Below are positions 1 to 64,000 of a stretch of 64,000 bases of DNA, piece after piece. Source of the DNA: a virus; the IMG/VR virus record IMGVR_UViG_3300030329_006606, positions 1 through 64,000 of that record, one strand, 5' to 3'. The notes under the pieces were generated by a model, which saw only the letters and a program-made list of their open reading frames with translations, ran no database searches and was not told where the DNA came from. Within the stretch, counting starts at the first letter, position 1, and each line of letters begins with the position of its first letter. A program made the position numbers and the translations under genes.

Positions 1-435
1 TTATATTTGTAATAATGCTTTTAGCTCCTTCCAAGTGTCATTCGTGCTTCTATCTGTGTTAATTATATGATCTGGTGTTCCTATTTCAAAATCTTCTACG
101 TGGTAATCGGCTTTATTTAATCTATCTGAAACCAATAAAATTTCCCTGACTTGATTATGGTTGTCTTCTTTAAGCTCATTTCTGAATTGGGCGTACGGGT
201 TTACCAAGCTCATTATTACGTGGCCATCAGGGTTGGACTTTTTATTTAAATAAGTAGCCACAGCGTTGGCTGCTCGAATATTTTTTTTGCGGCCACCAAA
301 TCCGTAGTCTGTATTGCAAAAAAAGGATCTAAATTCATCTCCGTCAATAATAAAAGGCGTGCCTAGATGTTCGGACAACATTCTGCCTAATGTAGTTTTT
401 CCCGACTCTGGTTGTCCGTAAAGAGAGTATATCAT
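1..435 (-). CDS. APS-kinase-like P-loop kinase
   Basis: This 144-aa protein has a Walker A loop near residues 7-15 (GQPESGKTT). It is followed by DGDEFR and GFGGRKKNIRA, which match the substrate and nucleotide motifs DGDxxR and GFxxxxRxxNIRR of adenylylsulfate kinase (CysC). A later LVNPYAQFR matches the S-x-I-x-P-x(4)-R segment. CysC phosphorylates adenylylsulfate to PAPS. This protein is shorter than typical CysC (about 200 aa), and its GFGGRK loop differs from the usual GFSxxDR, so another small substrate is possible. It ends at base 1 with its own stop codon. Its start overlaps the proline dehydrogenase stop by ATGA, so the two are translationally coupled. Confidence 0.72.
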   Translation of the reverse strand: MIYSLYGQPESGKTTLGRMLSEHLGTPFIIDGDEFRSFFCNTDYGFGGRKKNIRAANAVATYLNKKSNPDGHVIMSLVNPYAQFRNELKEDNHNQVREILLVSDRLNKADYHVEDFEIGTPDHIINTDRSTNDTWKELKALLQI

Positions 436-1271
436 TTAAACCATTCCTTCAATACGTTTGAAGTTACGAATCTTAGATTCTTAAACTCCTTTAAACGCCT
501 TAACGTGTAAGGAAGCCACTGTTCTCCAAACGGTACATATATTCTAACACGATACTGTTTAGAAAGCAAGTCCTTTTGTAAGTCTCTTCGAATTCCATAT
601 AAAAATTCATAATCAAAATATTTCGGTTGCGGGATAAGTTCTTGTATGTCTTCCAGTAGCTCTTCGTCGTGCGTAGCCACCGCAGGTTTGTTGGCTTTTT
701 CTGAATATAGGTGTGCTGCGTGAGCAAAAAAACAAGAACCTATATCAAGGCTATTTTGATAAGCTATTTCTTCGCTCTCTTTATATGCTCCTTTAACTAA
801 CCTAACGGAGACGCCGTTATTAATTAAGATTCTTATATCCTTTTCTGTTCTATATAAATTTGCCTGAACCGCAACACCGACATTTTGGTATTTGTAATTC
901 AAAGACATGGCTTGATTTCTTGTTAGCTCTGTAACTCTTGAGTCTTCCATGTCTAATCTTATTGTGTGACCGTACCTTTTTGCAGCCTTGGCAATTTTAT
1001 CTAAATTTTCATAACAAATTACTGGGTTTATAAGCAAACCTAGTTGCGAAGGCTTAATTGAAATGTCTATTTTTTTGGACCAATAAAAAGAAATAATTTT
1101 TAAATATTGTTTCGTAGCCTTGTTACAGTCTTCCACGTTTGAACTTAATTCTCCAAGGTAATCTATGGAAACGTCAAAGCCTTCGTCCATTAGATTTTTT
1201 ATCTTAGGTTTAGCTGAGTCAAAATCATAACCCGCTATAAACCGTTTGGCCAATGGGTATAGTATCTTCAT
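432..1271 (-). CDS. Proline dehydrogenase (single-domain PRODH)
   Basis: The protein is about 280 aa, the size of monofunctional bacterial PRODH, an FAD enzyme oxidising L-proline to pyrroline-5-carboxylate and passing electrons to quinone. Family motifs appear in order: YLGE, IKPSQLG, DMED, VAVQANLYRT, RLVKGAYKE, VATHDEE, FLYGIRRD and finally RIYVPFGEQWLPYTLRRL, the C-terminal proline-binding helix. No P5C dehydrogenase domain is fused. I prefer the ATG at 1271, with GGTGAC upstream, because its start (MKILYPLAKRFIAG) fits the family N-terminus. A GTG at 1292 would overlap the upstream gene by ten bases. The ornithine-cyclodeaminase-like gene at 2901 could make its substrate, which is inference. 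Confidence 0.9.
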   Translation of the reverse strand: MKILYPLAKRFIAGYDFDSAKPKIKNLMDEGFDVSIDYLGELSSNVEDCNKATKQYLKIISFYWSKKIDISIKPSQLGLLINPVICYENLDKIAKAAKRYGHTIRLDMEDSRVTELTRNQAMSLNYKYQNVGVAVQANLYRTEKDIRILINNGVSVRLVKGAYKESEEIAYQNSLDIGSCFFAHAAHLYSEKANKPAVATHDEELLEDIQELIPQPKYFDYEFLYGIRRDLQKDLLSKQYRVRIYVPFGEQWLPYTLRRLKEFKNLRFVTSNVLKEWFK

Positions 1272-1282
1272 GTCACCAGTGT

Positions 1283-1834
1283 CTAGTCCCACAAATTCAA
1301 ATAATACTTACCGTACAAATCTAATCCCTCTTGTACTTTTTTAGCGTGTTCTTCTGCCTCTGACCAATCCCATTTTCTGTCATCGAAAGGTTCATAGGCT
1401 ACAGAGCCATCTTCATACTCAATTCTAGTGTGTCGAGGGTCATAATCGTCTGGCTTCTTAGGGGATGGCTCGTTATCTATATTTTCAAAAGCCCAAATAA
1501 TTTTATTTAATATTTTTTTCCATTCTTCGACTCCCTCTTCTACGTCCTTACCCTCTGATGTAAATTCTGCTGGGCAACCATGTAAATTATCTCTCAACAT
1601 TTTTAGCCTCGGAACAGCCATTTTTGCATTCCAATGAAAATAGTCAAAAGACTCGTAATGCTCGAAGCCCGTGGTTAACCTTTGCCATTTACGCCTAACC
1701 CGATAAGAAAAACTTTGCCACCACCAGCTTGGTTTGTAATAAAACCACCTTTCAAAAAAAGAAATGTTGCCACCGATGTCACTAAACATTCCGGGTACAA
1801 CTTTTTTAGATACTATTTTTCTTTCAGTTTTCAT
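1283..1834 (-). CDS. Conserved phage hypothetical protein (183 aa)
   Basis: No catalytic motif is recognised. The N-terminal half is aromatic and basic (FERWFYYKPSWWWQSF, then VRRKWQRLTTGFE). The middle carries FDYFHWNAKMAVPRLKMLRDN, and the C-terminal half is acidic with W and P. This W-rich layout is common among phage proteins of unknown function. It overlaps the next upstream gene by eleven bases and sits in a run of four short phage-type genes served by the promoter at 2877-2904. Confidence 0.8.
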   Translation of the reverse strand: MKTERKIVSKKVVPGMFSDIGGNISFFERWFYYKPSWWWQSFSYRVRRKWQRLTTGFEHYESFDYFHWNAKMAVPRLKMLRDNLHGCPAEFTSEGKDVEEGVEEWKKILNKIIWAFENIDNEPSPKKPDDYDPRHTRIEYEDGSVAYEPFDDRKWDWSEAEEHAKKVQEGLDLYGKYYLNLWD

Positions 1835-2018
1835 TTTCTCTCGCCAATCCTTGCTCTATCCTATCCACGAACCACTTACTTAAACTCTTTTCGTGAACGC
1901 GCTTCTTACCCGTAGCTTTCTTGTAAAGTTCTTTAAAGCTCTCGGAGTATTCCACCTCCCATTCCACGCCACCATCTTCAAGAGGCGTTTCTTTAATTAT
2001 TTCAAAGTATCTATTCAT
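1824..2018 (-). CDS. Small hypothetical protein (64 aa)
   Basis: A 64-aa mostly charged protein beginning MNRYFEIIKETPLEDGG, with no membrane segment or cysteine. It starts one base after the stop of the 2020-2628 gene and overlaps the following gene, so it belongs to the same operon. I do not recognise it. Confidence 0.7.
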   Translation of the reverse strand: MNRYFEIIKETPLEDGGVEWEVEYSESFKELYKKATGKKRVHEKSLSKWFVDRIEQGLARENEN

Positions 2019-2019
2019 T

Positions 2020-2628
2020 TTAAAATTTCAACTTGCCCTCTAATTTCCAAGAATTGTTTAACTTGTTTCCTAACCAGCGAACCCCTCGGAAAACAAGATT
2101 CACTAACCTATTCCAATACTGACCAAAAAATCTATAACGCCATTTCTGTTGATACTCTTTACGGGCTTTCATCTCCGCATCAATACGAGCACTTTGCTCT
2201 TTTCTTTGTTTATTGGACTCTTCCTTAAACTCTACAAGCTGTACCTCTCCTTCTACTTTTCCATCTTTAATGTGAACTGTATACTCCACCCAAGCATCGT
2301 GTTCGGGATCAATATTTTGAATAAAGTCATAAAAATTAATATAGCCAGTGTGTTCGTATTTAACCCATTCTTCGGATATGGGCTTTAAAGACCACATAGG
2401 ATGCCAAAATCCGCCACTCTCCTTATCTTTCTTTTCTTCTTCAGTTAGCTCTCTATTTTCGTACTCTACTTTTTTCTCGTAGAAGACTCTATCTTTGCCA
2501 ATCTTGTACTCTACAAGGGCATTATCTAAGTCCTTAGTCTGAAATTGCTTTTCATAGCGAAAGTAAGGGATTCTATCTCCCGCTCTTGGTAAGTCCATTT
2601 CGCACTGTATGTAATCAAACATTCCCAT
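2020..2628 (-). CDS. Conserved phage protein of the MGMFD...FQTKDL type
   Basis: The 202-aa protein starts MGMFDYIQCEMDLP and has FQTKDLDNALVEYKI near residue 29, a combination seen in many phage proteins of unknown function. The middle is acidic and the C-terminus (from about residue 140) is strongly basic and amphipathic, ending in an aromatic helix that may contact membrane or nucleic acid. The start overlaps the stop of the 83-aa gene upstream by 14 bases. Confidence 0.8.
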   Translation of the reverse strand: MGMFDYIQCEMDLPRAGDRIPYFRYEKQFQTKDLDNALVEYKIGKDRVFYEKKVEYENRELTEEEKKDKESGGFWHPMWSLKPISEEWVKYEHTGYINFYDFIQNIDPEHDAWVEYTVHIKDGKVEGEVQLVEFKEESNKQRKEQSARIDAEMKARKEYQQKWRYRFFGQYWNRLVNLVFRGVRWLGNKLNNSWKLEGKLKF

Positions 2629-2866
2629 TGACCCACTCCGCTAATTCTTTTGCTTCTTCTTTACTTAAAATTAATTGATCATCATAATAATTACCCTTGG
2701 TCAGCGCCATCCAGCATAACTTTAGTCTCATCCACCAAGTTAATTTGACGGGGTGTAAGCCCTCTCGCCAAAAACTAACATAGATTTCTTCTTCGCCATC
2801 AAACTTGGTAAGTAGCATACCTTCGCCGTGACAACTGCATTTAATGAATTTTTCTTGGTCTGCCAT
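2615..2866 (-). CDS. Small Cys/Trp-rich phage protein (83 aa)
   Basis: The protein opens MADQEKFIKCSCHGEGML, a CxCH motif that could bind a metal. An aromatic segment (WWMRLKLCWMAL) and a charged helix follow. The function is unknown. It is the first gene of the 1-2866 run. The promoter at 2877-2904 leaves only ten bases between -10 box and ATG, so the leader would be about four bases and no Shine-Dalgarno is possible. Confidence 0.75.
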   Translation of the reverse strand: MADQEKFIKCSCHGEGMLLTKFDGEEEIYVSFWREGLHPVKLTWWMRLKLCWMALTKGNYYDDQLILSKEEAKELAEWVNGNV

Positions 2867-2876
2867 CTCATAGCTA

Positions 2877-2904
2877 ATGATACCCTGTTTTTTTGAAGGG
2901 TCAA
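2877..2904 (-). promoter_or_regulatory. Sigma-70-type promoter for 2866..1 operon
   Basis: On the minus strand, TTGACC (2904-2899), a 16-bp spacer and TATCAT (2882-2877) precede the ATG at 2866. The -35 box overlaps the stop of the ornithine-cyclodeaminase-like gene, so the downstream run can be transcribed independently. Confidence 0.7.
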
Positions 2905-3842
2905 GAATATTCGTGGCTTAATCTGTAAATTAATTCTGCGATGGCAATATCCTCAATTGCTACACCCGTAGAATCAAATACTGATACGCCCTTGTCTAGC
3001 TGCATGGTTTTATGATTCTTGATTAGGTGTTTCATTGAGTTAACATCTAGATGCGGCCATTCGTTATATTGTAATTCACCTGAGTGTGACGCTTGCGTTG
3101 GGTCATCGCATATAATGTTGGCAGAACCGTCGATAACATTAGTCATCAATTCGCGCTTACCAACAGCGTCTGCACCAACCGCATTTACATGACAATTACT
3201 TTTAAGATCAAGTATGTTTAGGTAGCCCTCAGTCGAGGGCGTAAGTGTGGTTATGACATCAGCGTATTTGACTGTGTCTTTAACATTGTCATTATAGCCC
3301 CACGCTTGCGCGATATTCTCTCTCCCGATCCATTTATGAAGTTTTTTCATGGCATCCCTGTTTCGATCATGGATTTCCACGGTCATATTCATATGTCCAA
3401 AGATAGACTCGTAAGCCTCAATGTGATATTTGGCTTGTAGGCCGCAACCTATGAAGGCAAACTCCCGCGCGTCTGGGGCGCAATATTTGGCTGCGATAGC
3501 TGAAGTGGCGGCGGTTCTGTAAGCGGTAAGGGTTGTGCAATCCATGCTCATCAGTGGTTGGCCTGTGAACCTATCGTTTAAGATGAGAGTGCCTATGGTT
3601 GTGGGTAATCCACGTTTGTGGTTTGCGGGAAAAACACCAATCCATTTTATAGCTGAATAGCCTCCCAATACGGCCGGCATTGCCCTGAAATCTCCATCGA
3701 AAGCTTCAGCACTACAGGGGATGTAAATTTTCTCTACCATACCCGCCGTTGAGTCAAGAAATACTGATTCTATGGATTCTAAAACGTCATGCCACCTAAG
3801 GTGTAACAATCCTAAAACTTCTTCGTCTTGTAAATGTTTCAT
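2901..3842 (-). CDS. Ornithine cyclodeaminase / mu-crystallin family enzyme
   Basis: At 313 aa it has the usual family length. It shows RAMPAVLGG and KWIGVFPANHKRGLPTT in the substrate domain, then GTLILND, TAYRTAATSA and the Rossmann motif GCGLQAKYH (about residue 135). NAVGADAVGKRE and FDSTGVAIEDIA near the C-terminus complete the fold. Ornithine cyclodeaminase turns L-ornithine into L-proline and ammonia with bound NAD. Relatives include lysine cyclodeaminase, ketimine reductase and alanine dehydrogenase, so the exact substrate cannot be read here. It is coupled by ATGA to the hydroxyacid dehydrogenase upstream. A proline product would feed the PRODH at 432, which is inference. Confidence 0.88.
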   Translation of the reverse strand: MKHLQDEEVLGLLHLRWHDVLESIESVFLDSTAGMVEKIYIPCSAEAFDGDFRAMPAVLGGYSAIKWIGVFPANHKRGLPTTIGTLILNDRFTGQPLMSMDCTTLTAYRTAATSAIAAKYCAPDAREFAFIGCGLQAKYHIEAYESIFGHMNMTVEIHDRNRDAMKKLHKWIGRENIAQAWGYNDNVKDTVKYADVITTLTPSTEGYLNILDLKSNCHVNAVGADAVGKRELMTNVIDGSANIICDDPTQASHSGELQYNEWPHLDVNSMKHLIKNHKTMQLDKGVSVFDSTGVAIEDIAIAELIYRLSHEYS

Positions 3843-4843
3843 TTTGTGAAATTTCTTGGCAGCATGTTATAATTAATGCAATTATTTGGCGATACTTTCC
3901 CCATTAAAACATTTTTAGCTGTTAAAGCAGCCTTATGCTTCATCTCCTGAAAGGATTCCATACTGTAAAACCCACAGTGGGGGGTTACTATAAGGTTTGG
4001 GGTTTGCCCCTCCTTCTTCGATTGTAAGGGTTCGTTTTCAATCACATCTAAAGCTGCTCCTGCGATTTTATTCTTTCTCAACGCGCTAAACAAGTCAGCC
4101 TTTTTGATTATTGGCCCCCTCGCTGTGTTAATTATAAAGCAGTTGGCGCGCATTTTATTTAACTGTTTATGGGTAATCATATGATGAGTTTCATCAGTTA
4201 GTGGGCAGTTTATAGAAATAACGTCCATGTTTGAAATTATGTCATTAAAATTTTTGCACCTATTAATGCCTAAAGATTTTTCTACACCGTCAGAAAGATA
4301 AGGGTCGTAAAACCAAACCTCAAATCCAAGAGCCTTAGCTTTTAGAGCAACTGACGTTCCAATTCTACCTAAGCCAATCACGCCGAACATCATCTGATTA
4401 AAGCGCCTGATTTTGTTTTTGTTTTGCACGTCCCATCCTAAATTTTTACAATGTTCGTGATTGGGGATTATCTGGCGGCATAAAGCCAAAGCCAAAGCTA
4501 TAGATTGGTCGGCCACCTCGTCGGTTCCGTAGTCTGGCACGTTATAAACTGGGATATCGCTACATGTCGCTGCAGGTATGTCAACGGTATCGAAGCCCGT
4601 TCCGTTTCTTACGATACATTTGCAATCTTCCAGCTTATGTATGACTTCTTGAGGCATTCTGGTGTTGTGCCACAAGAGAACTGCGTCAGCCTTAAGGAGT
4701 CCCCCTTTCCAGTCATCTTCTGTGTCGCAAAGGAAATACCTCACATGCGCAAGTTCGCCGATAGCTTCTTTTTCTACTTGGCACTTCTTGTCACCCCGAG
4801 GTTCAGGTTTCCAATCTACAACTGCAACTAGTGGTTTTTTCAT
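3839..4843 (-). CDS. D-isomer-specific 2-hydroxyacid dehydrogenase
   Basis: A 334-aa NAD-dependent dehydrogenase of the PGDH/CtBP family. The Rossmann motif VIGLGRIGTSVALKAKALGF lies near residue 155. The catalytic Arg is in INTARGP, the Glu in VIENEP and the His in TPHCGFYS. Family members reduce 2-oxoacids to D-2-hydroxyacids or the reverse, so the substrate is open. There is no regulatory ACT domain, unlike full SerA. Both ends couple by ATGA overlaps, upstream to the ExbD-like gene and downstream to the ornithine-cyclodeaminase-like gene. Together they suggest a small 2-oxoacid/amino-acid module. Confidence 0.88.
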   Translation of the reverse strand: MKKPLVAVVDWKPEPRGDKKCQVEKEAIGELAHVRYFLCDTEDDWKGGLLKADAVLLWHNTRMPQEVIHKLEDCKCIVRNGTGFDTVDIPAATCSDIPVYNVPDYGTDEVADQSIALALALCRQIIPNHEHCKNLGWDVQNKNKIRRFNQMMFGVIGLGRIGTSVALKAKALGFEVWFYDPYLSDGVEKSLGINRCKNFNDIISNMDVISINCPLTDETHHMITHKQLNKMRANCFIINTARGPIIKKADLFSALRKNKIAGAALDVIENEPLQSKKEGQTPNLIVTPHCGFYSMESFQEMKHKAALTAKNVLMGKVSPNNCINYNMLPRNFTK

Positions 4844-5448
4844 TCTCCCAACGGGTTTAACAGGCTTGCTGGTAGTTCGTTAATATCAATAACCTCACCA
4901 TTTTCGTCTGTAACAAACCTGAAAGCTATTTTTTCTTGCCCTACTGACTCGAATTGAATTTTCTTAGTTTTAATCTCTTTATAAGGTTTAATTTTTATTA
5001 ATTTTACAGTAGCAACTACAGGCTCCTCATCTCTCTTTGAGTAGACGTGGATGGTGGTGATATTCTCCCCTTTTAACGCCCCCCTGAAAGATACAATCTC
5101 TTCGTGAAACTCAACTAACGCGCCCCTTTGCCCTTCTGGTAGATGATTATTTCTCAAACCTAAAGCATCGTGATCCAAGCTGATTAGGCTGCCTTGGCCT
5201 CCTTCTCTGTTGTTAAAACTTACTGTATGTCCAGAAGCGGCCCGAACGTATAAGTCTAAATCATCACCACTTTCACCATCCCAAGTTAAAATAACTTCAT
5301 ACAGTACGTTGGGAGGTCGCATCTTCGTTTTCTCTTCTTCACTTTTTAGCAAAAAAAGAATAGCTACCAACATCAACAAGCAACAAAAGAGTACGTCAAT
5401 GAAGGGTCTAAAAGTAAAAAACTTTCTATATCCTCTGTTAACAGCCAT
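4840..5448 (-). CDS. ExbD/TolR-like proton-channel subunit with a DLDLYV domain
   Basis: The N-terminus has one membrane helix containing FRPFIDVLFCCLLMLVAI. FIDV with its Asp (residue 18) matches the protonatable Asp motif PFIDVMLVLL of ExbD/TolR/MotB. After the helix the usual periplasmic TolR/ExbD domain is replaced by a beta-rich domain starting VILTWDGESGDDLDLYV, like DUF2135/YfaP proteins. The family couples proton flow through an inner-membrane motor to work in the envelope. It lies three bases downstream of the ExbB-like partner, supporting one complex. The C-terminal domain should face the periplasm, with its target unknown. Confidence 0.72.
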   Translation of the reverse strand: MAVNRGYRKFFTFRPFIDVLFCCLLMLVAILFLLKSEEEKTKMRPPNVLYEVILTWDGESGDDLDLYVRAASGHTVSFNNREGGQGSLISLDHDALGLRNNHLPEGQRGALVEFHEEIVSFRGALKGENITTIHVYSKRDEEPVVATVKLIKIKPYKEIKTKKIQFESVGQEKIAFRFVTDENGEVIDINELPASLLNPLGE

Positions 5449-5450
5449 GG

Positions 5451-5936
5451 TTAATCTTCCTCTAATTTAAATTTCAAAATCATTAGTTGCCCCTGTAAGG
5501 GTAAGCTAAAAACTATGCCGCAAATCGTCGTGTAAAACGCTGTGTTTAATCCTTGTTTTAGTCCGGCAACGATTGTGGTTACTTGGGCGTCTGGATCGAG
5601 GTTTGTGGCTGTAGCCACGCACAACCCAAAAACGGTACCAAGCAACCCAAGGGAAAAAAAGTGCTCCGCAGCAAACCAACCTATTTCAGCGCGCCGAGCG
5701 AGGAACTTTTTAGCCTGTCTTTCTTTGCCTTCGGCTACCTTGTCCGACAGGTAACATAGTTTACCCACGAATCCAGAAACCAAAAGGTAAAGCAACATAA
5801 TAACAACGGTCAGGTAACTAACGTCATTCTTTACCATCAACGAGATTGCGCCTTTTGTTTCCGCAAAAAATATGGCTGTTAAAAAAATAGCGTTAAGTAA
5901 AAACCATTTTGTAAATGTAATCATTTTTATTTTCAT
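5451..5936 (-). CDS. MotA/TolQ/ExbB-like proton-channel subunit
   Basis: This roughly 161-aa membrane protein has two N-terminal helices, a basic cytoplasmic stretch (SDKVAEGKERQAKKFLARR) and two C-terminal helices. The latter carry LGLLGTVFGL and GLNTAFYTTICGIVFSLP, the diagnostic MotA/TolQ/ExbB signature including the channel Thr residues. It is shorter than ExbB (about 240 aa). I place the start at ATG 5936, which overlaps the upstream stop by ATGA. An earlier in-frame start would run into the preceding gene. With the ExbD-like gene it forms a pmf-driven motor pair, unusual for a phage. Confidence 0.78.
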   Translation of the reverse strand: MKIKMITFTKWFLLNAIFLTAIFFAETKGAISLMVKNDVSYLTVVIMLLYLLVSGFVGKLCYLSDKVAEGKERQAKKFLARRAEIGWFAAEHFFSLGLLGTVFGLCVATATNLDPDAQVTTIVAGLKQGLNTAFYTTICGIVFSLPLQGQLMILKFKLEED

Positions 5937-6331
5937 TTTTCCCAAATTTCCTTTATACTTTGTAAGGGCGTTTCGCCCATGTACCATACTTGGCAGCTAA
6001 ATTTATCTATTTCCGGCCAATCCATGACGTTCTGTATCATAAATATATAATTATCTGATATATTTGTAAATATACACTCTAACCTCGTTATTTTATCCTC
6101 TGTCAGCCTAGCAACTAATTGTGGTTTAATATTGGTTAAACCGCCAATCACTTTTTGACAATATTTTAAACTCGCTTCTGGGTTTTTTGTCATTTTTATC
6201 GACTCTATGTCTGTCCCTTTGGGTGCTACGCCATTAAGCAATAGGAGGTGCACGTATTGGTCATGCAAACTATCTAATTTATTATAGAAGACTTCTTCCG
6301 CTTCTGCACTAAATATGTATTGCTCCGCCAT
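5933..6331 (-). CDS. Hypothetical protein in the proton-motor operon (132 aa)
   Basis: A soluble, helix-rich 132-aa protein starting MAEQYIFSAEAEEVFYNKL, with no recognisable motif. It ends in ATGA overlap with the ExbB-like gene, so its product is probably made in step with the motor. A cytosolic partner or regulator is a guess from position only. Confidence 0.7.
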   Translation of the reverse strand: MAEQYIFSAEAEEVFYNKLDSLHDQYVHLLLLNGVAPKGTDIESIKMTKNPEASLKYCQKVIGGLTNIKPQLVARLTEDKITRLECIFTNISDNYIFMIQNVMDWPEIDKFSCQVWYMGETPLQSIKEIWEK

Positions 6332-6423
6332 TTAGCTCTATCCAATTTAATCTGTCTCTTGAGTGAAGAGTTCTCATTTTCAAGGCTTCTTATCCTAGAC
6401 TCAAGCTTTAAAATTTTCCACAT
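6274..6423 (-). CDS. Possible small coiled-coil protein (49 aa)
   Basis: Reading from ATG 6423, just after the dioxygenase stop, gives MWKILKLESRIRSLENENSS and a basic tail, a clear short coiled coil. It fills the gap between 6437 and 6331 but overlaps the next gene by 58 bases, more than is usual here. It is plausible but uncertain. Confidence 0.42.
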   Translation of the reverse strand: MWKILKLESRIRSLENENSSLKRQIKLDRAKWRSNTYLVQKRKKSSIIN

Positions 6424-6436
6424 TAGTATGTTTTTT

Positions 6437-7117
6437 TTATTTATTCGCGCACAAAACAAATGCATCTAAATAACCTTTCTCTCTACGCTTTATGGCTCTT
6501 ATTGGTGTTGCGTCATGTAAAAGTTTTTTATCTGCAAGCATAAATAAGTCTCCAGCGGAGAGCGGTTTTGACACAATCGGATTTTCCCTATTTTCTGGAG
6601 AAAATACAAGTAAGTTACCACCTTCGATATTGTACCTATTTATTCCTACCATACATATATAGTCGTATCCATCTCTGTGTATGCCCTCTGGGGAAACTGG
6701 TGTCACAACCCAAGGACCGTTCTTAGTTAATAAATCAGACCTGTCTAGCGTTTGGATTCTCATTTGGTGGATTTCGGCAATTTGGCCGTCTATAAGATTG
6801 TTAGATTCTTTAAATTGAAGACAAATATCTTTAAATCCAGTACTTTGGACGACATTCTCTTCTAAGTCTTCAAATATTCTTATTTTTCCACCTTGGTGGG
6901 GATTTAGCTCCTCTGATTGAATAAATTCTTCGTTTGGTTTAATTTCTAGCTCCACCTCTCTCTTAGCGTTCCAAAACGTGGAGCGAATTTCTACGCGCGA
7001 AAACCTTCTTAATCTATATTTTCCATCTTCATGGTCTGTTTCTGGTAGGTTTTCAAATGAGTCAACTAAGCATTCAACCGACTCTTTATCTAGCTGGTTT
7101 AGCTGTAACAATTTCAT
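6437..7117 (-). CDS. 2OG-Fe(II) dioxygenase (free amino-acid hydroxylase type)
   Basis: The 226-aa protein shows the iron ligands H147-x-D149 (GIHRDGYDY) and H201 (LLHDATPI), followed by GYLDAFVLC. Between them is INRYNIEGGNLLVFS, the pattern of the 2OG-Fe_Oxy_2 family. That family includes L-isoleucine 4-hydroxylase and related free L-amino-acid dioxygenases, which couple decarboxylation of 2-oxoglutarate to hydroxylation or sulfoxidation. The substrate is unknown. It is the first gene of the operon running through the proton motor to the hydroxyacid and ornithine-type dehydrogenases. Confidence 0.78.
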   Translation of the reverse strand: MKLLQLNQLDKESVECLVDSFENLPETDHEDGKYRLRRFSRVEIRSTFWNAKREVELEIKPNEEFIQSEELNPHQGGKIRIFEDLEENVVQSTGFKDICLQFKESNNLIDGQIAEIHQMRIQTLDRSDLLTKNGPWVVTPVSPEGIHRDGYDYICMVGINRYNIEGGNLLVFSPENRENPIVSKPLSAGDLFMLADKKLLHDATPIRAIKRREKGYLDAFVLCANK

Positions 7118-7127
7118 AACTAAATAA

Positions 7128-7155
7128 AGTATAACATATTTTGTTTTTAAAGCAA
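7128..7155 (-). promoter_or_regulatory. Promoter for the dioxygenase/motor operon
   Basis: Minus strand TTGCTT (7155-7150), 16-bp spacer, TATACT (7133-7128), ten bases before ATG 7117. It is interleaved with the divergent promoter of the SpeD-like gene, so the two probably compete for polymerase. Confidence 0.65.
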
Positions 7156-7170
7156 GCTAAAACTTATAAT
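7141..7170 (+). promoter_or_regulatory. Promoter for SpeD-like gene
   Basis: TTGTTT (7141-7146), 18-bp spacer and a perfect TATAAT (7165-7170) end five bases before the ATG at 7176. The transcript would be leaderless or nearly so. Confidence 0.55.
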
Positions 7171-7175
7171 TTATT

Positions 7176-7532
7176 ATGAGTAATTGGGTAGACTTAGCTC
7201 CTGAAATTTGTAGACAAAGAATGGTGATAGAAGGTACTCTGCATAACTCTTTTACACCGAAAGAGATGAAGCAGTACTGCCAAGAAATATCACAGGTTCT
7301 TGATATGACACCGGTATCAACTCCACATTTATCTTTTGAAGAAAAATACGGCTGGTGTTGTTTTATGCACTGGAAGGAATCTGGAATGCATATATATAGT
7401 TGGGAAAATCGTAAGCCACAGTTTTTCTCTATAGATATTTATACGTGTAAAAAGTTCGCGCCTGACCACGCCATGAACTATACGAATGAATTTTTCGGCG
7501 AAAATCTAATCAAGGTCGTCTGGAAAGAATGA
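7176..7532 (+). CDS. SpeD-like pyruvoyl decarboxylase
   Basis: The 118-aa protein matches the single-domain S-adenosylmethionine decarboxylase family. EGTLHN is near residue 19, a YGWCCFMHWKESGMHIYSW block covers residues 58-76, and FFSIDIYTCKKF follows. Ser69, after Glu68, is at the position where SpeD cleaves itself to form the pyruvoyl group. The surrounding motif ESGMHIYSW differs from the usual ESHISIHTYPE. SpeD homologues that decarboxylate arginine or ornithine instead of AdoMet are known, so the substrate is uncertain. Either way the product leads to polyamines. It is the only plus-strand gene between 1 and 13.2 kb. Confidence 0.75.
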   Translation: MSNWVDLAPEICRQRMVIEGTLHNSFTPKEMKQYCQEISQVLDMTPVSTPHLSFEEKYGWCCFMHWKESGMHIYSWENRKPQFFSIDIYTCKKFAPDHAMNYTNEFFGENLIKVVWKE

Positions 7533-7592
7533 TATATCGTCCACCTTGGGTTGTGATTTCTCTCCCGGTTTAAAATCGATATTTTTGGATTA
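7533..7592. repeat. 60-bp patch duplicated from the 10.8-kb zincin gene
   Basis: This gap between convergent genes closely resembles 10785-10845. Bases 7533-7551 equal 10785-10803 exactly, and CCGGTTTAAAAT and TTTTTGGA recur in register. At 10.8 kb the patch is coding, within the zincin. Here, on the minus strand, it encodes SKNIDFKPGEKSQPKVDDIS in frame directly after the TAA that ends the 7590-7820 gene. Confidence 0.75.
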
Positions 7593-7820
7593 ACCACACA
7601 GAACCCAATGTGTCCAGCCATAAATATTAGCAAGAACTAATACAAAAGACATGACTACGGTGGGGTAGGCTTCTTTTTTAATAGAATAAACTCCTACTAG
7701 AGAATTTCCAACCACCCAAATTGGCCAACAATAAACACTCTGGTGCGCGTTAAAAATATACCCAAGCAAAACAAGTGCCGCACCAAGCCATCCCATCCAA
7801 TTTTTTTTCATATATTCCAT
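7590..7820 (-). CDS. Small membrane protein (76 aa, three helices)
   Basis: Three hydrophobic segments are visible: WLGAALVLLGYIFNA, YCWPIWVVGNSLVGVYSI and TVVMSFVLVLANIYGWTHW. The aromatic ends and the closing YGWxxW recall half of a PnuC/PQ-loop transporter, but this is only resemblance. It is joined to the COQ4-like gene by a one-base overlap. Twenty-seven sense codons continue in frame after its TAA. Confidence 0.7.
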   Translation of the reverse strand: MEYMKKNWMGWLGAALVLLGYIFNAHQSVYCWPIWVVGNSLVGVYSIKKEAYPTVVMSFVLVLANIYGWTHWVLCG

Positions 7821-8449
7821 TATAACTTCTTGGAGGAGGATGCTGGCGTTAGTAACCTCGCACTTTCTTTATCTTTAAATAGATTTCTTTCTGCACAATA
7901 GTAACATTTAAGTAATTCCTTATTGATACCTAGCTTTTCTCTTATGTTTTGTATCTTGTGGTCCGCGAATTTTCCGAAATCCACTTGGGAAAGATCCGTT
8001 GGGCACCTGCTCCCCGCCATGACGCCCGAGTAAAAAATATAACGTTCTTCCTCTGTAAACTTGTAGCCTTCGGGGTAAAGATATTTACAAACCCACAAAA
8101 ATAAATTACGACGCCATCGACTCATTTTTTTGCCTGACCCCATTGTGTAGCCTATAACAAAGGCTTCGTCTTTAGGCAACAATCCCCTTCCCAAAACTAC
8201 ATGAATGCAATCATGCGTAAATAAGTCTACTGCGCCTGTGAAAAGTTTGGAGGTGAAGTATTTGGGGTTTTCTGTAAGTTTGATTATTAACGGTACATCT
8301 TCTTGGGCTAATTTGAACTCATGCATTCCGTCAAGAACTTTGTAAAGTTTGCTAGAGCCTTTTGATAGGGGGTGATGCCAGTCTGCTGCTAATTGGGCTT
8401 GCTTTTCTTTTTCTTCTTTTTCAAATTGGATGTATTCGTACGGCGTCAT
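7820..8449 (-). CDS. COQ4-like metal-binding protein
   Basis: The 209-aa protein contains LFTHDCIHVVLGRGLLPKDE followed by AFVIGYTMGS. COQ4 has the same order, HDxxHxxxGxG then ExxLLAFT, where the histidines and acid hold a zinc. COQ4 organises ubiquinone biosynthesis at the membrane and acts on the head group. The remaining sequence is not obviously COQ4, and CYYCAERN near the C-terminus may be an extra metal site. Family membership is tentative and a role in phage quinone metabolism is inference. A leaderless promoter lies directly upstream. Confidence 0.52.
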   Translation of the reverse strand: MTPYEYIQFEKEEKEKQAQLAADWHHPLSKGSSKLYKVLDGMHEFKLAQEDVPLIIKLTENPKYFTSKLFTGAVDLFTHDCIHVVLGRGLLPKDEAFVIGYTMGSGKKMSRWRRNLFLWVCKYLYPEGYKFTEEERYIFYSGVMAGSRCPTDLSQVDFGKFADHKIQNIREKLGINKELLKCYYCAERNLFKDKESARLLTPASSSKKL

Positions 8450-8455
8450 GTTGTT

Positions 8456-8483
8456 ATGATAAATATTTTTTTTAAAATATCAA
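8456..8483 (-). promoter_or_regulatory. Leaderless promoter for COQ4-like gene
   Basis: Minus strand TTGATA (8483-8478), 16-bp spacer, TATCAT (8461-8456), then exactly six bases to the ATG at 8449. Transcription starting seven bases after the -10 box would begin at the A of the start codon. Confidence 0.72.
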
Positions 8484-8522
8484 GACTTATTACAAGCCTT
8501 TCTTATTGGTGTAGGCTTTTAT

Positions 8523-8568
8523 AAAAAAACCCACCAATCTACATTATAGACGGGTGGGCGTGTTTTTA
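8523..8568. terminator. Bidirectional intrinsic terminator
   Basis: CCCACC (8530-8535) pairs with GGTGGG (8553-8558), flanked by an A tract on the left and a T tract on the right. Both strands therefore read a GC stem followed by U residues. It can end the minus-strand lipoprotein transcript arriving from 8591. Confidence 0.75.
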
Positions 8569-8590
8569 TTATGAAACAAGTGTTTTTGTT

Positions 8591-8791
8591 TTACTTCTTT
8601 TTCTTCGTTTCGGATTCAGTTGCTTTTACCTCAGCTTTAACTAGAGGTAGTGTTACACTAGCACCTGATGTTCCCGCATTGGCACCGATAACTGCCGAAT
8701 CGTTAGCCTTTGTACCAAGTGTAACTGTGCTTGAGCAACCTGCGGCAGTAAAAATAAACACTGCCATAATAAATGTAATTAGAGTTTTCAT
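8591..8791 (-). CDS. Small lipoprotein (66 aa)
   Basis: From ATG 8791 the protein starts MKTLITFIMAVFIFTAAGCSS, a type II signal peptide with lipobox TAAG-C. The mature part is about 45 aa, rich in T, A and V, ending in a lysine run. It should be anchored in a membrane facing the periplasm. The upstream partner is a one-helix membrane protein, so an outer-membrane spanin subunit or a superinfection-exclusion lipoprotein are options. Size and sequence prove neither. The terminator at 8523 follows it. Confidence 0.72.
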   Translation of the reverse strand: MKTLITFIMAVFIFTAAGCSSTVTLGTKANDSAVIGANAGTSGASVTLPLVKAEVKATESETKKKK

Positions 8792-8795
8792 TTTA

Positions 8796-9011
8796 TTATT
8801 CTTTGTCTGCAATCTCTGTAACCGACTGGGTTACAGGTGTTTGTTGAGTAGCTTCCATTTGAAGCTTCATAACGTTGAGCATAACGTATCCCGTAAGGCA
8901 AAAGTTTAATGCCAGCAAAATAATACATGCTCTAGCGTAATTGGTCTTAATTGTGGTTTGAGAGGTTTCGCAACTCTCGGTCTCTGTCTGTGTTCGTTTG
9001 TTTTTGTTCAT
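8796..9011 (-). CDS. Small single-helix membrane protein (71 aa)
   Basis: A polar, Thr/Lys-rich head of about 23 residues precedes one membrane helix (YARACIILLALNFCLTGYVM) and a short polar tail of about 22 residues. It ends four bases before the lipoprotein start. A helix-anchored protein followed by a lipoprotein resembles an i-spanin/o-spanin pair, but the periplasmic part is far shorter than in known i-spanins. Confidence 0.65.
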   Translation of the reverse strand: MNKNKRTQTETESCETSQTTIKTNYARACIILLALNFCLTGYVMLNVMKLQMEATQQTPVTQSVTEIADKE

Positions 9012-9029
9012 ATTTGTGAATGAATATAT

Positions 9030-9057
9030 AGTTTATCGTAACTTTATGAAAAGTCAA
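9030..9057 (-). promoter_or_regulatory. Promoter for membrane protein/lipoprotein pair
   Basis: Minus strand TTGACT (9057-9052), 16-bp spacer, TAAACT (9035-9030), with 18 bases to ATG 9011. It lies just downstream of the tRNA-Leu 3' end. Confidence 0.65.
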
Positions 9058-9082
9058 ATTTTTTTTATATTTAATTAAGTTT

Positions 9083-9169
9083 TGGTAGGGAAGGAGGGAC
9101 TCGAACCCTCATGAGCTAACGCTCGACAGATTTTAAGTCTGTTGTGTATACCAATTCCACCACTTCCCC
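9083..9169 (-). tRNA. tRNA-Leu (anticodon TAA)
   Basis: A cloverleaf of 87 nt folds on the minus strand. It has an anticodon loop CTTAAAA, a long variable arm typical of class II tRNA, the T arm GGGTTCGAGTCCC and an encoded CCA. The acceptor stem begins with a G1:U72 wobble. Confidence 0.93.
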
Positions 9170-9171
9170 GA

Positions 9172-9247
9172 TGGTAGGCGATGCAGGGCTCGAACCTACG
9201 ACCTACTGGGTGTAAACCAGTTGCTCTTCCAACTGAGCTAATCGCCC
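9172..9247 (-). tRNA. tRNA-Val (anticodon TAC)
   Basis: A 76-nt cloverleaf on the minus strand with anticodon loop TTTACAC, D arm AGCTCAGTTGGAAGAGC, T arm AGGTTCGAGCCCT and encoded CCA. The first pair is G1:U72. Two bases separate it from tRNA-Leu. Confidence 0.93.
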
Positions 9248-9251
9248 AAAG

Positions 9252-9328
9252 TGGCAGGAAAGCTGGGACTCGAACCCAGAACCTACGGTTTAGAAGACCG
9301 TTGCTCTATCCAATTGAGCTACTTTCCC
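9252..9328 (-). tRNA. tRNA-Arg (anticodon TCT)
   Basis: A 77-nt cloverleaf on the minus strand with anticodon loop CTTCTAA (TCT, reading AGA), T arm GGGTTCGAGTCCC and encoded CCA. The first pair is G1:U72. It lies four bases after the stop of the SprT-like gene, so it is probably processed from that transcript. Confidence 0.93.
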
Positions 9329-9332
9329 AAAA

Positions 9333-9749
9333 TTATTTTTTACGTTTTTTCTTGGGTTTTTTTCTTCTCGCTGGGGGACTATCGTTCCTGATTGAATCAT
9401 CTCTTCTCCAGCCTTGTCTGTATAGTAACGCTGTTACCGTGTTTGCAAATTTATAGACTTCCTTTTCGCTCTTATCCCAAAAGAAGGCATGAGTAAACTC
9501 ATGAATTATCGTGTTTAACTCTGACTTAGGAGTTAAGTAAGGATTGATATATATTCTAGGTAAACCATCACTTGGTCTTACGTCCGGATCATCGCAATAC
9601 CCATCAGCTTTACCAAAGTGGGCTGTGTTTGGTTTCCTAAAATAAACCTCATACTCTACCCCTTTAGTGTTTTTAAATTTGTAGACGTAGGGCCTATCTT
9701 TTCGGCCCCTTATCAACATCTCTCTTCTTTTTCTTTTACGTTTAGGCAT
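9333..9749 (-). CDS. SprT-like zincin (HExxH)
   Basis: The protein is about 138 aa from ATG 9749, the best start after the overlap with the glycosyltransferase stop. NTIIHEFTHAFFWDKSEKEV contains the HExxH zinc motif, with a helix of acidic residues after it that can supply the third ligand. PRIYINPYL precedes it as in SprT-type and phage zincins. Both ends are very basic (KRKRKRR and RRKKPKKKRKK), which suggests nucleic-acid binding. The substrate is unknown. The tRNA-Arg gene follows almost at once. Confidence 0.7.
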   Translation of the reverse strand: MPKRKRKRREMLIRGRKDRPYVYKFKNTKGVEYEVYFRKPNTAHFGKADGYCDDPDVRPSDGLPRIYINPYLTPKSELNTIIHEFTHAFFWDKSEKEVYKFANTVTALLYRQGWRRDDSIRNDSPPARRKKPKKKRKK

Positions 9750-10476
9750 TGCGTTTATATTTGTCAATAACAAATTCTAATAATTCTATTTTGTTTTTTA
9801 CACCCGCACACCAGTTGGCGTGATGTACAAACAATGGTTGCGGTATGAACATATTCCGCCTTTCTTCTTCATCTTTTTGATCCCACCATTGACCATTTGG
9901 TTCTCGTGGGTTCTTTATTCCATTTATGTATTTACCGTGCGTATAGTATCTCTCTGGTAAAAAATCCCAGTTAATATCATTAGACATTTCCGAAAGTAAA
10001 TCGTTTATTGTACCCTGCTCTGAGGTGTCGAAGGTTACAGACTTCTGCGTTTTATGCGAAGTAAGTCTTCTTTGGATCTCTTCAAAAAAGCTCCTCATTT
10101 TGCTGGTGGATTTTAAAATAAAAAATCCCGCGCCACGACCATTCACTGAGTCAGGATGATCCTTAATAAAAACAACATCCTTATCGCCTAGGCAGTTTAT
10201 TAAATCTTTGTATATTAATCTTTGGTTGTAAAAATATATATCAACATCACAAAATACGCAAATTTCTCCGTCAAACCTTCTCAGGCACTTAGCTATAAAT
10301 TTTTGTTTTTCTATCATTTGGTCTCGCCAGCCGTGAGTAAATAAATATCCACTCCCACATCGCTGTGGTAATTCTTCTACCACTAAGGAGACATTAGCAC
10401 TAAAGGGGAAACTTTTCAAAAAGAATTTATCAAAGAATACCCTATGGCTCTCGCTAAAACACGTACAAAAGTTCAT
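9742..10476 (-). CDS. Glycosyltransferase (nucleotide-diphospho-sugar transferase type)
   Basis: The 244-aa protein has a DxD motif in VFCDVDIYFY (about residue 74), which binds the metal and nucleotide sugar in GT-A folds. GRGAGFFILKS, FDTSEQGTINDLL, LPERYYTHG and FVHHANWCAG follow, in the order seen in the family of PF03407-like transferases. Acceptor and sugar are unknown. It overlaps the SprT-like gene by eight bases. Confidence 0.75.
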   Translation of the reverse strand: MNFCTCFSESHRVFFDKFFLKSFPFSANVSLVVEELPQRCGSGYLFTHGWRDQMIEKQKFIAKCLRRFDGEICVFCDVDIYFYNQRLIYKDLINCLGDKDVVFIKDHPDSVNGRGAGFFILKSTSKMRSFFEEIQRRLTSHKTQKSVTFDTSEQGTINDLLSEMSNDINWDFLPERYYTHGKYINGIKNPREPNGQWWDQKDEEERRNMFIPQPLFVHHANWCAGVKNKIELLEFVIDKYKRNA

Positions 10477-10493
10477 AATATATTATGCCTCAG

Positions 10494-11543
10494 TTATTTT
10501 AACATTCTAAGTTTTTGCGACACTTTTACCTTAATGTGGTTCACGTTATGATTTGGGAATTGACTTTCAAATTCAATAAGTTTATTGCGAGCCTTAAAGT
10601 AGGCTTCAAACGATTTTTTTCTAGTCGTAGTCGCTGGGCCTTCAAGTGTCCAACCGTGACGACTAAGCTCTTCGTAGTGCATTCCTTGGCGTACAAGCAT
10701 ATTAATACGGGCTATCGCCATGACAGATTCTGGGGTCTCTTGGTGTTTATCTCGCCTTGTAGCAAAATTGATCTCAGGTATTGGTATATCGTCCACCTTG
10801 GGTGGTATTTCTTTCTCCGGTTTAAAATTGGTTTTTTTGGAACCCCAAAACCGTTCGGCCATTTTATAGCTCCAAGGTGAGTATGACTTTAAGGCTTCCG
10901 CGCCTTTCGGCATTCCCCTTCTGGCTACAAGGGGTCCGGGCACTAGGTATACGGCAGATATTTCAGCAAAATATTCCATGTGGTTTTTACTACCGTAAAG
11001 CCCTAAGAATTTTTTATTCTTTTTTACAGCCAGATCGTAGTAGTTTCTAATTTCGATATCTCTATGTTCATTCATGGCGATATGGTTAAAGTGAGCCATT
11101 TCATGGACAAAATAAAACGTATCAAAAGGAGGATCAAAAAATCTAAAGGTGCGGAAGATCATTATACTCTTACTCATTGAACCGTTGCGGGGGATACGCC
11201 TGTCCCACTTCTCCTGCCCCGCCCTTATATATTCCAATCCGTTAGATGCGTGGGGTTCATTTAAAAAATAAACTTTATATTCTTTTTCAATAAATTTAGA
11301 ATACGTATTCGGCATTACATTCTTCGTTTGAGTGAAGACTCTGTGCGCGTTGGTTATTATTTTCTTTTTTAGGAGGGGTGATTCATTAATCTTCGTCGCT
11401 ACTTCGGGAGATATGTGAACCTCTATTCCTGCTATTTTAACTACCTCAAATCCAGCTTTACCCTGTCTAAGATCGAAAATTATACCTAAAGAGCTTACAG
11501 GGGTCGCTAGGGCGATTAATAGGGATAATATAATGTTCCTCAT
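10494..11543 (-). CDS. Exported zincin-fold metallopeptidase
   Basis: A signal peptide is visible in the first 20 residues (MRNIILSLLIALATPVSSLG). The zinc motif is FVHEMAHFNHI (about residue 145), with a possible third ligand in NHMEYFAEISAVYL about 45 residues later. This is the HExxH...E layout of gluzincins such as lethal-factor-like domains. The C-terminal third is a linker (KPEKEIPPKVDDI) and a charged helical tail. It should act in the periplasm or outside, perhaps on envelope or competitor proteins, which is inference. The linker-coding DNA recurs at 7533-7592. A leaderless promoter precedes it. Confidence 0.72.
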   Translation of the reverse strand: MRNIILSLLIALATPVSSLGIIFDLRQGKAGFEVVKIAGIEVHISPEVATKINESPLLKKKIITNAHRVFTQTKNVMPNTYSKFIEKEYKVYFLNEPHASNGLEYIRAGQEKWDRRIPRNGSMSKSIMIFRTFRFFDPPFDTFYFVHEMAHFNHIAMNEHRDIEIRNYYDLAVKKNKKFLGLYGSKNHMEYFAEISAVYLVPGPLVARRGMPKGAEALKSYSPWSYKMAERFWGSKKTNFKPEKEIPPKVDDIPIPEINFATRRDKHQETPESVMAIARINMLVRQGMHYEELSRHGWTLEGPATTTRKKSFEAYFKARNKLIEFESQFPNHNVNHIKVKVSQKLRMLK

Positions 11544-11549
11544 ACTACT

Positions 11550-11577
11550 ATTATGAGGGTTTTTTTTGTTAAGTCAA
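11550..11577 (-). promoter_or_regulatory. Leaderless promoter for the exported zincin
   Basis: Minus strand CTTGACT (TTGACT at 11577-11572), 16-bp spacer, CATAAT (11555-11550), then six bases to the ATG at 11543, so transcription should start on the start codon. Confidence 0.72.
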
Positions 11578-11589
11578 GAGGTTTTTTAA

Positions 11590-12030
11590 TTAAAAAGTCA
11601 ACCAAGCATTCACCGGCATAGAAGTTAATCTCTGTTCTCTGTCTGGGGAATTGCTGTTGAAGTTTGGGTCATAATCTTTGCCACCTTCCTGCTCGTTAAC
11701 TCCAAGTCCTGTAACAGCCCCAGCATCTGAAAGGCTGGCTGCGGGATGGTTAAATTTTACTTTCTCTGGATTGTTTAGGAGTTTCTTTATCTCAGACTTT
11801 AAAGCGTCATTACTAGAAACAAACTCTAAAGCACTCTCATAGGTTTGAACGGCAGCAGCTATTCGTTTCTTTTTTGTGCAGCCGCAGCCGCCAGCGGTAG
11901 CAATGCAAGCCTTACTAAAATCAGATAATGGAGTAAGGTCCAAATCAGAAAGGGAATCTGTGAGTCTTTTTTCGTTTACTCTATAGAAAATCCCAAACTC
12001 GTTCCAATTTTTAAAAATATATTCACTCAT
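11590..12030 (-). CDS. Hypothetical protein with GGCGCTKKKR motif (146 aa)
   Basis: No family is recognised. Residues 40-58 read SKACIATAGGCGCTKKKR, a glycine/cysteine loop before a basic patch. The C-terminal third is rich in N, D, S and P. It overlaps the membrane-protein gene upstream by eight bases, so the two form a unit. Confidence 0.72.
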   Translation of the reverse strand: MSEYIFKNWNEFGIFYRVNEKRLTDSLSDLDLTPLSDFSKACIATAGGCGCTKKKRIAAAVQTYESALEFVSSNDALKSEIKKLLNNPEKVKFNHPAASLSDAGAVTGLGVNEQEGGKDYDPNFNSNSPDREQRLTSMPVNAWLTF

Positions 12031-12373
12031 GACTCTTATTATATAGTGTACACAAAATAAAATAAAGAAAATATGTCATCCATATGTTTAAAATTAATAC
12101 TGTTACATCTTGGTACATATAGTATAACCCCGCATTAATCCAAAATCCAAAGCAAACTGGGCAAGATAGCAGCCTCGTTAGAAAATTGTTATAATCAAAC
12201 ATTAAAAAATCCCAATAAGAATTTGCTGGAAATTTTATAAGATGATCGTCATATTTATCAACAAGAAACAATTTATTCAGTCTAAATAGCCTAATATACT
12301 CCACTAAAACATCTGTTTTATAAAGAAAAAACAAAGATAACGAAGCTAAAACTGAGTAAAATAAGTATTCCAT
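12023..12373 (-). CDS. Membrane protein with CPVCFGFW motif (116 aa)
   Basis: An N-terminal helix (FYSVLASLSLFFLY) and two C-terminal helices flank LTRLLSCPVCFGFWINAGLY. The CPxCxGFW motif is typical of DUF1360-like phage and bacterial membrane proteins of unknown role, where the cysteines may bind a metal or form a redox pair. Confidence 0.72.
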   Translation of the reverse strand: MEYLFYSVLASLSLFFLYKTDVLVEYIRLFRLNKLFLVDKYDDHLIKFPANSYWDFLMFDYNNFLTRLLSCPVCFGFWINAGLYYMYQDVTVLILNIWMTYFLYFILCTLYNKSHE

Positions 12374-12377
12374 CTTT

Positions 12378-12405
12378 TGTATATTTTATAATAAATATAT
12401 CTCAA
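12378..12405 (-). promoter_or_regulatory. Promoter for the 12373 membrane-protein operon
   Basis: Minus strand TTGAGA (12405-12400), 16-bp spacer, TATACA (12383-12378), four bases before ATG 12373. The spacing fits the other promoters but the boxes are weaker. Confidence 0.5.
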
Positions 12406-12408
12406 ATT

Positions 12409-12828
12409 CTAATAAATTCTAGTTAAAGAAACATTATAAAAATCTAATATCTCAAATGCAGAATCATCTCTCTCATAAAGATCATTATAATAAACTTCTT
12501 TAACTCCGTACGCCGCTATCATTGTGGCACAATACGAGCAGGGTAACAAGGTAACAGCCAGCAACTTAACGTCTCCCTTGTTGCATAAAGAAAGACAGTT
12601 AGCCTCTGCGTGTATCATATATTTGCGACGAGCTTCCCTGTCGAGCCAAAATTGCTGATCGACGTTTTTTCCTGAAGCAAGCCCGTTGTAGCCGACACCT
12701 ACCACCATATTCTGGTGGTTTAAAGCGCAAGCCCCCACCTTTCGGTGAGGGTCTTCGCTTCTAAGGGAGGCTACGGCGGCTATTTGTAACGCATATTCCC
12801 CCCAAGTAGATTTGGGAGACTCGGACAT
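12409..12828 (-). CDS. dCMP deaminase family enzyme
   Basis: The 139-aa protein has the zinc deaminase signature H73-A-E75 (MIHAEANCLS) and PCSYC at residues 96-100. It is the size of ComEB/T4 Cd-type dCMP deaminases, which turn dCMP into dUMP for dTTP supply. PHRKVGACAL near the N-terminus also fits. It is preceded within two bases by a tiny membrane-peptide gene and upstream by a winged-helix regulator. With RNR and dNMP kinase elsewhere it forms the phage nucleotide pathway. Confidence 0.87.
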   Translation of the reverse strand: MSESPKSTWGEYALQIAAVASLRSEDPHRKVGACALNHQNMVVGVGYNGLASGKNVDQQFWLDREARRKYMIHAEANCLSLCNKGDVKLLAVTLLPCSYCATMIAAYGVKEVYYNDLYERDDSAFEILDFYNVSLTRIY

Positions 12829-12830
12829 TT

Positions 12831-12911
12831 TTACCCTCTAAATTGGAAAGAGAGATACAATACGCGAAAAACGAAGTACGCGATTCCTAGTGCTATGAAT
12901 AAGTCTACCAT
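12831..12911 (-). CDS. 26-aa hydrophobic peptide
   Basis: An ATG at 12911 opens a 26-codon frame (MVDLFIALGIAYFVFRVLYL, then SFQFRG) and a TAA. It is essentially one membrane helix with a basic end. The ATG overlaps the stop of the upstream regulator and the TAA is two bases before the dCMP deaminase start, so the frame fills the gap exactly. The function is unknown. Confidence 0.55.
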   Translation of the reverse strand: MVDLFIALGIAYFVFRVLYLSFQFRG

Positions 12912-13219
12912 TCTTTTTCCTGTTGTTCTTCTGTTAAACCGCTTGGGCACTGTGGTGCTGGGCAGGATTCAACTTGTTGATCACCACGTTCATCTAAGGA
13001 TACCTTAAGGTACTTAACGCGCGGCCTCCCGTTGGGAGATTTTACTTGGCCTACAACCTTTAGCTCCCCAGAATCAACCGCGCTATTTAGTTTGCTGTGG
13101 ATAGTAACTCTAGATACCTTCTTGGTACAAGAGTCTACCACATCCTGAGCGGTGAATACTACGTCTGGCCAGCTAATGTCTACTGGAGGCCTTCCTCTTT
13201 GCTTTTTATTCATGTCCAT
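12905..13219 (-). CDS. Winged-helix-like DNA-binding protein (104 aa)
   Basis: The start NKKQRGRPPVDISW has an AT-hook-like GRPP. FTAQDVVDSCTKKVSRVTIHSKL follows as a likely helix-turn-helix, and GELKVVGQVKSPNGRPRVKY as a wing. The tail is acidic and Cys/Pro-rich. It probably regulates transcription. It is transcribed divergently from 13297 with only 77 bases between, so autoregulation and control of the plus-strand operon are plausible. ATG 13219 sits exactly where its promoter predicts a leaderless start. Confidence 0.7.
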   Translation of the reverse strand: MDMNKKQRGRPPVDISWPDVVFTAQDVVDSCTKKVSRVTIHSKLNSAVDSGELKVVGQVKSPNGRPRVKYLKVSLDERGDQQVESCPAPQCPSGLTEEQQEKEW

Positions 13220-13225
13220 GTTATT

Positions 13226-13253
13226 ATGTTAAATTAATTTTTTCCGGAGTCAA
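13226..13253 (-). promoter_or_regulatory. Leaderless promoter for the winged-helix regulator
   Basis: Minus strand TTGACT (13253-13248), 16-bp spacer, TAACAT (13231-13226), then six bases to ATG 13219. Its -35 box lies nine bases from the -35 box of the divergent promoter. Confidence 0.75.
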
Positions 13254-13262
13254 CAGTTTTTT

Positions 13263-13290
13263 TTGTTTTTTATCAAGTTTTTTTTAATAT
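13263..13290 (+). promoter_or_regulatory. Leaderless promoter for 13297 gene
   Basis: TTGTTT (13263-13268), 16-bp spacer, TAATAT (13285-13290), then six bases to ATG 13297. The T-rich spacer makes the assignment less certain than its partner. Confidence 0.55.
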
Positions 13291-13296
13291 AGATTT

Positions 13297-13755
13297 ATGA
13301 CAGTACAAGAGGCTTCTGGGAAACTTTACAATTGGTTTTACAATCATGATTCTTTTTGCTTGGATAATGATTTTAATTCGATTATCCCTATGACAGACCT
13401 TCCTGACAGGGATAAGGCGGCACTAGCTATAGCTTTGAAAAAGTTGGAAAGCGGGGGTATGCTCGCTTGCAGTGAAAGGGAAGGCGAAGATAAGAAGACT
13501 CATGATTATTACGTTCTTGAAAGAAGTTTTGATTCTTGGCAGCAAACCGTAGATATAGGGCCAACTAGCGCAAGGTTCATAGCTAACGAGCTTAATTCTT
13601 TTTGCGAATTAATAGAAGATAAAACTGATTGGTGTGATGTAACCTCCATTAGTGAAAAAGACGTAAGAAACTTGGTTCATATTATCGCCTTCTACAAAAA
13701 CAAAATTGAATCTGAGCCGCCGGAACCCCCAAAGGGGCGAAGAAAAAAAAGTTGA
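13297..13755 (+). CDS. Hypothetical protein, possible wHTH (152 aa)
   Basis: The first 85 residues (alternating helices, then AIALKKLESGGMLACSEREG and THDYYVLER) look like a winged-helix domain with the wing at the Gly-Gly turn. A helical middle follows, and the C-terminus is Pro/Lys-rich. It heads the plus-strand block, divergent from the 12905 regulator. It stops where the promoter of the structured RNA begins (TTGACT overlaps its last codons). Confidence 0.68.
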   Translation: MTVQEASGKLYNWFYNHDSFCLDNDFNSIIPMTDLPDRDKAALAIALKKLESGGMLACSEREGEDKKTHDYYVLERSFDSWQQTVDIGPTSARFIANELNSFCELIEDKTDWCDVTSISEKDVRNLVHIIAFYKNKIESEPPEPPKGRRKKS

Positions 13756-13779
13756 CTTTAATAAAAAAGCCGCTACACT
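13752..13779 (+). promoter_or_regulatory. Promoter for the structured RNA at 13.8-14.2 kb
   Basis: TTGACT (13752-13757), 16-bp spacer, TACACT (13774-13779) predict a start near 13786. No start codon follows within 400 bases that opens a credible gene, so the product is likely non-coding. Confidence 0.68.
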
Positions 13780-13976
13780 GTTAAATTAGTTCTTTGTTAG
13801 CGGTGAATAGCTTACGAGGGTTAACCTCGTATTAACTCATTAGAGACCACAGGCCCGTAAAAAGACCTTGGCTAAATAGACCTAATAAGTCTACTGTTAT
13901 TTCGGGAAAAAGCGGCAGTTGAAGTCAATGTAAGTAGAAATACTTAAGCTAGAAACTTAATCCTCCCAAGAGGAAA

Positions 13977-13991
13977 AAGGATAAGCAGTCA
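13977..13991 (+). repeat. 15-bp direct repeat, copy 1, in the structured RNA
   Basis: AAGGATAAGCAGTCA occurs here and again at 14180-14194, 203 bases apart. Both copies follow a hairpin closely, so the motif may be a repeated binding or kissing element. Confidence 0.85.
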
Positions 13992-14179
13992 TAAAGAAAA
14001 GTCCCACCGCCTAAAACAAAAACTACATAGCTTAACGAGTCAGCAAGCGAGACTAAAAGAGGTTAACGCGACGGACTGAAGCGGCTTGGTTAAGAGAAGA
14101 TTATGAATTTACTTCAAGTGGACAGCTATGTTCTTATCTCGAAAGCCTATTCGGCTTTCTCAACCCAGTGGAAAAATTT

Positions 14180-14194
14180 AAGGATAAGCAGTCA
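14180..14194 (+). repeat. 15-bp direct repeat, copy 2, in the structured RNA
   Basis: Second perfect copy of AAGGATAAGCAGTCA, located after the GAAAGCC/GGCTTTC hairpin and just before the dNMP kinase gene. Confidence 0.85.
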
Positions 14195-14231
14195 CAATGA
14201 AGATTGTTATATTTAAGATTTAATTATTATT

Positions 14232-14870
14232 ATGAAATACATAGGACTATCAGGAGTGGCGGGTGCTGGCAAAGATTTATTCTTTTCTATGCTCTCAGAA
14301 AAAATTCAGTGTCAAAGGTTATCCTTAGCGGATGAACTTAAAGAGGATGTTAAAGACTGGTGTCTTTATAATTATGGTATTGATCCAACGTCATGCTCTA
14401 GAGAAGATAAGGATGTGCTTAGGCCATTCTTAGTTTTTCACGGTATGCAAAAGAGAAATAAATCCGATGGACGCTATTGGATAGACAGACTTCAGTTAAA
14501 AATTAAAGCCCTAGAGCAAAAGGTTAAGAACTCACCGTTTGAAGACATGTATGGTGTTATTACCGACATAAGATACGATGACTACGAATGGGATGAAGTT
14601 GGCTTTCTGAAGAACGAACTCAATGGTTGTTTGGTACACATCTTACAATACGAAGAAGAATCCGATTCGAATGAGGGATGTTTATACAGGCATCCTCGGC
14701 AACCCGCAAACGACGAGGAGGCTCGCAATGATCCCAAGTTAAAAAAGAAAGCTGATTTCAATATTGAATGGAAATTCTTGGAAAACGGTCAAATTGATAA
14801 ACTTACACCACATGTAGACGATTTTGTGGAGTGGTTAAAATCAAAAGATGAAAACGAAACCCCAAAATGA
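14232..14870 (+). CDS. Deoxynucleoside monophosphate kinase-like protein
   Basis: The 212-aa protein has the P-loop GVAGAGKD at residues 8-15, followed by LSLADELKEDVKDW, the arrangement of phage dNMP kinases of the T4 gp1 type. A TDIRYDDYEWDEV segment near residue 115 fits the Walker B region. It would phosphorylate dNMPs to dNDPs, complementing RNR and dCMP deaminase. It overlaps the sigma-factor gene by 23 bases. Confidence 0.78.
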   Translation: MKYIGLSGVAGAGKDLFFSMLSEKIQCQRLSLADELKEDVKDWCLYNYGIDPTSCSREDKDVLRPFLVFHGMQKRNKSDGRYWIDRLQLKIKALEQKVKNSPFEDMYGVITDIRYDDYEWDEVGFLKNELNGCLVHILQYEEESDSNEGCLYRHPRQPANDEEARNDPKLKKKADFNIEWKFLENGQIDKLTPHVDDFVEWLKSKDENETPK

Positions 14871-15465
14871 CGAAATATTAGTAGAAAACGTCAAAGATAA
14901 AGGCTGTAATGAAAGTTACAAAGAAATACTCCACCGTCACGAGAATTTATTTTATAAAATATGCCAAAAATACATGCCAATTGTTTTATCTAAGGGGTTA
15001 GAAAAGAATGACCTCCTAGAAGACAAGCATTTTGTAGTATTTAAATCTATTAATTCATATCTTCCTAATAAAAATACTAAATTTTCTACATGGTTAGGGA
15101 ACTGCACCAGATACCACTGTTTAAATTTCATAAACTCCAACGGTAAGTACGTTAGCACCGAGGACGAGATAATTAAAAGTAGGATTGATTCAAAAGTTAA
15201 AGAATCTTACGCCGATGAAAGAGATGGAGTAACAAACTCGGAGTATATTTTTAATATTTTATACCAACTGAAAGACAAGCGTATAGCTGAGGTGTTTCGT
15301 TTAAGATATTTTAAAGACTTTGGTGATCAAAAAAAACCAACATGGAGTAGAATTGCTAAAGAAATCAACACGAGCACCCAGACAGCTATCAATTTACACC
15401 ATCGTGGGCAGAAAATCCTAAAAACAAAATTTGTTTCCAAGGAATATATGCCAGATAAAATTTAA
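14848..15465 (+). CDS. Sigma-70 family factor
   Basis: The 205-aa protein has a region 2-like part, roughly residues 25-100, ending in KNTKFSTWLGNCTRYHCLNF, the -10 recognition and melting helix pattern. A region 4-like helix-turn-helix follows at about residues 135-195 (RIAEVFRLRYFKD, then TWSRIAKEINTSTQTAINLH). It lacks regions 1.1 and 3, like ECF and phage sigma factors. It probably redirects host RNA polymerase to phage promoters. Whether it reads the CTTGAC-N16-TAnnnT promoters here or a separate late class is not visible. Confidence 0.85.
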   Translation: MKTKPQNDEILVENVKDKGCNESYKEILHRHENLFYKICQKYMPIVLSKGLEKNDLLEDKHFVVFKSINSYLPNKNTKFSTWLGNCTRYHCLNFINSNGKYVSTEDEIIKSRIDSKVKESYADERDGVTNSEYIFNILYQLKDKRIAEVFRLRYFKDFGDQKKPTWSRIAKEINTSTQTAINLHHRGQKILKTKFVSKEYMPDKI

Positions 15466-15468
15466 TGC

Positions 15469-15496
15469 TTGACTTAACTGAAAGGAATGTTATATT
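15469..15496 (+). promoter_or_regulatory. Leaderless promoter for 15504 gene
   Basis: CTTGACT (TTGACT 15469-15474), 16-bp spacer, TATATT (15491-15496), seven bases before ATG 15504. The promoter starts right after the sigma-factor stop. Confidence 0.75.
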
Positions 15497-15503
15497 CGTA
15501 GGC

Positions 15504-15794
15504 ATGAGTGATAATCAAAAACAACAAACCGACTGGCAGAAAAGGGAGATTGGCGCGCTCTGGAAAAGAGAGAGCCCCAATCAGAAATATTTTTCTGGCC
15601 ATGTAACAGACCCCGATGGGAATCGTACCAAGGTGTTAATCTTCACCAACAAATCTAAGCAAAAAGATAACCAACCCGACTTTCGGGTATACAAGGCGGA
15701 TGATCAACCGCAACAATCAAGAGAATCTGCCACTGCGGCTGTAGCCTCAGAGGAGGTCGTCGATGATACCCAAATGGTAGACGACGTTCTTTAG
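15504..15794 (+). CDS. Small DUF736-like protein (96 aa)
   Basis: From ATG 15504 the protein reads MSDNQKQQTDWQKREIGALW, then YFSGHVTDPDGNRTKVLIFTN and PDFRVYKAD. This small beta domain (IGxxWKR...YxSG...PDxRVY) is shared with DUF736-type proteins common on phages and plasmids. The tail is acidic. A longer frame from 15465 would translate the promoter and is rejected. Confidence 0.72.
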   Translation: MSDNQKQQTDWQKREIGALWKRESPNQKYFSGHVTDPDGNRTKVLIFTNKSKQKDNQPDFRVYKADDQPQQSRESATAAVASEEVVDDTQMVDDVL

Positions 15795-15797
15795 ATT

Positions 15798-16877
15798 ATG
15801 GGCTATGCTACAAATGTACCGATAAATCCTACTTCCTTCGGACAAGTTAGTATATCCATTCTAAGAGAACTATATAACAGGTCTTCAGAGCCGAGCCTCT
15901 TCCCGCTTGGCTCTGTTGACCTTAGTCCTTTTAGGGAGGATAAAGGGTTTACTGAATGGTTAAATGAATGTAAAGGTAAATCATACCTTCATTCTAGAAC
16001 TAACCCGTGCTTTAAGTTGTGGCACCTAAGTGGCGCGCTTGAATCCCCTAGTAAGGATCAAGCCTTAATGACTTTCTATGAGTGCAACCAGCCAACTAAA
16101 CCAGAAATCAACGCAGCACTCAACAACAACTTAATACTAACAAGCAAACACAGCCAAGCCATCTTTGAGTCAGTCGGCGTAAAATCAAACCTAGTACCAC
16201 TAGCTTTTGATGACTTTAGTTTTCATGAAACGAAAAGTAAATACTACGAAGACGATAGAATAGTTTTTAATCTCGCCGGTAAATTCGAGAAACGAAAAAA
16301 CCACGAGAAAATAATTAAAACGTGGGCAAAAAAATTTGGAAACAATAAAAAATACTATCTTCAATGTGCGTTATGGAATCACTTTTTTTCAGAAGAAGAT
16401 AATAAAGCTAATTTTAGAGGGTGCTTAAATGGAAAAAGCTATTTCAACGTACAATTCCTCGCTTACATGCCTGATAACGCTTCCTATAACGACTACCTAA
16501 ACTCCTCTGACATTATACTCTCTATGTCAGGCGGCGAAGGCTGGGGTTTGCCTGAATTTACATCCTTATGCCTAGGAAAGCATGCTGTAGTATTGAATGC
16601 TCACGCGTATAAAGAGTGGGCAACAAACGAAAACTCCGTCCTTGTCGAACCTAGCGGTGAATACGAAGCGTATGATAACCTTTTCTTTAAGAAAGGGGAC
16701 AACTTTAACCAAGGCTCGTTCCAAGACTTTAACGAAGATGATTTTATCTCAGCCTGTGAGGAGGCTATAAAAAGAGTTGAATCTAACAAAGTCAATATCA
16801 AGGGCACCGAATTAAAAGAACAATTTAATTATAAAAATACAGTTGATAAAATTGAATTAGTTCTAGATAATATGTAA
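15798..16877 (+). CDS. Glycosyltransferase family 4-like (GT-B)
   Basis: The 359-aa protein has the GT-B C-terminal signature: VFNLAGKFEKRKNHEKIIKT (start of the second Rossmann domain, near residue 155), SGGEGWGLPEFTSLCLGKHA near residue 245, and the EW site that binds the nucleotide sugar. Sugar and acceptor are unknown. It is followed by an ATG sharing the last base of its stop, then by an FmdB-like protein and a second glycosyltransferase. Confidence 0.82.
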   Translation: MGYATNVPINPTSFGQVSISILRELYNRSSEPSLFPLGSVDLSPFREDKGFTEWLNECKGKSYLHSRTNPCFKLWHLSGALESPSKDQALMTFYECNQPTKPEINAALNNNLILTSKHSQAIFESVGVKSNLVPLAFDDFSFHETKSKYYEDDRIVFNLAGKFEKRKNHEKIIKTWAKKFGNNKKYYLQCALWNHFFSEEDNKANFRGCLNGKSYFNVQFLAYMPDNASYNDYLNSSDIILSMSGGEGWGLPEFTSLCLGKHAVVLNAHAYKEWATNENSVLVEPSGEYEAYDNLFFKKGDNFNQGSFQDFNEDDFISACEEAIKRVESNKVNIKGTELKEQFNYKNTVDKIELVLDNM

Positions 16878-17218
16878 TGCCATTTTACGAATACAGACAT
16901 CCGGAGACAGGTGAAACCGTAGAAGTATTACAAAGTATGAAACAAGATCATACATTTGTTGACCCTGAAGGTGTCGAATGGCAACGAGTATTCCATGCTC
17001 CAAACGCATCCATCGACACGGAAATGGACCCATTCTCGCAATCCGACTGGGACAAGAGAACAAAAAAACCCGGCATGACCTACGGTGACATGATGGACTT
17101 ATCAAAAGAGATGAGTATTAAGAGGGAAAAATCCGCTGGCCTTGACCCAATCAAACAGAAAGCGGTTAAAAAATATGAAAAGAAATGTAGAAAACCTCAC
17201 CCCAACAAAAGCAAATGA
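16877..17218 (+). CDS. FmdB-like protein lacking its zinc cysteines (113 aa)
   Basis: MPFYEYRHPETGETVEVLQS and VEWQRVFHAPNASID reproduce the frame of FmdB family zinc ribbons (MPxYEYxCxxCG...QS...RV). The cysteine positions are taken by His, Glu and other residues, so the ribbon cannot bind zinc in the usual way. The tail is basic and helical. It sits between two glycosyltransferases, overlapping the second by ATGA. The function is unknown. Confidence 0.7.
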   Translation: MPFYEYRHPETGETVEVLQSMKQDHTFVDPEGVEWQRVFHAPNASIDTEMDPFSQSDWDKRTKKPGMTYGDMMDLSKEMSIKREKSAGLDPIKQKAVKKYEKKCRKPHPNKSK

Positions 17219-18504
17219 AATTTTCCGTATTCACAATATCTCACGACCTGAAACATTTAGATAGACCACTAAACAGTCTCCTATCTCAAACGTATAAAGA
17301 TTTTGAATGGGTCATATTACTTAACGGCGACGCTGTAGATGAGTCCGAAGATCTTAAAAAAAGACTAGGTCACAAATCTAAAGAGTTTGGTTTAGATTTT
17401 AAAGTTCATGTTTACCCCAAGCAATCAAACATGAATATCGGCGCCCTTAAAAAAGCTTGCTGCACTCTGTCGAGTGGAGAGGTTCTTGTCGAATTAGACC
17501 ACGATGATGCCCTAAGAGAAGATTGCCTCTACAAACTCGCCGCAGCTTTTCAAAACGAGAAGATAGATTTTGTATACAGTGACGATTACTACGTAGACAT
17601 AAGAGGAGGAAAAGAAGATTTTACGAGACCATTTAACGAAGAGTACGGTTGGCGCAACGCTGTAGACTCCCACGGTCGCCAATATTGTTCTGGGTTTGAT
17701 CCATCACCATTATCATTTTCCTTCATATGGTACGCACCCGACCACGTAAGGTCTTGGAGAAAATCTTTTTACCACAAGATAGGAGGGCACAACATAGAGT
17801 TAGATGTCTGTGATGATTATGAATTATGCGCTCGAACTTATATAGAAGGTGAGTGCCTAAGAATACCTGAACCATTATACTTTTACCACCTACACGAAGA
17901 ACAAACTTTCCGCAACGAAAAGAATGAAAGAATACAGCAGCTTACACAACAGCTTCACGATAAATTCATCTATAAAATCGTAGAAAAATGGTGCGACGAA
18001 AACAAGTTATTAAAAGTAGATTTATGCAGTTGTGACAATAAACCAGAGGGATACATAGGCGTAGATAAACGCTCGCTAAATAAAGATGACATCCTTTTTG
18101 ATTTAGATAAAAAAGATTGGCCATTCAAAGATGGCTCCGTTGGACTATTCAGAGCCCAAGACGCAGTAGAACACCTAAAAAACCCAATAAACACCATGTC
18201 AGAAATGTACAGATGCCTCACTGACTTCGGCTGGAGCATGATAGAAGTTCCATCCACCGATGGCCGCGGCGCATTTCAAGACCCAACTCATGTTAGTTTT
18301 TGGAACAGTAACAGTTTCTGGTATTATACCAAAGGACACATGGCGAACTTTATTGGATCACCAGTAGCCTTTAAAGATTACAGGTTACTTAACTATTACC
18401 CATCAGAATGGCATGAAACTCACGATATACCCTACACTAAGGCTCACCTCGTAAAATTACCTTGGGACCAAAATATAATTCCACCCGGCGGTCGCCAAAT
18501 TTAA
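17215..18504 (+). CDS. GT2 glycosyltransferase fused to a methyltransferase-like domain
   Basis: Residues 1 to about 220 are a GT-A family 2 domain: FSVFTISHDLKHLDRPLNSL, then LVELDHDDAL with the DxD-type acids, YSDDYYVD, and a late DVCDDYELCAR. Residues from about 255 onward read KVDLCSCDNKPEGYIGVDKR, ILFDLDKKDWPFKDGSVGLF and AVEHLKNP, a methyltransferase-11-like pattern with the D after beta strand 1. The enzyme may add and cap a sugar with a methyl group. The domain order is clear; the substrates are not. Confidence 0.8.
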   Translation: MKFSVFTISHDLKHLDRPLNSLLSQTYKDFEWVILLNGDAVDESEDLKKRLGHKSKEFGLDFKVHVYPKQSNMNIGALKKACCTLSSGEVLVELDHDDALREDCLYKLAAAFQNEKIDFVYSDDYYVDIRGGKEDFTRPFNEEYGWRNAVDSHGRQYCSGFDPSPLSFSFIWYAPDHVRSWRKSFYHKIGGHNIELDVCDDYELCARTYIEGECLRIPEPLYFYHLHEEQTFRNEKNERIQQLTQQLHDKFIYKIVEKWCDENKLLKVDLCSCDNKPEGYIGVDKRSLNKDDILFDLDKKDWPFKDGSVGLFRAQDAVEHLKNPINTMSEMYRCLTDFGWSMIEVPSTDGRGAFQDPTHVSFWNSNSFWYYTKGHMANFIGSPVAFKDYRLLNYYPSEWHETHDIPYTKAHLVKLPWDQNIIPPGGRQI

Positions 18505-18513
18505 TTTTTTTTC

Positions 18514-18541
18514 TTTCATTTTTGTAAAGTGCTGGTATTAT
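18514..18541 (+). promoter_or_regulatory. Possible promoter for the RNR operon
   Basis: TTTCAT (18514-18519), 16-bp spacer and TATTAT (18536-18541). The predicted start near 18548 gives a 24-base leader with CAAGAG before ATG 18572, unlike the leaderless genes. Confidence 0.45.
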
Positions 18542-18571
18542 ATATCTACCACACCGAAAGGTTTCAAGAGT

Positions 18572-21040
18572 ATGAGTCTGGAAGTATTGCATGTAAAAAA
18601 AAGAAACGGTAGAATCCAAGAACTAGATATTAATAAAGTTAACCTTTGCGCCCAGCGAGCCTGTGAAGATATTACTGATGTCTCAGCAAGCGAAGTAATC
18701 ATTGACGCCAACGTACAACTTTATGATAAAATTCCAACGAAGGAAATTGATAAAGCTCTCATCATGTCAGCGAGAGCTAAGATAGAAAAGGAACCAAACT
18801 ATTCTTATGTTGCAGCTAAACTTCTTTTAGGAAATGTACACAAAGAAGTGTTCGGGGTAAGCGTTGATAAAGATGCTTTCGATCACCAATACAGACTCTC
18901 TTTTGTAAGAAATATCAAACTACTAGTTAAAGAAGGTGTCCTTAACGAACAACTATTAGATTTTGATTTAAAAATGCTATCAGAAAATCTGTCTCTCGAC
19001 CGCGATTTTAAATTTAAATACCTAGGACTTCAGATCCTCTATGATCGTTACTTTCATAAACTAAACAATAGGAGACTAGAGTCTCCGCAATCTTTCTGGA
19101 TGCGCGTCGCCATGGGGTTATCCATAAACGAAAAAAATAAAAATGAAAAAGCGATTGAATTTTACAATGCACTATCCCAGTTTCATTTATGTTGCTCTAC
19201 GCCCACCCTTTTTAATAGCGGCAGCACCCATAGCCAGCTTAGTTCTTGTTATCTCAACACTTTTGATGACAGCATCGATGGCATATTTGAGGGTGCTTGG
19301 CAAGAAGCTCGAAAATCTAAATACGCTGGAGGACTAGGCTTCGATGTTACAAATTTTCGCTCATCTGGAGCCTACATAAAAGGCACTAACGGAAACTCTA
19401 GCGGCTTAGTACCTTGGCTTAAAATCTACAACGATCTACTCGTCGCCGTAAACCAAGGGGGCAAACGTCCCGGAGCGGGATGCGCATACCTAGAGCCTTG
19501 GCATCTAGATATAGAAGAATTCTTAGATCTGAAAAAAAATACCGGCGAGGAAAGGCGTAGATGCCACGACATAAACACAGCCAACTGGATTCCTGATTTA
19601 TTCTTTCGCTACGTAAAGAACGACGCGGATTGGTATCTTTTTTCTCCATCGGATGTTGACCTCCACAGCGTGTGGGGCGAAGAGTTTGATAAAAAATATA
19701 AAAAATATACGAAGCTAGCTAAAGACGGAAAAATCAAAAACTACAAGGTTGTAAAAGCCAAAACCTTATGGAAAAAGATGTTACGCGTTCTATTTGAAAC
19801 AGGTCACCCATGGATCACCTTCAAGGATAATGCTAACTTCCGATACTCAAATCAACATGAAGGGATAATTAATAGCTCTAACTTATGCACGGAGATTTTT
19901 CTGCACACGAAACCCTCTCAATACAAAAACGGAGAAAAAACCGAAATCGGAGAGACGGCTGTGTGCAACCTTAGCTCCGTTAACCTAAAGGAGCACCTAA
20001 AAGATAACGGTAAGATAGATTTCAAGCTCCTATCTAAAACTATATCCACCCAAATGAGGATGCTAGACAATGTTATCGATTTAAATTTTTACCCCACAAA
20101 AGAAGCTGAAAAATCAAACCTAAAACATCGCCCCGTTGGGGCAGGAACTATGGGTTGGGCAGACGTTTTTCATTCTTATAAAATCAACTTCTCCTCAGAC
20201 GAAGCTGTTAGGATGTCTGACGAGTTATACGAATTTATTTCGTTTCATTGTATCTCTAACTCAAATAAAATAGCCAAAGAAAAAGGTGCGTACAGCACGT
20301 TCGAAGGCTCCCTCTGGAGCCAAGGTATACTCCCAAAAGATACCTACAAAAATCTAATGAATTATATGGGCGAAAAACCAATCAACCACAAACTTAAAAA
20401 GTACTGCCCAGATGTAGATTGGAATTTCCTAAAACAAAGAGTTAAAGAACATGGGATGAGGAACAGCAACACTATGGCAGTGGCCCCCACAGCGACGATT
20501 AGTTACATACAAGGCTGCTCACCATCCGTAGAGCCAGACTTCTCGACGATTTTCGTATACGAGAATAGCTCCGGTAACCTTTTGATCACAAACGAGTGGT
20601 TTGTAAAAGAGTGTAAAGATCTCAACATTTGGGACAATAACTTTATTGAAACATTAAAATCCGTTGACGGAGACGTTAAAAGATTAAATGGCGAACTACC
20701 ACCAGAAATCAAAGAAAGATACAAAACCGCATTTGACCACGACCAATTTATTTTAATCGATTGTGCTGCCGTAAGACAGAAGTGGATTGATATGGGACAA
20801 AGTTTAAACTTGTTTAACAATAAAAGTTCGCTAAAATACTTGAATGATGTATACATGCATGCAAGAGGTCGCGGGCTAAAGAGTACATATTACCTAAGGA
20901 ATAAGAGTGCGAGCCAGATTGAGAAATCAACTCAAAAAAGTAGTGACAACAGTGATAGTGACACAGGTGGTGCTAATGATAATACTGTTGATCCTAAAGC
21001 TTGTTCAATCCTAGACCCAACATGTGAGAGTTGCCAATGA
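18572..21040 (+). CDS. nrdA: Class I ribonucleoside-diphosphate reductase large subunit
   Basis: The 822-aa length is normal for NrdA. An ATP-cone starts the protein (VKKRNGRIQELDINKVNLCA). The first active-site Cys is in QLSSCYL, with NLCTEI and VCNLSSVNL around the Glu/Cys/Asn catalytic loop. RGRGLKSTYYLRN carries the Tyr-Tyr radical pair and the C-terminal CESCQ holds the shuttle cysteines. It reduces NDPs to dNDPs. It is coupled by ATGA to a 65-aa gene and then to NrdB. The ATP-cone implies allosteric control of overall activity. Confidence 0.95.
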   Translation: MSLEVLHVKKRNGRIQELDINKVNLCAQRACEDITDVSASEVIIDANVQLYDKIPTKEIDKALIMSARAKIEKEPNYSYVAAKLLLGNVHKEVFGVSVDKDAFDHQYRLSFVRNIKLLVKEGVLNEQLLDFDLKMLSENLSLDRDFKFKYLGLQILYDRYFHKLNNRRLESPQSFWMRVAMGLSINEKNKNEKAIEFYNALSQFHLCCSTPTLFNSGSTHSQLSSCYLNTFDDSIDGIFEGAWQEARKSKYAGGLGFDVTNFRSSGAYIKGTNGNSSGLVPWLKIYNDLLVAVNQGGKRPGAGCAYLEPWHLDIEEFLDLKKNTGEERRRCHDINTANWIPDLFFRYVKNDADWYLFSPSDVDLHSVWGEEFDKKYKKYTKLAKDGKIKNYKVVKAKTLWKKMLRVLFETGHPWITFKDNANFRYSNQHEGIINSSNLCTEIFLHTKPSQYKNGEKTEIGETAVCNLSSVNLKEHLKDNGKIDFKLLSKTISTQMRMLDNVIDLNFYPTKEAEKSNLKHRPVGAGTMGWADVFHSYKINFSSDEAVRMSDELYEFISFHCISNSNKIAKEKGAYSTFEGSLWSQGILPKDTYKNLMNYMGEKPINHKLKKYCPDVDWNFLKQRVKEHGMRNSNTMAVAPTATISYIQGCSPSVEPDFSTIFVYENSSGNLLITNEWFVKECKDLNIWDNNFIETLKSVDGDVKRLNGELPPEIKERYKTAFDHDQFILIDCAAVRQKWIDMGQSLNLFNNKSSLKYLNDVYMHARGRGLKSTYYLRNKSASQIEKSTQKSSDNSDSDTGGANDNTVDPKACSILDPTCESCQ

Positions 21041-21234
21041 ACCTTGACGATCAACTAGAAGCAGTCGCGGACGAAGCGAAAAAAAATGGCCAAAATAATT
21101 TGGCTATAGTTTTATACTGTTACCTTGGGGCAAAAAAAGCTGGCGTAGATGAGCACTTCGCAAACTATTGTAAGGATTGGGCTACACACGCCGCCGAAGA
21201 ATTAAAAAAGATTGAAAACAGGAGGAATAATTAA
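21037..21234 (+). CDS. Small helical protein between nrdA and nrdB (65 aa)
   Basis: From the ATG at 21037 (ATGA with the nrdA stop) it reads MNLDDQLEAVADEAKKNGQN and continues as an all-helical acidic protein. Its stop shares a base with the nrdB ATG. The double coupling suggests a role with RNR, such as an accessory or assembly factor, but nothing in the sequence proves it. Confidence 0.72.
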   Translation: MNLDDQLEAVADEAKKNGQNNLAIVLYCYLGAKKAGVDEHFANYCKDWATHAAEELKKIENRRNN

Positions 21235-22244
21235 TGAGTAAAAGCGGTTTATTGTTGGGCGAAGAATGCGCGGGAGTCAATCAGATCCTCCCTCACAAAC
21301 ACCAATTTGCTTGGGACCTTTTCCTAAAGGGTGTAGCGAACAATTGGTCACCAGCGGAAATAAATATGTCAATTGATGTTGATCAATGGAAAAGCGACGA
21401 GCTTACTGAAGATGAAAAGCTTTTAGTTAAAAGATGTCTAGGATTCTTCGCTGGAAGCGAATCATTAGTTGGCAACAATCTGTTACTTAATGTAGCTAAA
21501 TGGGTAACAGACGCTGAATGTAGGCAATATATACTTCGTCAGGCTTATGAAGAATCCTTGCACAACTGGACCGTAGTCACATGCTGCGATACTTACGCTT
21601 TAAAAGTATCTGAGGTTTATGAGGCCTATCTTAATATCCCTTCTATAAAACAAAAAGACGACTTTCTAATGGAGATCACAACTGATACCAATAGAGCAGA
21701 CTTCTCTACAAAAAACGTCGAAGGTAAAAGAGAGTTCTTAAGAAATTTAATTACATACTATATAGTTTGCGAAGGCACGTTCTTTTTTAGCGGGTTTGCA
21801 ATGCTACTAGCCTTAGGTAGACAAAACAAACTGCCCGGCTTATCCGACCAAATTCGCTACACTCTACGAGATGAGAGCTTGCATATAGAATTTGGAACTT
21901 ACTTAATCAATACAATTAAGGAACAATACCCTTCGGTGTGGACGAAGAAATTCGAGCAGGAAACCATTGAGCACATTAAAACAGCCGTAGATCTTGAAAT
22001 ACGGTACGCTCATGACGTACTCCCAAGGGGTATCTTGGGCTTGAATGCTGATATGTTCGTTGATTACATGCAGTATATCGGCAATCGAAGGCTTGAAGGA
22101 ATTGGCATTGACTTCCGTTTCGATAGCGACCAGAATCCATTCCCTTGGTTATCTGAGGTTGTCGATACGGGAGCAATGACCAATTTTTTTGAAAGAAAAG
22201 TTAAAGACTACCAAAATTCAGGAGTGTTAGAGGACGACTTCTAA
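21234..22244 (+). CDS. nrdB: RNR small subunit, tyrosine-less (class Ic-like)
   Basis: The 336-aa protein has the six R2 metal ligands as Glu76 (FFAGSESLV), Glu107 and His110 (EESLHNW), Glu180 (CEGTFFFSGF), Glu214 and His217 (RDESLH). The spacings of 31 and 34 residues equal those of E. coli D84-E115 and E204-E238. Two features differ from class Ia. The first ligand is Glu rather than Asp. The radical Tyr (four residues after the first His) is Val114. Both are marks of class Ic R2, which uses a Mn/Fe cofactor in place of a tyrosyl radical. It pairs with the nrdA product. Confidence 0.93.
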   Translation: MSKSGLLLGEECAGVNQILPHKHQFAWDLFLKGVANNWSPAEINMSIDVDQWKSDELTEDEKLLVKRCLGFFAGSESLVGNNLLLNVAKWVTDAECRQYILRQAYEESLHNWTVVTCCDTYALKVSEVYEAYLNIPSIKQKDDFLMEITTDTNRADFSTKNVEGKREFLRNLITYYIVCEGTFFFSGFAMLLALGRQNKLPGLSDQIRYTLRDESLHIEFGTYLINTIKEQYPSVWTKKFEQETIEHIKTAVDLEIRYAHDVLPRGILGLNADMFVDYMQYIGNRRLEGIGIDFRFDSDQNPFPWLSEVVDTGAMTNFFERKVKDYQNSGVLEDDF

Positions 22245-22789
22245 AATAGAACCCACCCTTTTATATCTTCTATCTTTACCAACCCAAGCCAAGACTCGTT
22301 CCTGTTATCTCCTATAACCCACACATACCCCTCGGGGACCACCCCAACGTCTTGGTCTGTATTTAAGAACAACCACTCACCCCTAGGTTTAAGAGCCTGA
22401 ACTTCCACAGGTTCTGTCCAGTAAGTAATATCCTGATGTGTCCAAGGGTCTGTATATTTTTTATTATTTATAAAAATTCTACCATGTTTTATCCTTACAT
22501 ATTCCCCTTCTACAGCAACAACCCTTTTAATTATAGTTCCTCCATCTTCTTCATCTCCCGCTATTATAACCTGCCCCCGGGCTGGCCTCCAATCTTCACC
22601 TAGAGCTTTAGTTCTATAAATAACAACCAACTCACCATTCTCATAGGTGGGAAGCATACTATCACCAGTAGCTAAATAAAATCTAAACTCAGAATAAAAA
22701 GGGTAAGTCAGAATCAACAATAATAAAGATACTCTAAATATTTTATTATTTAATAATTTACCAATTAATTTCACCGTATGATTAATCAT
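22241..22789 (-). CDS. Signal peptidase I (S26 family)
   Basis: The 182-aa protein has one N-terminal membrane helix (about residues 18-33), then GDSMLPTY with nucleophile Ser44 and IIKRVVAVEGE with general base Lys88. VWVIGDNRNES is box E, followed by the final G-x-V...GWVLF. All catalytic boxes of bacterial LepB are present and in order, so it is likely active. It would cleave signal peptides of exported proteins at the inner membrane. It overlaps the nrdB stop by four bases on the opposite strand and is coupled to a small membrane protein upstream. Confidence 0.9.
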   Translation of the reverse strand: MINHTVKLIGKLLNNKIFRVSLLLLILTYPFYSEFRFYLATGDSMLPTYENGELVVIYRTKALGEDWRPARGQVIIAGDEEDGGTIIKRVVAVEGEYVRIKHGRIFINNKKYTDPWTHQDITYWTEPVEVQALKPRGEWLFLNTDQDVGVVPEGYVWVIGDNRNESWLGLVKIEDIKGWVLF

Positions 22790-23028
22790 AACAAAATAGC
22801 CAAGTTTATTCCAAGACTTACCCCAAGAATAATAGACAGAACTAATATTATATAGGTCTCAGGTCTAATTACTAAGGATCTTTGAGAGATTCTTTTTTTA
22901 CTAGGCATTTTCATAGAAGTTTTATCTTTTTTATTTCGATAAATCCACCAGTTCCCTTCTTTATCTTGACAAGCCCATTCCTTTTCAATACCTTTCCACC
23001 ATTTTGCATTTTTATGTAGTATTTTCAT
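22786..23028 (-). CDS. Small C-terminally anchored membrane protein (80 aa)
   Basis: A basic, Trp-rich cytosolic part (KWWKGIEKEWACQDKEGNWW) precedes one C-terminal helix (YIILVLSIILGVSLGINLAI). It couples by ATGA to signal peptidase downstream and to the coiled-coil membrane protein upstream. No family is recognised. Confidence 0.7.
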   Translation of the reverse strand: MKILHKNAKWWKGIEKEWACQDKEGNWWIYRNKKDKTSMKMPSKKRISQRSLVIRPETYIILVLSIILGVSLGINLAILL

Positions 23029-23525
23029 GCTTCGCTCCGACCAGCTAAACTATCCGGATCAACCGGTTGCTGCGGCTGCGGTGGTGCAACCTTGGGGGGC
23101 CACTCACCTAGCTTTTTTAGATACTCCTTTAAGGTGTCTAACATTTGCTGTGCGTAAGATAATCTCGCTGAAAGTTGTCTGATAGCTTCATTAGCTTGCA
23201 TTATGTACAAGTCCCGTCTCTCAATTTCTTCTCTTTGTTTATGGGCTATGTCCGACTGAAAGTCTGCAAACTCTTCAACAGCAGTTAAGTCCTCCATTAA
23301 TTCTTCACTTATTCTTATCAGTTCAGATTGATCCCTAAGATTAGCTATCTCTCTAGAAGTGTACCTCATATCCTGTATAACCATTATAACCATCATTAAG
23401 ATGGCTACGATAGCTCCAGTAAAGATACTATTAAAATTCCTGTTCCCCCAAGTTGAAAGTGCGCCTAATTGCACTCGCAACCAAGATGATATATTCATAT
23501 AAATACTTACACCCAAAAAGGACAT
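23025..23525 (-). CDS. Membrane-anchored coiled-coil protein
   Basis: After a short head, one helix (SIFTGAIVAILMMVIMVIQD) is followed by about 90 residues of coiled coil (REIANLRDQSELIRISEEL and onward) and a Pro-rich tail (PPKVAPPQPQQPVDPD). I chose ATG 23525 because a GTG at 23624 would run into the divergent heat-shock promoter. The true start is uncertain. The layout resembles an inner-membrane lysis or envelope-spanning protein, and the Pro-rich end recalls i-spanins. It begins the signal peptidase operon. Confidence 0.65.
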   Translation of the reverse strand: MSFLGVSIYMNISSWLRVQLGALSTWGNRNFNSIFTGAIVAILMMVIMVIQDMRYTSREIANLRDQSELIRISEELMEDLTAVEEFADFQSDIAHKQREEIERRDLYIMQANEAIRQLSARLSYAQQMLDTLKEYLKKLGEWPPKVAPPQPQQPVDPDSLAGRSEA

Positions 23526-23613
23526 CAGTGAGACATAATGAGTCTCTGAACTGTGACACAAGTAGTGCCAGTATGTCACTATCCCATCAATAAACCTCAG
23601 TTTTCCGGGGTTT

Positions 23614-23641
23614 TTGGTTGGCACGAGGATTGCTTTAATAC
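23614..23641 (+). promoter_or_regulatory. Possible promoter for the small heat-shock gene
   Basis: TTGGTT (23614-23619), 16-bp spacer, TAATAC (23636-23641), four bases before ATG 23646. The boxes are weaker than elsewhere but the geometry is the same. Confidence 0.45.
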
Positions 23642-23645
23642 TTGT

Positions 23646-24023
23646 ATGAATAAAATTATTTTAAAAACACCACTAGGGCTAGTCAACGACTTTGTCAGTG
23701 ACTGGGATAGAGCTTTCTTCAATGAAGATCATTCTTTTTGGCGCAGGAACATCAACAACTCCGTTACATATAAGGAGCACGAAGATAGCTATGAATATTG
23801 GATTAATCTAGCTGGATTCAAAAAGGAAAACATCGAAGCTTCAGTACATGAAGGACTTGTAACCGTCAAAGTAAATAAAGATGAAAACACAGACAACTAT
23901 TCTTTTTATTTAAAAGATGATGCAGACATTTCAACGCTTTCGAGCAAGCTAGAGGACGGACTACTGTCAATCAGCGTCAATAAGGAGGAAAAAGCTAAAG
24001 CAATGAAGATAAAAATAGACTAA
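23646..24023 (+). CDS. Small heat-shock protein (Hsp20/alpha-crystallin)
   Basis: From ATG 23646 the protein is 125 aa, MNKIILKTPLGLVNDFVSDW. The alpha-crystallin domain spans about residues 33-115: YEYWINLAGFKKENIEASV, LVTVKVNK and SSKLEDGLLSISVNKEEK (the A-x-L-x-x-G-L-x-I motif). The protein is an ATP-independent holdase. Hsp20 genes are frequent in T4-like marine phages, where they are thought to aid virion protein folding. A longer upstream frame would translate the promoter. Confidence 0.88.
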   Translation: MNKIILKTPLGLVNDFVSDWDRAFFNEDHSFWRRNINNSVTYKEHEDSYEYWINLAGFKKENIEASVHEGLVTVKVNKDENTDNYSFYLKDDADISTLSSKLEDGLLSISVNKEEKAKAMKIKID

Positions 24024-24074
24024 TTTATAAGTTATTTAATAAATTAACTACTTTATATTAGTGTAATAGTATAT

Positions 24075-24323
24075 ATGGCACGGAAAAAAGTCAAAAAAGC
24101 CAATAACAAATTATCACAACTCTGGTCGTGGCTACAGCTTAAAGGGCTCAACTTATGGAGCCTTCTTAAGCGCCACGCCTCCTGTGAAGATTTATGGAAA
24201 GGGCTAGGCCTTGTTGCTGCTGGCGGACTACTCGTTTTGGGTGGTAGCTTAGAATGCGCGCTTAGCTTTCTCCTTATCGGATGGGGATTAATGGAGTTGG
24301 TTGATCATTTTAGATGGCACTAA
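24075..24323 (+). CDS. Small membrane protein, holin-like (82 aa)
   Basis: A basic head (MARKKVKKANNKLSQLWSWL) precedes two close hydrophobic stretches (LGLVAAGGLLVLGG and ALSFLLIGWGLMELV) with a Cys in between. Size and layout would suit a class II holin. The next gene is a helix-plus-coiled-coil protein of the type often found with holins. The role is inferred only. Confidence 0.68.
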   Translation: MARKKVKKANNKLSQLWSWLQLKGLNLWSLLKRHASCEDLWKGLGLVAAGGLLVLGGSLECALSFLLIGWGLMELVDHFRWH

Positions 24324-24330
24324 AAAATTC

Positions 24331-24358
24331 TTAAGTTTCTTAACTAATTCAGTGTAAT
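24331..24358 (+). promoter_or_regulatory. Possible promoter for 24366 gene
   Basis: TTAAGT (24331-24336), 16-bp spacer, TGTAAT (24353-24358), seven bases before ATG 24366. It has the shared geometry but weak boxes. Confidence 0.38.
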
Positions 24359-24365
24359 AAGGGAT

Positions 24366-24671
24366 ATGGACTACCAAATTCTCGTCAATATCTCTGTGGG
24401 CATTATCACGCTTATGGGCGGCTGGGTATTCAAGATGATACTTGGGCATATAAATGAAATTAAAAAAGAACATAATGAATTAATGAACAAGCATGGGTTA
24501 GATATGGAAAAAGAAGCCCAACGCAACATGGAAATTCTCGAAAAACATAATCAATTAGCTCTTTCTCTACCTGAAAAATACGTGAGTAAGGATGATTTTA
24601 AATTATTCTCAGAAAGAATGAACGATAGATTCGACCGCATAGAGGAAAAGATTGACAATCTAAAAAAATAA
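24366..24671 (+). CDS. Membrane-anchored coiled-coil protein (101 aa)
   Basis: One N-terminal helix (VNISVGIITLMGGWVFKMIL) is followed by a charged coiled coil ending YVSKDDFKLFSERMNDRFDR and a Lys-rich tail. This HxLxK...RFDRIExKID pattern is widespread in small phage proteins next to holins, including XhlA-like ones. It is probably an accessory lysis protein. Its last codons contain the -35 box of the next gene. Confidence 0.7.
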   Translation: MDYQILVNISVGIITLMGGWVFKMILGHINEIKKEHNELMNKHGLDMEKEAQRNMEILEKHNQLALSLPEKYVSKDDFKLFSERMNDRFDRIEEKIDNLKK

Positions 24672-24679
24672 CTTACTAT
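24652..24679 (+). promoter_or_regulatory. Promoter for 24688 glycosyltransferase
   Basis: TTGACA (24652-24657) lies inside the preceding gene, followed by a 16-bp spacer and TACTAT (24674-24679), with eight bases to the GTG at 24688. Confidence 0.65.
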
Positions 24680-24687
24680 ATAGGTAA

Positions 24688-26046
24688 GTGCTAAATCTAA
24701 AGAACGTAACCCTAATTGCGGCGGATTGCGTGGACATTGGTAAACTCACAAAAGCTGCCGATATCTGCGAATCTTTCGCCAACTTTGGCGCGGTCAAACT
24801 CCTCACATGTCCATCAAACGGTACTCCAGCGTTAGACTCAAGGATAATTAATATCCGAGATATAAACTCTAAAGAAGAATACGACAAATTCATGATGGAG
24901 GAGATTAATGAATACGTCACTACAGAATACGCGTTAGTATTCCAATCAGACGGCTTCATACTTAACCCAAACGCGTGGGACGAAGAATACCTAAAGTACG
25001 ATTATATAGGAGCACCGTGGGGCTACCCGGGGAACAAAGGAGTCGGTAACGGGGGCTTCAGTTTAAGGAGTAAAAAATTACTAGAAGAATGCGCAAACGC
25101 CACATTCGAAAGAGAGTATGGCGGCTTAGAAAATCAAGAGGACATGCAAATCTGTGTTAAGCACAGAAAATATTTTGAATCGAAAGGTATAAAGTACGCC
25201 CCCAAAGAACTTGCAGCCAAATTTAGCATAGAAGGAAACCCAGAAAACGACAGAATATGGACTCATCAATTTGGCTTTCATGACCTAGAGCAAACAGATA
25301 CTAGTAATTTCATTATCCCAAACAAAGAAGTAAAGTTCAACGTATTCTACAAGTACAGCGATAAGGGTAAAAGCTCTCAAGTAGACAAGAAAACTATCTT
25401 TAAGAACTTTATAAGACTATTCGGATCACAAAACTTACGAGTGCTGCTCGACAACTCCACAAAAGAATCCCTCGAATTTTTTAAAGGGTATTGCCCCGAA
25501 AAAATAATTGAAACTAAACTAGGTAACTCTGCGGCATGCATCCACATATTCGACCAGATAAAAAATCTTGAAGACCACGAAATAGTTTACATATGTGAGG
25601 ATGACTACCTTCACGCAAGCCAACATTGTAAGGCTCTAATCATAGAAGGCTTACATATTTCTGATTACGTAACTCTCTACGATCACGGAGATAAATACAA
25701 TCCACCCCATAACCAGAAAGACCCGACTATCAACCCTCAAGTTTCAGAGGGTGGCGAAATGTCTAGAGTATTACTTACTGGAAACTCCCACTGGAAAACC
25801 ACCAATTCCACCACCATGACTTTCGCCGCAAAAGTAAAAACAATAAAAGAAGACTACAAAATCCTTCGGAAATACTGCGAAGAAAATAAATTACCAAACG
25901 ATATCCCAAATGATTATGAGATGTGGCAAGAACTCATCAAGTCTGGGAGAAAACTTGTAAGCTCCCTACCGGGGAGATCAACCCACCTTTGCCCTAATCA
26001 AAATTATTCACCATTAATCCGTTGGGACATGGTAGCGGAAGCATGA
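24688..26046 (+). CDS. Two-domain glycosyltransferase-like protein (DUF5672-like)
   Basis: The first about 215 residues read ALVFQSDGFILNPNAWDEEYLKYDYIGAPWG and GNGGFSLRSKKLLE, the DUF5672 type of GT-A transferase, with QSDG in place of the DxD loop. The second half is another transferase-like domain, with VYICEDDYLH (acidic D/E-D-D loop) and HWKTTNSTTMTFAAK. The start is GTG 24688, close to the promoter. It couples by ATGA to Gmd, so the product may use the GDP-sugar that Gmd makes. The exact reaction is unknown. Confidence 0.74.
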   Translation: MLNLKNVTLIAADCVDIGKLTKAADICESFANFGAVKLLTCPSNGTPALDSRIINIRDINSKEEYDKFMMEEINEYVTTEYALVFQSDGFILNPNAWDEEYLKYDYIGAPWGYPGNKGVGNGGFSLRSKKLLEECANATFEREYGGLENQEDMQICVKHRKYFESKGIKYAPKELAAKFSIEGNPENDRIWTHQFGFHDLEQTDTSNFIIPNKEVKFNVFYKYSDKGKSSQVDKKTIFKNFIRLFGSQNLRVLLDNSTKESLEFFKGYCPEKIIETKLGNSAACIHIFDQIKNLEDHEIVYICEDDYLHASQHCKALIIEGLHISDYVTLYDHGDKYNPPHNQKDPTINPQVSEGGEMSRVLLTGNSHWKTTNSTTMTFAAKVKTIKEDYKILRKYCEENKLPNDIPNDYEMWQELIKSGRKLVSSLPGRSTHLCPNQNYSPLIRWDMVAEA

Positions 26047-27203
26047 AAAAAGTAATTATAACAGGTGTCACAGGTCAAGACGGAAGCCTGATGGCTGATT
26101 ACTTACTAGGCAACTTTAAAGATGTTCATGTATATGGCGCCGTAAGAAGGCTGAGCGTAAGCAATCACGAAAACATAAAACATTTAAAAGATGAAGAAAG
26201 ATTTGAGACTTTTGATTTCGACTTATCAGACCCTCACTCAATAAGGAATTGCATACAAGAAATTAAGCCAGATTATTTTGTAAATTTCGCAGCACAATCA
26301 TTCGTTGGCGTAAGCTGGGAAATCCCCAGACAAACATTCACAGTTGACGCAGTTGCTGTATTAGACATCCTTGAAGCAATTAGAAAATTCGCACCCGAAT
26401 GCAGGTTTTACAACGCGGGCAGCAGTGAAGAGTTTGGAGACGTTCAATACTCTCCTCAAGATGAAGAGCACCCACTTAGACCAAGGAGCCCCTATGGGGC
26501 CGCAAAAGCTGCAGCCCGACACATAGTAAAGGTATATAGGGAATCATACAACCTATTCGCAATACAAGGCTGGCTATTTAACCACGAAGGTGTTCGCAGG
26601 GGTGAAGAGTTTGTTACGAGAAAAATAACAAAAGGTGTCGCTAGGATTTACAAAGAAGTACACAACCTAGAAAGATGGAAATACCACAACGATGAACCCT
26701 TAAATATAGAACCGATAGTCCTCGGCAACCTAGATACATACAGAGACTGGAGTGACGCCGAAGATTTCGTGCACGGAGTATGGCTCATGCTAAACGCCTC
26801 AGAACCTAAAGAATATGTACTAGCAAGCGGCGAAACTCACTCAATAAGAGAATTCGTAGAAAAAGCGTTTAAACAAGTTCATTTAGCATGCGCTTGGGAC
26901 AACCCAACAGGAGAACCTGACGACGAGGGGTACGACCCCATGGAAGAGAAGTATATATACCTACGGCAGAATCGCAACGAAACAGAATACATTCCGCTAG
27001 TCACGGTTAGCCCACTATTTTACAGGCCCAACGAAGTCAACCTACTACAAGGAGATCCCTCTAAAATAATAAAAGAACTGGAGTACAACAGAAAACCGTC
27101 ACTAGACATGCTTGTTTACTCAATGCTCCACGCAGACCTTAAAGATTACTTCCCCCATGGTATACCAGCATTCAAGCCCGAATTCTACGATGACGGAATA
27201 TAA
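26043..27203 (+). CDS. gmd: GDP-mannose 4,6-dehydratase
   Basis: The 386-aa extended SDR has the NAD(P) motif GVTGQDGS at the start and FAAQSFVGVSW. The catalytic SSEEFG and YGAAKAA (Tyr-x3-Lys) are present. NHEGVRRGEEFVTRKIT and LGNLDTYRDWSDAEDFV are specific for GMD. It converts GDP-mannose to GDP-4-keto-6-deoxymannose, the precursor of GDP-fucose, perosamine and rhamnose. ATG 26043 overlaps the upstream stop. No GDP-fucose synthase is in the window, so the final sugar is open. The cupin at 38035 may belong to mannose metabolism as well. Confidence 0.9.
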   Translation: MKKVIITGVTGQDGSLMADYLLGNFKDVHVYGAVRRLSVSNHENIKHLKDEERFETFDFDLSDPHSIRNCIQEIKPDYFVNFAAQSFVGVSWEIPRQTFTVDAVAVLDILEAIRKFAPECRFYNAGSSEEFGDVQYSPQDEEHPLRPRSPYGAAKAAARHIVKVYRESYNLFAIQGWLFNHEGVRRGEEFVTRKITKGVARIYKEVHNLERWKYHNDEPLNIEPIVLGNLDTYRDWSDAEDFVHGVWLMLNASEPKEYVLASGETHSIREFVEKAFKQVHLACAWDNPTGEPDDEGYDPMEEKYIYLRQNRNETEYIPLVTVSPLFYRPNEVNLLQGDPSKIIKELEYNRKPSLDMLVYSMLHADLKDYFPHGIPAFKPEFYDDGI

Positions 27204-27205
27204 GG

Positions 27206-27233
27206 TTGACTCACTAAAAAACCCTGATACACT
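27206..27233 (+). promoter_or_regulatory. Leaderless promoter for 27240 gene
   Basis: TTGACT (27206-27211), 16-bp spacer, TACACT (27228-27233), then six bases to GTG 27240. It starts two bases after the gmd stop. Confidence 0.75.
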
Positions 27234-27239
27234 ATAATA

Positions 27240-27632
27240 GTGGCTTACTCTAACAAGAAAGTAAAAAACAAATTTCAATTTCTTGTATGGAGGTTTCTAG
27301 TGGAACCAGAAAAATGCAGTTGGCCCAAAGAAATTAAGATAGCTAAAACATTATTTTCAAAATACCCAAACTTTATGTTTTGGAAATGGTTAGAGCTAAT
27401 CAATAAACATGGGTATAAATATAAGGTTAATTCCTTAGCGTATTTTTTAACAGAAAAAGGTAAAGTACTAGTGCATAATAAGTATGTGTTTTACAGAAAC
27501 TTTAAAAATACAGGGATATATAATCCCAAAAAAATAAATCTAGAAGACAAGAAGATAGGTAAAGATAAGAAGGTAAATAAAAAATTTAAATTATTTGATT
27601 TTATTCGTTATGGCAAGAAAGAAAAAAACTGA
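27240..27632 (+). CDS. Basic hypothetical protein, GTG start (130 aa)
   Basis: A Lys- and aromatic-rich protein (VAYSNKKVKNKFQFLVWRF in the genetic sense, with Met at GTG). The motif KYPNFMFWKWLELINKHGYK is in the middle and a long Lys run lies near the end. It overlaps the RecA gene by 23 bases. The GTG at 27240 is exactly where the promoter predicts the transcript to begin. Nucleic-acid binding is likely from charge; the function is unknown. Confidence 0.72.
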   Translation: MAYSNKKVKNKFQFLVWRFLVEPEKCSWPKEIKIAKTLFSKYPNFMFWKWLELINKHGYKYKVNSLAYFLTEKGKVLVHNKYVFYRNFKNTGIYNPKKINLEDKKIGKDKKVNKKFKLFDFIRYGKKEKN

Positions 27633-28710
27633 TACAGAAGAAGGTAAATCCCCCTTAGGTCAGATACAGACCTACCTAGAGCAAAACAAGGCGGATCATT
27701 ATAACTTTGAAGAAGAAAGAAGTTATGTAGTTTCGAGCGGAAGCTTACTCTTGGATATAGAAATGGGTGGTGGTATTGGCCCCGGGATCATCCGAGCCTC
27801 AGGAATAACAGAGGGAGGTAAAACATCCTGCGCCCTTTCCTTTGCTAAAAATTTCCAGAAGATGGATAATGCTATGGTAGTCTACATTAAATCAGAAGGC
27901 AGACTCTCTCAAGAGATGCTTGAAAGATCTGGTGTAGATACAAACGAAGACAAATGGTTCGTTTATAAAAGTAACGTTTATGAATCGGTTATTAACCTAA
28001 TGAGGGAGTTAGTAAAGAATAATCCTGAGAACTATAAGTATATGTTTATTATAGATTCAATGGATTCCTTGGTTCCAAAAAATGACCTAGAGAAACCACC
28101 CGAAGAAGCAAACAAGGTGGCTGGCGGAGCATTACTTAGCGCAGACTTTCTCCGCAAAATGGCCCTAGGACTAACAACCCGCGGCCACATATGTTATATG
28201 GTGTCACAAGTAAGAAGCAAAGTTTCCATAAACCCTTACGAGAAAGTAGATGCTCGCGTAACAAATGCCTCAGGAGGCAACGCATTACTACACTACAGTG
28301 ACTGGATTATTGAATTTCAAGAAAGACACCTGAAAGATATTATAAGCACCCAACCTCAAGGCAAAGGCGATCTCTTAGGCCACTGGTGTAAGGTTGTATT
28401 TAAAAAGAGCCCGAACGAAAAAACGGGCACCATGGTCAGATACCCTATTAGATATGGCCGAACAGATGGAAAGAGTATATGGGTCGAGTATGAAGTAGTA
28501 GACATGATGTTGCAGTGGGACATGGCCTCAGCCAGAGGAGCGTGGGTTACGATCTCTGACGAAGTGGTAGAAGAAGTGCAAGAAAAAACAGGTCAAGAAT
28601 TTAAAAAACAACACCAAGGTATGGACAACTTCAGGAAATACCTTGAAGAGAACAAGGAGATAGGTAAACATCTTTTTTATAAATTTAGAGATGTTTTGAA
28701 AAAGTCTTAA
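27610..28710 (+). CDS. RecA-like recombinase
   Basis: From ATG 27610 the protein is 366 aa, the usual RecA size. SSGSLLLDIEMGGGIGPGII leads to the Walker A loop GITEGGKTS (residues 65-73), which replaces the usual GPESSGKTT. Walker B is YMFIIDSMDSLVP, and VSQVRSKVSINPYEKVDARV with TNASGGNALLHYSDWIIEF covers the L1/L2 region. It would form filaments on ssDNA for recombination-dependent replication. The Rad52-like protein at 47475 and the SSB candidate at 44027 are natural partners. tmRNA follows. Confidence 0.88.
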   Translation: MARKKKTDTEEGKSPLGQIQTYLEQNKADHYNFEEERSYVVSSGSLLLDIEMGGGIGPGIIRASGITEGGKTSCALSFAKNFQKMDNAMVVYIKSEGRLSQEMLERSGVDTNEDKWFVYKSNVYESVINLMRELVKNNPENYKYMFIIDSMDSLVPKNDLEKPPEEANKVAGGALLSADFLRKMALGLTTRGHICYMVSQVRSKVSINPYEKVDARVTNASGGNALLHYSDWIIEFQERHLKDIISTQPQGKGDLLGHWCKVVFKKSPNEKTGTMVRYPIRYGRTDGKSIWVEYEVVDMMLQWDMASARGAWVTISDEVVEEVQEKTGQEFKKQHQGMDNFRKYLEENKEIGKHLFYKFRDVLKKS

Positions 28711-28724
28711 TCTATGTGTATAAT
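28696..28724 (+). promoter_or_regulatory. Promoter for tmRNA
   Basis: TTGAAA (28696-28701, within the end of recA), 17-bp spacer, TATAAT (28719-28724). The predicted start, 28731-28732, coincides with the mature tmRNA 5' end. Confidence 0.75.
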
Positions 28725-28731
28725 ATTTTAT

Positions 28732-29158
28732 GGGAGCGTACTGGATTCGATTTAGAACCTTACGCCAGATTGCAAGCAGAGGATAATGGTTGGCCTCTTA
28801 AAACATCCATTAAAAAATCCAAATGCCAATGATACCATTGACATGGAGATGGCCCCTTCGCTAGCCGAAGCTGACGCGATCCTCGCTAAGTTCGGTTATG
28901 TTGAAGAGGAAACTCTCCAACTAGCAGCTTAAGTTCTGCTACGTCCTACTCTGGATGCTCGTTAAAGAGATAGGGCGACGACAGCGAGCAAAACACTGGT
29001 TGAGTCTGGTTGAGTCTCCAGTAGTTTAAAAAAAGATAGACCAAACCTTACGTGAAGTCGTCGGCCACGGACACGTATTGAATTAGGCCGACTAAGCTTG
29101 TAGTACATTTGAGCCGATGGCTTTAAAGACGCGGGTTCGACTCCCGCCGCTTCCACCA
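28732..29158 (+). ncRNA. ssrA: tmRNA (one-piece)
   Basis: The 427-nt RNA starts GGGAGCG, which pairs with CGCTTCC at 29147-29153. It contains CTGGATTCGA near the 5' end and ends with T arm GCGGGTTCGACTCCCGC and CCA, the tRNA-like domain. The resume codon is GCC at 28825. The tag frame runs to TAA at 28930-28932 and encodes 35 residues, beginning ANDTIDMEM and ending TLQLAA, with the C-terminal LAA degron recognised by ClpXP. Most tags are about 10-12 residues, so this one is unusually long. A tandem TGGTTGAGTC occurs in the pseudoknot part. Confidence 0.95.
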
Positions 29159-29167
29159 ATTTAAATT

Positions 29168-29689
29168 ATGGCTCATCCACAACAGGCAGAATTCTGCAAT
29201 AAGGTTAAGGCGCTTTTCCCAAACCACTTTACTGGTGTCAACGTCTTAGATTGCGGCTCCCAAGATATTAACGGCAACAACAGATATTTATTTGAAAATT
29301 CTCAATACCTCGGGATAGACTTAGGCGAAGGACGAAACGTAGACGTAGTTTGCCCTATGTCTAAGTTTAAATCTGATTCTGGATATCAGACGATTATTTC
29401 CACAGAAGCTTTTGAACACGACAAAGACTTCGACGCCAGTTTAAAAAATATTTTAAACCTCCTACTTCCCGGGGGCCTATTCCTAATGACTTGCGCTGGC
29501 CACGGTAGACAAGAACATGGCACTCATAGAACCACTGGGTCTGACTCACCATACACCTTAGATTTCTATCAAAACAGATACCCCGAAGACTTCAGTAAAG
29601 CTATTGACCTATACAAAGAATTTAAAAAATTCTCCTTTGAATACAACAGCGAAACCCGAGATTTATATTTTTGGGGATTAAAATACTAG
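29168..29689 (+). CDS. SAM-dependent methyltransferase (173 aa)
   Basis: The Rossmann methyltransferase motifs are visible: VNVLDCGSQDINGNNRY (motif I near residue 25), YLGIDLGEG (acidic residue after beta 2), TIISTEAFEHDKDFDAS and LLLPGGLFLMTCAG. This is the methyltransferase-11 pattern, and these often act on sugars or small molecules beside glycosyltransferases. No substrate can be assigned. It starts nine bases after the tmRNA CCA, so transcription may continue through tmRNA. Confidence 0.75.
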   Translation: MAHPQQAEFCNKVKALFPNHFTGVNVLDCGSQDINGNNRYLFENSQYLGIDLGEGRNVDVVCPMSKFKSDSGYQTIISTEAFEHDKDFDASLKNILNLLLPGGLFLMTCAGHGRQEHGTHRTTGSDSPYTLDFYQNRYPEDFSKAIDLYKEFKKFSFEYNSETRDLYFWGLKY

Positions 29690-29695
29690 ATTTGC

Positions 29696-30112
29696 ATGAG
29701 ACTATTCAATATACACGGTCGCGCACAAAACAAGAATGTCGCAAAATACGCAATAGATTGGGATAAAAAATCTAAATCAAAATTGCAGAAAAGCGTTAAA
29801 GACTTCCTGAGACCCTACTGGAAAGCCCACGTGGTATTCGAGGAGTTCCCAGTGTATGGAACTAGATTGAGGGTAGATTTTTTAAATGCAACAAACAAGA
29901 TAGCCATAGAAGTTAACGGCCCACAACACAATGCTTTTCATAAGTTTTTCCACGGTAACTCTAGAGCCAAATACCTTGAATCAATCAAGAGAGATATGCA
30001 AAAAGCTCAATGGTTAACAGATAATAAATTCCACTTAGTGGAGTTAGAGGAAGAAGATATCTTAAATATGTCAAAGAAAACTTTTGAAGAGAAATTTAAG
30101 ATTTCCCTTTAA
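29696..30112 (+). CDS. PD-(D/E)XK endonuclease-like protein (138 aa)
   Basis: FEEFPVYGTRLRVDFLNATN followed by IAIEVNGPQHN gives the D...ExN/K core of Vsr/DUF559-type endonucleases. YLESIKRDMQKAQWLTDNKF and VELEEEDI complete the fold. It could nick or cut DNA during repair, recombination or host DNA breakdown. It stands alone before the helicase promoter. Confidence 0.72.
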   Translation: MRLFNIHGRAQNKNVAKYAIDWDKKSKSKLQKSVKDFLRPYWKAHVVFEEFPVYGTRLRVDFLNATNKIAIEVNGPQHNAFHKFFHGNSRAKYLESIKRDMQKAQWLTDNKFHLVELEEEDILNMSKKTFEEKFKISL

Positions 30113-30116
30113 AGTC

Positions 30117-30144
30117 TTGACTGAGATAAAAATTCAGCTATACT
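30117..30144 (+). promoter_or_regulatory. Promoter for the helicase-primase operon
   Basis: CTTGACT (TTGACT 30117-30122), 16-bp spacer, TATACT (30139-30144), ten bases before ATG 30155, so the leader is about four bases. Confidence 0.75.
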
Positions 30145-30154
30145 TTAAAGTAAG

Positions 30155-31639
30155 ATGGACTCAATTTATTCTATACAAGTAGAGAAGCATGTCTTAGGAG
30201 GGCTAATTAAAATTCCAAAATCCTTCGCGGACGTGGAGAAATACATCACGGAAAAAGACTTTGTCAATGAAGTTCATCAAACCGTTTTTCGTGTTCTCCG
30301 AGAAGTTATTTTAGAGAGAGGAACAGTAGACACGGTTATTCTTGCTGAGAAAATAAAAAATATAGGAATATCATTCAAGGATGACATTAATATTTACGAC
30401 TACCTTGAGGCTATTTCTTTCAGCCAGATAACCTACAAAGCAATTATAGAAGCATCTCAAGAATTAAAGAAACTTACTGTACGTAGAGAGCTTTACCATA
30501 AGTGCGACGAAATTAAAAAATTTATCAAAGAGAACGGTGAAGAACAAATTGATGCAATCGTGAGCGAGGTGGACTCCCTGTATGGAGAACAACTCAGAAC
30601 CTATGAGATAGAAGATGAGCCAATCAATATATTCGAAACTATGAGAGACAATGTAGAAGAAAGAGGAAACAACCCACAAGACGACATGGGGATTCAAACC
30701 CCATACCCAGAATTTAACAGATTATATGGTGGCCTTCGCCCCGGCAACCTCTACGCTATAGTAGCTAGACCGGGGCAAGGCAAAACAACTTGGTTAAATG
30801 ACATCTGCTTTAAGACAGCAAAGATGAATAAAATACCCGTTCTCATCTTGGATACAGAGATGAGTTCAATGGATATTCAATCCAGAATAGCCTCGGCACT
30901 CACAGGGGTTCCGCCTTGGTACATAGAAACAGGAAACTGGCGCAAAAATCCAGAGCTTATAGATAAAGTGAGAGAAGGACTGAAAAGCGTTCGCAATGAG
31001 AACCTCCATCACTTTTTCGTTGGTAATAAAAATATAGATCAAATTTGTTCTCTGGTAAGGCGCTGGCACTTGACTCACGTGGGCCGCGGAAACCCATTCG
31101 TGCTTGGTTATGACTATGTTAAGCTTACCGGAGAGAAAGTTGGCAACAACTGGGGAGAACACCAAGCTATCGGTGACAAAATTGACAAGCTCAAGAAACT
31201 GTCAGAAGAGTTACAATGCCCCCTAATCACAGCAATGCAACTAAATAGGTCCGGCGAAAACTTTAACCGCCGCGCGCAAGGTGTGGTGGATGATAGCTCT
31301 GCCATATCTTTGTCAGATAGACTTCAGTGGTTTGCATCATTTGTTGCAATTTTTCGCCGAAAAGTTGTGGAAGAAATCGCTGAGGATGGAGAGCAATTCG
31401 GAACCCATAAGCTCATACCGCTTAAGACTAGGTTCCAAGGTAAAGACGCGGCCGGTCATCATGATATTGTCAGAAGGTTAGGTCAAGACGGAGAAGAACG
31501 TTGGGTGAATAATTATTTAAATTTTAATTGTGAAAACTTTAATGTTCGAGAAATGGGCTCCCTAAGGGATGTAGACGCTAGAGCAAGAGAGCAATATCTA
31601 GTAGAAGGAGAAAATCCACATGACGGAGACGTAATATAA
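30155..31639 (+). CDS. DnaB-like replicative helicase
   Basis: The 494-aa protein has the DnaB N-terminal helical domain (SIYSIQVEKHVLGGLIK). The RecA-like motor follows: GLRPGNLYAIVARPGQGKTT with Walker A at about residue 205, LILDTEMSSMDIQSRIAS, Walker B near FVLGYDYVKL, and CPLITAMQLNR as motif H3 with DDSSAISLSDRL after it. It unwinds DNA 5' to 3' at the fork and recruits primase. The primase gene follows after one base. Confidence 0.92.
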   Translation: MDSIYSIQVEKHVLGGLIKIPKSFADVEKYITEKDFVNEVHQTVFRVLREVILERGTVDTVILAEKIKNIGISFKDDINIYDYLEAISFSQITYKAIIEASQELKKLTVRRELYHKCDEIKKFIKENGEEQIDAIVSEVDSLYGEQLRTYEIEDEPINIFETMRDNVEERGNNPQDDMGIQTPYPEFNRLYGGLRPGNLYAIVARPGQGKTTWLNDICFKTAKMNKIPVLILDTEMSSMDIQSRIASALTGVPPWYIETGNWRKNPELIDKVREGLKSVRNENLHHFFVGNKNIDQICSLVRRWHLTHVGRGNPFVLGYDYVKLTGEKVGNNWGEHQAIGDKIDKLKKLSEELQCPLITAMQLNRSGENFNRRAQGVVDDSSAISLSDRLQWFASFVAIFRRKVVEEIAEDGEQFGTHKLIPLKTRFQGKDAAGHHDIVRRLGQDGEERWVNNYLNFNCENFNVREMGSLRDVDARAREQYLVEGENPHDGDVI

Positions 31640-31640
31640 A

Positions 31641-32552
31641 ATGGACTACAAAGAAATATTATTAGACATGGGGTATTCGAACATAATCGATAACGGTAGA
31701 GAGTTAAGAACTAAGCCGATCTACCGCGACTCAAGCAGCAATACGGTTCTAAGCATCAGGAAAGACACCGGCCACTTCATTGATTTCAGCAAGCAAATCA
31801 GTGGATCATTCTTAGAACTGGTTAAGATTTCCCAAGGGTTTAAGGATTACAAAGAAGCTCAAAACTATTTAGAAGATAAAGGCAGCGTCACAAGAAAAGT
31901 TATCCGTAAGCCTGAGGTGAAATCCCCAAAAGTTTTTCCCTCGGAATACTTATCAAAACTCCTACCAGATCATAGCTACTGGATTGACAGGGGTATAGAA
32001 AAATCAGTGTTAGAGGAATTCGGCGGCGGCCTTTGTAAGACGGGGAGTATGGAGGGCCGCTACGTATTCCCTATTTTAACCTCCAAGAATGAATTGATAG
32101 GAGTCTCCGGAAGAGACGTGGAAAACAGGGAATCTAAACCAAAGTGGAAACATAAAGGTACTAAAGCTTTCTGGAAATACCCATTACAAATTAATTATAA
32201 GATTCTTAAAGAAAAGAAAGAAATCATACTTATCGAGAGTATCGGTGACGGTCTATCCCTCTGGCAAGCTGGCGTTAAGAATTTTATAGTCACATTCGGT
32301 TTAGATTTAAATACTAATTTAGTTAATTTATTTTTAAAATTAGACCCCAAGAAAATATATATCTCATTCAATAATGATTCAAATAATAATAATGCAGGTA
32401 ATTTAGCAGCAGAAAAAGCAAAGAAAAAATTATGTAAATATTTTGATCATAATCAAATCTCTATTAAATTACCTACAAAGAAAGATTTTGGAGAAATGAG
32501 TATGAAGGAGATAAAAGAATGGCAAATTAATACTTGCCAATCTGTAAAATAA
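31641..32552 (+). CDS. DNA primase (TOPRIM, DnaG-like) without zinc finger cysteines
   Basis: The 303-aa protein has a compact N-terminal domain matching the CHC2 fold in outline (PIYRDSSSNTVLSIRKDTGH) but with no cysteine in the first 135 residues. The catalytic part follows: RYVFPILTSKNELIGVSGRD, then TOPRIM motifs IILIESIGDGLSLWQAG (Glu) and KIYISFNNDSNNNNAGNLAA, where Asp of the canonical DxD is partly replaced. It should synthesise primers with DnaB. Loss of the zinc motif parallels some other small phage primases. Confidence 0.83.
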   Translation: MDYKEILLDMGYSNIIDNGRELRTKPIYRDSSSNTVLSIRKDTGHFIDFSKQISGSFLELVKISQGFKDYKEAQNYLEDKGSVTRKVIRKPEVKSPKVFPSEYLSKLLPDHSYWIDRGIEKSVLEEFGGGLCKTGSMEGRYVFPILTSKNELIGVSGRDVENRESKPKWKHKGTKAFWKYPLQINYKILKEKKEIILIESIGDGLSLWQAGVKNFIVTFGLDLNTNLVNLFLKLDPKKIYISFNNDSNNNNAGNLAAEKAKKKLCKYFDHNQISIKLPTKKDFGEMSMKEIKEWQINTCQSVK

Positions 32553-32561
32553 TAATATAAT
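32534..32561 (+). promoter_or_regulatory. Promoter for 32571 operon (lysine cassette)
   Basis: TTGCCA (32534-32539), 16-bp spacer and perfect TATAAT (32556-32561), nine bases before ATG 32571. The -35 box is the right arm of a TGGCAA/TTGCCA inverted repeat (32520-32539), a possible operator. Confidence 0.7.
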
Positions 32562-32570
32562 ATTACTAAC

Positions 32571-32735
32571 ATGGCACTCAAAATACAAAAACAAGAACGT
32601 AAAACTGTAGATAAAAAAACTAGACAGGGCTGTAGCAACAACAGCAAAGGTATGAAGAAGTACAGAGGGCAAGGCGGACCAAGAAAAAGATGCCGCCAGT
32701 CTTGTAAGCCCGGAAGACGGGGGGCTAAAAAATGA
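32571..32735 (+). CDS. Small basic Cys-containing protein (54 aa)
   Basis: The frame reads MALKIQKQERKTVDKKTRQG, continues with KYRGQGGPRKRCRQSCKPGR and ends GAKK. About a third of its residues are Lys or Arg and three Cys are present, so nucleic-acid binding is likely. Its TGA overlaps the next ATG. It is first behind the promoter at 32534, ahead of the VOC, aldehyde dehydrogenase and lysine dehydrogenase genes. Confidence 0.68.
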   Translation: MALKIQKQERKTVDKKTRQGCSNNSKGMKKYRGQGGPRKRCRQSCKPGRRGAKK

Positions 32736-33286
32736 GGCTAGATCATGTAGCTTACAGAGTTGAGAATAGGTATAGATCCGCTGGATTTTTTACCGAAGCT
32801 TTTGGTTATAAGCTTGGCACAGAATTTCAAATCGAATTTGATGATGGGTCCAAGGCGGACTGTCTAGCTCTTACGCCACCTGAAATAAGGCACCCAGACA
32901 CAATGCTCTGGACTCATCACGCTTTACACCCCGCACCCTACGAGACGATCAACGCAGAATACCATGCCCCACCCGAGATTTTCGTTAGTGATGGCAGCAA
33001 GGGGTCCATCGTGGGCGACTGGGTGGCAGAAAGAGGCGGAGTAGGGGGTATCCATCACATGGCATACCAAGTTGAGGACGTAGCGGCAATCATGAAAGAA
33101 TGGAAAGAAAAAGGGTACGCGGAGTTCTACTCTGAAGAACCTATAACCTGCAAAGATCCGGACTTAACACAGGTCTTCACCAAACCATCAGAACTTACAG
33201 GAGTAATATATGAATTCATTAACAGAGAAGGCGCTGGATTTTGCAAAGACAGCGTTAAGGAACTTATGCAAAGCACTAAGGAATAA
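32732..33286 (+). CDS. VOC-family dioxygenase-like protein (184 aa)
   Basis: Two VOC modules are visible, MRLDHVAYRVENRYRSAGFF and, from about residue 110, GIHHMAYQVEDVAAIMKEW. The end reads LTQVFTKPSELTGVIYEFIN, then REGAGF, close to the C-terminal iron-binding domain of 4-hydroxyphenylpyruvate dioxygenase (QIFTKP...EIIxR). His in LDHV and HHM and Glu in YEFI could hold a metal. The protein is half the length of HPPD. It precedes the lysine-oxidation genes and may act on a related intermediate, but the reaction is unknown. Confidence 0.75.
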   Translation: MRLDHVAYRVENRYRSAGFFTEAFGYKLGTEFQIEFDDGSKADCLALTPPEIRHPDTMLWTHHALHPAPYETINAEYHAPPEIFVSDGSKGSIVGDWVAERGGVGGIHHMAYQVEDVAAIMKEWKEKGYAEFYSEEPITCKDPDLTQVFTKPSELTGVIYEFINREGAGFCKDSVKELMQSTKE

Positions 33287-33287
33287 T

Positions 33288-34823
33288 ATGAGAGACTTTG
33301 AAGGCAGAAACTACATTAATGGCAAGTGGCAAGCTACTGATGAGATGTATACTAAAATCAACCCTGCCACTGGCAAAGCGCAAGGCGCTTTCCCCTTGAG
33401 TGGACCGATAGAAGTAGAGACAGCTATTGAATCCGCTCGCTCAACTTTTAAAAAATGGAGAAAAGTTAGTAGGTTTGTACGCTCAGACTACATGAACAAA
33501 GTTGCTCAGTTAATTGAGGAAAGGAAAGATTTACTAGCTACAGCGATATCCCTAGAAACAGGTAAAAACTACAACGAAAGCGTGGCTGAAGTCAACGAAG
33601 CACTACACATGGCCCAATTTGCTTTTGGATCAGGAAGATACCCCCACGGCGAAGCGGTATCATCAGAAATACAAGACAAAGATTCTTACATGCTAAGAAA
33701 ACCTAAAGGGGTGATAGCTATCATAACTCCGTTTAATTTTCCCCTCGCAATAGGTATGTTTTGGAATGCTGCTCCAGCGTTAGTAGAAGGAAACACTATA
33801 GTAATCAAACCAAGCGAGGATGCGCCAATGTCAACTCAACTAGCTGTTCAAATCTATGAGGACGCAGGTATCCCAGCCGGTGTTATTAATTTGGTTCACG
33901 GAAAAGGTCACACTGGTGATCTTTTAGCTCGTGGCGAAGTGGATCACATTTGTTTCACTGGTTCCGCTGACGTTGGTCAACACATTCGTAAAGTCGCAGC
34001 CGAGTCTTGGCATAAAACAACCTCTTGTGAACTGGGGAGCAAATCAGCCTGTATTGTCTTTGATGACGTAGAAATTCCTTTAGCTCTAGAAGCCTCAATC
34101 GCTAGTGCGTTTAAATTATCAGGACAAAGATGTGTTTCTTCTGGACGAATCCTAGTACAAAGAACTATCTGCGATGATTTTGCTCGGAGGTTCGCCGATA
34201 AAGCTAGCAAATTAAAGACAGGTAACCCTTTTAAAAAGATCGTAAAGTCAACAGGTATGCCAGAAGCTGTTGCGTGGGATGAACTAGTCCCCGACGAAGA
34301 GATTTATTACGGACCAATCATAAACGAGCAAGGCTACGCAAAAATAAGAGCTTACAATAAAATGGTCAATGATGATAGTCAAGCCGAAGTATTACTTTCC
34401 CCCACTTATACCGGAGAACACGGGGCCTATTACTCAACTCCTATGGTTTATAAAACGGAGTGGCGCGGCCACGATGCACAATACCTACGAAACGAAGTAT
34501 TTGGCCCTCACGTAGCCATAATCCCATTTGATACAATGGAAGACGCGATTCGCATTTATAACGATACCGAATATGGTCTCGCAGTCGGAATCCTAACTAA
34601 TGATTTCAGAAAAGCGCGCGTTATGAGGGACGAGTGTGAGGCTGGTATGATTTACTGGAACGGTGGATCTATAGCAGCCGAGTCACATCTTGCATTTGGT
34701 GGAGTTAAGAAATCAGGAAACGGATTCCCAAGCGCAGCCAGAACTTTTAGAGCCGTAACTCATGAAATTAGCTGGACAGTTAACCACGCAAATGAGCTAA
34801 CGTTTCCTCAAGGAATGAAATGA
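33288..34823 (+). CDS. NAD(P)-dependent aldehyde dehydrogenase, probably aminoadipate-semialdehyde type
   Basis: The 511-aa enzyme shows all ALDH motifs: Asn150 in TPFNFPLA, Lys174 in IVIKPSE, FTGSADVG, the general base Glu248 in CELGSKS and the nucleophile Cys282 in GQRCVSS. The C-terminal motif is EVFGPHVAIIPF. ALDHs oxidise aldehydes to acids. The next gene, overlapping by ATGA, resembles lysine 6-dehydrogenase, whose product is allysine. Oxidation of allysine to 2-aminoadipate is therefore the likely job, by inference. I start at ATG 33288, two bases after the VOC stop. Confidence 0.9.
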   Translation: MRDFEGRNYINGKWQATDEMYTKINPATGKAQGAFPLSGPIEVETAIESARSTFKKWRKVSRFVRSDYMNKVAQLIEERKDLLATAISLETGKNYNESVAEVNEALHMAQFAFGSGRYPHGEAVSSEIQDKDSYMLRKPKGVIAIITPFNFPLAIGMFWNAAPALVEGNTIVIKPSEDAPMSTQLAVQIYEDAGIPAGVINLVHGKGHTGDLLARGEVDHICFTGSADVGQHIRKVAAESWHKTTSCELGSKSACIVFDDVEIPLALEASIASAFKLSGQRCVSSGRILVQRTICDDFARRFADKASKLKTGNPFKKIVKSTGMPEAVAWDELVPDEEIYYGPIINEQGYAKIRAYNKMVNDDSQAEVLLSPTYTGEHGAYYSTPMVYKTEWRGHDAQYLRNEVFGPHVAIIPFDTMEDAIRIYNDTEYGLAVGILTNDFRKARVMRDECEAGMIYWNGGSIAAESHLAFGGVKKSGNGFPSAARTFRAVTHEISWTVNHANELTFPQGMK

Positions 34824-36019
34824 TGACAGAGCATATACAACCAGACGAAAGAAAGACTGCTGCTGTTCTTGGAGTAGGCAGAATGGGAACAGTAATTTCA
34901 TACGCGATGAAAGAGCTTGGTTTTTTTGTTGTCGGCGTAGACAACAACGAATCTGCTGCCGTAAACTTTCGAAAACGAATGTCAGCAAACGATGGCACAT
35001 TCTACAGAGTAACTGAATCTGGAACCCTAGATGAAAATGCCATTGCAGCAGGAGTACCCCCAAAAGATTTCAGATATGTTCTCTCTCACGAGAAGCCAGA
35101 TATTGTAATAAGCAGTTTACCCTACCACCAAACCGAAGAAGTCGCTGCGTGGTGTATAGAAAACTCTTTAAGATATTGCGATCTAGGAGGAAGAGTGGAT
35201 GTATCAGAAAGAATCAATAAACTTGCCAATGAAAAAGCTAAGGCTCCCGTAATGACAGATTTAGGGCTTGCCCCGGGTTGGGTCAATATCTTAGCAGAAC
35301 ATGCTTGTAAGGAGATTCACGGCACCCCTGATGAAGTCTTAATGATGGTCGGAGGAATCCCGGGGACACCGAACAATCCCCCGCTTAATTATGCGTGTAC
35401 TTGGTCAACAGACGGGCTGCTTAACGAATACGCAGATGACTGTGAAATACTCTCTGATGGAGAAATAAAAAAAGTAAAAGGCATGGACGGCTTAATTGAC
35501 GTAGAATTCAATAAACTAAAGTTTACAAACTCCTCCCGAAAAATAGAAGCATTCTATACGAGCGGCGGTGCGTCACACACCATTAAAGATATGAAAGAAA
35601 GGGGTGTAAAAAATTGCGCTTATAGAACCATGCGTTGGAAAGGTCATGGAGATATTATAAAACTTTTAATTAGACAATGTGATTTGAGCAGAAAATGCTT
35701 AGAAAAAATATTTGAAAAAGGTTGCCCACACACAGAGGGTGACCCAGACCTAGTCCTCATTAAAGTAAAAGTTACATGCGGTAAACTAGTATGGTCTGAT
35801 GAAATAATTATAGGATATGATTCAGAATTTTCAGCTATGCAAAAGTCCACAGCCTTCTCTATCTCTGCTGTAGCATCTCAAATGGCTGAAGGGATGTATG
35901 ATGGTAAGCTAGATCAACATAGAGATTATTGGACAGAATACCCAAAAGCGTTATCATATAAACATATAAATTACAAAGACTTCAGCGATAGATTAAACAA
36001 GCTAGGAATTCAATTATAA
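34820..36019 (+). CDS. Lysine 6-dehydrogenase / saccharopine dehydrogenase family
   Basis: The 399-aa protein has the Rossmann motif VLGVGRMGTVI and then DLGGRVDVSE, DLGLAPGWVNILAEHACKEI, VGGIPGTPNNPPLNYACTWS and GLLNEYADDCEILSDGE. FYTSGGASHTIKDM and YRTMRWKGHGDI follow. This order and wording match bacterial L-lysine 6-dehydrogenase (about 385 aa), which deaminates L-lysine to allysine with NAD+ and releases ammonium. Saccharopine reductase is the alternative, but that family lacks the LDxG...TSGGxS combination as placed here. Coupled to the aldehyde dehydrogenase, it completes a two-step lysine to 2-aminoadipate route. Confidence 0.82.
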   Translation: MMTEHIQPDERKTAAVLGVGRMGTVISYAMKELGFFVVGVDNNESAAVNFRKRMSANDGTFYRVTESGTLDENAIAAGVPPKDFRYVLSHEKPDIVISSLPYHQTEEVAAWCIENSLRYCDLGGRVDVSERINKLANEKAKAPVMTDLGLAPGWVNILAEHACKEIHGTPDEVLMMVGGIPGTPNNPPLNYACTWSTDGLLNEYADDCEILSDGEIKKVKGMDGLIDVEFNKLKFTNSSRKIEAFYTSGGASHTIKDMKERGVKNCAYRTMRWKGHGDIIKLLIRQCDLSRKCLEKIFEKGCPHTEGDPDLVLIKVKVTCGKLVWSDEIIIGYDSEFSAMQKSTAFSISAVASQMAEGMYDGKLDQHRDYWTEYPKALSYKHINYKDFSDRLNKLGIQL

Positions 36020-36288
36020 TGAACGACATCAAGTTAAACGCCGATATGATTAACTGGTTAGATAAAAATAAATCTGACTATCAAAACATTGCTATCGATA
36101 ACCAAACCTTCCCCTCTGATGCGGTCACAAGGATGAACCAAATAAGCAAATCCCCACACTCAATGGCCGAGCGGCGCCTCTTACTTAAGGCGTTCTGCGA
36201 ACAATTTAATATGCTCCCTTACAGCGAGGGAGTACCAGTAGCAATCAAGATGATTGACCAGTGGCAACATATTAAAAAATATAAATAA
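36019..36288 (+). CDS. Hypothetical protein (89 aa)
   Basis: A helical soluble protein, MNDIKLNADMINWLDKNKSD, with AERRLLLKAFCEQFNMLPYS near the end. Its ATG shares a base with the lysine dehydrogenase stop and its stop is one base before the nuclease start, so it is operon-internal. I do not recognise it. Confidence 0.7.
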   Translation: MNDIKLNADMINWLDKNKSDYQNIAIDNQTFPSDAVTRMNQISKSPHSMAERRLLLKAFCEQFNMLPYSEGVPVAIKMIDQWQHIKKYK

Positions 36289-36289
36289 T

Positions 36290-37243
36290 ATGCCTGAAAA
36301 TAAAGTACTATCCGCTTCAAGGATTAAAACCTTAGAAGACTGCGCGTGGAAATACTGGTGCAATTACCACCTAAAAGTCCCACAGAAAGGTAATGACGGC
36401 GCAAGCAGAGGAACAGTTTGCCACAGAATCTTTGAGCTTCTGTTGCTTAAAAAAAATAAAAAATATTTCGACGTAATCATAGACCAAAAATCCACAACCG
36501 CAAGTCCGGCTGTGTGCAGGTTAACAAGAATGCTCCTAAAACAAGAAGGTCAAGACGCAGAGTTTTACAACGAAGAAAACTACCAATTATGTCTAGACAT
36601 GATATATGTCGGGCTTAATTTTGATTTCTTCGGAAAAGGCGGAGAACCAGATAAACCGGAAATAAAATTTGTTATAGAAAAAGAAAACCCAGAATACAAG
36701 GTAATGGGCTTCATGGATAAAGTTCTAAAGTTTGATGATAAAATAAAAATAGTAGACTATAAATCAAGCAAGCGCAAATTCTCCAAAGAAGATTTAAAAG
36801 CAAACATGCAAGCCATGGTTTATACTTTAGCAAGCAAAGAGCTATGGCCCAAGAACCTCACGACCCTAGTTGAGTTCGTATTTCTAAAGTTCCCAAAGCA
36901 ACCACTCCAACAGGTGGAAGTGTCAGACGACCAACTCAAAGGATTTGAGCATTACCTAGCCCATATGTACAAAGTTATCAACAACTTTACCGAGGAAATG
37001 GCGAAACAAAACTACGCAAAAGATAAGTACGCAACCAAGTTCTTTTGTCGGTCAGACAAATCGGGGTGGAAATGCCCCTACCTAGAGAAGTTTGATTATT
37101 ATATTCTTCTTAGTGAAGAAGGTAAAATTCTTAAGTCTGCCTTTAAAAAGAAAGACTTGACAGCCTCGGATGGTCAAAAAATAGAGAAAAAAACATACGA
37201 AGGATGCCCCGCTCACACCGCTGACGACCCTTTCGACATTTAG
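36290..37243 (+). CDS. RecB/Cas4-type PD-(D/E)XK exonuclease
   Basis: From ATG 36290 the protein is 317 aa. SASRIKTLEDCAWKYWCNYH is the PDDEXK_1 opening (with GTVCHRIFE), and GFMDKVLKFDDKIKIVDYKS gives the catalytic D...DYK, with Gln in NMQAMVY as motif III. Cysteines before (CAWKYWC) and after (FFCRSDKSGWKCPY) the core could hold a 4Fe-4S cluster as in Cas4 and AddB. It probably processes DNA ends for recombination. No Cas1 or CRISPR array is present. Confidence 0.83.
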   Translation: MPENKVLSASRIKTLEDCAWKYWCNYHLKVPQKGNDGASRGTVCHRIFELLLLKKNKKYFDVIIDQKSTTASPAVCRLTRMLLKQEGQDAEFYNEENYQLCLDMIYVGLNFDFFGKGGEPDKPEIKFVIEKENPEYKVMGFMDKVLKFDDKIKIVDYKSSKRKFSKEDLKANMQAMVYTLASKELWPKNLTTLVEFVFLKFPKQPLQQVEVSDDQLKGFEHYLAHMYKVINNFTEEMAKQNYAKDKYATKFFCRSDKSGWKCPYLEKFDYYILLSEEGKILKSAFKKKDLTASDGQKIEKKTYEGCPAHTADDPFDI

Positions 37244-37246
37244 CTC

Positions 37247-37274
37247 TTGACATTTTTGAAAAATGTCGTACCAT
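37247..37274 (+). promoter_or_regulatory. Leaderless promoter for the polymerase III operon
   Basis: CTTGACA (TTGACA 37247-37252), 16-bp spacer, TACCAT (37269-37274), then six bases to ATG 37281. A frame opening at 37263 merely translates the -10 region. Confidence 0.78.
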
Positions 37275-37280
37275 TATAGT

Positions 37281-38048
37281 ATGGATAAAGATAATGTGAT
37301 TCCAATCTTTAAATCTCACTACAGCCTAGGTAAATCCATCCTCACGCTAGAGCCTCCGACAGAAGATAAAACGTACCCTAGGTCTTGTTTGTCCATATGT
37401 AAAGACTACGGGATTTCCAAATTTATACTGGTAGATGATAACATGAGCGGGTTCCTTCAAGCTTATGAATCCTCAAAAGAACTAGGGGTTCAATTGATTT
37501 TTGGTGTGAGAATAACTGTATGCGCAGACATGGAAGAGAAGAATCAGGAGTCGTTAAAGACAAACAATAAAGTAGTAATCTTCGCAAAAAACTCAGAAGG
37601 ATACAAGAAATTAATTAAAATTTACACTCTTGCCGCAAGAAAGGGATTCTACTATGAACCGAGAATAGACAGTGCTAATCTAAAGAAACTATGGGATAAT
37701 AATTTAAAATTATGTATTCCCTTTTATGATTCTTTTATACATGCTAATTTAATCAAAAACAGTCTTTGTGTACCGGAATTTGATTTTACTGAATTAACTT
37801 TCTTTTCAGAAGAAAATGAACTACCTTTTAACTCAATAATCCAAAGTGGCATTGAGAAGTTCGTTGGGGCAAAAAAAGATATAATTAAAGTTAAAAGTAT
37901 ATACTACGAAAAGAAGGAGGACTTTAAAGCCTACCTTACATTTAAATGTATCAACAACAGAACCACACTTGACAAACCAAACTTAGACCACATGACCAGT
38001 AACGAGTTCTGTATTGAAAGCTGGAAGGAAGAAAATGGTACCGTTTAG
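37281..38048 (+). CDS. DNA polymerase III alpha, separate PHP domain
   Basis: The 255-aa protein resembles only the N-terminal PHP domain of DnaE: FKSHYSLGKSILTLE, then CKDYGISKFILVDDNMSGFL, LGVQLIFGVRITVCADM, VVIFAKNSEGYKKLIKIYTL and RKGFYYEPRID. The canonical HxH of active PHP domains is degenerate (FKSH), so it is probably structural, as in E. coli. The catalytic core is a separate gene at 40662-43208. Summed length (255 + 848 aa) equals one ordinary DnaE. Three genes lie between: cupin, proofreading exonuclease and carbamoyltransferase. Confidence 0.8.
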   Translation: MDKDNVIPIFKSHYSLGKSILTLEPPTEDKTYPRSCLSICKDYGISKFILVDDNMSGFLQAYESSKELGVQLIFGVRITVCADMEEKNQESLKTNNKVVIFAKNSEGYKKLIKIYTLAARKGFYYEPRIDSANLKKLWDNNLKLCIPFYDSFIHANLIKNSLCVPEFDFTELTFFSEENELPFNSIIQSGIEKFVGAKKDIIKVKSIYYEKKEDFKAYLTFKCINNRTTLDKPNLDHMTSNEFCIESWKEENGTV

Positions 38049-38397
38049 AGTTAAAAAGGTAGAGAAAACTTGGGGCCACGAACTGTGGCTTGCCAATAAC
38101 GAAACAGAAAATTACTGCGCCAAAATCCTCTTCATCAAAAAGAATAAGAGCACATCAATGCATTACCACGTCAAAAAGCATGAAACAATGCACGTCTTAA
38201 AAGGAACCTTAATGGTAGAAGGACTAGGAGACAGGCATAACTTCGGGCATAAATTTGCAATGATGGCTAAAGAAGGTGAATCTCTAGAAATAGAAAGGGG
38301 CCGAGCCCATAAACTGGTAGCCCACCACGAAGATTTAACTATCATAGAAGCGAGCACATTCCACAGAGATAAAGACAGCTATAGACTACATAAATAA
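38035..38397 (+). CDS. Cupin, mannose-6-phosphate isomerase-like (120 aa)
   Basis: The start at 38035 has AAGGAAG upstream and reads MVPFRVKKVEKTWGHELWLA. KSTSMHYHVKKHETMHVLKG is the first cupin motif with three metal-binding His/Glu, and ERGRAHKLVAHHEDLTIIEAS the second. The WGHE start is typical of type II mannose-6-phosphate isomerase domains. It could supply mannose-6-phosphate for GDP-mannose and Gmd, but small cupins have many roles. It overlaps the PHP gene by 14 bases. Confidence 0.78.
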   Translation: MVPFRVKKVEKTWGHELWLANNETENYCAKILFIKKNKSTSMHYHVKKHETMHVLKGTLMVEGLGDRHNFGHKFAMMAKEGESLEIERGRAHKLVAHHEDLTIIEASTFHRDKDSYRLHK

Positions 38398-38398
38398 C

Positions 38399-39037
38399 AT
38401 GGACGACCATTTACTTAGATTCGACAAAGAAAAAGTTTACTGTTTCATAGATTTTGAAACGGAAAACCTGTGCCTTAATAATTCCCACAATCTACCTTGG
38501 CAAGTAGCAATGATAAAAGCGGTTGACGGTAAAAAGATAGACGAAAAAAATTTTTACGTCAAATGGCCCCGACAAGTTAATGTAAGTAAGGAAGCCGCTA
38601 GAATAACTAGATTCAACTTAAAGAAATACGAAGAAATCGCCGTACCACACGATCAGATTTTCCCCACCGTTGAAGACTGGTTGGACAATTCTGATTATGT
38701 TTTAGGGCATAATATTTTAGGGTTTGATTTATATCTTATAAAAGATTTCTATAAGGAAATGGGTAAGGATTACAAACATTTGGTCGAAAAAATGATTGAT
38801 ACTATGTGTGTAGCTCGTGGTATAAAATACGACGAACGAATCAAAGACGATGAAAATTTCTTAGCATGGCAATACAAAATGTTACACACCCACAGAAAGG
38901 GTGTAAAAACCAACCTAACAGCCCTAGGTAAAGAATTTGACATACAACACAATTACGAAAAGCTTCACAATGCTATTGTAGATTTAGAATTAAACCTTAA
39001 AGTTTGGAATAAATTAAAATGGATGATTGATGTATAG
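38399..39037 (+). CDS. DnaQ-like 3'-5' exonuclease (proofreading)
   Basis: The 212-aa protein has the DEDDh motifs: Exo I FIDFETENL (about residue 17), Exo II GHNILGFD (about residue 103) and Exo III LHNAIVDLELN (about residue 190, HxAxxD). It is the size of an epsilon subunit and lies inside the polymerase III operon, so it is the likely proofreader of the split polymerase. RNase T-like trimming is the alternative. Confidence 0.87.
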   Translation: MDDHLLRFDKEKVYCFIDFETENLCLNNSHNLPWQVAMIKAVDGKKIDEKNFYVKWPRQVNVSKEAARITRFNLKKYEEIAVPHDQIFPTVEDWLDNSDYVLGHNILGFDLYLIKDFYKEMGKDYKHLVEKMIDTMCVARGIKYDERIKDDENFLAWQYKMLHTHRKGVKTNLTALGKEFDIQHNYEKLHNAIVDLELNLKVWNKLKWMIDV

Positions 39038-39045
39038 TGTTAGGT

Positions 39046-40665
39046 ATGAATATTCTTGGTATAACCCACCCCATAAGCTTTAATAGTAGTGCTTGCATAA
39101 TCAGAAGCGACGAACTTATTGCTATAGGAGAAGAGGAAAGGTTTAACAGAGTTAAACACGCCCCTAGAATTTTCCCAGAACAATCTGTAAAATTCTGCCT
39201 GAAAAAAGCGAATTTATCACCCGAAGATATTCATATTGTTGCCGTAGGGTTTGGGGATAAAAATTTCTGCGGAGGACCCGGCAGCAAAGAAATGATCAAG
39301 AGAAACTGGGATAAATGTTTGTTTGGTTTGGCTAAGTTAGGGATAGACTCTTGTAAAACTCGTTTTTTCTCCCACCACTTATGTCATATGATGTCTACCT
39401 TTGCTGCGGGAGGACATAAAAACTGGTCAAATATAATGTCTATCGATGGAGCGGGAGATGATTGCTCTGGGTTCATGGCTAATTCCGAGGGGCTTTTTCG
39501 TGACCTAAAAAGTTCTGTTAACTGCTCTGCTAACACCAGATTTCCTAGCTATATAATCCCTTGTGGAGCCTCTTGGGGGCTGCTATGGGAGGATGTCACC
39601 GAGCTTCTTGGTTTTAAAAGACACTCAGGCGAAGGAAAGACAATGGGGCTCGCCTCTTACGGCCAAGAAGATATGAGGTTATTACCACCTCTATTCTCAG
39701 AGAACTACCCAAACACAGAAAGCTTTAGAAATTTTTTCAAAAGCAATGGGTGGATAAATACCCGCGTAGACCCTTTGTCTGATACAGGCAAAAACCTAGC
39801 GCACACCCTGCAACAATATTATAATGAAAAACTAATTTATTATGCCAGAAGGCTGTACGAGAACACGAACTGCAAAAAGTTTTCCCTAGCAGGAGGGTGT
39901 GCGTTAAATTGTACAGCTAATGGAGAACTAGCCAAGCAAGATTTTGTTAAAGAATTATATATCCAACCCTTAAGTCACGACGCTGGAACTTCCGTTGGCG
40001 CAGCGATCATAGCATACTGGGCCGAAAACAACAAGCTTCCTAAGGCAAGAATGCCTCACGCCTACTGGGGCGCAGAATACTCCCACGAAGAAATACTTAG
40101 CGAATTAAATAAACAAAATATTCCCTTTAAAGAACAAGACCCAGCCAAAGCTGCCGCGGAATTGCTCGCGGATAATAAAGTTGTATGCTTTTTTCAAGGT
40201 CGAGCCGAAGTCGGACCGAGAGCTTTAGGAAACAGGAGTATCCTAGCAAACCCAATCTTTAAAGATAACCTAGATAAAGTTAACAAGATCAAAGGAAGAG
40301 AAAGCTGGAGACCTCTTGCGCCCAGCATTTTAGAAGAAAGTTATTTTGACGTAGTTGATGCAAAATTTTTATCCCCTTTTATGCTTATGGCTGCGCCTGT
40401 AAAAGAATATTATATAGAAAAAATTCCAGCAGTAGTTCATGTAGACAACTCGTGCAGACCCCAATCTGTAAACAAAAACACAAATAAAATTTTTCACAAA
40501 ACAATTCTTGAATTTAAAAAAAGAACTGGTATACCTGTAGTATTGAATACAAGTTATAATTTAAGCCACGAACCCATAGTTAATTCACCAAGGGATGCCA
40601 TCAAGACCTTCTTAAGTTCTGATGCAGACGCCTTAGTTATTGGTGATTTTGTTGTAGAAAAATGA
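39046..40665 (+). CDS. Carbamoyltransferase (NodU/CmcH family)
   Basis: The 539-aa protein starts MNILGITHPISFNSSACIIR, with EEERFNRVKHAPRIFP. The metal and carbamoyl-adenylate site is seen in FSHHLCHMMSTF and SIDGAGDD, then SLAGGCALNCTANG. The C-terminal half has GRAEVGPRALGNRSILA and WRPLAPSILEE, all family hallmarks. It transfers a carbamoyl group from carbamoyl phosphate via carbamoyl-AMP to a hydroxyl. The acceptor may be a sugar, or a hydroxymethylated base in phage DNA as reported for some phage homologues. No base hydroxymethylase is visible here. I use ATG 39046; a GTG at 39037 is the alternative. Confidence 0.88.
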   Translation: MNILGITHPISFNSSACIIRSDELIAIGEEERFNRVKHAPRIFPEQSVKFCLKKANLSPEDIHIVAVGFGDKNFCGGPGSKEMIKRNWDKCLFGLAKLGIDSCKTRFFSHHLCHMMSTFAAGGHKNWSNIMSIDGAGDDCSGFMANSEGLFRDLKSSVNCSANTRFPSYIIPCGASWGLLWEDVTELLGFKRHSGEGKTMGLASYGQEDMRLLPPLFSENYPNTESFRNFFKSNGWINTRVDPLSDTGKNLAHTLQQYYNEKLIYYARRLYENTNCKKFSLAGGCALNCTANGELAKQDFVKELYIQPLSHDAGTSVGAAIIAYWAENNKLPKARMPHAYWGAEYSHEEILSELNKQNIPFKEQDPAKAAAELLADNKVVCFFQGRAEVGPRALGNRSILANPIFKDNLDKVNKIKGRESWRPLAPSILEESYFDVVDAKFLSPFMLMAAPVKEYYIEKIPAVVHVDNSCRPQSVNKNTNKIFHKTILEFKKRTGIPVVLNTSYNLSHEPIVNSPRDAIKTFLSSDADALVIGDFVVEK

Positions 40666-43208
40666 ATTTTATGAGCACATTTGAAAAGCTAGAACTCGAT
40701 CTTCATGGAGTAAGATTGCCGTCTTTCTCTATTGAAAATAAATACAAACGCAACCTCAAAGTTAGCGAAGACATCTCCAACGAAGAATTTTTAGACGCGC
40801 TTTGCCAAGCGGGACTTGATAAAGTAACAGCCAACTTAAACGCAAAGAACGCCAAAGCCTACGAAGCTAGACTTAAAAGAGAGCTCGACACCGTAAAGGA
40901 ACTAGGATTCGTCGATTATTTATTGCTAGTTTGGGACGTGATCAACTTTTGCAACGAAAGTAAAATTCCTACCGGCGTTGGTCGCGGAAGCGCCGCTGGC
41001 AGTTTGATTTTGTTTTTGATTGGGGTAACAAAAGTCGACCCTCTTAAATATAATTTATTCTTCGAAAGATTTATCTCTAAGATTAGAGCTAAGAAAAAAG
41101 TAGTAGATGATATAACTTATCTTGACGGATCATTAATGATGGATGTAGATTTAGACATATGCTACTACAACCGCCAAAAAGTTTTAGAATATTTAGAGAA
41201 TAAATTCGAAGGAAAGACTTCTAAAATCCTTACTCTTAACACTCTAAGCACTAAACTGCTCATAAAAGAATGTGGAAAAGTAATTTCTAATAAAAGCGAA
41301 CAAGAAATGAACAAAGTTTCTGCGCTGATACCCAAGGTCTTTGGGCAAATCAAAAGCCTAGAAGAAGCTTACGCAGAGAAAGAAGAGTTTAAAGGGTGGT
41401 GCGACCAGAACAAAGAAATATATGATATAGCCCTAAAACTCAGGGGCTTAAACAAGAATAAAGGAGTTCATCCGTCAGCGGTTTCACTATCCTTCGATAA
41501 AATGGAGGACTCCTGCCCCACAGAATTAACCTCCGATAAGAAGGGGTTCGTTTCCTCTTATGACATGAATTGGGTTTCTATTTTTAATGTTAAATTAGAT
41601 ATTCTTGGGCTTAGAGCCGTGTCGGTTGTCGATGATGTATGTAAAAACGTTGGCATAGAACTTTCTGATATTGACCTTACGGACCCAGCCATATATCAAA
41701 ACTTACAAGACTTACGTACGCCTCATGGCCTGTTCCAAATCGAAGCGGAAACCAATTATAGAGTCTGCCAAAAAGTTAAACCCAAAAACCTAGAAGAACT
41801 TTCCGCCGTTCTCGCGCTTGCTAGACCGGGAGCCTTGCAGTTTGTAGATCAGTACGCCGCTTACGTAAATGAAGATGAGTACGAACCGATCCACCCTTTC
41901 TTCGATGATATATTATCCTCTACGGGGGGCGTTGCTCTTTACCAAGAGCAGTTAATGCAAATGGCGAATAAGGTTGGGTTCACACTCGACGAAGCCGAAA
42001 TTCTCCGCAGAATCGTAGGTAAGAAAAAGATTTCCGAGGTTAAAAAATGGAAAGCTAAAATTAAAAATAAAATTAAAGAGAAAAAACTAGACCCTAATAT
42101 AGCGGATATTCTTTGGAGCATTTTAGAGGACTCTGCTAATTATTCTTTTAATAAATCTCACTCCATATCCTATGGCGCACTGTGTGCAATCACCACTCAC
42201 TTAAAATTTAAGTATCCCCAACAATTTTTCTTAAGCTTACTTCGAATGACTCGCCACGAGCCAGATCCAATTAGTGAGATATCCAAAATTCAAAAAGAAA
42301 TGGATTACTTCGGCACGAAATTGTTACCGCCACATATTGTGAAATCCAAAATGGACTTCGAGATTGAAGGCGAAGATATAAGATTTGGTTTGCTTTCTAT
42401 TAAAGGCATTAGCGATAAAAGTATAGAAAAACTTAGCGATTTCCGCAGCGAATACTCCAACAAATTCGAAGTATTCGAAGGAGCAAAAGAATGCGGACTA
42501 ACCATAGGAGCACTCTCAGCATTAATCCAAGCCGGTACCTTCCAAGGCTTCAAACAATCTCGCAGTAAGATTGTTTATGAAGCTCAACTTTGGAACGTGC
42601 TAACACAGAAGGAGAAAAAAATCGCCATGGAAGTGGCCTCAAAACATGAGTTTGATTTGGTTGAAGTAATTAAAGACTTAGCTTCAAAAAAGGACGAAAA
42701 AGGTAAACCGTTTATTAAAGAGTCGAGAATGCAAACGATCAAAAGAAAATCAGAACCTTATAAGAAAATATATTTTAAGAATAAAGTCTCTGAATCTTTT
42801 GCCAACTGGTATTATGAAAAGAACTTGCTTGGCTACACATACAACAAGGACTTGCGCGACATATTCTCAGACAAAAGAGAAGACTTAATGAGCCTCAGAG
42901 ATATTGAAGGACTACCCACGGACTCAAGGGTTGTTTTTATTGGTACGGTTAGCGAAAAGCCATTTTTTGGTTCATCAAAGAACGGGAATAATTATATGAA
43001 ATTATTCGTCGAGGACGAGACCGCAGCCCTGAAGACCATGATATTCAACAAGAAGCTAGAAACATGCAAAAGCATGAACGACGGTTTCCCAAAAGAAAAA
43101 AGCATCGTCATCGTCAAGGGTACAACCAAAGACGAAGTGCTGTTCGCAGACAGCATCTCCGTACAAAGCAATAAAATTTACACCAAGCTATCAGAACTAA
43201 AAGAGTAA
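40662..43208 (+). CDS. DNA polymerase III alpha catalytic core
   Basis: The 848-aa protein has the C-family palm: RELDTVKELGFVDYLLLVWD, GVGRGSAAGSL (residues 105-115) and MMDVDLDI with Asp161/163/165. RTPHGLFQIEAETNYRV and LARPGALQF, LYQEQLMQMANKVGFTLDEA, KSHSISYGALCAITTHLKFK and a late OB fold (RVVFIGTVSEKPFFGSSKNG) follow. It lacks the PHP domain, which is encoded at 37281. It is the replicative polymerase of the phage and replaces the family A or B enzymes usual in phages. Its ATG overlaps the carbamoyltransferase stop. Confidence 0.92.
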   Translation: MNFMSTFEKLELDLHGVRLPSFSIENKYKRNLKVSEDISNEEFLDALCQAGLDKVTANLNAKNAKAYEARLKRELDTVKELGFVDYLLLVWDVINFCNESKIPTGVGRGSAAGSLILFLIGVTKVDPLKYNLFFERFISKIRAKKKVVDDITYLDGSLMMDVDLDICYYNRQKVLEYLENKFEGKTSKILTLNTLSTKLLIKECGKVISNKSEQEMNKVSALIPKVFGQIKSLEEAYAEKEEFKGWCDQNKEIYDIALKLRGLNKNKGVHPSAVSLSFDKMEDSCPTELTSDKKGFVSSYDMNWVSIFNVKLDILGLRAVSVVDDVCKNVGIELSDIDLTDPAIYQNLQDLRTPHGLFQIEAETNYRVCQKVKPKNLEELSAVLALARPGALQFVDQYAAYVNEDEYEPIHPFFDDILSSTGGVALYQEQLMQMANKVGFTLDEAEILRRIVGKKKISEVKKWKAKIKNKIKEKKLDPNIADILWSILEDSANYSFNKSHSISYGALCAITTHLKFKYPQQFFLSLLRMTRHEPDPISEISKIQKEMDYFGTKLLPPHIVKSKMDFEIEGEDIRFGLLSIKGISDKSIEKLSDFRSEYSNKFEVFEGAKECGLTIGALSALIQAGTFQGFKQSRSKIVYEAQLWNVLTQKEKKIAMEVASKHEFDLVEVIKDLASKKDEKGKPFIKESRMQTIKRKSEPYKKIYFKNKVSESFANWYYEKNLLGYTYNKDLRDIFSDKREDLMSLRDIEGLPTDSRVVFIGTVSEKPFFGSSKNGNNYMKLFVEDETAALKTMIFNKKLETCKSMNDGFPKEKSIVIVKGTTKDEVLFADSISVQSNKIYTKLSELKE

Positions 43209-43210
43209 AA

Positions 43211-43993
43211 ATGGAAACAAAAAATATACAAATATCGCCCGACGATTTCAAAGGTAAAAGCCTATACGTTGGAACTCCCTGCTTTGGAGGGAACGCTCGT
43301 GTAGAATTCGTTAAGTCCTTATTTGACCTAACACACCTTTGTGCTCAACTCGGTATACCATTCACAATGAATCTACCAAAAGACGAAAGTCTAATTACTA
43401 GAGCTAGAAACAAAATTGTTTCCCAGTATATGTCCACGGAAAAGACGCATTTAATTTTTATTGACGCAGACATTGAATTTAACGCGTTGGATGTCATAAA
43501 ACTACTATATCACGACAAAGATGTTGTTTGTGGAGCATACCCTTTTAAAAATCTTCCGCCAAGTTATGTAGTAAAACCTAAAAAATCCTCAAACGAGGAG
43601 GTGCTTGTCGAGGTTGAATGGACAGGGACAGGATTTATGATGATAAATCGCAATACGTTTTTAAAGCTTTTTGAAAAAAATGAAGATTTAAAGTGTGACC
43701 TAACAAAAGCCCATGCCACTGGCCAAATACAGTACCACCCTAAGCTGGCCGCAGAAAGCGTGGAGATTGAAAAAATTAAAAATAAATATTATTATGATTT
43801 ATTCGGTGTTATGATCGAAGAAAAGGATGGCTGGAGGAACTACCTCTCAGAAGACTATACGTTTTGCAGAAGATGGCAAAAAATTGGTGGTAAAATATAT
43901 GTTGACCCTAGCATTAAGTTAAATCACATAGGCACACACACATACGAAGGCTCCGTTGAAGAATTAAACAAAGTAATAGAACAAAACTCTTGA
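43211..43993 (+). CDS. GT2-like glycosyltransferase (260 aa)
   Basis: The protein contains SLITRARNKIVSQYMSTEKT, HLIFIDADIEFNALDVIKLL with the DxD-type DAD, VCGAYPFKNLPPSYV, WTGTGFMMINRNTF and SEDYTFCRRWQKIGGKIYVD. This is the GT-A type found repeatedly in large phages. It starts two bases after the polymerase stop, so it is co-transcribed with the replication genes. The acceptor is unknown and could be DNA, virion protein or surface glycan. Confidence 0.82.
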   Translation: METKNIQISPDDFKGKSLYVGTPCFGGNARVEFVKSLFDLTHLCAQLGIPFTMNLPKDESLITRARNKIVSQYMSTEKTHLIFIDADIEFNALDVIKLLYHDKDVVCGAYPFKNLPPSYVVKPKKSSNEEVLVEVEWTGTGFMMINRNTFLKLFEKNEDLKCDLTKAHATGQIQYHPKLAAESVEIEKIKNKYYYDLFGVMIEEKDGWRNYLSEDYTFCRRWQKIGGKIYVDPSIKLNHIGTHTYEGSVEELNKVIEQNS

Positions 43994-44017
43994 CAATACT
44001 AAAAAACCCCCTATAAT
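43990..44017 (+). promoter_or_regulatory. Promoter for the SSB-like gene
   Basis: CTTGACA (TTGACA 43990-43995), 16-bp spacer, perfect TATAAT (44012-44017), nine bases before ATG 44027. It is the strongest match to consensus in the window, suiting an abundant product. Confidence 0.82.
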
Positions 44018-44026
44018 AATAACAGT

Positions 44027-44575
44027 ATGATACACTTCTACAAACCAAACGCCAAAGTAACTGGAACCGCTTGTTCTTTTTACTTAAATTACAGAGATAA
44101 CTCCTTTTTCTCTACCTTAATGAAGCAAGCTTCTTGGGATAGCTCTAAGAAGATAGGGAGATTCCATAAGGATAAGCCAGAATTCAAGGTTAATGTGAAA
44201 TACAGCCCCAAAGAAATAGCTGGGTTCATTAACTCAATCGAAAAAAACGAAGAATGCAACGGTTACCACGGCAGCAATCAGATTGTAAAATATAAGTTTG
44301 CTCCCTATTTGAGAGACAACAAACAAATTGGTTTCTCCTACCTAGTAACCAAAGAATCCAAGGAAGATTCCACCAACAAGGTTAGTTTCATTATTGGATT
44401 TGACTACGCTGAGACTCTGCAACTCAGAGAGCATTTGAAATTTTTACTACACGAAAGCTTCAAAATTACCGACGCTAGCCATCAAGCCTCGGTCACAAAG
44501 AAGTCGTTTGTAAACGAAGAGCCTCCGCCTCCCTCGGTTTCGGAAGATCAAGTTGAAGATGACGACCTCTGGTAA
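44027..44575 (+). CDS. Candidate single-stranded DNA-binding protein
   Basis: The 182-aa protein starts MIHFYKPNAKVTGTACSFYL and has a compact basic body with FKVNVKYSPKEIAGFINSIE and QIVKYKFAPYLRDNKQIGFS. A Pro/acid tail ends QVEDDDLW, like the acidic hydrophobic tip with which SSB proteins bind partners. Similar phage proteins with the HFYKPNxKxxGxA start are known near replication genes. It is not an obvious OB-fold SSB. It has the best promoter in the window. Confidence 0.62.
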   Translation: MIHFYKPNAKVTGTACSFYLNYRDNSFFSTLMKQASWDSSKKIGRFHKDKPEFKVNVKYSPKEIAGFINSIEKNEECNGYHGSNQIVKYKFAPYLRDNKQIGFSYLVTKESKEDSTNKVSFIIGFDYAETLQLREHLKFLLHESFKITDASHQASVTKKSFVNEEPPPPSVSEDQVEDDDLW

Positions 44576-46280
44576 AAAAAAGAAGGTTTTATTCCAAACG
44601 GACTTTAGCCTTGCAAAGACTGGCTTTGGCAGAAACGCCAAAGCCGTTCTCAGTTATTTATACAAAACAAATAAATACGATATAGTACATTACTGTGCTG
44701 GGATGAGAGAGAATAACCCAAGCCTTTCTCGTACACCTTGGAAATCTATAGGAGCAATACCTACCGACCCATTTGTGGTAGAAAAAATAGAGCAAGACGA
44801 AGAGGCGATGAAGCTCGCTGTTTACGGAAACTACCGCCTTGACGAAGTAATAAATTCAGAAAAACCAGATATTTATATTGCAGCGCAAGATATTTGGGGT
44901 ATAGATTTTGCCGTAAAGAAGCCTTGGTTTAATAAAATCTCCTCAGTATTTTGGACAACACTAGACTCACTGCCCATATTACCAAGCGCAGTTCAACTTG
45001 GAGATCAAGTCGAAAATTACTGGGTTTGGTCAAGCTTTGCAACTAACGCACTTCATGAGCACGGACATAACCATGTTAAAACGGTTCACGGACCGATAGA
45101 GAGCCAATACTTTTACAGATTCTCAGACGAAAAAAGAGAGTTACGCCGGAAAAGTTTAAACATTCCCCAAGATTCATTTATAATTGGCTTTGTTTTTAGA
45201 AACCAACTTAGAAAATCCGTTCCCAATCTTCTTCAAGGGTATAAGCTGTGGAAAGAAAAGCAAAAACCCGTCAGACCTACGTTCCTATATCTTCACACAG
45301 ACTTTGGCGAGGGCTGGAACATCTTAGAAAGGGCTGATGAATTTGGAGTTTCACACAAAGAAATAATTTGCACTTATGTATGTGACTCCTGTAAAAATTA
45401 CGACGTTGGACAATTCCGTGGATTAGGTGTGGAGTGCCCCTTCTGTGGAGAAAAAAAATCCATGAGCACAATATCTCCACAAAACGCCGTAACAGAAAAA
45501 GAACTGAATGAGATATACAATATAATGGATGTCTACGTACACCCATTTACATCAGGAGGCCAAGAGATCCCCATACAAGAAGCTAAGCTTACAGAGCTTG
45601 TAACATTGGTTACCAATTATAGTTGTGGAGAAGAAATGTGCCAAAAGGATGCGTACTCCATACCGCTAGAGTGGTTTGAATACCGTGAACCCGGAACAGA
45701 GTTCATAAAGGCATCAACTGATCCAGAATCTATAGCTGAAGGATTATTTCTAGCATACTCCATGTCCAAAGACAAAATTAGAGACATGGGAAAAAAAGCT
45801 AGGGATTGGACGTTAGAAAATTATTCTATAGACTCAATAGGGCCAAAGCTCGAAGAGTTTCTAGACGATTGCCCATTCACGAATTATGATTTCCCAGAAA
45901 ACGAAGAGGAAGAAGAAAAGATTAGCATAGAAGATATGCTGTCAGATGATGATAAAGGACGCAGAATCCTTTACGTTATACCAAGAACAGAAAGAGATGT
46001 TTTCCTTTCTACGAGTTTATTCAAATCTATTAAAGAGCAGTACCCAGACCACAATCTTTACGTTGCTACAGAAAAAGCGTTCTTCCCTGTCCTAGACGGG
46101 AACCCCCATGTTCATAGGGTCTTAGAATACTCTCCCCAAATGGACAACCTTTTCTGGTTAGAGGGAAGGGGAGATCACGACGGCTATTTTGAAATAGCCT
46201 TCTTGCCTCATGTTAATACCCAGAGAATGATAACTTTCCCACATAACGGAAAAGATAAGATAGCTTTTAACTTAACATAA
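44553..46280 (+). CDS. GT4-type glycosyltransferase with zinc ribbon and GT9-like N-half
   Basis: The first about 430 residues are GT-B: VLFQTDFSLAKTGFGRNAKA, FIIGFVFRNQLRKSVPNLLQ and VYVHPFTSGGQEIPIQEAKL. An insertion near residues 270-300 has two CxxC pairs (YVCDSCKNYD and VECPFCGEKK), a probable zinc ribbon. After an acidic linker, residues from about 470 read RRILYVIPRTERDVFLSTSL, the opening Rossmann half of a heptosyltransferase-like GT9 domain. This half stops there and the next gene appears to supply the other half. The start overlaps the SSB-like gene by 23 bases. Confidence 0.75.
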   Translation: MKMTTSGKKKKVLFQTDFSLAKTGFGRNAKAVLSYLYKTNKYDIVHYCAGMRENNPSLSRTPWKSIGAIPTDPFVVEKIEQDEEAMKLAVYGNYRLDEVINSEKPDIYIAAQDIWGIDFAVKKPWFNKISSVFWTTLDSLPILPSAVQLGDQVENYWVWSSFATNALHEHGHNHVKTVHGPIESQYFYRFSDEKRELRRKSLNIPQDSFIIGFVFRNQLRKSVPNLLQGYKLWKEKQKPVRPTFLYLHTDFGEGWNILERADEFGVSHKEIICTYVCDSCKNYDVGQFRGLGVECPFCGEKKSMSTISPQNAVTEKELNEIYNIMDVYVHPFTSGGQEIPIQEAKLTELVTLVTNYSCGEEMCQKDAYSIPLEWFEYREPGTEFIKASTDPESIAEGLFLAYSMSKDKIRDMGKKARDWTLENYSIDSIGPKLEEFLDDCPFTNYDFPENEEEEEKISIEDMLSDDDKGRRILYVIPRTERDVFLSTSLFKSIKEQYPDHNLYVATEKAFFPVLDGNPHVHRVLEYSPQMDNLFWLEGRGDHDGYFEIAFLPHVNTQRMITFPHNGKDKIAFNLT

Positions 46281-46281
46281 C

Positions 46282-47436
46282 ATGCACATACTAGAGTCAT
46301 ATGCGCTAAGTAGCGGAGCAAAAATTGATAAACCATACATATATGGTAAATTTTATCCATTACCTTTTGACAAGTACATAGTCCTTGCAAATTTTAGATA
46401 TAAATATTTTCAGGAAGTTATAGATATAATCCACCCGAAGCTCTCTGAAAAAGGTATCCATATTGTACATCTGTCTAACGCTTCTCATAGTTTTAAAAAC
46501 GTGTACAAAGTTTCTGAGTTCGACCCTAATCAGTCAGCTTATATAATTAACAGGAGCTTGGGGTGCGTTGGTGAAAGTAGCTTCTTTACGGATTTGTCAT
46601 CTTTTTATAACAAGAAAACGGTTTGCTTGTACTCAAACACATACATACAAAACGTAAAACCTTACTGGGCGAAAGAGGATGAATTATCAAATATAGAATC
46701 TTACAAAGACGGAAAAAAACCCTCATTCAATACGCAGGAGGACGCAAGCTTAATAAACTCCATTAAACCAGAGCAGATTGCAAAAGAGATACTAGAAAAG
46801 TTTAACCTAACATTTGACTTTCAGTACGAGACGCTATACTTCGGCGAAGGCTACGACCAAAATACCCCTGTTTTTGATGTCATACCTGACGATTATCCGC
46901 CCTTCATTCTAGAGACAAACGAAGCGTCGATAAGGATGGATTTAAATCATGATGAAGACTTCATGCTGAGACAGTGCCAACACATGACCTACGATATTTA
47001 CGCGGACAAGCCCATCTCTAGAGAAGTTTTACTGGCAACCAAACACAACATCCGCGAGTTCTATTATGTGATAAAGTCGGAAGATTACCCAGACTTCGTT
47101 TCTCTCTTAACCAAGCTGGCTATAAATGTAACGCTTATATCATTCCTTAAAGAAGAGGACTTGACCAGTAAAAAGATAAATTATATGGATTACGACCCCA
47201 TTCTCAATTACCAAGTAAAAGAAATGGCGGAGATAGATCAATTAAAAGGAGAAGATTGTGAAAATTTATTTTATATTTCAAATAAAATTATCATAGACAA
47301 AGGAATGCTCTTCCCCAGCGAACACGCTTGGAAAAATAAGATCGCCATCAATTCTTCGCAAGAGATTGTTAGTTTCAAAAATGATCCAGATTTGCTGATA
47401 GATTTACCGTTTCTAAGGGTCTTAAAGAGAACTTAA
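46282..47436 (+). CDS. GT9-like C-terminal half protein (384 aa)
   Basis: It starts one base after the preceding TAA. Residues 50-120 read KLSEKGIHIVHLSNASHSFK and NRSLGCVGESSFFTDLSSFY, then KKTVCLYSNTYIQNV. This resembles the nucleotide-sugar half of GT9 enzymes (surveillance of a D/E-x-x-x-x-H loop, then a hydrophobic strand and LYS/LFG). The rest, rich in acids, is not recognised. With the end of the previous gene it could rebuild one GT-B enzyme. Confidence 0.6.
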   Translation: MHILESYALSSGAKIDKPYIYGKFYPLPFDKYIVLANFRYKYFQEVIDIIHPKLSEKGIHIVHLSNASHSFKNVYKVSEFDPNQSAYIINRSLGCVGESSFFTDLSSFYNKKTVCLYSNTYIQNVKPYWAKEDELSNIESYKDGKKPSFNTQEDASLINSIKPEQIAKEILEKFNLTFDFQYETLYFGEGYDQNTPVFDVIPDDYPPFILETNEASIRMDLNHDEDFMLRQCQHMTYDIYADKPISREVLLATKHNIREFYYVIKSEDYPDFVSLLTKLAINVTLISFLKEEDLTSKKINYMDYDPILNYQVKEMAEIDQLKGEDCENLFYISNKIIIDKGMLFPSEHAWKNKIAINSSQEIVSFKNDPDLLIDLPFLRVLKRT

Positions 47437-47440
47437 TGTC

Positions 47441-47468
47441 TTGACAATATATAAATATGTCGTATCAT
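47441..47468 (+). promoter_or_regulatory. Leaderless promoter for the Rad52-like gene
   Basis: CTTGACA (TTGACA 47441-47446), 16-bp spacer, TATCAT (47463-47468), then six bases to ATG 47475. The layout is almost identical to 37247-37281. Confidence 0.78.
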
Positions 47469-47474
47469 TTAAGT

Positions 47475-48185
47475 ATGAGCAAGCTAAAAAAAATCAAAAG
47501 AAACGCTGAAGGTCTCCTGACTGATGTAGATTACAAATTCTCAGAAGAAGGCCTAATTGATTGGCGAAAAATGATAGATAACAAGTGGCTTGTTCCAAAC
47601 AGGCAGCGCACAGAAGAAACGGACGTATCAAAACTAAATGACTATGAACTTATCATTCTCCTAGGAGGCATCAAAGAACTTGCCCAAATCCGCGGCTTTA
47701 CTGACGTAAAATATTCCGTGGTTTCGCCTAGTGCGGATTATGTGGTTGCCACATGCACAATCAGTTGGATTCCTAATTACGAAACCGAAGGAAAAGAAGT
47801 TTCATTTTCTGCAATAGGTGACGCATCCCCACAAAATACCAGTGGCTTTGGCCAAATGTTTTTGGCTGCATGCGCAGAAAATAGATCATTCGTACGTTGT
47901 GTCCGCAATTTTCTAAGAATTAATATCGTAGCTCAAGAAGAATTGGCCAAGATGGTCGCTGGAAAATCTTCCTACACCCCTCCTACTCCAGCGGTTGAAG
48001 AAAACCAGACTTCCCCCAGCTACCTCTTAAAGAAGGTTATGAAGGAAAAGTCGATTACATTTGAATCAGTTAAAAAGAAGCTCGTCAAAGAAAAATTTGA
48101 GGGGCTGGAGAAGATTAAAGGAGTAGACGACATTCCGAAGTTTAAAATGTTTGAACTAATAGAGAGAATTAAGACGATTAAATAG
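47475..48185 (+). CDS. Rad52/Sak-type single-strand annealing protein
   Basis: From ATG 47475 the protein is 236 aa. The core reads GGIKELAQIRGFTDVKYSVV, YVVATCTISWIPNYETEGKE, FSAIGDASPQN and AACAENRSFVRCVRNFLRIN, with IVAQEEL after it. This alternation (beta hairpin, then AxTRAFxRAxRxxL helix) is that of Rad52-superfamily annealing proteins. A Pro-rich linker leads to a Lys-rich helical C-terminal domain. It probably loads RecA on ssDNA or anneals strands. It is last in the plus-strand block. Confidence 0.75.
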   Translation: MSKLKKIKRNAEGLLTDVDYKFSEEGLIDWRKMIDNKWLVPNRQRTEETDVSKLNDYELIILLGGIKELAQIRGFTDVKYSVVSPSADYVVATCTISWIPNYETEGKEVSFSAIGDASPQNTSGFGQMFLAACAENRSFVRCVRNFLRINIVAQEELAKMVAGKSSYTPPTPAVEENQTSPSYLLKKVMKEKSITFESVKKKLVKEKFEGLEKIKGVDDIPKFKMFELIERIKTIK

Positions 48186-48217
48186 GTTTATACCGCAAGA
48201 TGAATAAATATTAATAA

Positions 48218-48391
48218 TTATTTATCAGTAAATTTTTTTTCGAACTCTCTTTTTATGCTGCCTATTACGAAGTGAGCCTTTGTGGCGAATTTCTTTTCTG
48301 ATACGCTCGTACTATTTTTTGCCTGAATAACATATTCCCTGTCTAGGGCTTCTAGGACTTTCATAATTTCATATTCAGACATATACTTCAT
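48218..48391 (-). CDS. Small hypothetical protein (57 aa)
   Basis: ATG 48391 has TTTTTAGG just before it and opens a 57-residue frame, MKYMSEYEIMKVLEALDREY, then charged helices ending EFEKKFTDK. It occupies the otherwise empty stretch between the convergent Rad52-like gene and the 48448 gene. The function is unknown. Confidence 0.6.
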   Translation of the reverse strand: MKYMSEYEIMKVLEALDREYVIQAKNSTSVSEKKFATKAHFVIGSIKREFEKKFTDK

Positions 48392-48447
48392 CCTAAAAAT
48401 TATTACACATTTTTTTAATTTTTACTAAACACTATTGTTAAAAAAAG

Positions 48448-48660
48448 TTAAGCTTCTGTAATAACTTCGTACTCTGTTCTTCTGTCTTCTAAAAATCCTT
48501 CGTCATACATATATTGTATTATGTTTGATATATCGTCACGCTCGACTCTTTGTTCTGGATCGTATATGTATATTCTTTTATTTTTCCAACAGCCATTGGG
48601 GTAATGAATGTTGGGTTCTTCCTTGATTTCTACATCCCAATTATATACTTTAAGTTTCAT
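48448..48660 (-). CDS. Small hypothetical protein (70 aa)
   Basis: From ATG 48660, which shares a base with the TAA of the giant protein upstream, it reads MKLKVYNWDVEIKEEPNIHY and is acidic at the end. Its coupling to the giant gene suggests an accessory to it, perhaps a chaperone, but no motif supports a role. Confidence 0.66.
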   Translation of the reverse strand: MKLKVYNWDVEIKEEPNIHYPNGCWKNKRIYIYDPEQRVERDDISNIIQYMYDEGFLEDRRTEYEVITEA

Positions 48661-51600
48661 TATTGTGGGCAATCTTCAGCTTCAGCATGTCTCCAATTTG
48701 TGTCGTCCAATCGGTCATTTGTGTCTATGGGGGGATTATTTAAATTGTTGTTAGTTAGAGATACAAAACTCGTCCCTTGGTAACATACGACAGCGCCGAC
48801 ACTGTAACTAGTTACAGAATCCCAAGCATTAACCCCTTCCTCTCCACAGCAAGAATCGTCCGCATCATTTTGGCATGCTCCCGCTGTTTGTCCGGGCATA
48901 CACGTAACTGAAGTATAATCACAACAATCACTTATATTCCATCCGCTCCATAGACAATTATAGAATGTCCAATCACCAGTAGTATCCACCCAAGTTGACC
49001 CCGAAGCATTATATGTAGCCTCTGATATGGGGTAGGCACTAGCACAAACCGTATCTCCACCCGGGATTGTGACCAATCCATGGTTACAAGCTTGATTATT
49101 TAGGCAGCCTACGCTATGATTATCCTTACACTCCTTAGTATAGTAGGTGCAGCCCTCCTCAGGCCAACAAGTTTCCAACCTAAAGTAATCATATCCACTC
49201 GGACAGGATGGATCAGGATCACCGGTACTGTTTGTACAATTAGCGTTCGCTGTAACAGATATCGGACCGTTGTTCGGACAATTGGCCGCAGCGCCAAAAT
49301 TTGCTCCAAGACACATATTTAATCCCACGGGAAACGGGAAGATGGGCGACGTGACGGGGAAAAAAGGCATGTAATCAATGGAGGCCGCCACGTAATTTCC
49401 GTTTGTTATGGCCCAATACTTTTTGACACCAATATCAAGTGACTCAAGCTTAATAGCGCCATTAACCGTACCGTCATGATTCATAAGGTTGAACACCGCT
49501 GGATAAGGCCAGGGGTTTGTGGCGTGGTAACATGGCAAAACCTCGTTTATATAAGTTCCATTATACTGTGAATCTGACCCTGTGAAACCAGAGACATCGA
49601 CACAACACCTATTTGTAGGTTCACCGCTACAATTTGATTGCGAAACTAATGCCGCGTCAAATGCAGCGTCTGCAGGGTTTGGGTTATTTTGCTGACAAAG
49701 ATCTATATAAGTTTCAATCGGCACGCTCCAATTAAATGTACACGGATCACCCGCTTCTATACCTTGGTCCGAAGAATTTGCGCTTATATAGTAACTTCCT
49801 GCGTCCGTGTCACACCTCAGACAACAATCCCCCGGCGGAGCAGTTGTGGTTGTTGAGGTTGTCGTCACCACGACCGGCGGATCACAACACAACACAATAA
49901 ATTCGTTACCACCAGCATAATCATCTTGCTCCGCTGTATTGAAACCAGCGAACGCATTCCAATTAAAAGTTATTACCCCACCCGGGGGCACCTCTTGCCC
50001 GTTAACGGTTATACACCCCGTTTGTCCAGTGTTTGTAAATTTAGCAGTTTTAGTCAGATCTGCGGGGTTAACCTGAGGAGCACAATCAGAGTACTGATTA
50101 TACCAAACTTTGAAAGTTTTATCCTCCGTATAACTACCCGTAGCAATCTCAGGGCTTGGAGGCGCCGCTTCACAATCAGGATGAGCATCTACATTAAGAG
50201 ACATAGCGCCTTCGTTCATGTTGTCCCACCATACTGTAGGATCATTACCCACCTTAACGTATAAATCTAAATCAGGACACCCATTCTGCACCAAAGGGGT
50301 CGGCGTTGTTCCTGTCGTCGTCGTTGTCGGTGCAACAGTCGTAGTAGTTGTTGTCGCTGTTCGATAGCATGGATCACACGGAAAAACAGGGGACACCAAA
50401 CACAAACAGGGGTAGAAACTTGCGTACTCTGGAGCAGTATCCGTGGAGATCCAAACATAATCACCATACGCCGAATCCGTACCCTTGTGTGACGTAATGG
50501 GCGGCGACTGGATCGGATGATTCCAGAACGGATCATTACTGTCTATAACTTTATACGTGGTCACCGATTGTTGCGCCTCCTCCAATGCACAACCCGGAAC
50601 TGAACCAGCGCCGTGTGCATAAAGAATATCACCAGCATTAATACCTTCATTACTATTAAGCCATTTTTTAACGGGTTGGGCCTGCGGCGGACACTGACCG
50701 GGTGGGTAACAGGCACTATTCCCCCATCCCCCTAGCCCCGGAGTCCATGTTTGACTATAACAGTTATTTGCCCCACAACATTCACATGGACAAGGATCTG
50801 GAGTTGTTGTCGTTCCCGCCGCGGTTGTTGTTGTCGTTCCCGCCGCGGTTGTTGTCGTTCCCGCCGCGGTTGTTGTTGTCGGCGCTGCGGTTGTTGTTGT
50901 CGTGGCCCCACCACACTCACAATCATCACCCGCGCCAGTCATATCATTACAACTATTACCCATCCAGTGGTCTTGTATTACATCCGCATTATCACAATCA
51001 AGATTCGTAACGCTTATATTACCAATGCATTGGCCCCCGATCTTTACGCACTCAAAGCAGTCATCGCCGTTGCCGGTATCTTCACACGCACCATGACAGT
51101 CCTCTCCTGTGGTTCCATAATTGTCACAAAAAGTTACTTGCTGTCCATCGCAAACCCTAGTGCCAGAGTATACTCTTTTATGACAACCCTGACGCAGTGC
51201 CGGTGAGCACACTTGAGGACATGAGCCGGTACATAGCGGACACATATATACTTCATGATGGATAAGCCAAGACTGCCCCGTTACTCTTTTGTACCCCCAC
51301 TGCCAACAACATGGGTCGTTTGAAATTGAATTATTTGCAATCCAAGTATCCACCATTCCCTGAATATGATTGACAATCATAGTTTGAGTAGGAAAATTGG
51401 TTATCCCTGCATTATAAAAATGTTGAAGCGTAATAGTTTGGTTATGCCCACAACCGGACCCAGTACTTGAGCCATTCCACCCAGAAGGACAAGACGTCGT
51501 AGTGGTCCCAGAAGCCGTCGTAGTGGTCCCAGAAGCCGTCGTAGTGGTCCCAGAGGAGCAAGCATTACAGTTTGAGTCTACGTCCCAATAACCACCTTGA

Positions 51601-52988
51601 CCAGTAAAAGCTATTTCTTGGGTTACTTCGTAACAACATTGGTGAGCGACCCCAGCAATTTTAATAACGTCACCTATATTTAAATCTATAACCCCAATAA
51701 GGGTGCTGGCGTCTTGTGATAGTTTTCTGTTTGATACTTCCCCGGTCGGGGCGACTCCACTACACGAGAAGCCTTGGTTCGCGCACAACTGTAGACTATA
51801 TCCTTTATAGTTTGGCGCGACCGTTGTCGTCGTTGTTGATGTCGTCGTCGTTGTCGGTGCAACAGTCGTAGTAGTTGTTGCATTGCAGTATGAAATCATT
51901 GGAGCTCTATAATTCTCCAAGCAATCTCTCATTCGGTCCGCTTGACCTTGAGTGAATAACCCCATACAATGATCGGCTGAGTAATCCATGTAGTTCTCCC
52001 ACATGTCATATTCATCTGGATTTTCATGCATGCAACTGTTTGAATTAACCCCCGTATCCGGATCTGCTCCCGGACAATAGAGAGTCCCTAGGGCGGGGTC
52101 ACGCCACGCACCGCAGCCGTCTGTTCCCGCTGTACTAGAACCACACCAAGTATGATCGTAGCCCTGACGAGGTGTGTCCGTAACATAATCATCTTGCTGG
52201 CAATCGCCATCACCCCATATATGTCGTAAATTAAAAAAATGTCCAAGTTCGTGAGTAAGGGTTCTCCCCTCGTCGTAGCCATTTATGCCACCCGCAACAG
52301 TGCCCTTTTTCCAACTTTGAAGATTTATGACCACGCCTTGGATTGGGGCACCCATAGTCGAGTTCTGAGGGTGCCATGATGGAAATGATGCATAACCAAA
52401 AAGAATTGAATTTGGGTTGGCTGGATTATATATTTGCCCAATCCATATATTTAAAACTGTTGTGTTTGATTCGTTAGTGCTTGCTCCACCCACGGGGTCA
52501 CTCCCACCTTGCGAGCTCATTTTAATCTCATCACCTATAGGGTAGCCGGTGATAGGCGCAGAAACATCTGTTCTACCTGTGGACGGATCCCATTCAAGCT
52601 CTATACCTACATCTGCAGCCCTACTAGCCCACCTTGCCGGAATGTCTGCGTTCGTTTTTCTGAAATCTTCATTTACTTTATCTATGCCAGCTTGGATTTC
52701 CGCATCACTCAAGATTCCCGGATTTAAAAGACAAACATGTACATGACAACACACCTTATAAACCGTTTGCTGAGATGAAAATAAACCAAAAATGTCACTT
52801 TCTCTTGCTTCTCTTACTTTTTTAAGTCTTTCTAAGGATTCTAGCTCTTTTTGTATATATAATTGTTTTGATTCTTCTGGGTAGTTTTCGTATATTTTTT
52901 TAATATAAGAAGAGGTCGAGCAACGCCGACCAGTATCGTCTACTGGGTCGTTCCATGGCAAGATTATTTTTGGCTCTTTTTTACTCAT
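48660..52988 (-). CDS. Giant modular protein with N-terminal M43-like metallopeptidase (1442 aa)
   Basis: Residues 1 to about 370 are a pappalysin-type (M43) domain. The zinc motif is H246-E-L-G-H250-F-F-N-L-R-H256, with GDGDCQQDDYVTDTP after it and Met-turn ENYMDYSADHCMGLF. The usual Gly in HExxHxxGxxH is Asn here. There is no signal peptide. The rest consists of Cys-rich modules joined by linkers such as VAPTTTTTSTTTTTVAP and ASGTTTTASGTTTT. One module (near 50.2 kb) starts CPDLDLYVKV, like the domain fused to the ExbD-like protein, and another reads FTGSDSQYNGTYINE. It is probably a virion surface or fibre protein, inferred from size and neighbours. Confidence 0.82.
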   Translation of the reverse strand: MSKKEPKIILPWNDPVDDTGRRCSTSSYIKKIYENYPEESKQLYIQKELESLERLKKVREARESDIFGLFSSQQTVYKVCCHVHVCLLNPGILSDAEIQAGIDKVNEDFRKTNADIPARWASRAADVGIELEWDPSTGRTDVSAPITGYPIGDEIKMSSQGGSDPVGGASTNESNTTVLNIWIGQIYNPANPNSILFGYASFPSWHPQNSTMGAPIQGVVINLQSWKKGTVAGGINGYDEGRTLTHELGHFFNLRHIWGDGDCQQDDYVTDTPRQGYDHTWCGSSTAGTDGCGAWRDPALGTLYCPGADPDTGVNSNSCMHENPDEYDMWENYMDYSADHCMGLFTQGQADRMRDCLENYRAPMISYCNATTTTTVAPTTTTTSTTTTTVAPNYKGYSLQLCANQGFSCSGVAPTGEVSNRKLSQDASTLIGVIDLNIGDVIKIAGVAHQCCYEVTQEIAFTGQGGYWDVDSNCNACSSGTTTTASGTTTTASGTTTTSCPSGWNGSSTGSGCGHNQTITLQHFYNAGITNFPTQTMIVNHIQGMVDTWIANNSISNDPCCWQWGYKRVTGQSWLIHHEVYMCPLCTGSCPQVCSPALRQGCHKRVYSGTRVCDGQQVTFCDNYGTTGEDCHGACEDTGNGDDCFECVKIGGQCIGNISVTNLDCDNADVIQDHWMGNSCNDMTGAGDDCECGGATTTTTAAPTTTTAAGTTTTAAGTTTTTAAGTTTTPDPCPCECCGANNCYSQTWTPGLGGWGNSACYPPGQCPPQAQPVKKWLNSNEGINAGDILYAHGAGSVPGCALEEAQQSVTTYKVIDSNDPFWNHPIQSPPITSHKGTDSAYGDYVWISTDTAPEYASFYPCLCLVSPVFPCDPCYRTATTTTTTVAPTTTTTGTTPTPLVQNGCPDLDLYVKVGNDPTVWWDNMNEGAMSLNVDAHPDCEAAPPSPEIATGSYTEDKTFKVWYNQYSDCAPQVNPADLTKTAKFTNTGQTGCITVNGQEVPPGGVITFNWNAFAGFNTAEQDDYAGGNEFIVLCCDPPVVVTTTSTTTTAPPGDCCLRCDTDAGSYYISANSSDQGIEAGDPCTFNWSVPIETYIDLCQQNNPNPADAAFDAALVSQSNCSGEPTNRCCVDVSGFTGSDSQYNGTYINEVLPCYHATNPWPYPAVFNLMNHDGTVNGAIKLESLDIGVKKYWAITNGNYVAASIDYMPFFPVTSPIFPFPVGLNMCLGANFGAAANCPNNGPISVTANANCTNSTGDPDPSCPSGYDYFRLETCWPEEGCTYYTKECKDNHSVGCLNNQACNHGLVTIPGGDTVCASAYPISEATYNASGSTWVDTTGDWTFYNCLWSGWNISDCCDYTSVTCMPGQTAGACQNDADDSCCGEEGVNAWDSVTSYSVGAVVCYQGTSFVSLTNNNLNNPPIDTNDRLDDTNWRHAEAEDCPQ
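49960..50285 (-). other. DLDLYV (DUF2135-like) module in the giant protein
   Basis: Within the 1442-aa protein, CPDLDLYVKVGNDPTVWWDN opens a beta domain that closes with CITVNGQEVPPGGVITFNW. The opening motif recurs in the ExbD-like protein at 4840-5448. Confidence 0.5.
50313..50353. repeat. 41-bp linker repeat, copy A
   Basis: A 41-bp stretch coding part of a Thr-rich linker is identical to 51840-51880, 1.5 kb away in the same gene. Confidence 0.85.
51496..51556. repeat. 21-bp linker repeats, about three copies
   Basis: Two perfect tandem copies and one partial copy of a 21-bp unit (beginning GTCGTAGTGGTCCCAG on the plus strand) encode Ala-Ser-Gly-Thr4 on the minus strand. The same unit occurs three times at 54525-54587 in the neighbouring giant gene. 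Confidence 0.88.
51840..51880. repeat. 41-bp linker repeat, copy B
   Basis: Identical to 50313-50353. It codes the Thr-rich linker directly after the metallopeptidase domain. Confidence 0.85.
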
Positions 52989-53047
52989 TTCTTATATATA
53001 TTCTTCAATAATTACACTTTTTGAATAAATTAAATTACGATGACTCA

Positions 53048-53815
53048 TTATGTAGGCGGCGGAGCAACCGTTGTCGTACAAGGATTACACTCCGGACACT
53101 CTTCATTAGGGTCTACAGGCTCCCTTACATCCTCACAATTACAATCTTCACCATCATCACCACAAGGAGGAATAACTGGTTTAGGGAATGTTGGCGGACA
53201 CGGGGTAGTAGTCGTAGTAGCAGAACATGGCCATTCTAATAAAAATTCAACCGTATAACTACAATCTGGCGGCAACGTAGTCGTAGTTGATGTTGTTCCA
53301 CACGGCCACCCCAAAGAAAACTCAACTGTATAACTACAATCCCCCGGAGGAGTAGTTGTGGTTGTTGAGGTTGTCGTAGTTGGCGGCACGGTGGTAGTGC
53401 TTATTCCACCACAATCACAATTAATGTTGGTTCCACCTAAGGTTACCCATTCGTCATTGAGTCCATCTTCACAATCACCAAATCCTTGCCCATAGTAAGC
53501 CAGACCATAACTGTCTGGGCCCATTAAGTAGTCTAAGCCTTCGCTAATTATTTTAGCACAACAATCAATACCACCACAATACTGACCCCCGGCTGGATCG
53601 TTACCGGAATATGTTATGTACGCATAGGCAGGGTCTTGTGTCCAATTCCCCATCGGGTTGTCGTGACACATCGCACAATAAGCATCGTAAATTTTAACTT
53701 GCGCACCATCGCAACACCTTATGGCGTCGTAATAATGCCAAGGTCCAGAAGGATTATATATATAATGAAGATTTTCTCTTTCTTCACGCTGATTTATGGG
53801 CTTTTTTGGCGGCAT
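53048..53815 (-). CDS. Cys-rich Thr-linker protein (255 aa)
   Basis: The body has CDGAQVKIYDAYCAMCHDNP and many Cys in the first 140 residues. These are followed by a (T)n linker (STTTVPPTTTTSTTTTTPPG) and two tandem copies of DCSYTVEFxLxWPC, each trailed by another Thr run. The end is acidic with CNCEDVREP and CPECNPC. It has no peptidase domain. It lies between the two M43 giants, shares their linker style and is presumably a companion virion protein. Confidence 0.75.
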   Translation of the reverse strand: MPPKKPINQREERENLHYIYNPSGPWHYYDAIRCCDGAQVKIYDAYCAMCHDNPMGNWTQDPAYAYITYSGNDPAGGQYCGGIDCCAKIISEGLDYLMGPDSYGLAYYGQGFGDCEDGLNDEWVTLGGTNINCDCGGISTTTVPPTTTTSTTTTTPPGDCSYTVEFSLGWPCGTTSTTTTLPPDCSYTVEFLLEWPCSATTTTTPCPPTFPKPVIPPCGDDGEDCNCEDVREPVDPNEECPECNPCTTTVAPPPT

Positions 53816-53839
53816 TTTTTATTTTCCATTTTATCTTCA

Positions 53840-56800
53840 TTAAAAGCCCTCGTCGTAAGCTCGGCAATCAGCGCAATCACTAAAGCCACCCATGGTTATG
53901 GTACTTGTACCACTCAAGGAAGATGTGCTCAGAATTTCTGCACATACCCAATACCCAGAGCTCGTAGATGACACAAAATCTCCAACGCTGTGGGGGCCGA
54001 TAGCGTTTGCATCGTCCCATATTTCAATGGAGCCCGCCACGCACGAACCATCGTAGACTCGAACTTGATAATTAGGATCGCCTCCGCCCCCGGGGTCTTC
54101 AGTGGTCGTTGTAGAAGGAGGAGCAGACGTAGTCGTTGTTGGCTGCGTGCAGCTTGCGTCATAAGACAAGTTGTTTTGACCTCCCATATACCCATGATTC
54201 CAGCATTCATAACTTACAGTTCCATAGTTTGAACTAACAGTTATTGTTATATCACCATAGAAATATTGATATGAGTTTCCATCAAGGGCGGTTTTTGTCC
54301 CCTGACTAGTTGTACCAGTATAAGATATTTGAGATGTTTTTCCATTGTTCAATATTGCTATCGGATGAGCCGAAGGGACACCTGTCAATACATATGTGCC
54401 AGTAGTCGTTTTATAACTACCATAAGATCCTCCAAAAATATAACTATTAACACCATTAACCGTAGAGAAAGTTACAGCATTAGAAGCAGTTAAACATATA
54501 TTGTTTGGTGCTGCTGTAGTAGTCGTCGTAGTGGTCCCAGAAGCCGTCGTAGTGGTCCCAGAAGCCGTCGTAGTGGTCCCAGAAGCCGTCGTTGTAGTGG
54601 TCCCTGCGGCTGTAGTCGTAGTCGCAGCATTACATTTATCTACAAACCCGACACAGTTATTCTCTCCAGCAATCCAACTTAATACAGTAGTATCATTGTG
54701 GGAATTCATATCGTTACATTGCGCCTCAGTCATCATACCACACCCCAGCGTTTGCGAAGAACCAGCAAGGAAACAACACATACCAACCGGCGCCGTCGTA
54801 GTTGTTCCCGGTGCTGGGGTAGTGCTTGTAGTCGTACCGCCAGCGCAACAGCTTGTTTCCTGAAGGCTTGCTGGCAGGTTGTTTGATACAGGGTCGCAAT
54901 AATCATCCTTACATTCCTGAAGCGTGCTGTAACCAGCTACCTGCCAATTAGGAAGCGTGGACATACCAACTTCAGTGCAAACCTGACACGGTTCAGAAGA
55001 TGCAATTTGCTGTACGGCCACCTCCATCTCAACAAGAGGTTCGCATGATGGGCACCACTCAACCACAATTGGACTACCATCTTCATTAACAAAATTGACC
55101 CCAACCGGCTCAGGCATAAGCCCGCTGTCATAATCTCTTGCCCATACATAAAGGTTGGAATTATCTGCCCCCATCCAGCCAAAAACAGTGTGTTCAACAA
55201 CCCACATACATTCAGTGGTGTTGTTTTGGCCTAACGATGCTTCGGGGCAATTATCTAAATGATAATAAATTGAATGGGTGCCATTTACATCGTTAGAATA
55301 ATAAACCCCATTATATTTGCTCGCGTCAGGTCTAGCGTTACTATCTTTAACGCCAATCACTTGAATACATTTTTTTGGTCTTGGCGCCGGAGTGGTTGCC
55401 ACCGGTAAAGGTAGTGCGATAATATCACAACGCCAGTCTGGAACAAATCCAAATCCAGTCGAGGCCTGAGCCCCACCTACATTTCCCTGCCAAGGCACAT
55501 TTGGGAACGTCAAGGGTCCGCCGACCACGCCTCCGCCCCAAGGATATTTACTGCTCGGTGGACTTGGCCAAGCCGCCGCGCAAGCCTCCTTGATGAGATC
55601 TATATTTCCCACTGTGCAATTTGGTGGTGTAGCTGAATCCATAACTACTCCGCCCGCCGGAACGATCTTACTGCTAATATGCCACACCTTATATTCATGC
55701 TTGATTCCGGCATTGTCCCACCAATCTTCTTTCTTCGCGCATTGAATACAGCACTCTGCATCACCACCGGCAGGAGGATCGCCACAGTCTTTAACGCTGA
55801 CCGCTCCTCCCGTCACCGTTACGTTAGCTGGGGTGGCTTTATTACATTCTTGAATAGCCAAGTTCCAATTTGGATCGCTATTATTCCAATTTTGAAGAGT
55901 AAATTTGGTTGTTATTTTCCATGAAACCATATTTGTTGTTGGGCTTGCGGCGAAACATTCTATACAATGCTCAGGTACGTTGTCACCGCATAACGTTTCA
56001 CAAGCCGCTTTGTTTACATTAGTTATGCCCGCGATCCACTTATTACCCACACCATACCTCTCTTCACATTCCTGCTTGGTTAAAACGACACAATCGCTCA
56101 ACCCGTCCCCTTGTACACCCACTGGCGGTGCGGCGGTAGTAACAGGTTCACAACAAGGAAGCGCCAAGCCGCTAATACAAACAGACGCTTTACATTCTTC
56201 TTTGTTTAGAAAGAGGTCGTTTGGATATTCTTGATCGCATAATTCACACGAAGGCCACCGTTCGGTCCTTAGATTCTCCCCACCGAAACCATTTATTAAA
56301 TGAACCCTAAAAGGATTTTCGCTTTCGTTTTCGTTTTCGTTCGTTCCTCCCCCACAACAACCATTGACCCCGTCACCACAATAAAATTCTTTACATTTTT
56401 CTTCCGATTCCCATCCATTCTGTTGCGCGTTGTCACAGCTAGGACACCTGTTACACGGATTCGCGCTACATACAGCCCCCTGAGTCCATTGAACACCCGC
56501 CTTATCATCTAGACATTCTTTTTGTGTGAGATTATCGTGGCATTCCGCATTTCCATCAACGTCTTCCACGCAGCAAGCACCTCGACCGTTCGTGGTTGGA
56601 GGTAACACCGGCTTACAACACAAGCCCTTTTCAGTTGGCCTCCCTCTATTCGTACAATCTACGTGTTCGCATTTTTTGCCCGCACCTTTCCAATCTACGA
56701 CAAGAATGCCCGGGCTGGCGCCCCAACTCAGACATTGCGCCTGAGTCATTAATCTACAGTCCGGACCAAAGCGCCCAACGGCATGAAAACAGCACGGCCC

Positions 56801-59800
56801 TATTGGTGGCGGCGTTGTCCCCGGAGTGCAAGCGCAATTGGCGGGTTCGACAATTAGAGTATGTACGAGATTTGGATTATTTGAATCAGGAAACCACGCG
56901 CTGCTGGCAGGCTCATTACCATATGCCTGACCCATTACCCAATCGCTTCCAATGGCACACGTGCACCCGCCAACAGAGACGACCTGAGACCGTGATGAAA
57001 TCTCGTTTTCATCTTCAATAGCTCGCATCCCCCACGCCGGATTAGCCGCTGAACCGTCACACATACAAGCGTCGTGCTGTTGTTGCCGTGAATGCCTCTT
57101 CCAAGCTTCACGACACGCTATAATAGCTTGTCTTGGTTTATCCAAAGGATTATAAGTCAATTTAATATACCAACCTTCCTGACAGCTATTTGTGCATTGC
57201 ACGCAGTAATCCTGCGGCGGTGGCGTTGTCGCCTGATTTAAACAAAGCGAAGCGTCACGAGGTTGAAATGCAATTGTGTTATTACCACAAGTGTAAGGCA
57301 ACACCCAAGGTTTACCAGTATTCTGAAGATAAAGGTTCTTACACTCGTCACACCCTTGGGGGTCGCTGGTTTGCAGGTTGGCAGGTCCCCAGAAATACCA
57401 GCCCGACCATCCACCGCTGTTAGGATCACCCGGGGTGTCATCTAGGAAACATTCATAACAGTGCTGCCCCTGAGGGGTTGTGGATGTTGTGGGTGGAGCA
57501 GTTGTTGGAGCAACTGTTGTTGTAGGACATGTCCAAGTATCGTTTGCTTCTGGTCCACAATTTTCACCGATACCCTTTATGTATGGCAGATCGTCCATAT
57601 TGATACGAGTGTCCCACGAATTATAGTCACCGATCATACGTGAAGTATCAAGGCACAACCCGTTAGATGTATATATAGTACCATGACAATCTACTGTATC
57701 TACTCCATCAAAACTACACGGCTCAAAGTTTAAAGTCCCGCTTCCGTCATTAGGAGTAGGATTAAAGTGAGGCTTAGGTGTATTACCAAAATTCGAAAGA
57801 GAGTGATTACGATTCCAACCGTCACTATCATCATGACAAATTTGACCCTCTTTCCAATCCCCTTGAGTCCTAAAGTGCATTCCTCTTATATTCAAACACT
57901 CGCCAATTTCGTGATCAAAAATAGTACTTATTACCTTTATATGATCTAACTGAACATCTATAACAGTCACAGATTCTTCATTATTTTTACCCTCGTTTAC
58001 AGTTAATACCATCCCATGGTCAATGTCATTCATTACATTTCCACCAGATATCCACAGAATCGCATTCATCCCCGCTTTAGATATTTGACTTAAACACCCT
58101 ACACCCTTTTTACTGTTGTCACAAACATGCGCACAATTTACCCAGCTACAACATTCGAGACTCGGATTACAGGGGGTAGGAGGCACCGTAGTTTGTGTCG
58201 TAGTTGTAACCGGAGGTGCAACCGTAGTTACGGTAGGACAAGGACCAGCAAGAGTTCCATTATACTTGGGGTCTTGATTTATTTTATGAACAGAGCAGGC
58301 TTGGGTGCCGTAGATTGCTGCGGGTAAACCATCCGTTATCAATTGTGTCGCGCACGCAGCTAACGCCGTTTGCATGTTTGCTATACTTGCCCACGGATCA
58401 ATAGTTAAAGAGGTATACCATTTTTTATTAGAGTATGGTGCGCAACCACGACACTCATAACAAAGAGTTGTAGGGGGTGTGGTGGGGGGCGTGGTCGTGC
58501 CCGTAGTTGTTGTTGTGGTTGAAGTCGTTGTAGCACAACATTCCCAAATTTCTGTCTTCTCACATTCACTATTGTATTGAGTCATATATTGACCAATATA
58601 AAATATCCCACTCATAGCCTGACCACGAGGGTGCCAACGGACAGTTGAATTGGGTCCAAAAGTAAGCTCACACGACGATCCTGAGTTGCTGCACTCAGCA
58701 TTTTTTATAGATTCCTCGTTATTTATAGTTTGAGTTACCCAGTTTCCGTTGTCCGGACAAGATCCCGGACCCCACCTATGCCCGAATTGCGGCGCACGTG
58801 CAGGCCATCCACCTGATCCGCCTTGTTTATACGGGGCTACCACAGGTTTTCCATTCGGTGTATATTGTCCCGGTACATGTTTAGTTACAGTTGATTTATA
58901 AGTCCAAGCGTATTTGTTTCCTACAAATGGTTGTCCCACCATTAAGTTCGTTGATCTTGAATCGTGACCCGGTGGCTTCACCCCGCCCGCAGGGGGGCTT
59001 GCTTGAACCCACCCGCTATTGGTTGGCCAATAAGATATTTCTAAGTCAAAACCGTACCCATCATACGGTCCAACGATTGTAACCACATTACCCTTTACGG
59101 ACGTGCATAATGGATAATCATCAGGCGCGGCCTTCTCTATCAAATCCGCAAGATTACTGGCGGATTTATCATCATCACCCAAATATTCTGCTGTTACAAT
59201 AAAATCTTGCCCAGTGCGATCAACGCACATTGGATCTAATTTTGGATCACAATTCATGCCAGCACACTCTTTTGGGGGGCATTGGGTGGTAGCAGTGCTT
59301 CCAGCGGGTGTCGTAGTCGTACCTCTTGAACCCCATGGAAAAAATTTCAACGAAAATTTATCACCATTTTGGGCAGGGCTACCGCTAGACATAAACCCAT
59401 TAACTTCAACCTCATAAACTATCGGGCATCCACCACATGGACTAATTCCATTGTTTTTACCGGGATTGACCGGGTTGTAAAGGTTTTTAAATATGAAATT
59501 GTTCTCAAGCCAAGCGCCGCAGTCTTCGTTTTTACGCGCAGTGCTTTTGCCTATTAAGGTTGTGACTGACGTTGAAACACCCGTTTGTTGAGTGTTGACA
59601 TTCCCTTGAGTTTTTTTAATCGGTCCGGCGACAGTCATGTTATTGCAGTCTTCCCGCCAATCTTTTGGCCAATCATCATCCGCCCAGATATCTACCTTTA
59701 ATGATGTAACATAACAATTTTCTTTTAATAATCCTGTTGTTGAATCTTTTTCATATAAATAAACCTCCATATACCGGAGAGCCCCATATTTGTTCGTTAC

Positions 59801-62800
59801 GTTTTTCGCGGTTAAAAAGTTTTTCCCAGATTTTAAAATATCTGGATCAAAATAATATACAGTTTGATCAGCAAGCCTTCCGCTAAGATATATATATTCA
59901 TAACGCTGACAGGGAGCATTGCTGCAAAATCCGCTTGGACCGTTTGCGGTAATTCCACCCTTAAGAGTTTGGTCAAATCCTAACGAAGTGTCCGTGCTAC
60001 CTATGAATATTGCTCCATTTTTACCTCGGTTAGCTTGATTTCTGTACACTCTAGGTTTTTTATTTGCCCAAGGAACTTTTCCAATTGGTGTGCCATTAAG
60101 ATTAACCTGCAAATCATCCGCCAAGCTTTCGCCCCACCAATCATGAGCAAATATCACGAGAATCATGTCTTTTTTGCCATCAGAACCCTCTGTATCCCCA
60201 ACGCACGGCACCGGCGGCGGAGCAGTGCTTGTAGTTGTAGTGCAACAATCCACCTCTGTCCAGCCAATCCCAGCGGTATCTGGAGGTAGTTCTCTATTGC
60301 TGGATTGATTTAGTGTACTTGCGTCAGATACATAATAACATTTATTTTGATACCACGTAGAATGCCCCGCGGTGCGGCCCTTTTGAGCTTTTGTACAATC
60401 ATTACATTCACCCGTAACAACTAAACTATGATCACACCATAGCTTAGAGACGTTAGCGCCCGCCCCCAATAAATGAGGAAATTGCCCATTATCAGACATG
60501 AATTGCCAAGTTCCATCTGTTCCATTACCACTTTGAGTACCTCCGGGGGTAAACGGATCGTCAACACATTCTACAGGCTTGCATGTCGGTGTTGCTGTCG
60601 TTGTTGTTCCGCAATGCCCCACTTGAACTTGAAATTGATTACCTGCTCCATCTTCATATGTCCCGGTTGGATCATCCCCGTTACCTGATTTAGTATGATA
60701 TCCAAATATTCCATTGTTGGTAAGTTTATAGTCGTGACTTAAGGCCCACTTACTTTGAACCTCATCAAAAAATATGTATGCATTTTCGTATATGCCCACA
60801 CTACCACTACTCTTATCGTCTTCGCATTCCTTGTAGTATCCTGATTTTGGATCCTTTTTAGGGTCCGTACCCCCTAATATTGTACCCGGTTTTTCTAGCC
60901 TATATACAACTTCTCCATTTTCACACACGAAACAAGGACCAGAAGTTGTTGTTGCACCCGCGGAAGTTGTTGTTGTTCCTGCTTCGGCGCACAGCAATCC
61001 TTTTCTGTAAGTTAAAATAACCGCGCGCATCCACCATTTTTGCCCCTTTGTAAACATCATTGCGCAAGAAGAATAATCCATGTAGTTTTCCCACATATCA
61101 TTAAAGTCGTCTGGCGAACTCACACACGAATTCCTATTCCAATGAGAAACGGCTCTAGTGCAACAGTCAGTTGATTCCACTAGACGTTTTTTTGTGGTGC
61201 CGTACATCTCAAATTTCCATGATGTAACTTTGCAAGCGCAATTACCGTAATCAAAATAATTAGAAACCTCATAATGCGTCGTGGGGTTAAGACACATTCC
61301 GGAAGAGTCCGTCTCTGGTGTACATGATGCTGGCGGGGTAATCGCCCCCGGCCCAACGGAATCAACGTCAAACACTATGTCTGGTCCGCCGCCCACATCA
61401 TTGCCTGCGATGGTTAAGGTATCTCCAACTGTATAATTCTTACCTCCACGCCAAGCCACCGTCGGAGAATTAGTTGTAATAGTTATCGCGTATGGAGGAT
61501 TTGAGGTTGATACTGCTACATTAAATTTTACATCAGAACCGGAGCCCCCAGTAGCGGATACATTATTGTATGTTCCCACAACCCAGCCAGTGGCCGATTG
61601 AATATTATTGATAGTTTTTATTGCGCCCTGCTCTCTAGTAAGATTACAAGAAGAGAAATTCAACCCCCCCGATCCGTTGGATATAGTAGCATTTCTACTA
61701 TTAAAACATAGCCCCGGCATATTACCATTCGCAAATTCTGTCCAAGACCAATTAGCTTGGCAAACTCCAGCCTCGTTTGGCCCATTTTGCGCTGGTGTAT
61801 CTTTAATTCCCCAATCGTCTATACTTTCACATTGAGCATTATCATCACCCGCCTTTTCCTGCCCCCACGTATGAGCAAGACCTAAGTAATGTCCAGCTTC
61901 ATGAACCAAGGTTATTTCGTTGGGCATCGTATGTTGTCCTGCCGCATTATACCTGTTAGGATTACTATACCACGCTGACCAATTTATTGTAATTCCATCC
62001 TTATTGTTACCTACTGATGGGCCGCTAGCAAAACCGGCTGGGCCTCCACTTGAAGAATCTCCATCAACAATATAAATATTACAATATTTACTAACGTCTG
62101 CTGGAGTACTTCCTCCGTTTGCAGGGTCATTATAATTCTGAGTATTTAAAAAGCTTATAGCGGTTCCACTAGCATAGTTTTTATTGATGCGGGTATTCGG
62201 ATCGCCGGGAACCCAGTAAAATTCTATTTTTGTGTCCCCTGCGTATCTATCAGCCCACCTTGCTCCGTCCGGAAACTTAGCTGGATCATAATCTGGGTGA
62301 CCAGACTCTTTGTATCCTTTAAAATGAGCATTTAATTGCTCCATGCCTGACTGAAGCACGGAATCGGGAACTAGGTTTGGATTTGATTCAATACCGGGAA
62401 CACAAACATGAATAACACAGCAAATTTTAAGAACATCATCATTTCCATGCGCCGGACTCCAAGGCGGCTCTGTATAACCCGGGACGTGAGGACCAGCTAC
62501 GGTCCATAGATTTACCTTAGCCACCTCTCTTTCTACTTCTTCTTCTCTTATTTCAAAAAACTTTTTAGTAATTACAGCCTTTTGTTGTAATAAAATATTT
62601 TCCATTTCTGGATTATCTTGAATAAGCTGTTCCATTACAACGGAAGAACCGCAGCCCATACCCATCGAAGGATGAATATCATCATTCCAAATATTATTTA
62701 ATTTTAAATTTTTAAGTACTTCACCCGAAGATTGACCAGTTCTAGAGGATAATTCAGAAAAAGAATTATTTAAAATATTTTTTTCCTTCTCAGCGTCATT

Positions 62801-62845
62801 TGATCCGGTAGATCTCGCAAGACTATCATAAAATTCATTATCCAT
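53840..62845 (-). CDS. Giant modular protein with N-terminal M43 metallopeptidase (3001 aa)
   Basis: After a helical 110-residue head, residues 130-660 form a pappalysin-like domain. Its canonical motif is H315-E-A-G-H-Y-L-G-L-A-H325 and its Met-turn is ENYMDYSSCAMMF. The remaining 2300 residues are Cys-rich modules of at least three kinds. Type A is CxEC followed by a W-x-I strand, type B is CC...C...MTxAQC...W..G..C, and type C is CxxC...W.S...C..YC...CC. All are separated by Thr-Pro linkers. Near the C-terminus (54.2-54.5 kb) a cupredoxin-like domain ends CWNHGYMGG. No signal peptide is seen. A structural or adhesive virion role is inferred. Confidence 0.82.
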   Translation of the reverse strand: MDNEFYDSLARSTGSNDAEKEKNILNNSFSELSSRTGQSSGEVLKNLKLNNIWNDDIHPSMGMGCGSSVVMEQLIQDNPEMENILLQQKAVITKKFFEIREEEVEREVAKVNLWTVAGPHVPGYTEPPWSPAHGNDDVLKICCVIHVCVPGIESNPNLVPDSVLQSGMEQLNAHFKGYKESGHPDYDPAKFPDGARWADRYAGDTKIEFYWVPGDPNTRINKNYASGTAISFLNTQNYNDPANGGSTPADVSKYCNIYIVDGDSSSGGPAGFASGPSVGNNKDGITINWSAWYSNPNRYNAAGQHTMPNEITLVHEAGHYLGLAHTWGQEKAGDDNAQCESIDDWGIKDTPAQNGPNEAGVCQANWSWTEFANGNMPGLCFNSRNATISNGSGGLNFSSCNLTREQGAIKTINNIQSATGWVVGTYNNVSATGGSGSDVKFNVAVSTSNPPYAITITTNSPTVAWRGGKNYTVGDTLTIAGNDVGGGPDIVFDVDSVGPGAITPPASCTPETDSSGMCLNPTTHYEVSNYFDYGNCACKVTSWKFEMYGTTKKRLVESTDCCTRAVSHWNRNSCVSSPDDFNDMWENYMDYSSCAMMFTKGQKWWMRAVILTYRKGLLCAEAGTTTTSAGATTTSGPCFVCENGEVVYRLEKPGTILGGTDPKKDPKSGYYKECEDDKSSGSVGIYENAYIFFDEVQSKWALSHDYKLTNNGIFGYHTKSGNGDDPTGTYEDGAGNQFQVQVGHCGTTTTATPTCKPVECVDDPFTPGGTQSGNGTDGTWQFMSDNGQFPHLLGAGANVSKLWCDHSLVVTGECNDCTKAQKGRTAGHSTWYQNKCYYVSDASTLNQSSNRELPPDTAGIGWTEVDCCTTTTSTAPPPVPCVGDTEGSDGKKDMILVIFAHDWWGESLADDLQVNLNGTPIGKVPWANKKPRVYRNQANRGKNGAIFIGSTDTSLGFDQTLKGGITANGPSGFCSNAPCQRYEYIYLSGRLADQTVYYFDPDILKSGKNFLTAKNVTNKYGALRYMEVYLYEKDSTTGLLKENCYVTSLKVDIWADDDWPKDWREDCNNMTVAGPIKKTQGNVNTQQTGVSTSVTTLIGKSTARKNEDCGAWLENNFIFKNLYNPVNPGKNNGISPCGGCPIVYEVEVNGFMSSGSPAQNGDKFSLKFFPWGSRGTTTTPAGSTATTQCPPKECAGMNCDPKLDPMCVDRTGQDFIVTAEYLGDDDKSASNLADLIEKAAPDDYPLCTSVKGNVVTIVGPYDGYGFDLEISYWPTNSGWVQASPPAGGVKPPGHDSRSTNLMVGQPFVGNKYAWTYKSTVTKHVPGQYTPNGKPVVAPYKQGGSGGWPARAPQFGHRWGPGSCPDNGNWVTQTINNEESIKNAECSNSGSSCELTFGPNSTVRWHPRGQAMSGIFYIGQYMTQYNSECEKTEIWECCATTTSTTTTTTGTTTPPTTPPTTLCYECRGCAPYSNKKWYTSLTIDPWASIANMQTALAACATQLITDGLPAAIYGTQACSVHKINQDPKYNGTLAGPCPTVTTVAPPVTTTTQTTVPPTPCNPSLECCSWVNCAHVCDNSKKGVGCLSQISKAGMNAILWISGGNVMNDIDHGMVLTVNEGKNNEESVTVIDVQLDHIKVISTIFDHEIGECLNIRGMHFRTQGDWKEGQICHDDSDGWNRNHSLSNFGNTPKPHFNPTPNDGSGTLNFEPCSFDGVDTVDCHGTIYTSNGLCLDTSRMIGDYNSWDTRINMDDLPYIKGIGENCGPEANDTWTCPTTTVAPTTAPPTTSTTPQGQHCYECFLDDTPGDPNSGGWSGWYFWGPANLQTSDPQGCDECKNLYLQNTGKPWVLPYTCGNNTIAFQPRDASLCLNQATTPPPQDYCVQCTNSCQEGWYIKLTYNPLDKPRQAIIACREAWKRHSRQQQHDACMCDGSAANPAWGMRAIEDENEISSRSQVVSVGGCTCAIGSDWVMGQAYGNEPASSAWFPDSNNPNLVHTLIVEPANCACTPGTTPPPIGPCCFHAVGRFGPDCRLMTQAQCLSWGASPGILVVDWKGAGKKCEHVDCTNRGRPTEKGLCCKPVLPPTTNGRGACCVEDVDGNAECHDNLTQKECLDDKAGVQWTQGAVCSANPCNRCPSCDNAQQNGWESEEKCKEFYCGDGVNGCCGGGTNENENESENPFRVHLINGFGGENLRTERWPSCELCDQEYPNDLFLNKEECKASVCISGLALPCCEPVTTAAPPVGVQGDGLSDCVVLTKQECEERYGVGNKWIAGITNVNKAACETLCGDNVPEHCIECFAASPTTNMVSWKITTKFTLQNWNNSDPNWNLAIQECNKATPANVTVTGGAVSVKDCGDPPAGGDAECCIQCAKKEDWWDNAGIKHEYKVWHISSKIVPAGGVVMDSATPPNCTVGNIDLIKEACAAAWPSPPSSKYPWGGGVVGGPLTFPNVPWQGNVGGAQASTGFGFVPDWRCDIIALPLPVATTPAPRPKKCIQVIGVKDSNARPDASKYNGVYYSNDVNGTHSIYYHLDNCPEASLGQNNTTECMWVVEHTVFGWMGADNSNLYVWARDYDSGLMPEPVGVNFVNEDGSPIVVEWCPSCEPLVEMEVAVQQIASSEPCQVCTEVGMSTLPNWQVAGYSTLQECKDDYCDPVSNNLPASLQETSCCAGGTTTSTTPAPGTTTTAPVGMCCFLAGSSQTLGCGMMTEAQCNDMNSHNDTTVLSWIAGENNCVGFVDKCNAATTTTAAGTTTTTASGTTTTASGTTTTASGTTTTTTTAAPNNICLTASNAVTFSTVNGVNSYIFGGSYGSYKTTTGTYVLTGVPSAHPIAILNNGKTSQISYTGTTSQGTKTALDGNSYQYFYGDITITVSSNYGTVSYECWNHGYMGGQNNLSYDASCTQPTTTTSAPPSTTTTEDPGGGGDPNYQVRVYDGSCVAGSIEIWDDANAIGPHSVGDFVSSTSSGYWVCAEILSTSSLSGTSTITMGGFSDCADCRAYDEGF
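54160..54500 (-). other. Cupredoxin-like module in the 3001-aa protein
   Basis: The segment runs from NICLTASNAVTFSTVNGV to FYGDITITVSSNYGTVSYEC and WNHGYMGG. His in SAHPIAILN, Cys in YECWNH, the following His and the Met in GYMGG are the type 1 copper ligands in their usual order. Confidence 0.5.
54525..54587. repeat. 21-bp linker repeats, three perfect copies
   Basis: Three tandem identical 21-bp units coding Ala-Ser-Gly-Thr4 on the minus strand, the same unit as at 51496-51556. Confidence 0.9.
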
Positions 62846-62862
62846 AATATTTTTATTATCTA

Positions 62863-62890
62863 TTATTATTAATCATTACAGTATTTTCAA
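62863..62890 (-). promoter_or_regulatory. Possible promoter for the 3001-aa protein
   Basis: Minus strand TTGAAA (62890-62885), 16-bp spacer, TAATAA (62868-62863), 17 bases before ATG 62845. The boxes are weak and a distinct late promoter cannot be excluded. Confidence 0.35.
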
Positions 62891-62898
62891 AAAATACG

Positions 62899-64000
62899 TC
62901 ACGGCATAATATTCCCCGAGTTATATGTTCCACCATTCCATGGGGCCATACAGCTATGTGGAATATTATTACCTAAATCTCCATCATTATGCAGTACATC
63001 ACAAGTTTTGCCCATCCACTTATTTAGGACTGTTAATGTCGCAGTCCCCGTCCACGCTGTCTTAGTCCAACTATTAACACATATACTCGCGCTCGAAGAG
63101 ACAAGGACTGGTTGTCCGTTTATCATTCTTGTTACCGTTATAGCTCTTTCAAGTAACAGTGTTTCATATGCCATTGTTTCAACTCCACCAATTTCATGAG
63201 AAACGGCATTTGGATATGCGGCTGCAGTTCCGTATTCGTCTATAAACCTAACTTGTTGATTTGTTCTGCAATCTATACCAATATACTCCTGAACGCCCGG
63301 CGCTGGGGTTGTTGTCGTGGTTGTCGGACCCGCGGTTGTGGGGTTTGGTACGGGTGGTGGCTGAGTTGGTCCCACGGTTGGTGACGCTGTACCAGCAGGG
63401 TTAGGTGTTGCGCCAGTGACGCCGCCCGGAACAAATACCGGAGCAACCGTTGTTGTGTAGCATTTATTGTTATATGTTAATGCCAGATAACAACCATTTA
63501 AACATCCTCCTGCTGGGAATTCTCCACTATGTCCACTTACAATTAATCCTAATTTTTCAGGGGTATCGCAAGGCTCAGGGGTGGTTGTCGCTGGGCAGCC
63601 GTTCTTACTCGGGCATCCGCACTCTTCCCAGTTTGAGCTTATGTCTGGGCTTTCGCTCCATTTTGTGGTGGCGTCGACCGCGTGGGCATCTTTCACCCTA
63701 TAGCACGTTTTAATAAATTCTCCCGGATTATTTGGATCTTCCTTTTTCAAGTATACCTGAGAATTAGATCTAAACCCATTATGAGCACTCGTCTGAACAA
63801 CCCCCTGACAAGATCCTAAAATACATCCACCATCCCAATGACAACAACTCTTATTATCACAGAAGCCTCCGGACCAAGAATGAAACTCTTCAACGACCAT
63901 ATCAGTCCATTCGTGCTTTGGAGTACAACATCCACCCGGCAACGTTGGGCCTTGGGTAGTAGTAGTCGTCGCTGATTGCAATGGCGCGGCCGCGGTCGTA
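62899..64000 (-). CDS. Cys-rich Thr-linker protein, truncated by window edge
   Basis: The frame is open to the last complete codon at the right edge (reading TTAAAPLQSATTTTTQG), so the true start lies outside. Visible modules include GGCCTPKHEWTDMVVEEFHS with CHWDGGCILGSCQG, a module ending CLNGCYLALTYNNKCYTTTV, then a long T/P linker (TTAGPTTTTTTPAPG) and a C-terminal module beginning YIGIDCRTNQQVRFIDEYGT. It is the fourth member of the Thr-linker family and shares their orientation. Confidence 0.75.
   Translation of the reverse strand, partial: TTAAAPLQSATTTTTQGPTLPGGCCTPKHEWTDMVVEEFHSWSGGFCDNKSCCHWDGGCILGSCQGVVQTSAHNGFRSNSQVYLKKEDPNNPGEFIKTCYRVKDAHAVDATTKWSESPDISSNWEECGCPSKNGCPATTTPEPCDTPEKLGLIVSGHSGEFPAGGCLNGCYLALTYNNKCYTTTVAPVFVPGGVTGATPNPAGTASPTVGPTQPPPVPNPTTAGPTTTTTTPAPGVQEYIGIDCRTNQQVRFIDEYGTAAAYPNAVSHEIGGVETMAYETLLLERAITVTRMINGQPVLVSSSASICVNSWTKTAWTGTATLTVLNKWMGKTCDVLHNDGDLGNNIPHSCMAPWNGGTYNSGNIMP

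Follow-up and report, generated by a model that had tools for sequence, protein, structure and literature searches.

The window analyzed here (64,000 nucleotides, positions 1 to 64,000 of IMG/VR record IMGVR_UViG_3300030329_006606) derives from a marine virus of bacteria. It carries on the + strand three adjoining genes, whose ORFs are intact with the boundaries drawn in the first-pass annotation: one for a VOC-fold protein of 184 aa (32732..33286), one for an aldehyde dehydrogenase (ALDH) of 511 aa counted from the ATG (33288..34823), and one for a lysine-6-dehydrogenase-like (LysDH-like) oxidoreductase of 399 aa with a Sacchrp_dh_C fold (34820..36019). The tight coupling described in that annotation holds, with a gap of 1 nt between the VOC and ALDH genes and an ATGA overlap between the ALDH and LysDH-like genes. 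Its placement of the cassette between a primase and a RecB-like nuclease is also borne out: a DnaB-type replicative helicase (30155..31639, +; tblastn to phage DnaB helicases) and a Toprim primase (31641..32552, +) lie upstream, a PD-(D/E)XK nuclease (36290..37243, +; PF12705, 7.5e-20) lies downstream, and a PHP domain and DNA polymerase are present further out on the nuclease side.

Two small ORFs border the cassette. A putative gene for a Lys/Arg-rich product of 54 aa (32571..32735, +), without homologue, has its stop overlapped by the VOC start (ATGA), i.e. the two are translationally coupled; in related viruses this slot is taken by a different ORF of 73-91 aa. On the other side, an ORF of 89 aa belonging to no known family (36019..36288, +) is coupled to the LysDH-like gene through a TAATG overlap and had no homologue in the first set of viral loci compared. 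A TTGCCA-16-TATAAT match occurs at 32534-32561, but the single promoter proposed earlier cannot be asserted: promoter-like matches in this region number 44, compared with 26 ± 5 after shuffling.

The three predicted enzymes

The LysDH-like protein (PF16653, 3.5e-21; PF03435, 3.3e-5) resembles L-lysine 6-dehydrogenase of Pyrococcus horikoshii (PH1688, PDB 3abi) in length and in its N-terminal Rossmann and Sacchrp_dh_C domains. This structure is the best PDB match by both profile and fold, yet identity is only ~20%. A profile of 19 viral sequences scored 142 bits with 3abi, versus 75 with saccharopine dehydrogenases and 23 with carboxyspermidine dehydrogenase, and the AF2 model (pLDDT 86) matched 3abi with an E value of 3e-22 and a TM(target) of 0.83-0.86, as against ~0.62 and ~0.70 for the same two rivals. 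The closest characterized fold is thus that of LysDH and not those of the saccharopine or polyamine enzymes. A nucleotide-binding GxGxxG motif with Asp41 suggests a cofactor of the NAD type. Y191, TWS194-196, NEY202-204, E243, TSGG247-250, R272, G275/H276, Q341, and T344 are common to viral and bacterial homologues, the latter including operon-linked members that share the active-site columns. The viral proteins form a group of their own, which is old and under purifying selection; they read 'TDLGLAPG' at the position of 'PQCGLAPG' in the homologues from bacterial operons. Relatives were recovered from viral contigs with the 19-row alignment (160 hits), whereas a single-sequence query gave 0 because its back-translated patterns were too specific; annotated phage records yielded no match with two different queries. 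Taken together, profile and model provide good support for a predicted L-lysine 6-dehydrogenase (EC 1.4.1.18).

In the ALDH (PF00171, 1.4e-121), the catalytic Glu248 and Cys282, already noted as intact, are invariant in all 67 phage relatives, as are Glu101 and Arg281. The latter two occupy the positions of ALDH7A1 Glu121/Arg301, the pair seen with bound aminoadipate (PMC11362210); the equivalent of ALDH7A1 Thr303 is Val283 in the phage enzyme. EVxE and GQRC occurred together in 4 of 23 control ALDHs, all four of the ALDH7 type by these motifs. The phage ALDH scored 253.5 bits with the piperidine-6-carboxylate dehydrogenase model NF050084 (cutoff 730), fell below every NCBIfam equivalog cutoff, and was no nearer to that family than to several other ALDH families. 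We therefore base its substrate on residues and context and do not class it in ALDH7, proposing only the activity: a predicted 2-aminoadipate-semialdehyde/L-piperidine-6-carboxylate dehydrogenase. The predicted reaction is that of AmaB/antiquitin, enzymes whose type neighbors cellular members of the same LysDH family, whereas the nearest cellular ALDH seen, the L191-type Nitrospira enzyme, likewise falls outside ALDH7. Many further 'phage' ALDH matches were discounted, as the records resemble bacterial contigs (Acinetobacter phage MD-2021a and Listeria, Staphylococcus, and Salmonella records).

The VOC protein, to which the first-pass annotation gave no role, matches PF13669/PF00903 and shows no match to the PF07063 profile of HGLS (2-oxoadipate dioxygenase/decarboxylase; DUF1338). 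His5, Arg9, His108, and Glu161 are invariant in a 45-row alignment, and the His5/His108/Glu161 triad is HPPD/HMS-like, as are a Q-[VI]-F-T-K-P motif and a C-terminal G-F helix motif recalling HPPD. Foldseek matched its AF2 model to HMS/HPPD and to methylmalonyl-CoA epimerases, which are just as close by E value. The His-His-Glu triad, an HxxxR spacing like that of HglS His70/Arg74, and an analogous operon position recall HGLS, but the protein has only 184 aa and an HMS/HPPD-like fold that is not recognizably HGLS. Arg9 loses weight as an HGLS-specific signature, as an Arg at His+4 occurs in unrelated control VOCs too. We put forward the VOC protein as a candidate Fe(II) 2-oxoacid oxygenase that might convert 2-oxoadipate to 2-hydroxyglutarate, a hypothesis with weaker evidence than those for its two partners.

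Distribution in viruses and cellular operons

The cassette is not special to this phage but is a widespread viral module: dozens of marine viral contigs carry related genes linked in the same way, and close pairs of relatives show dN/dS values of 0.06-0.12, i.e. purifying selection, which together argue for more than a chance assembly. A virus record, surrounding phage replication genes, cellular-type homologues, and low dN/dS place it within phage auxiliary metabolism, an already known kind.

Among 44 dereplicated ALDH contigs with enough sequence, 33 carry LysDH, 14 carry L-lysine 6-transaminase (LAT), 4 carry both, and 1 carries neither, so that LysDH or LAT is present in 43. The two genes avoid each other (Fisher p = 4e-6, kinship ignored), although the four contigs with both show that the replacement is not strict. 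LAT, which is absent from this window, belongs to the family of the Mycobacterium tuberculosis enzyme (PDB 2cin), with the same product, allysine. A viral representative matched 2cin at 1e-111 (next 2e-46) and scored 477.2 bits with TIGR03251, below the equivalog cutoff of 520.8 but well above the next family (214) and ornithine aminotransferase (154); the phage LATs are ~30 residues shorter than the known enzyme. LysDH and LAT are two unrelated ways of making allysine and would be interchangeable entry steps in related viruses. In LAT-type viruses, an arginine dihydrolase-like gene lies directly between the ALDH and transaminase genes; it is found neither in the window nor in most LysDH-type contigs. 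A UDP-glucose dehydrogenase-like gene stands beside LAT in some relatives.

The huge phage LR756511 (595 kb) encodes VOC (58%), ALDH (48%), and LAT (56%) homologues at three separate loci and gave no match for LysDH. In many other viruses a LysDH-like gene occurs without an ALDH gene within 8 kb, and in others VOC occurs without ALDH or LysDH, suggesting that each protein can work by itself or together with enzymes of the host.

Bacterial members of the LysDH family also adjoin ALDHs, of which three pass the curated piperidine-6-carboxylate dehydrogenase cutoff of 730 (loci L177, 761.5; L186, 833.9; L136, 730.2). One of these operons (L186; Chitinophaga) additionally encodes a PF07063 HGLS. 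Some Nitrospira bacteria carry the same three-gene set as the phage: in Nitrospirota, VOC adjoins ALDH in 29 of 30 loci, and LysDH-ALDH-VOC is contiguous in 9 of the 12 loci extended. To judge from these cellular operons, the VOC protein probably acts in the lysine pathway with ALDH and LysDH.

Proposed pathway and alternative readings

We consider it likely that the cassette is a phage-borne lysine-oxidizing module. The LysDH-like protein would oxidatively deaminate the ε-amino group of L-lysine with NAD(P)+, yielding NH4+, NAD(P)H, and allysine. The latter, which equilibrates with piperideine-6-carboxylate, would then be oxidized by the ALDH to 2-aminoadipate with formation of a second NAD(P)H. 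This conversion, proposed in the first-pass annotation, is well supported by the LysDH fold, the bacterial operons with a curated piperidine-6-carboxylate dehydrogenase, the ALDH residues, and the replacement by LAT, while the identity of the substrate is something we infer, as are the cofactors, the VOC reaction, and the use of the products. A host aminotransferase could make 2-oxoadipate; if the VOC protein is a small Fe(II) oxygenase resembling HPPD and HGLS, it would perhaps turn this compound into 2-hydroxyglutarate. When the ORFs of at least 150 aa in the remaining 24.8 kb were inspected for an aminotransferase or hydroxyglutarate dehydrogenase, only large, structural-looking ORFs were seen. 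In related viruses, LAT would take over the first step and yield glutamate, and the arginine dihydrolase-like enzyme would free two further NH4+. The products (NH4+ or glutamate, NAD(P)H, and C5 acids) may feed phage replication; nitrogen and reductant for nucleotides, the purpose suggested earlier, are plausible.

In one alternative, ornithine derived from arginine, in place of lysine, would be δ-oxidized to glutamate semialdehyde, a close homologue of allysine, and converted by the ALDH to glutamate. The arginine dihydrolase-like gene of LAT-type viruses (arginine to ornithine and 2 NH4+) fits such a catabolic route, but the window and most LysDH-type contigs are without it, the transaminase sides with L-lysine 6-transaminase over ornithine aminotransferase by 477 bits to 154, the dehydrogenase has the lysine dehydrogenase fold, and the cellular operons include curated piperidine-6-carboxylate dehydrogenases, one also with HGLS; we regard this route as unlikely. 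It is quite improbable that the LysDH-like protein instead serves polyamine metabolism, be it as homospermidine synthase or as carboxyspermidine dehydrogenase, or that it is a saccharopine reductase. These families have the fold in common, and phages do encode homospermidine synthase, a relative of carboxyspermidine and lysine dehydrogenases (PMC9992855). The polyamine reading was judged less likely after the profile and fold comparison, in which lysine dehydrogenase ranks first, carboxyspermidine dehydrogenase far lower, and homospermidine synthase is not among the matches; moreover, no polyamine decarboxylase gene was recognized next to the cassette and an ALDH partner is unexpected in polyamine synthesis.

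Slightly less probable again is a role outside central metabolism, in which the cassette would make allysine, 2-aminoadipate, pipecolate, or a 2-oxoacid as a building block for modification of phage DNA, protein, or glycan. The genome does contain glycosyltransferase-like, carbamoyltransferase, and nucleotide-sugar genes, and the UDP-glucose dehydrogenase-like neighbor of LAT could be read likewise, but the cassette is without a recognized amino-acid transfer enzyme and the same set is a chromosomal operon in Nitrospirota. The least credible reading is an accidental gathering of unrelated captures, namely a detoxifying ALDH, a glyoxalase-like VOC, and an orphan oxidoreductase: single VOC and LysDH-like genes in other viruses would suit it, whereas the near-constant company of LysDH or LAT with ALDH, the joint presence of VOC, ALDH, and LAT in LR756511 despite their separate loci, and the identical trio in Nitrospirota speak against it.

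The presence of the set in dozens of other marine viruses and in some Nitrospira bacteria suggests that infecting viruses use lysine as a source of nitrogen and electrons. A broader proposal, which we hold tentatively and think somewhat doubtful, is that a route from lysine to 2-hydroxyglutarate is common to marine phages, some huge phages, and Nitrospirota, that the VOC protein is in it a new miniature Fe(II) 2-oxoadipate oxygenase separate from HGLS, and that phages, while replicating, thereby turn host lysine (in one lineage also arginine) into NH4+ or glutamate, NAD(P)H, and C5 acids. If the lysine reading is right, ocean viruses would directly catabolize a nitrogen-rich amino acid in infection, a form of virocell metabolism absent from the literature searched, through a conserved, widespread module whose entry enzyme can be either of two; Nitrospirota and phages might also hold an unrecognized 2-oxoadipate oxygenase family. 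This gives a testable hypothesis on the nitrogen and reductant supply of large marine phages.

The first-pass annotation knew of no described phage pathway for lysine breakdown, and the literature searched, with 'lysine degradation' AMGs mentioned only at category level, does not contradict it. One example, from large phages of the Bay of Bengal (PMC10732071), is phage-encoded metabolism under the same pathway label, but as a category count without linked module, operon, or reaction sequence. New beyond that annotation are how widely the module occurs, the substitution of LAT for LysDH, the operon in cellular genomes, and the possible third step via VOC. As to hosts, matches in a SAR202 MAG are only a hint, as L132 and L323 are viral contigs binned into the MAG, and L132 is almost identical to the viral contigs L108/L123.

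Organization of the cassette and its surroundings

The window covers bases 1-64000 of an 88,816-base IMG/VR virus record. The three coupled ORFs that the first-pass annotation read as a lysine-oxidation cassette encode a VOC-fold protein (32732-33286), an aldehyde dehydrogenase (ALDH, 33288-34823), and a protein resembling L-lysine 6-dehydrogenase (LysDH, 34820-36019); all are intact and coupled as claimed, and the ALDH residues Glu248 and Cys282 were correctly placed. The tight spacing extends past the cassette on either side: a small Lys/Arg-rich ORF of 54 aa (32571-32735) runs into the start of VOC, and the stop of the LysDH-like gene is overlapped by a further ORF of 89 aa (36019-36288). 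The single promoter that had also been proposed is not demonstrated, because promoter-like matches, such as that at 32534-32561, are common in this AT-rich region. The surrounding genes encode a DnaB helicase, a primase, a PD-(D/E)XK nuclease, a PHP domain, a DnaQ-like exonuclease, and a DNA polymerase.

Within this replication block, the PHP domain (37263-38048) and the DNA polymerase core (40662-43208) match different positions of phrog_405 (DNA polymerase) and belong to separate genes. Between them lie a cupin-like gene (38023-38397; phrog_7851, "cysteine dioxygenase"), the DnaQ-like exonuclease, and a Nol-like carbamoyltransferase (39037-40665; phrog_1601). The phage tmRNA, with the tag EADAILAKFGYVEEETLQLAA, plus a Leu/Val/Arg tRNA cluster are found at 28732-29158 and 9083-9328.

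Occurrence of the module among viruses

Among annotated phage records, close relatives of the VOC and ALDH proteins were found only in huge phages, namely LR756511 (VOC 58%, ALDH 48%) and LR756504 (VOC relative only). Alignment searches of IMG/VR retrieved 55 VOC and 74 ALDH loci, mostly on shared contigs; LysDH-like genes adjoin these loci, and an alignment search then gave 160 viral LysDH relatives. Dereplication at 95% identity left 64 ALDH contigs, 48 of them with at least 4 kb on each side; among these 48, VOC lies within 4 kb of ALDH in 36 (within 100 nt in 34) and LysDH or L-lysine 6-transaminase (LAT) does so in 43. For the 44 ALDH contigs with at least 8 kb downstream, we counted LysDH in 33, LAT (a class-III transaminase) in 14, both in 4, and neither in 1, so that the two genes avoid each other (Fisher p = 4e-6, kinship among contigs ignored). 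Close pairs gave dN/dS values of 0.08-0.12 for LysDH, 0.09 for ALDH, and 0.06-0.08 for VOC. The cassette is a genuine viral metabolic module that is conserved and under selection, with LysDH and LAT as its two interchangeable predicted entry enzymes.

A HAD-like protein of 138 aa (cluster c3), without a match in Pfam or NCBIfam, recurs near VOC-ALDH-LysDH in viral locus L021 (6782-7195) and 55 other viral loci, and is missing in the window. More diverged LysDH-like genes without nearby ALDH occur in other viruses (loci L263, L268, L271, L272, L275, L280, and L288), with neighbors that by inspection resemble dUTPase, thymidylate synthase, GMP reductase, and FBPase/GlpX. Viral contigs with this ALDH-LysDH pair and VOC (L132 and L323) are found in the SAR202 MAG OSU_TB57 (GTDB), which may reflect faulty binning or else hint at the host. 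Phage-labelled records with many ALDH paralogues (CAKLQH/CAKLQF, Acinetobacter phage MD-2021a; OR84xxxx, Listeria/Staphylococcus; AGRM/AFYI, Salmonella) look like bacterial chromosome contigs and would inflate any count of phage ALDHs.

Assignment of the entry enzymes and ALDH

A profile of 19 viral LysDH-like proteins matched Pyrococcus horikoshii L-lysine dehydrogenase (3abi) with 142 bits, saccharopine dehydrogenases with 75, and carboxyspermidine dehydrogenase with 23. Among PDB structures, the AlphaFold2 model (mean pLDDT 86, pTM 0.88) likewise fits 3abi best (E 3e-22, target-normalised TM 0.83-0.86), versus about 0.62 for saccharopine and about 0.70 for carboxyspermidine dehydrogenases. 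Bacterial relatives with 30-33% identity possess the same pocket residues and adjoin ALDH genes, three of which score above the curated cutoff of 730 for L-piperidine-6-carboxylate dehydrogenase: those of Nitrospira (L177, 761.5), Chitinophaga (L186, 833.9), and a deltaproteobacterial MAG (L136, 730.2). The Chitinophaga locus also encodes 2-oxoadipate dioxygenase/decarboxylase (HGLS), and together the three enzymes are a known lysine route. A 126-sequence tree places all 75 viral LysDHs on one side of a single fully supported branch, so the viral family is old rather than recently acquired from a host, although cellular rows were picked by similarity and deeper cellular relatives may be missing.

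No curated ALDH family fits the phage ALDH. With the catalytic pair of ALDH7A1 numbered Glu268/Cys302, Glu121 and Arg301 of that enzyme correspond by spacing to phage Glu101 and Arg281, both invariant in 67/67 phage ALDHs. Bound aminoadipate is ion-paired with Glu121 and Arg301 in ALDH7A1 (PMC11362210). Of 23 ALDHs aligned from four bacterial genomes, four combine E101, E104, and R281, and each of these shows the EVQE...GQRC pattern of piperidine-6-carboxylate enzymes; two coincide with the LysDH-adjacent ALDHs of L186 and a further bacterial locus, L207. ALDH7A1 Thr303 is replaced by Val283, and therefore aminoadipate binding at this predicted site would not be identical to that of ALDH7A1.

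The viral transaminase is nearest to LAT (TIGR03251, 477 bits against a curated cutoff of 520.8, next family 214; PDB 2cin 1e-111, next enzyme 2e-46). In LR756511, LAT (56%) lies at 504 kb, ALDH at 320 kb, and VOC at 195 kb, and a LysDH search gave no match; the functional set therefore co-occurs there without linkage.

Next to the viral transaminase lies a protein resembling arginine dihydrolase (NF052232, 233 bits; Sll1336 6jv0, 4e-56). In LAT-type viruses, ALDH is accompanied by this gene and by one for a truncated protein of about 280 aa that resembles UDP-glucose dehydrogenase (additions at L113:3848-5053, L119:11838-12638, and L128:6537-7385). The cultured Xanthomonas phage phiXF1 (PP475461.1, 37868-38662) carries a gene for an arginine dihydrolase/DDAH-like protein that shares 34% identity with its marine viral counterpart.

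Proposed route and the VOC protein

We consider the lysine reading of the viral module likely. Lysine and NAD(P)+ would give allysine, NAD(P)H, and NH4+, and allysine with NAD(P)+ would then give 2-aminoadipate and NAD(P)H. The pay-off may be nitrogen, reductant, and C5 acids while the genome replicates; an encoded ribonucleotide reductase large subunit and the replication-block position fit this, but are no proof. In the literature searched (preprints and subscription papers aside) we found no description of a phage lysine pathway, the only related phage enzyme being homospermidine synthase (PMC9992855); "lysine degradation" is no more than an AMG category in large phages (PMC10732071) and stands for other enzymes in gut phages (PMC13205691).

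Nine VOC residues (H5, R9, H108, H109, Q147, E161, R165, G169, and F170) are invariant in 45 viral and Nitrospira proteins. The motifs QVFTKP, IYEFINR, and GF resemble the C-terminal domain of the VOC-superfamily oxygenase HPPD, and TIGR01263 matches weakly. The AlphaFold2 model (pLDDT 86) matches both methylmalonyl-CoA epimerases and hydroxymandelate synthase/HPPD, with query-normalised TM of 0.51-0.59 for the former and up to 0.65 for the latter. HGLS is itself a VOC enzyme (His70/His226/Glu294) with one specificity arginine, Arg74 (PMC7286885), and its His70/Arg74 spacing equals that of H5...R9; this may hint at an HGLS-like function but is suggestive only, because unrelated control VOCs, e.g. 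of the GloA type, also have Arg there.

Genomic context is the strongest evidence tying VOC to the lysine set. A homologous gene (31-32% identical to that of the window) adjoins ALDH on the same strand in 29/30 Nitrospirota loci, LysDH-ALDH-VOC is contiguous in 9/12 extended ones, and a search of ten genomes with the Nitrospirota VOC (E<=1e-6) gave nothing beyond its orthologues and a single viral VOC. Against this link, many huge-phage loci place VOC among ClpX, PRPP synthetase-like, and FolD-like neighbors, with neither ALDH nor LysDH close by. A third step, in which VOC would convert 2-oxoadipate and O2 to 2-hydroxyglutarate and CO2 after a host transaminase has acted, is the more novel hypothesis, which we hold to be possible but rather doubtful.
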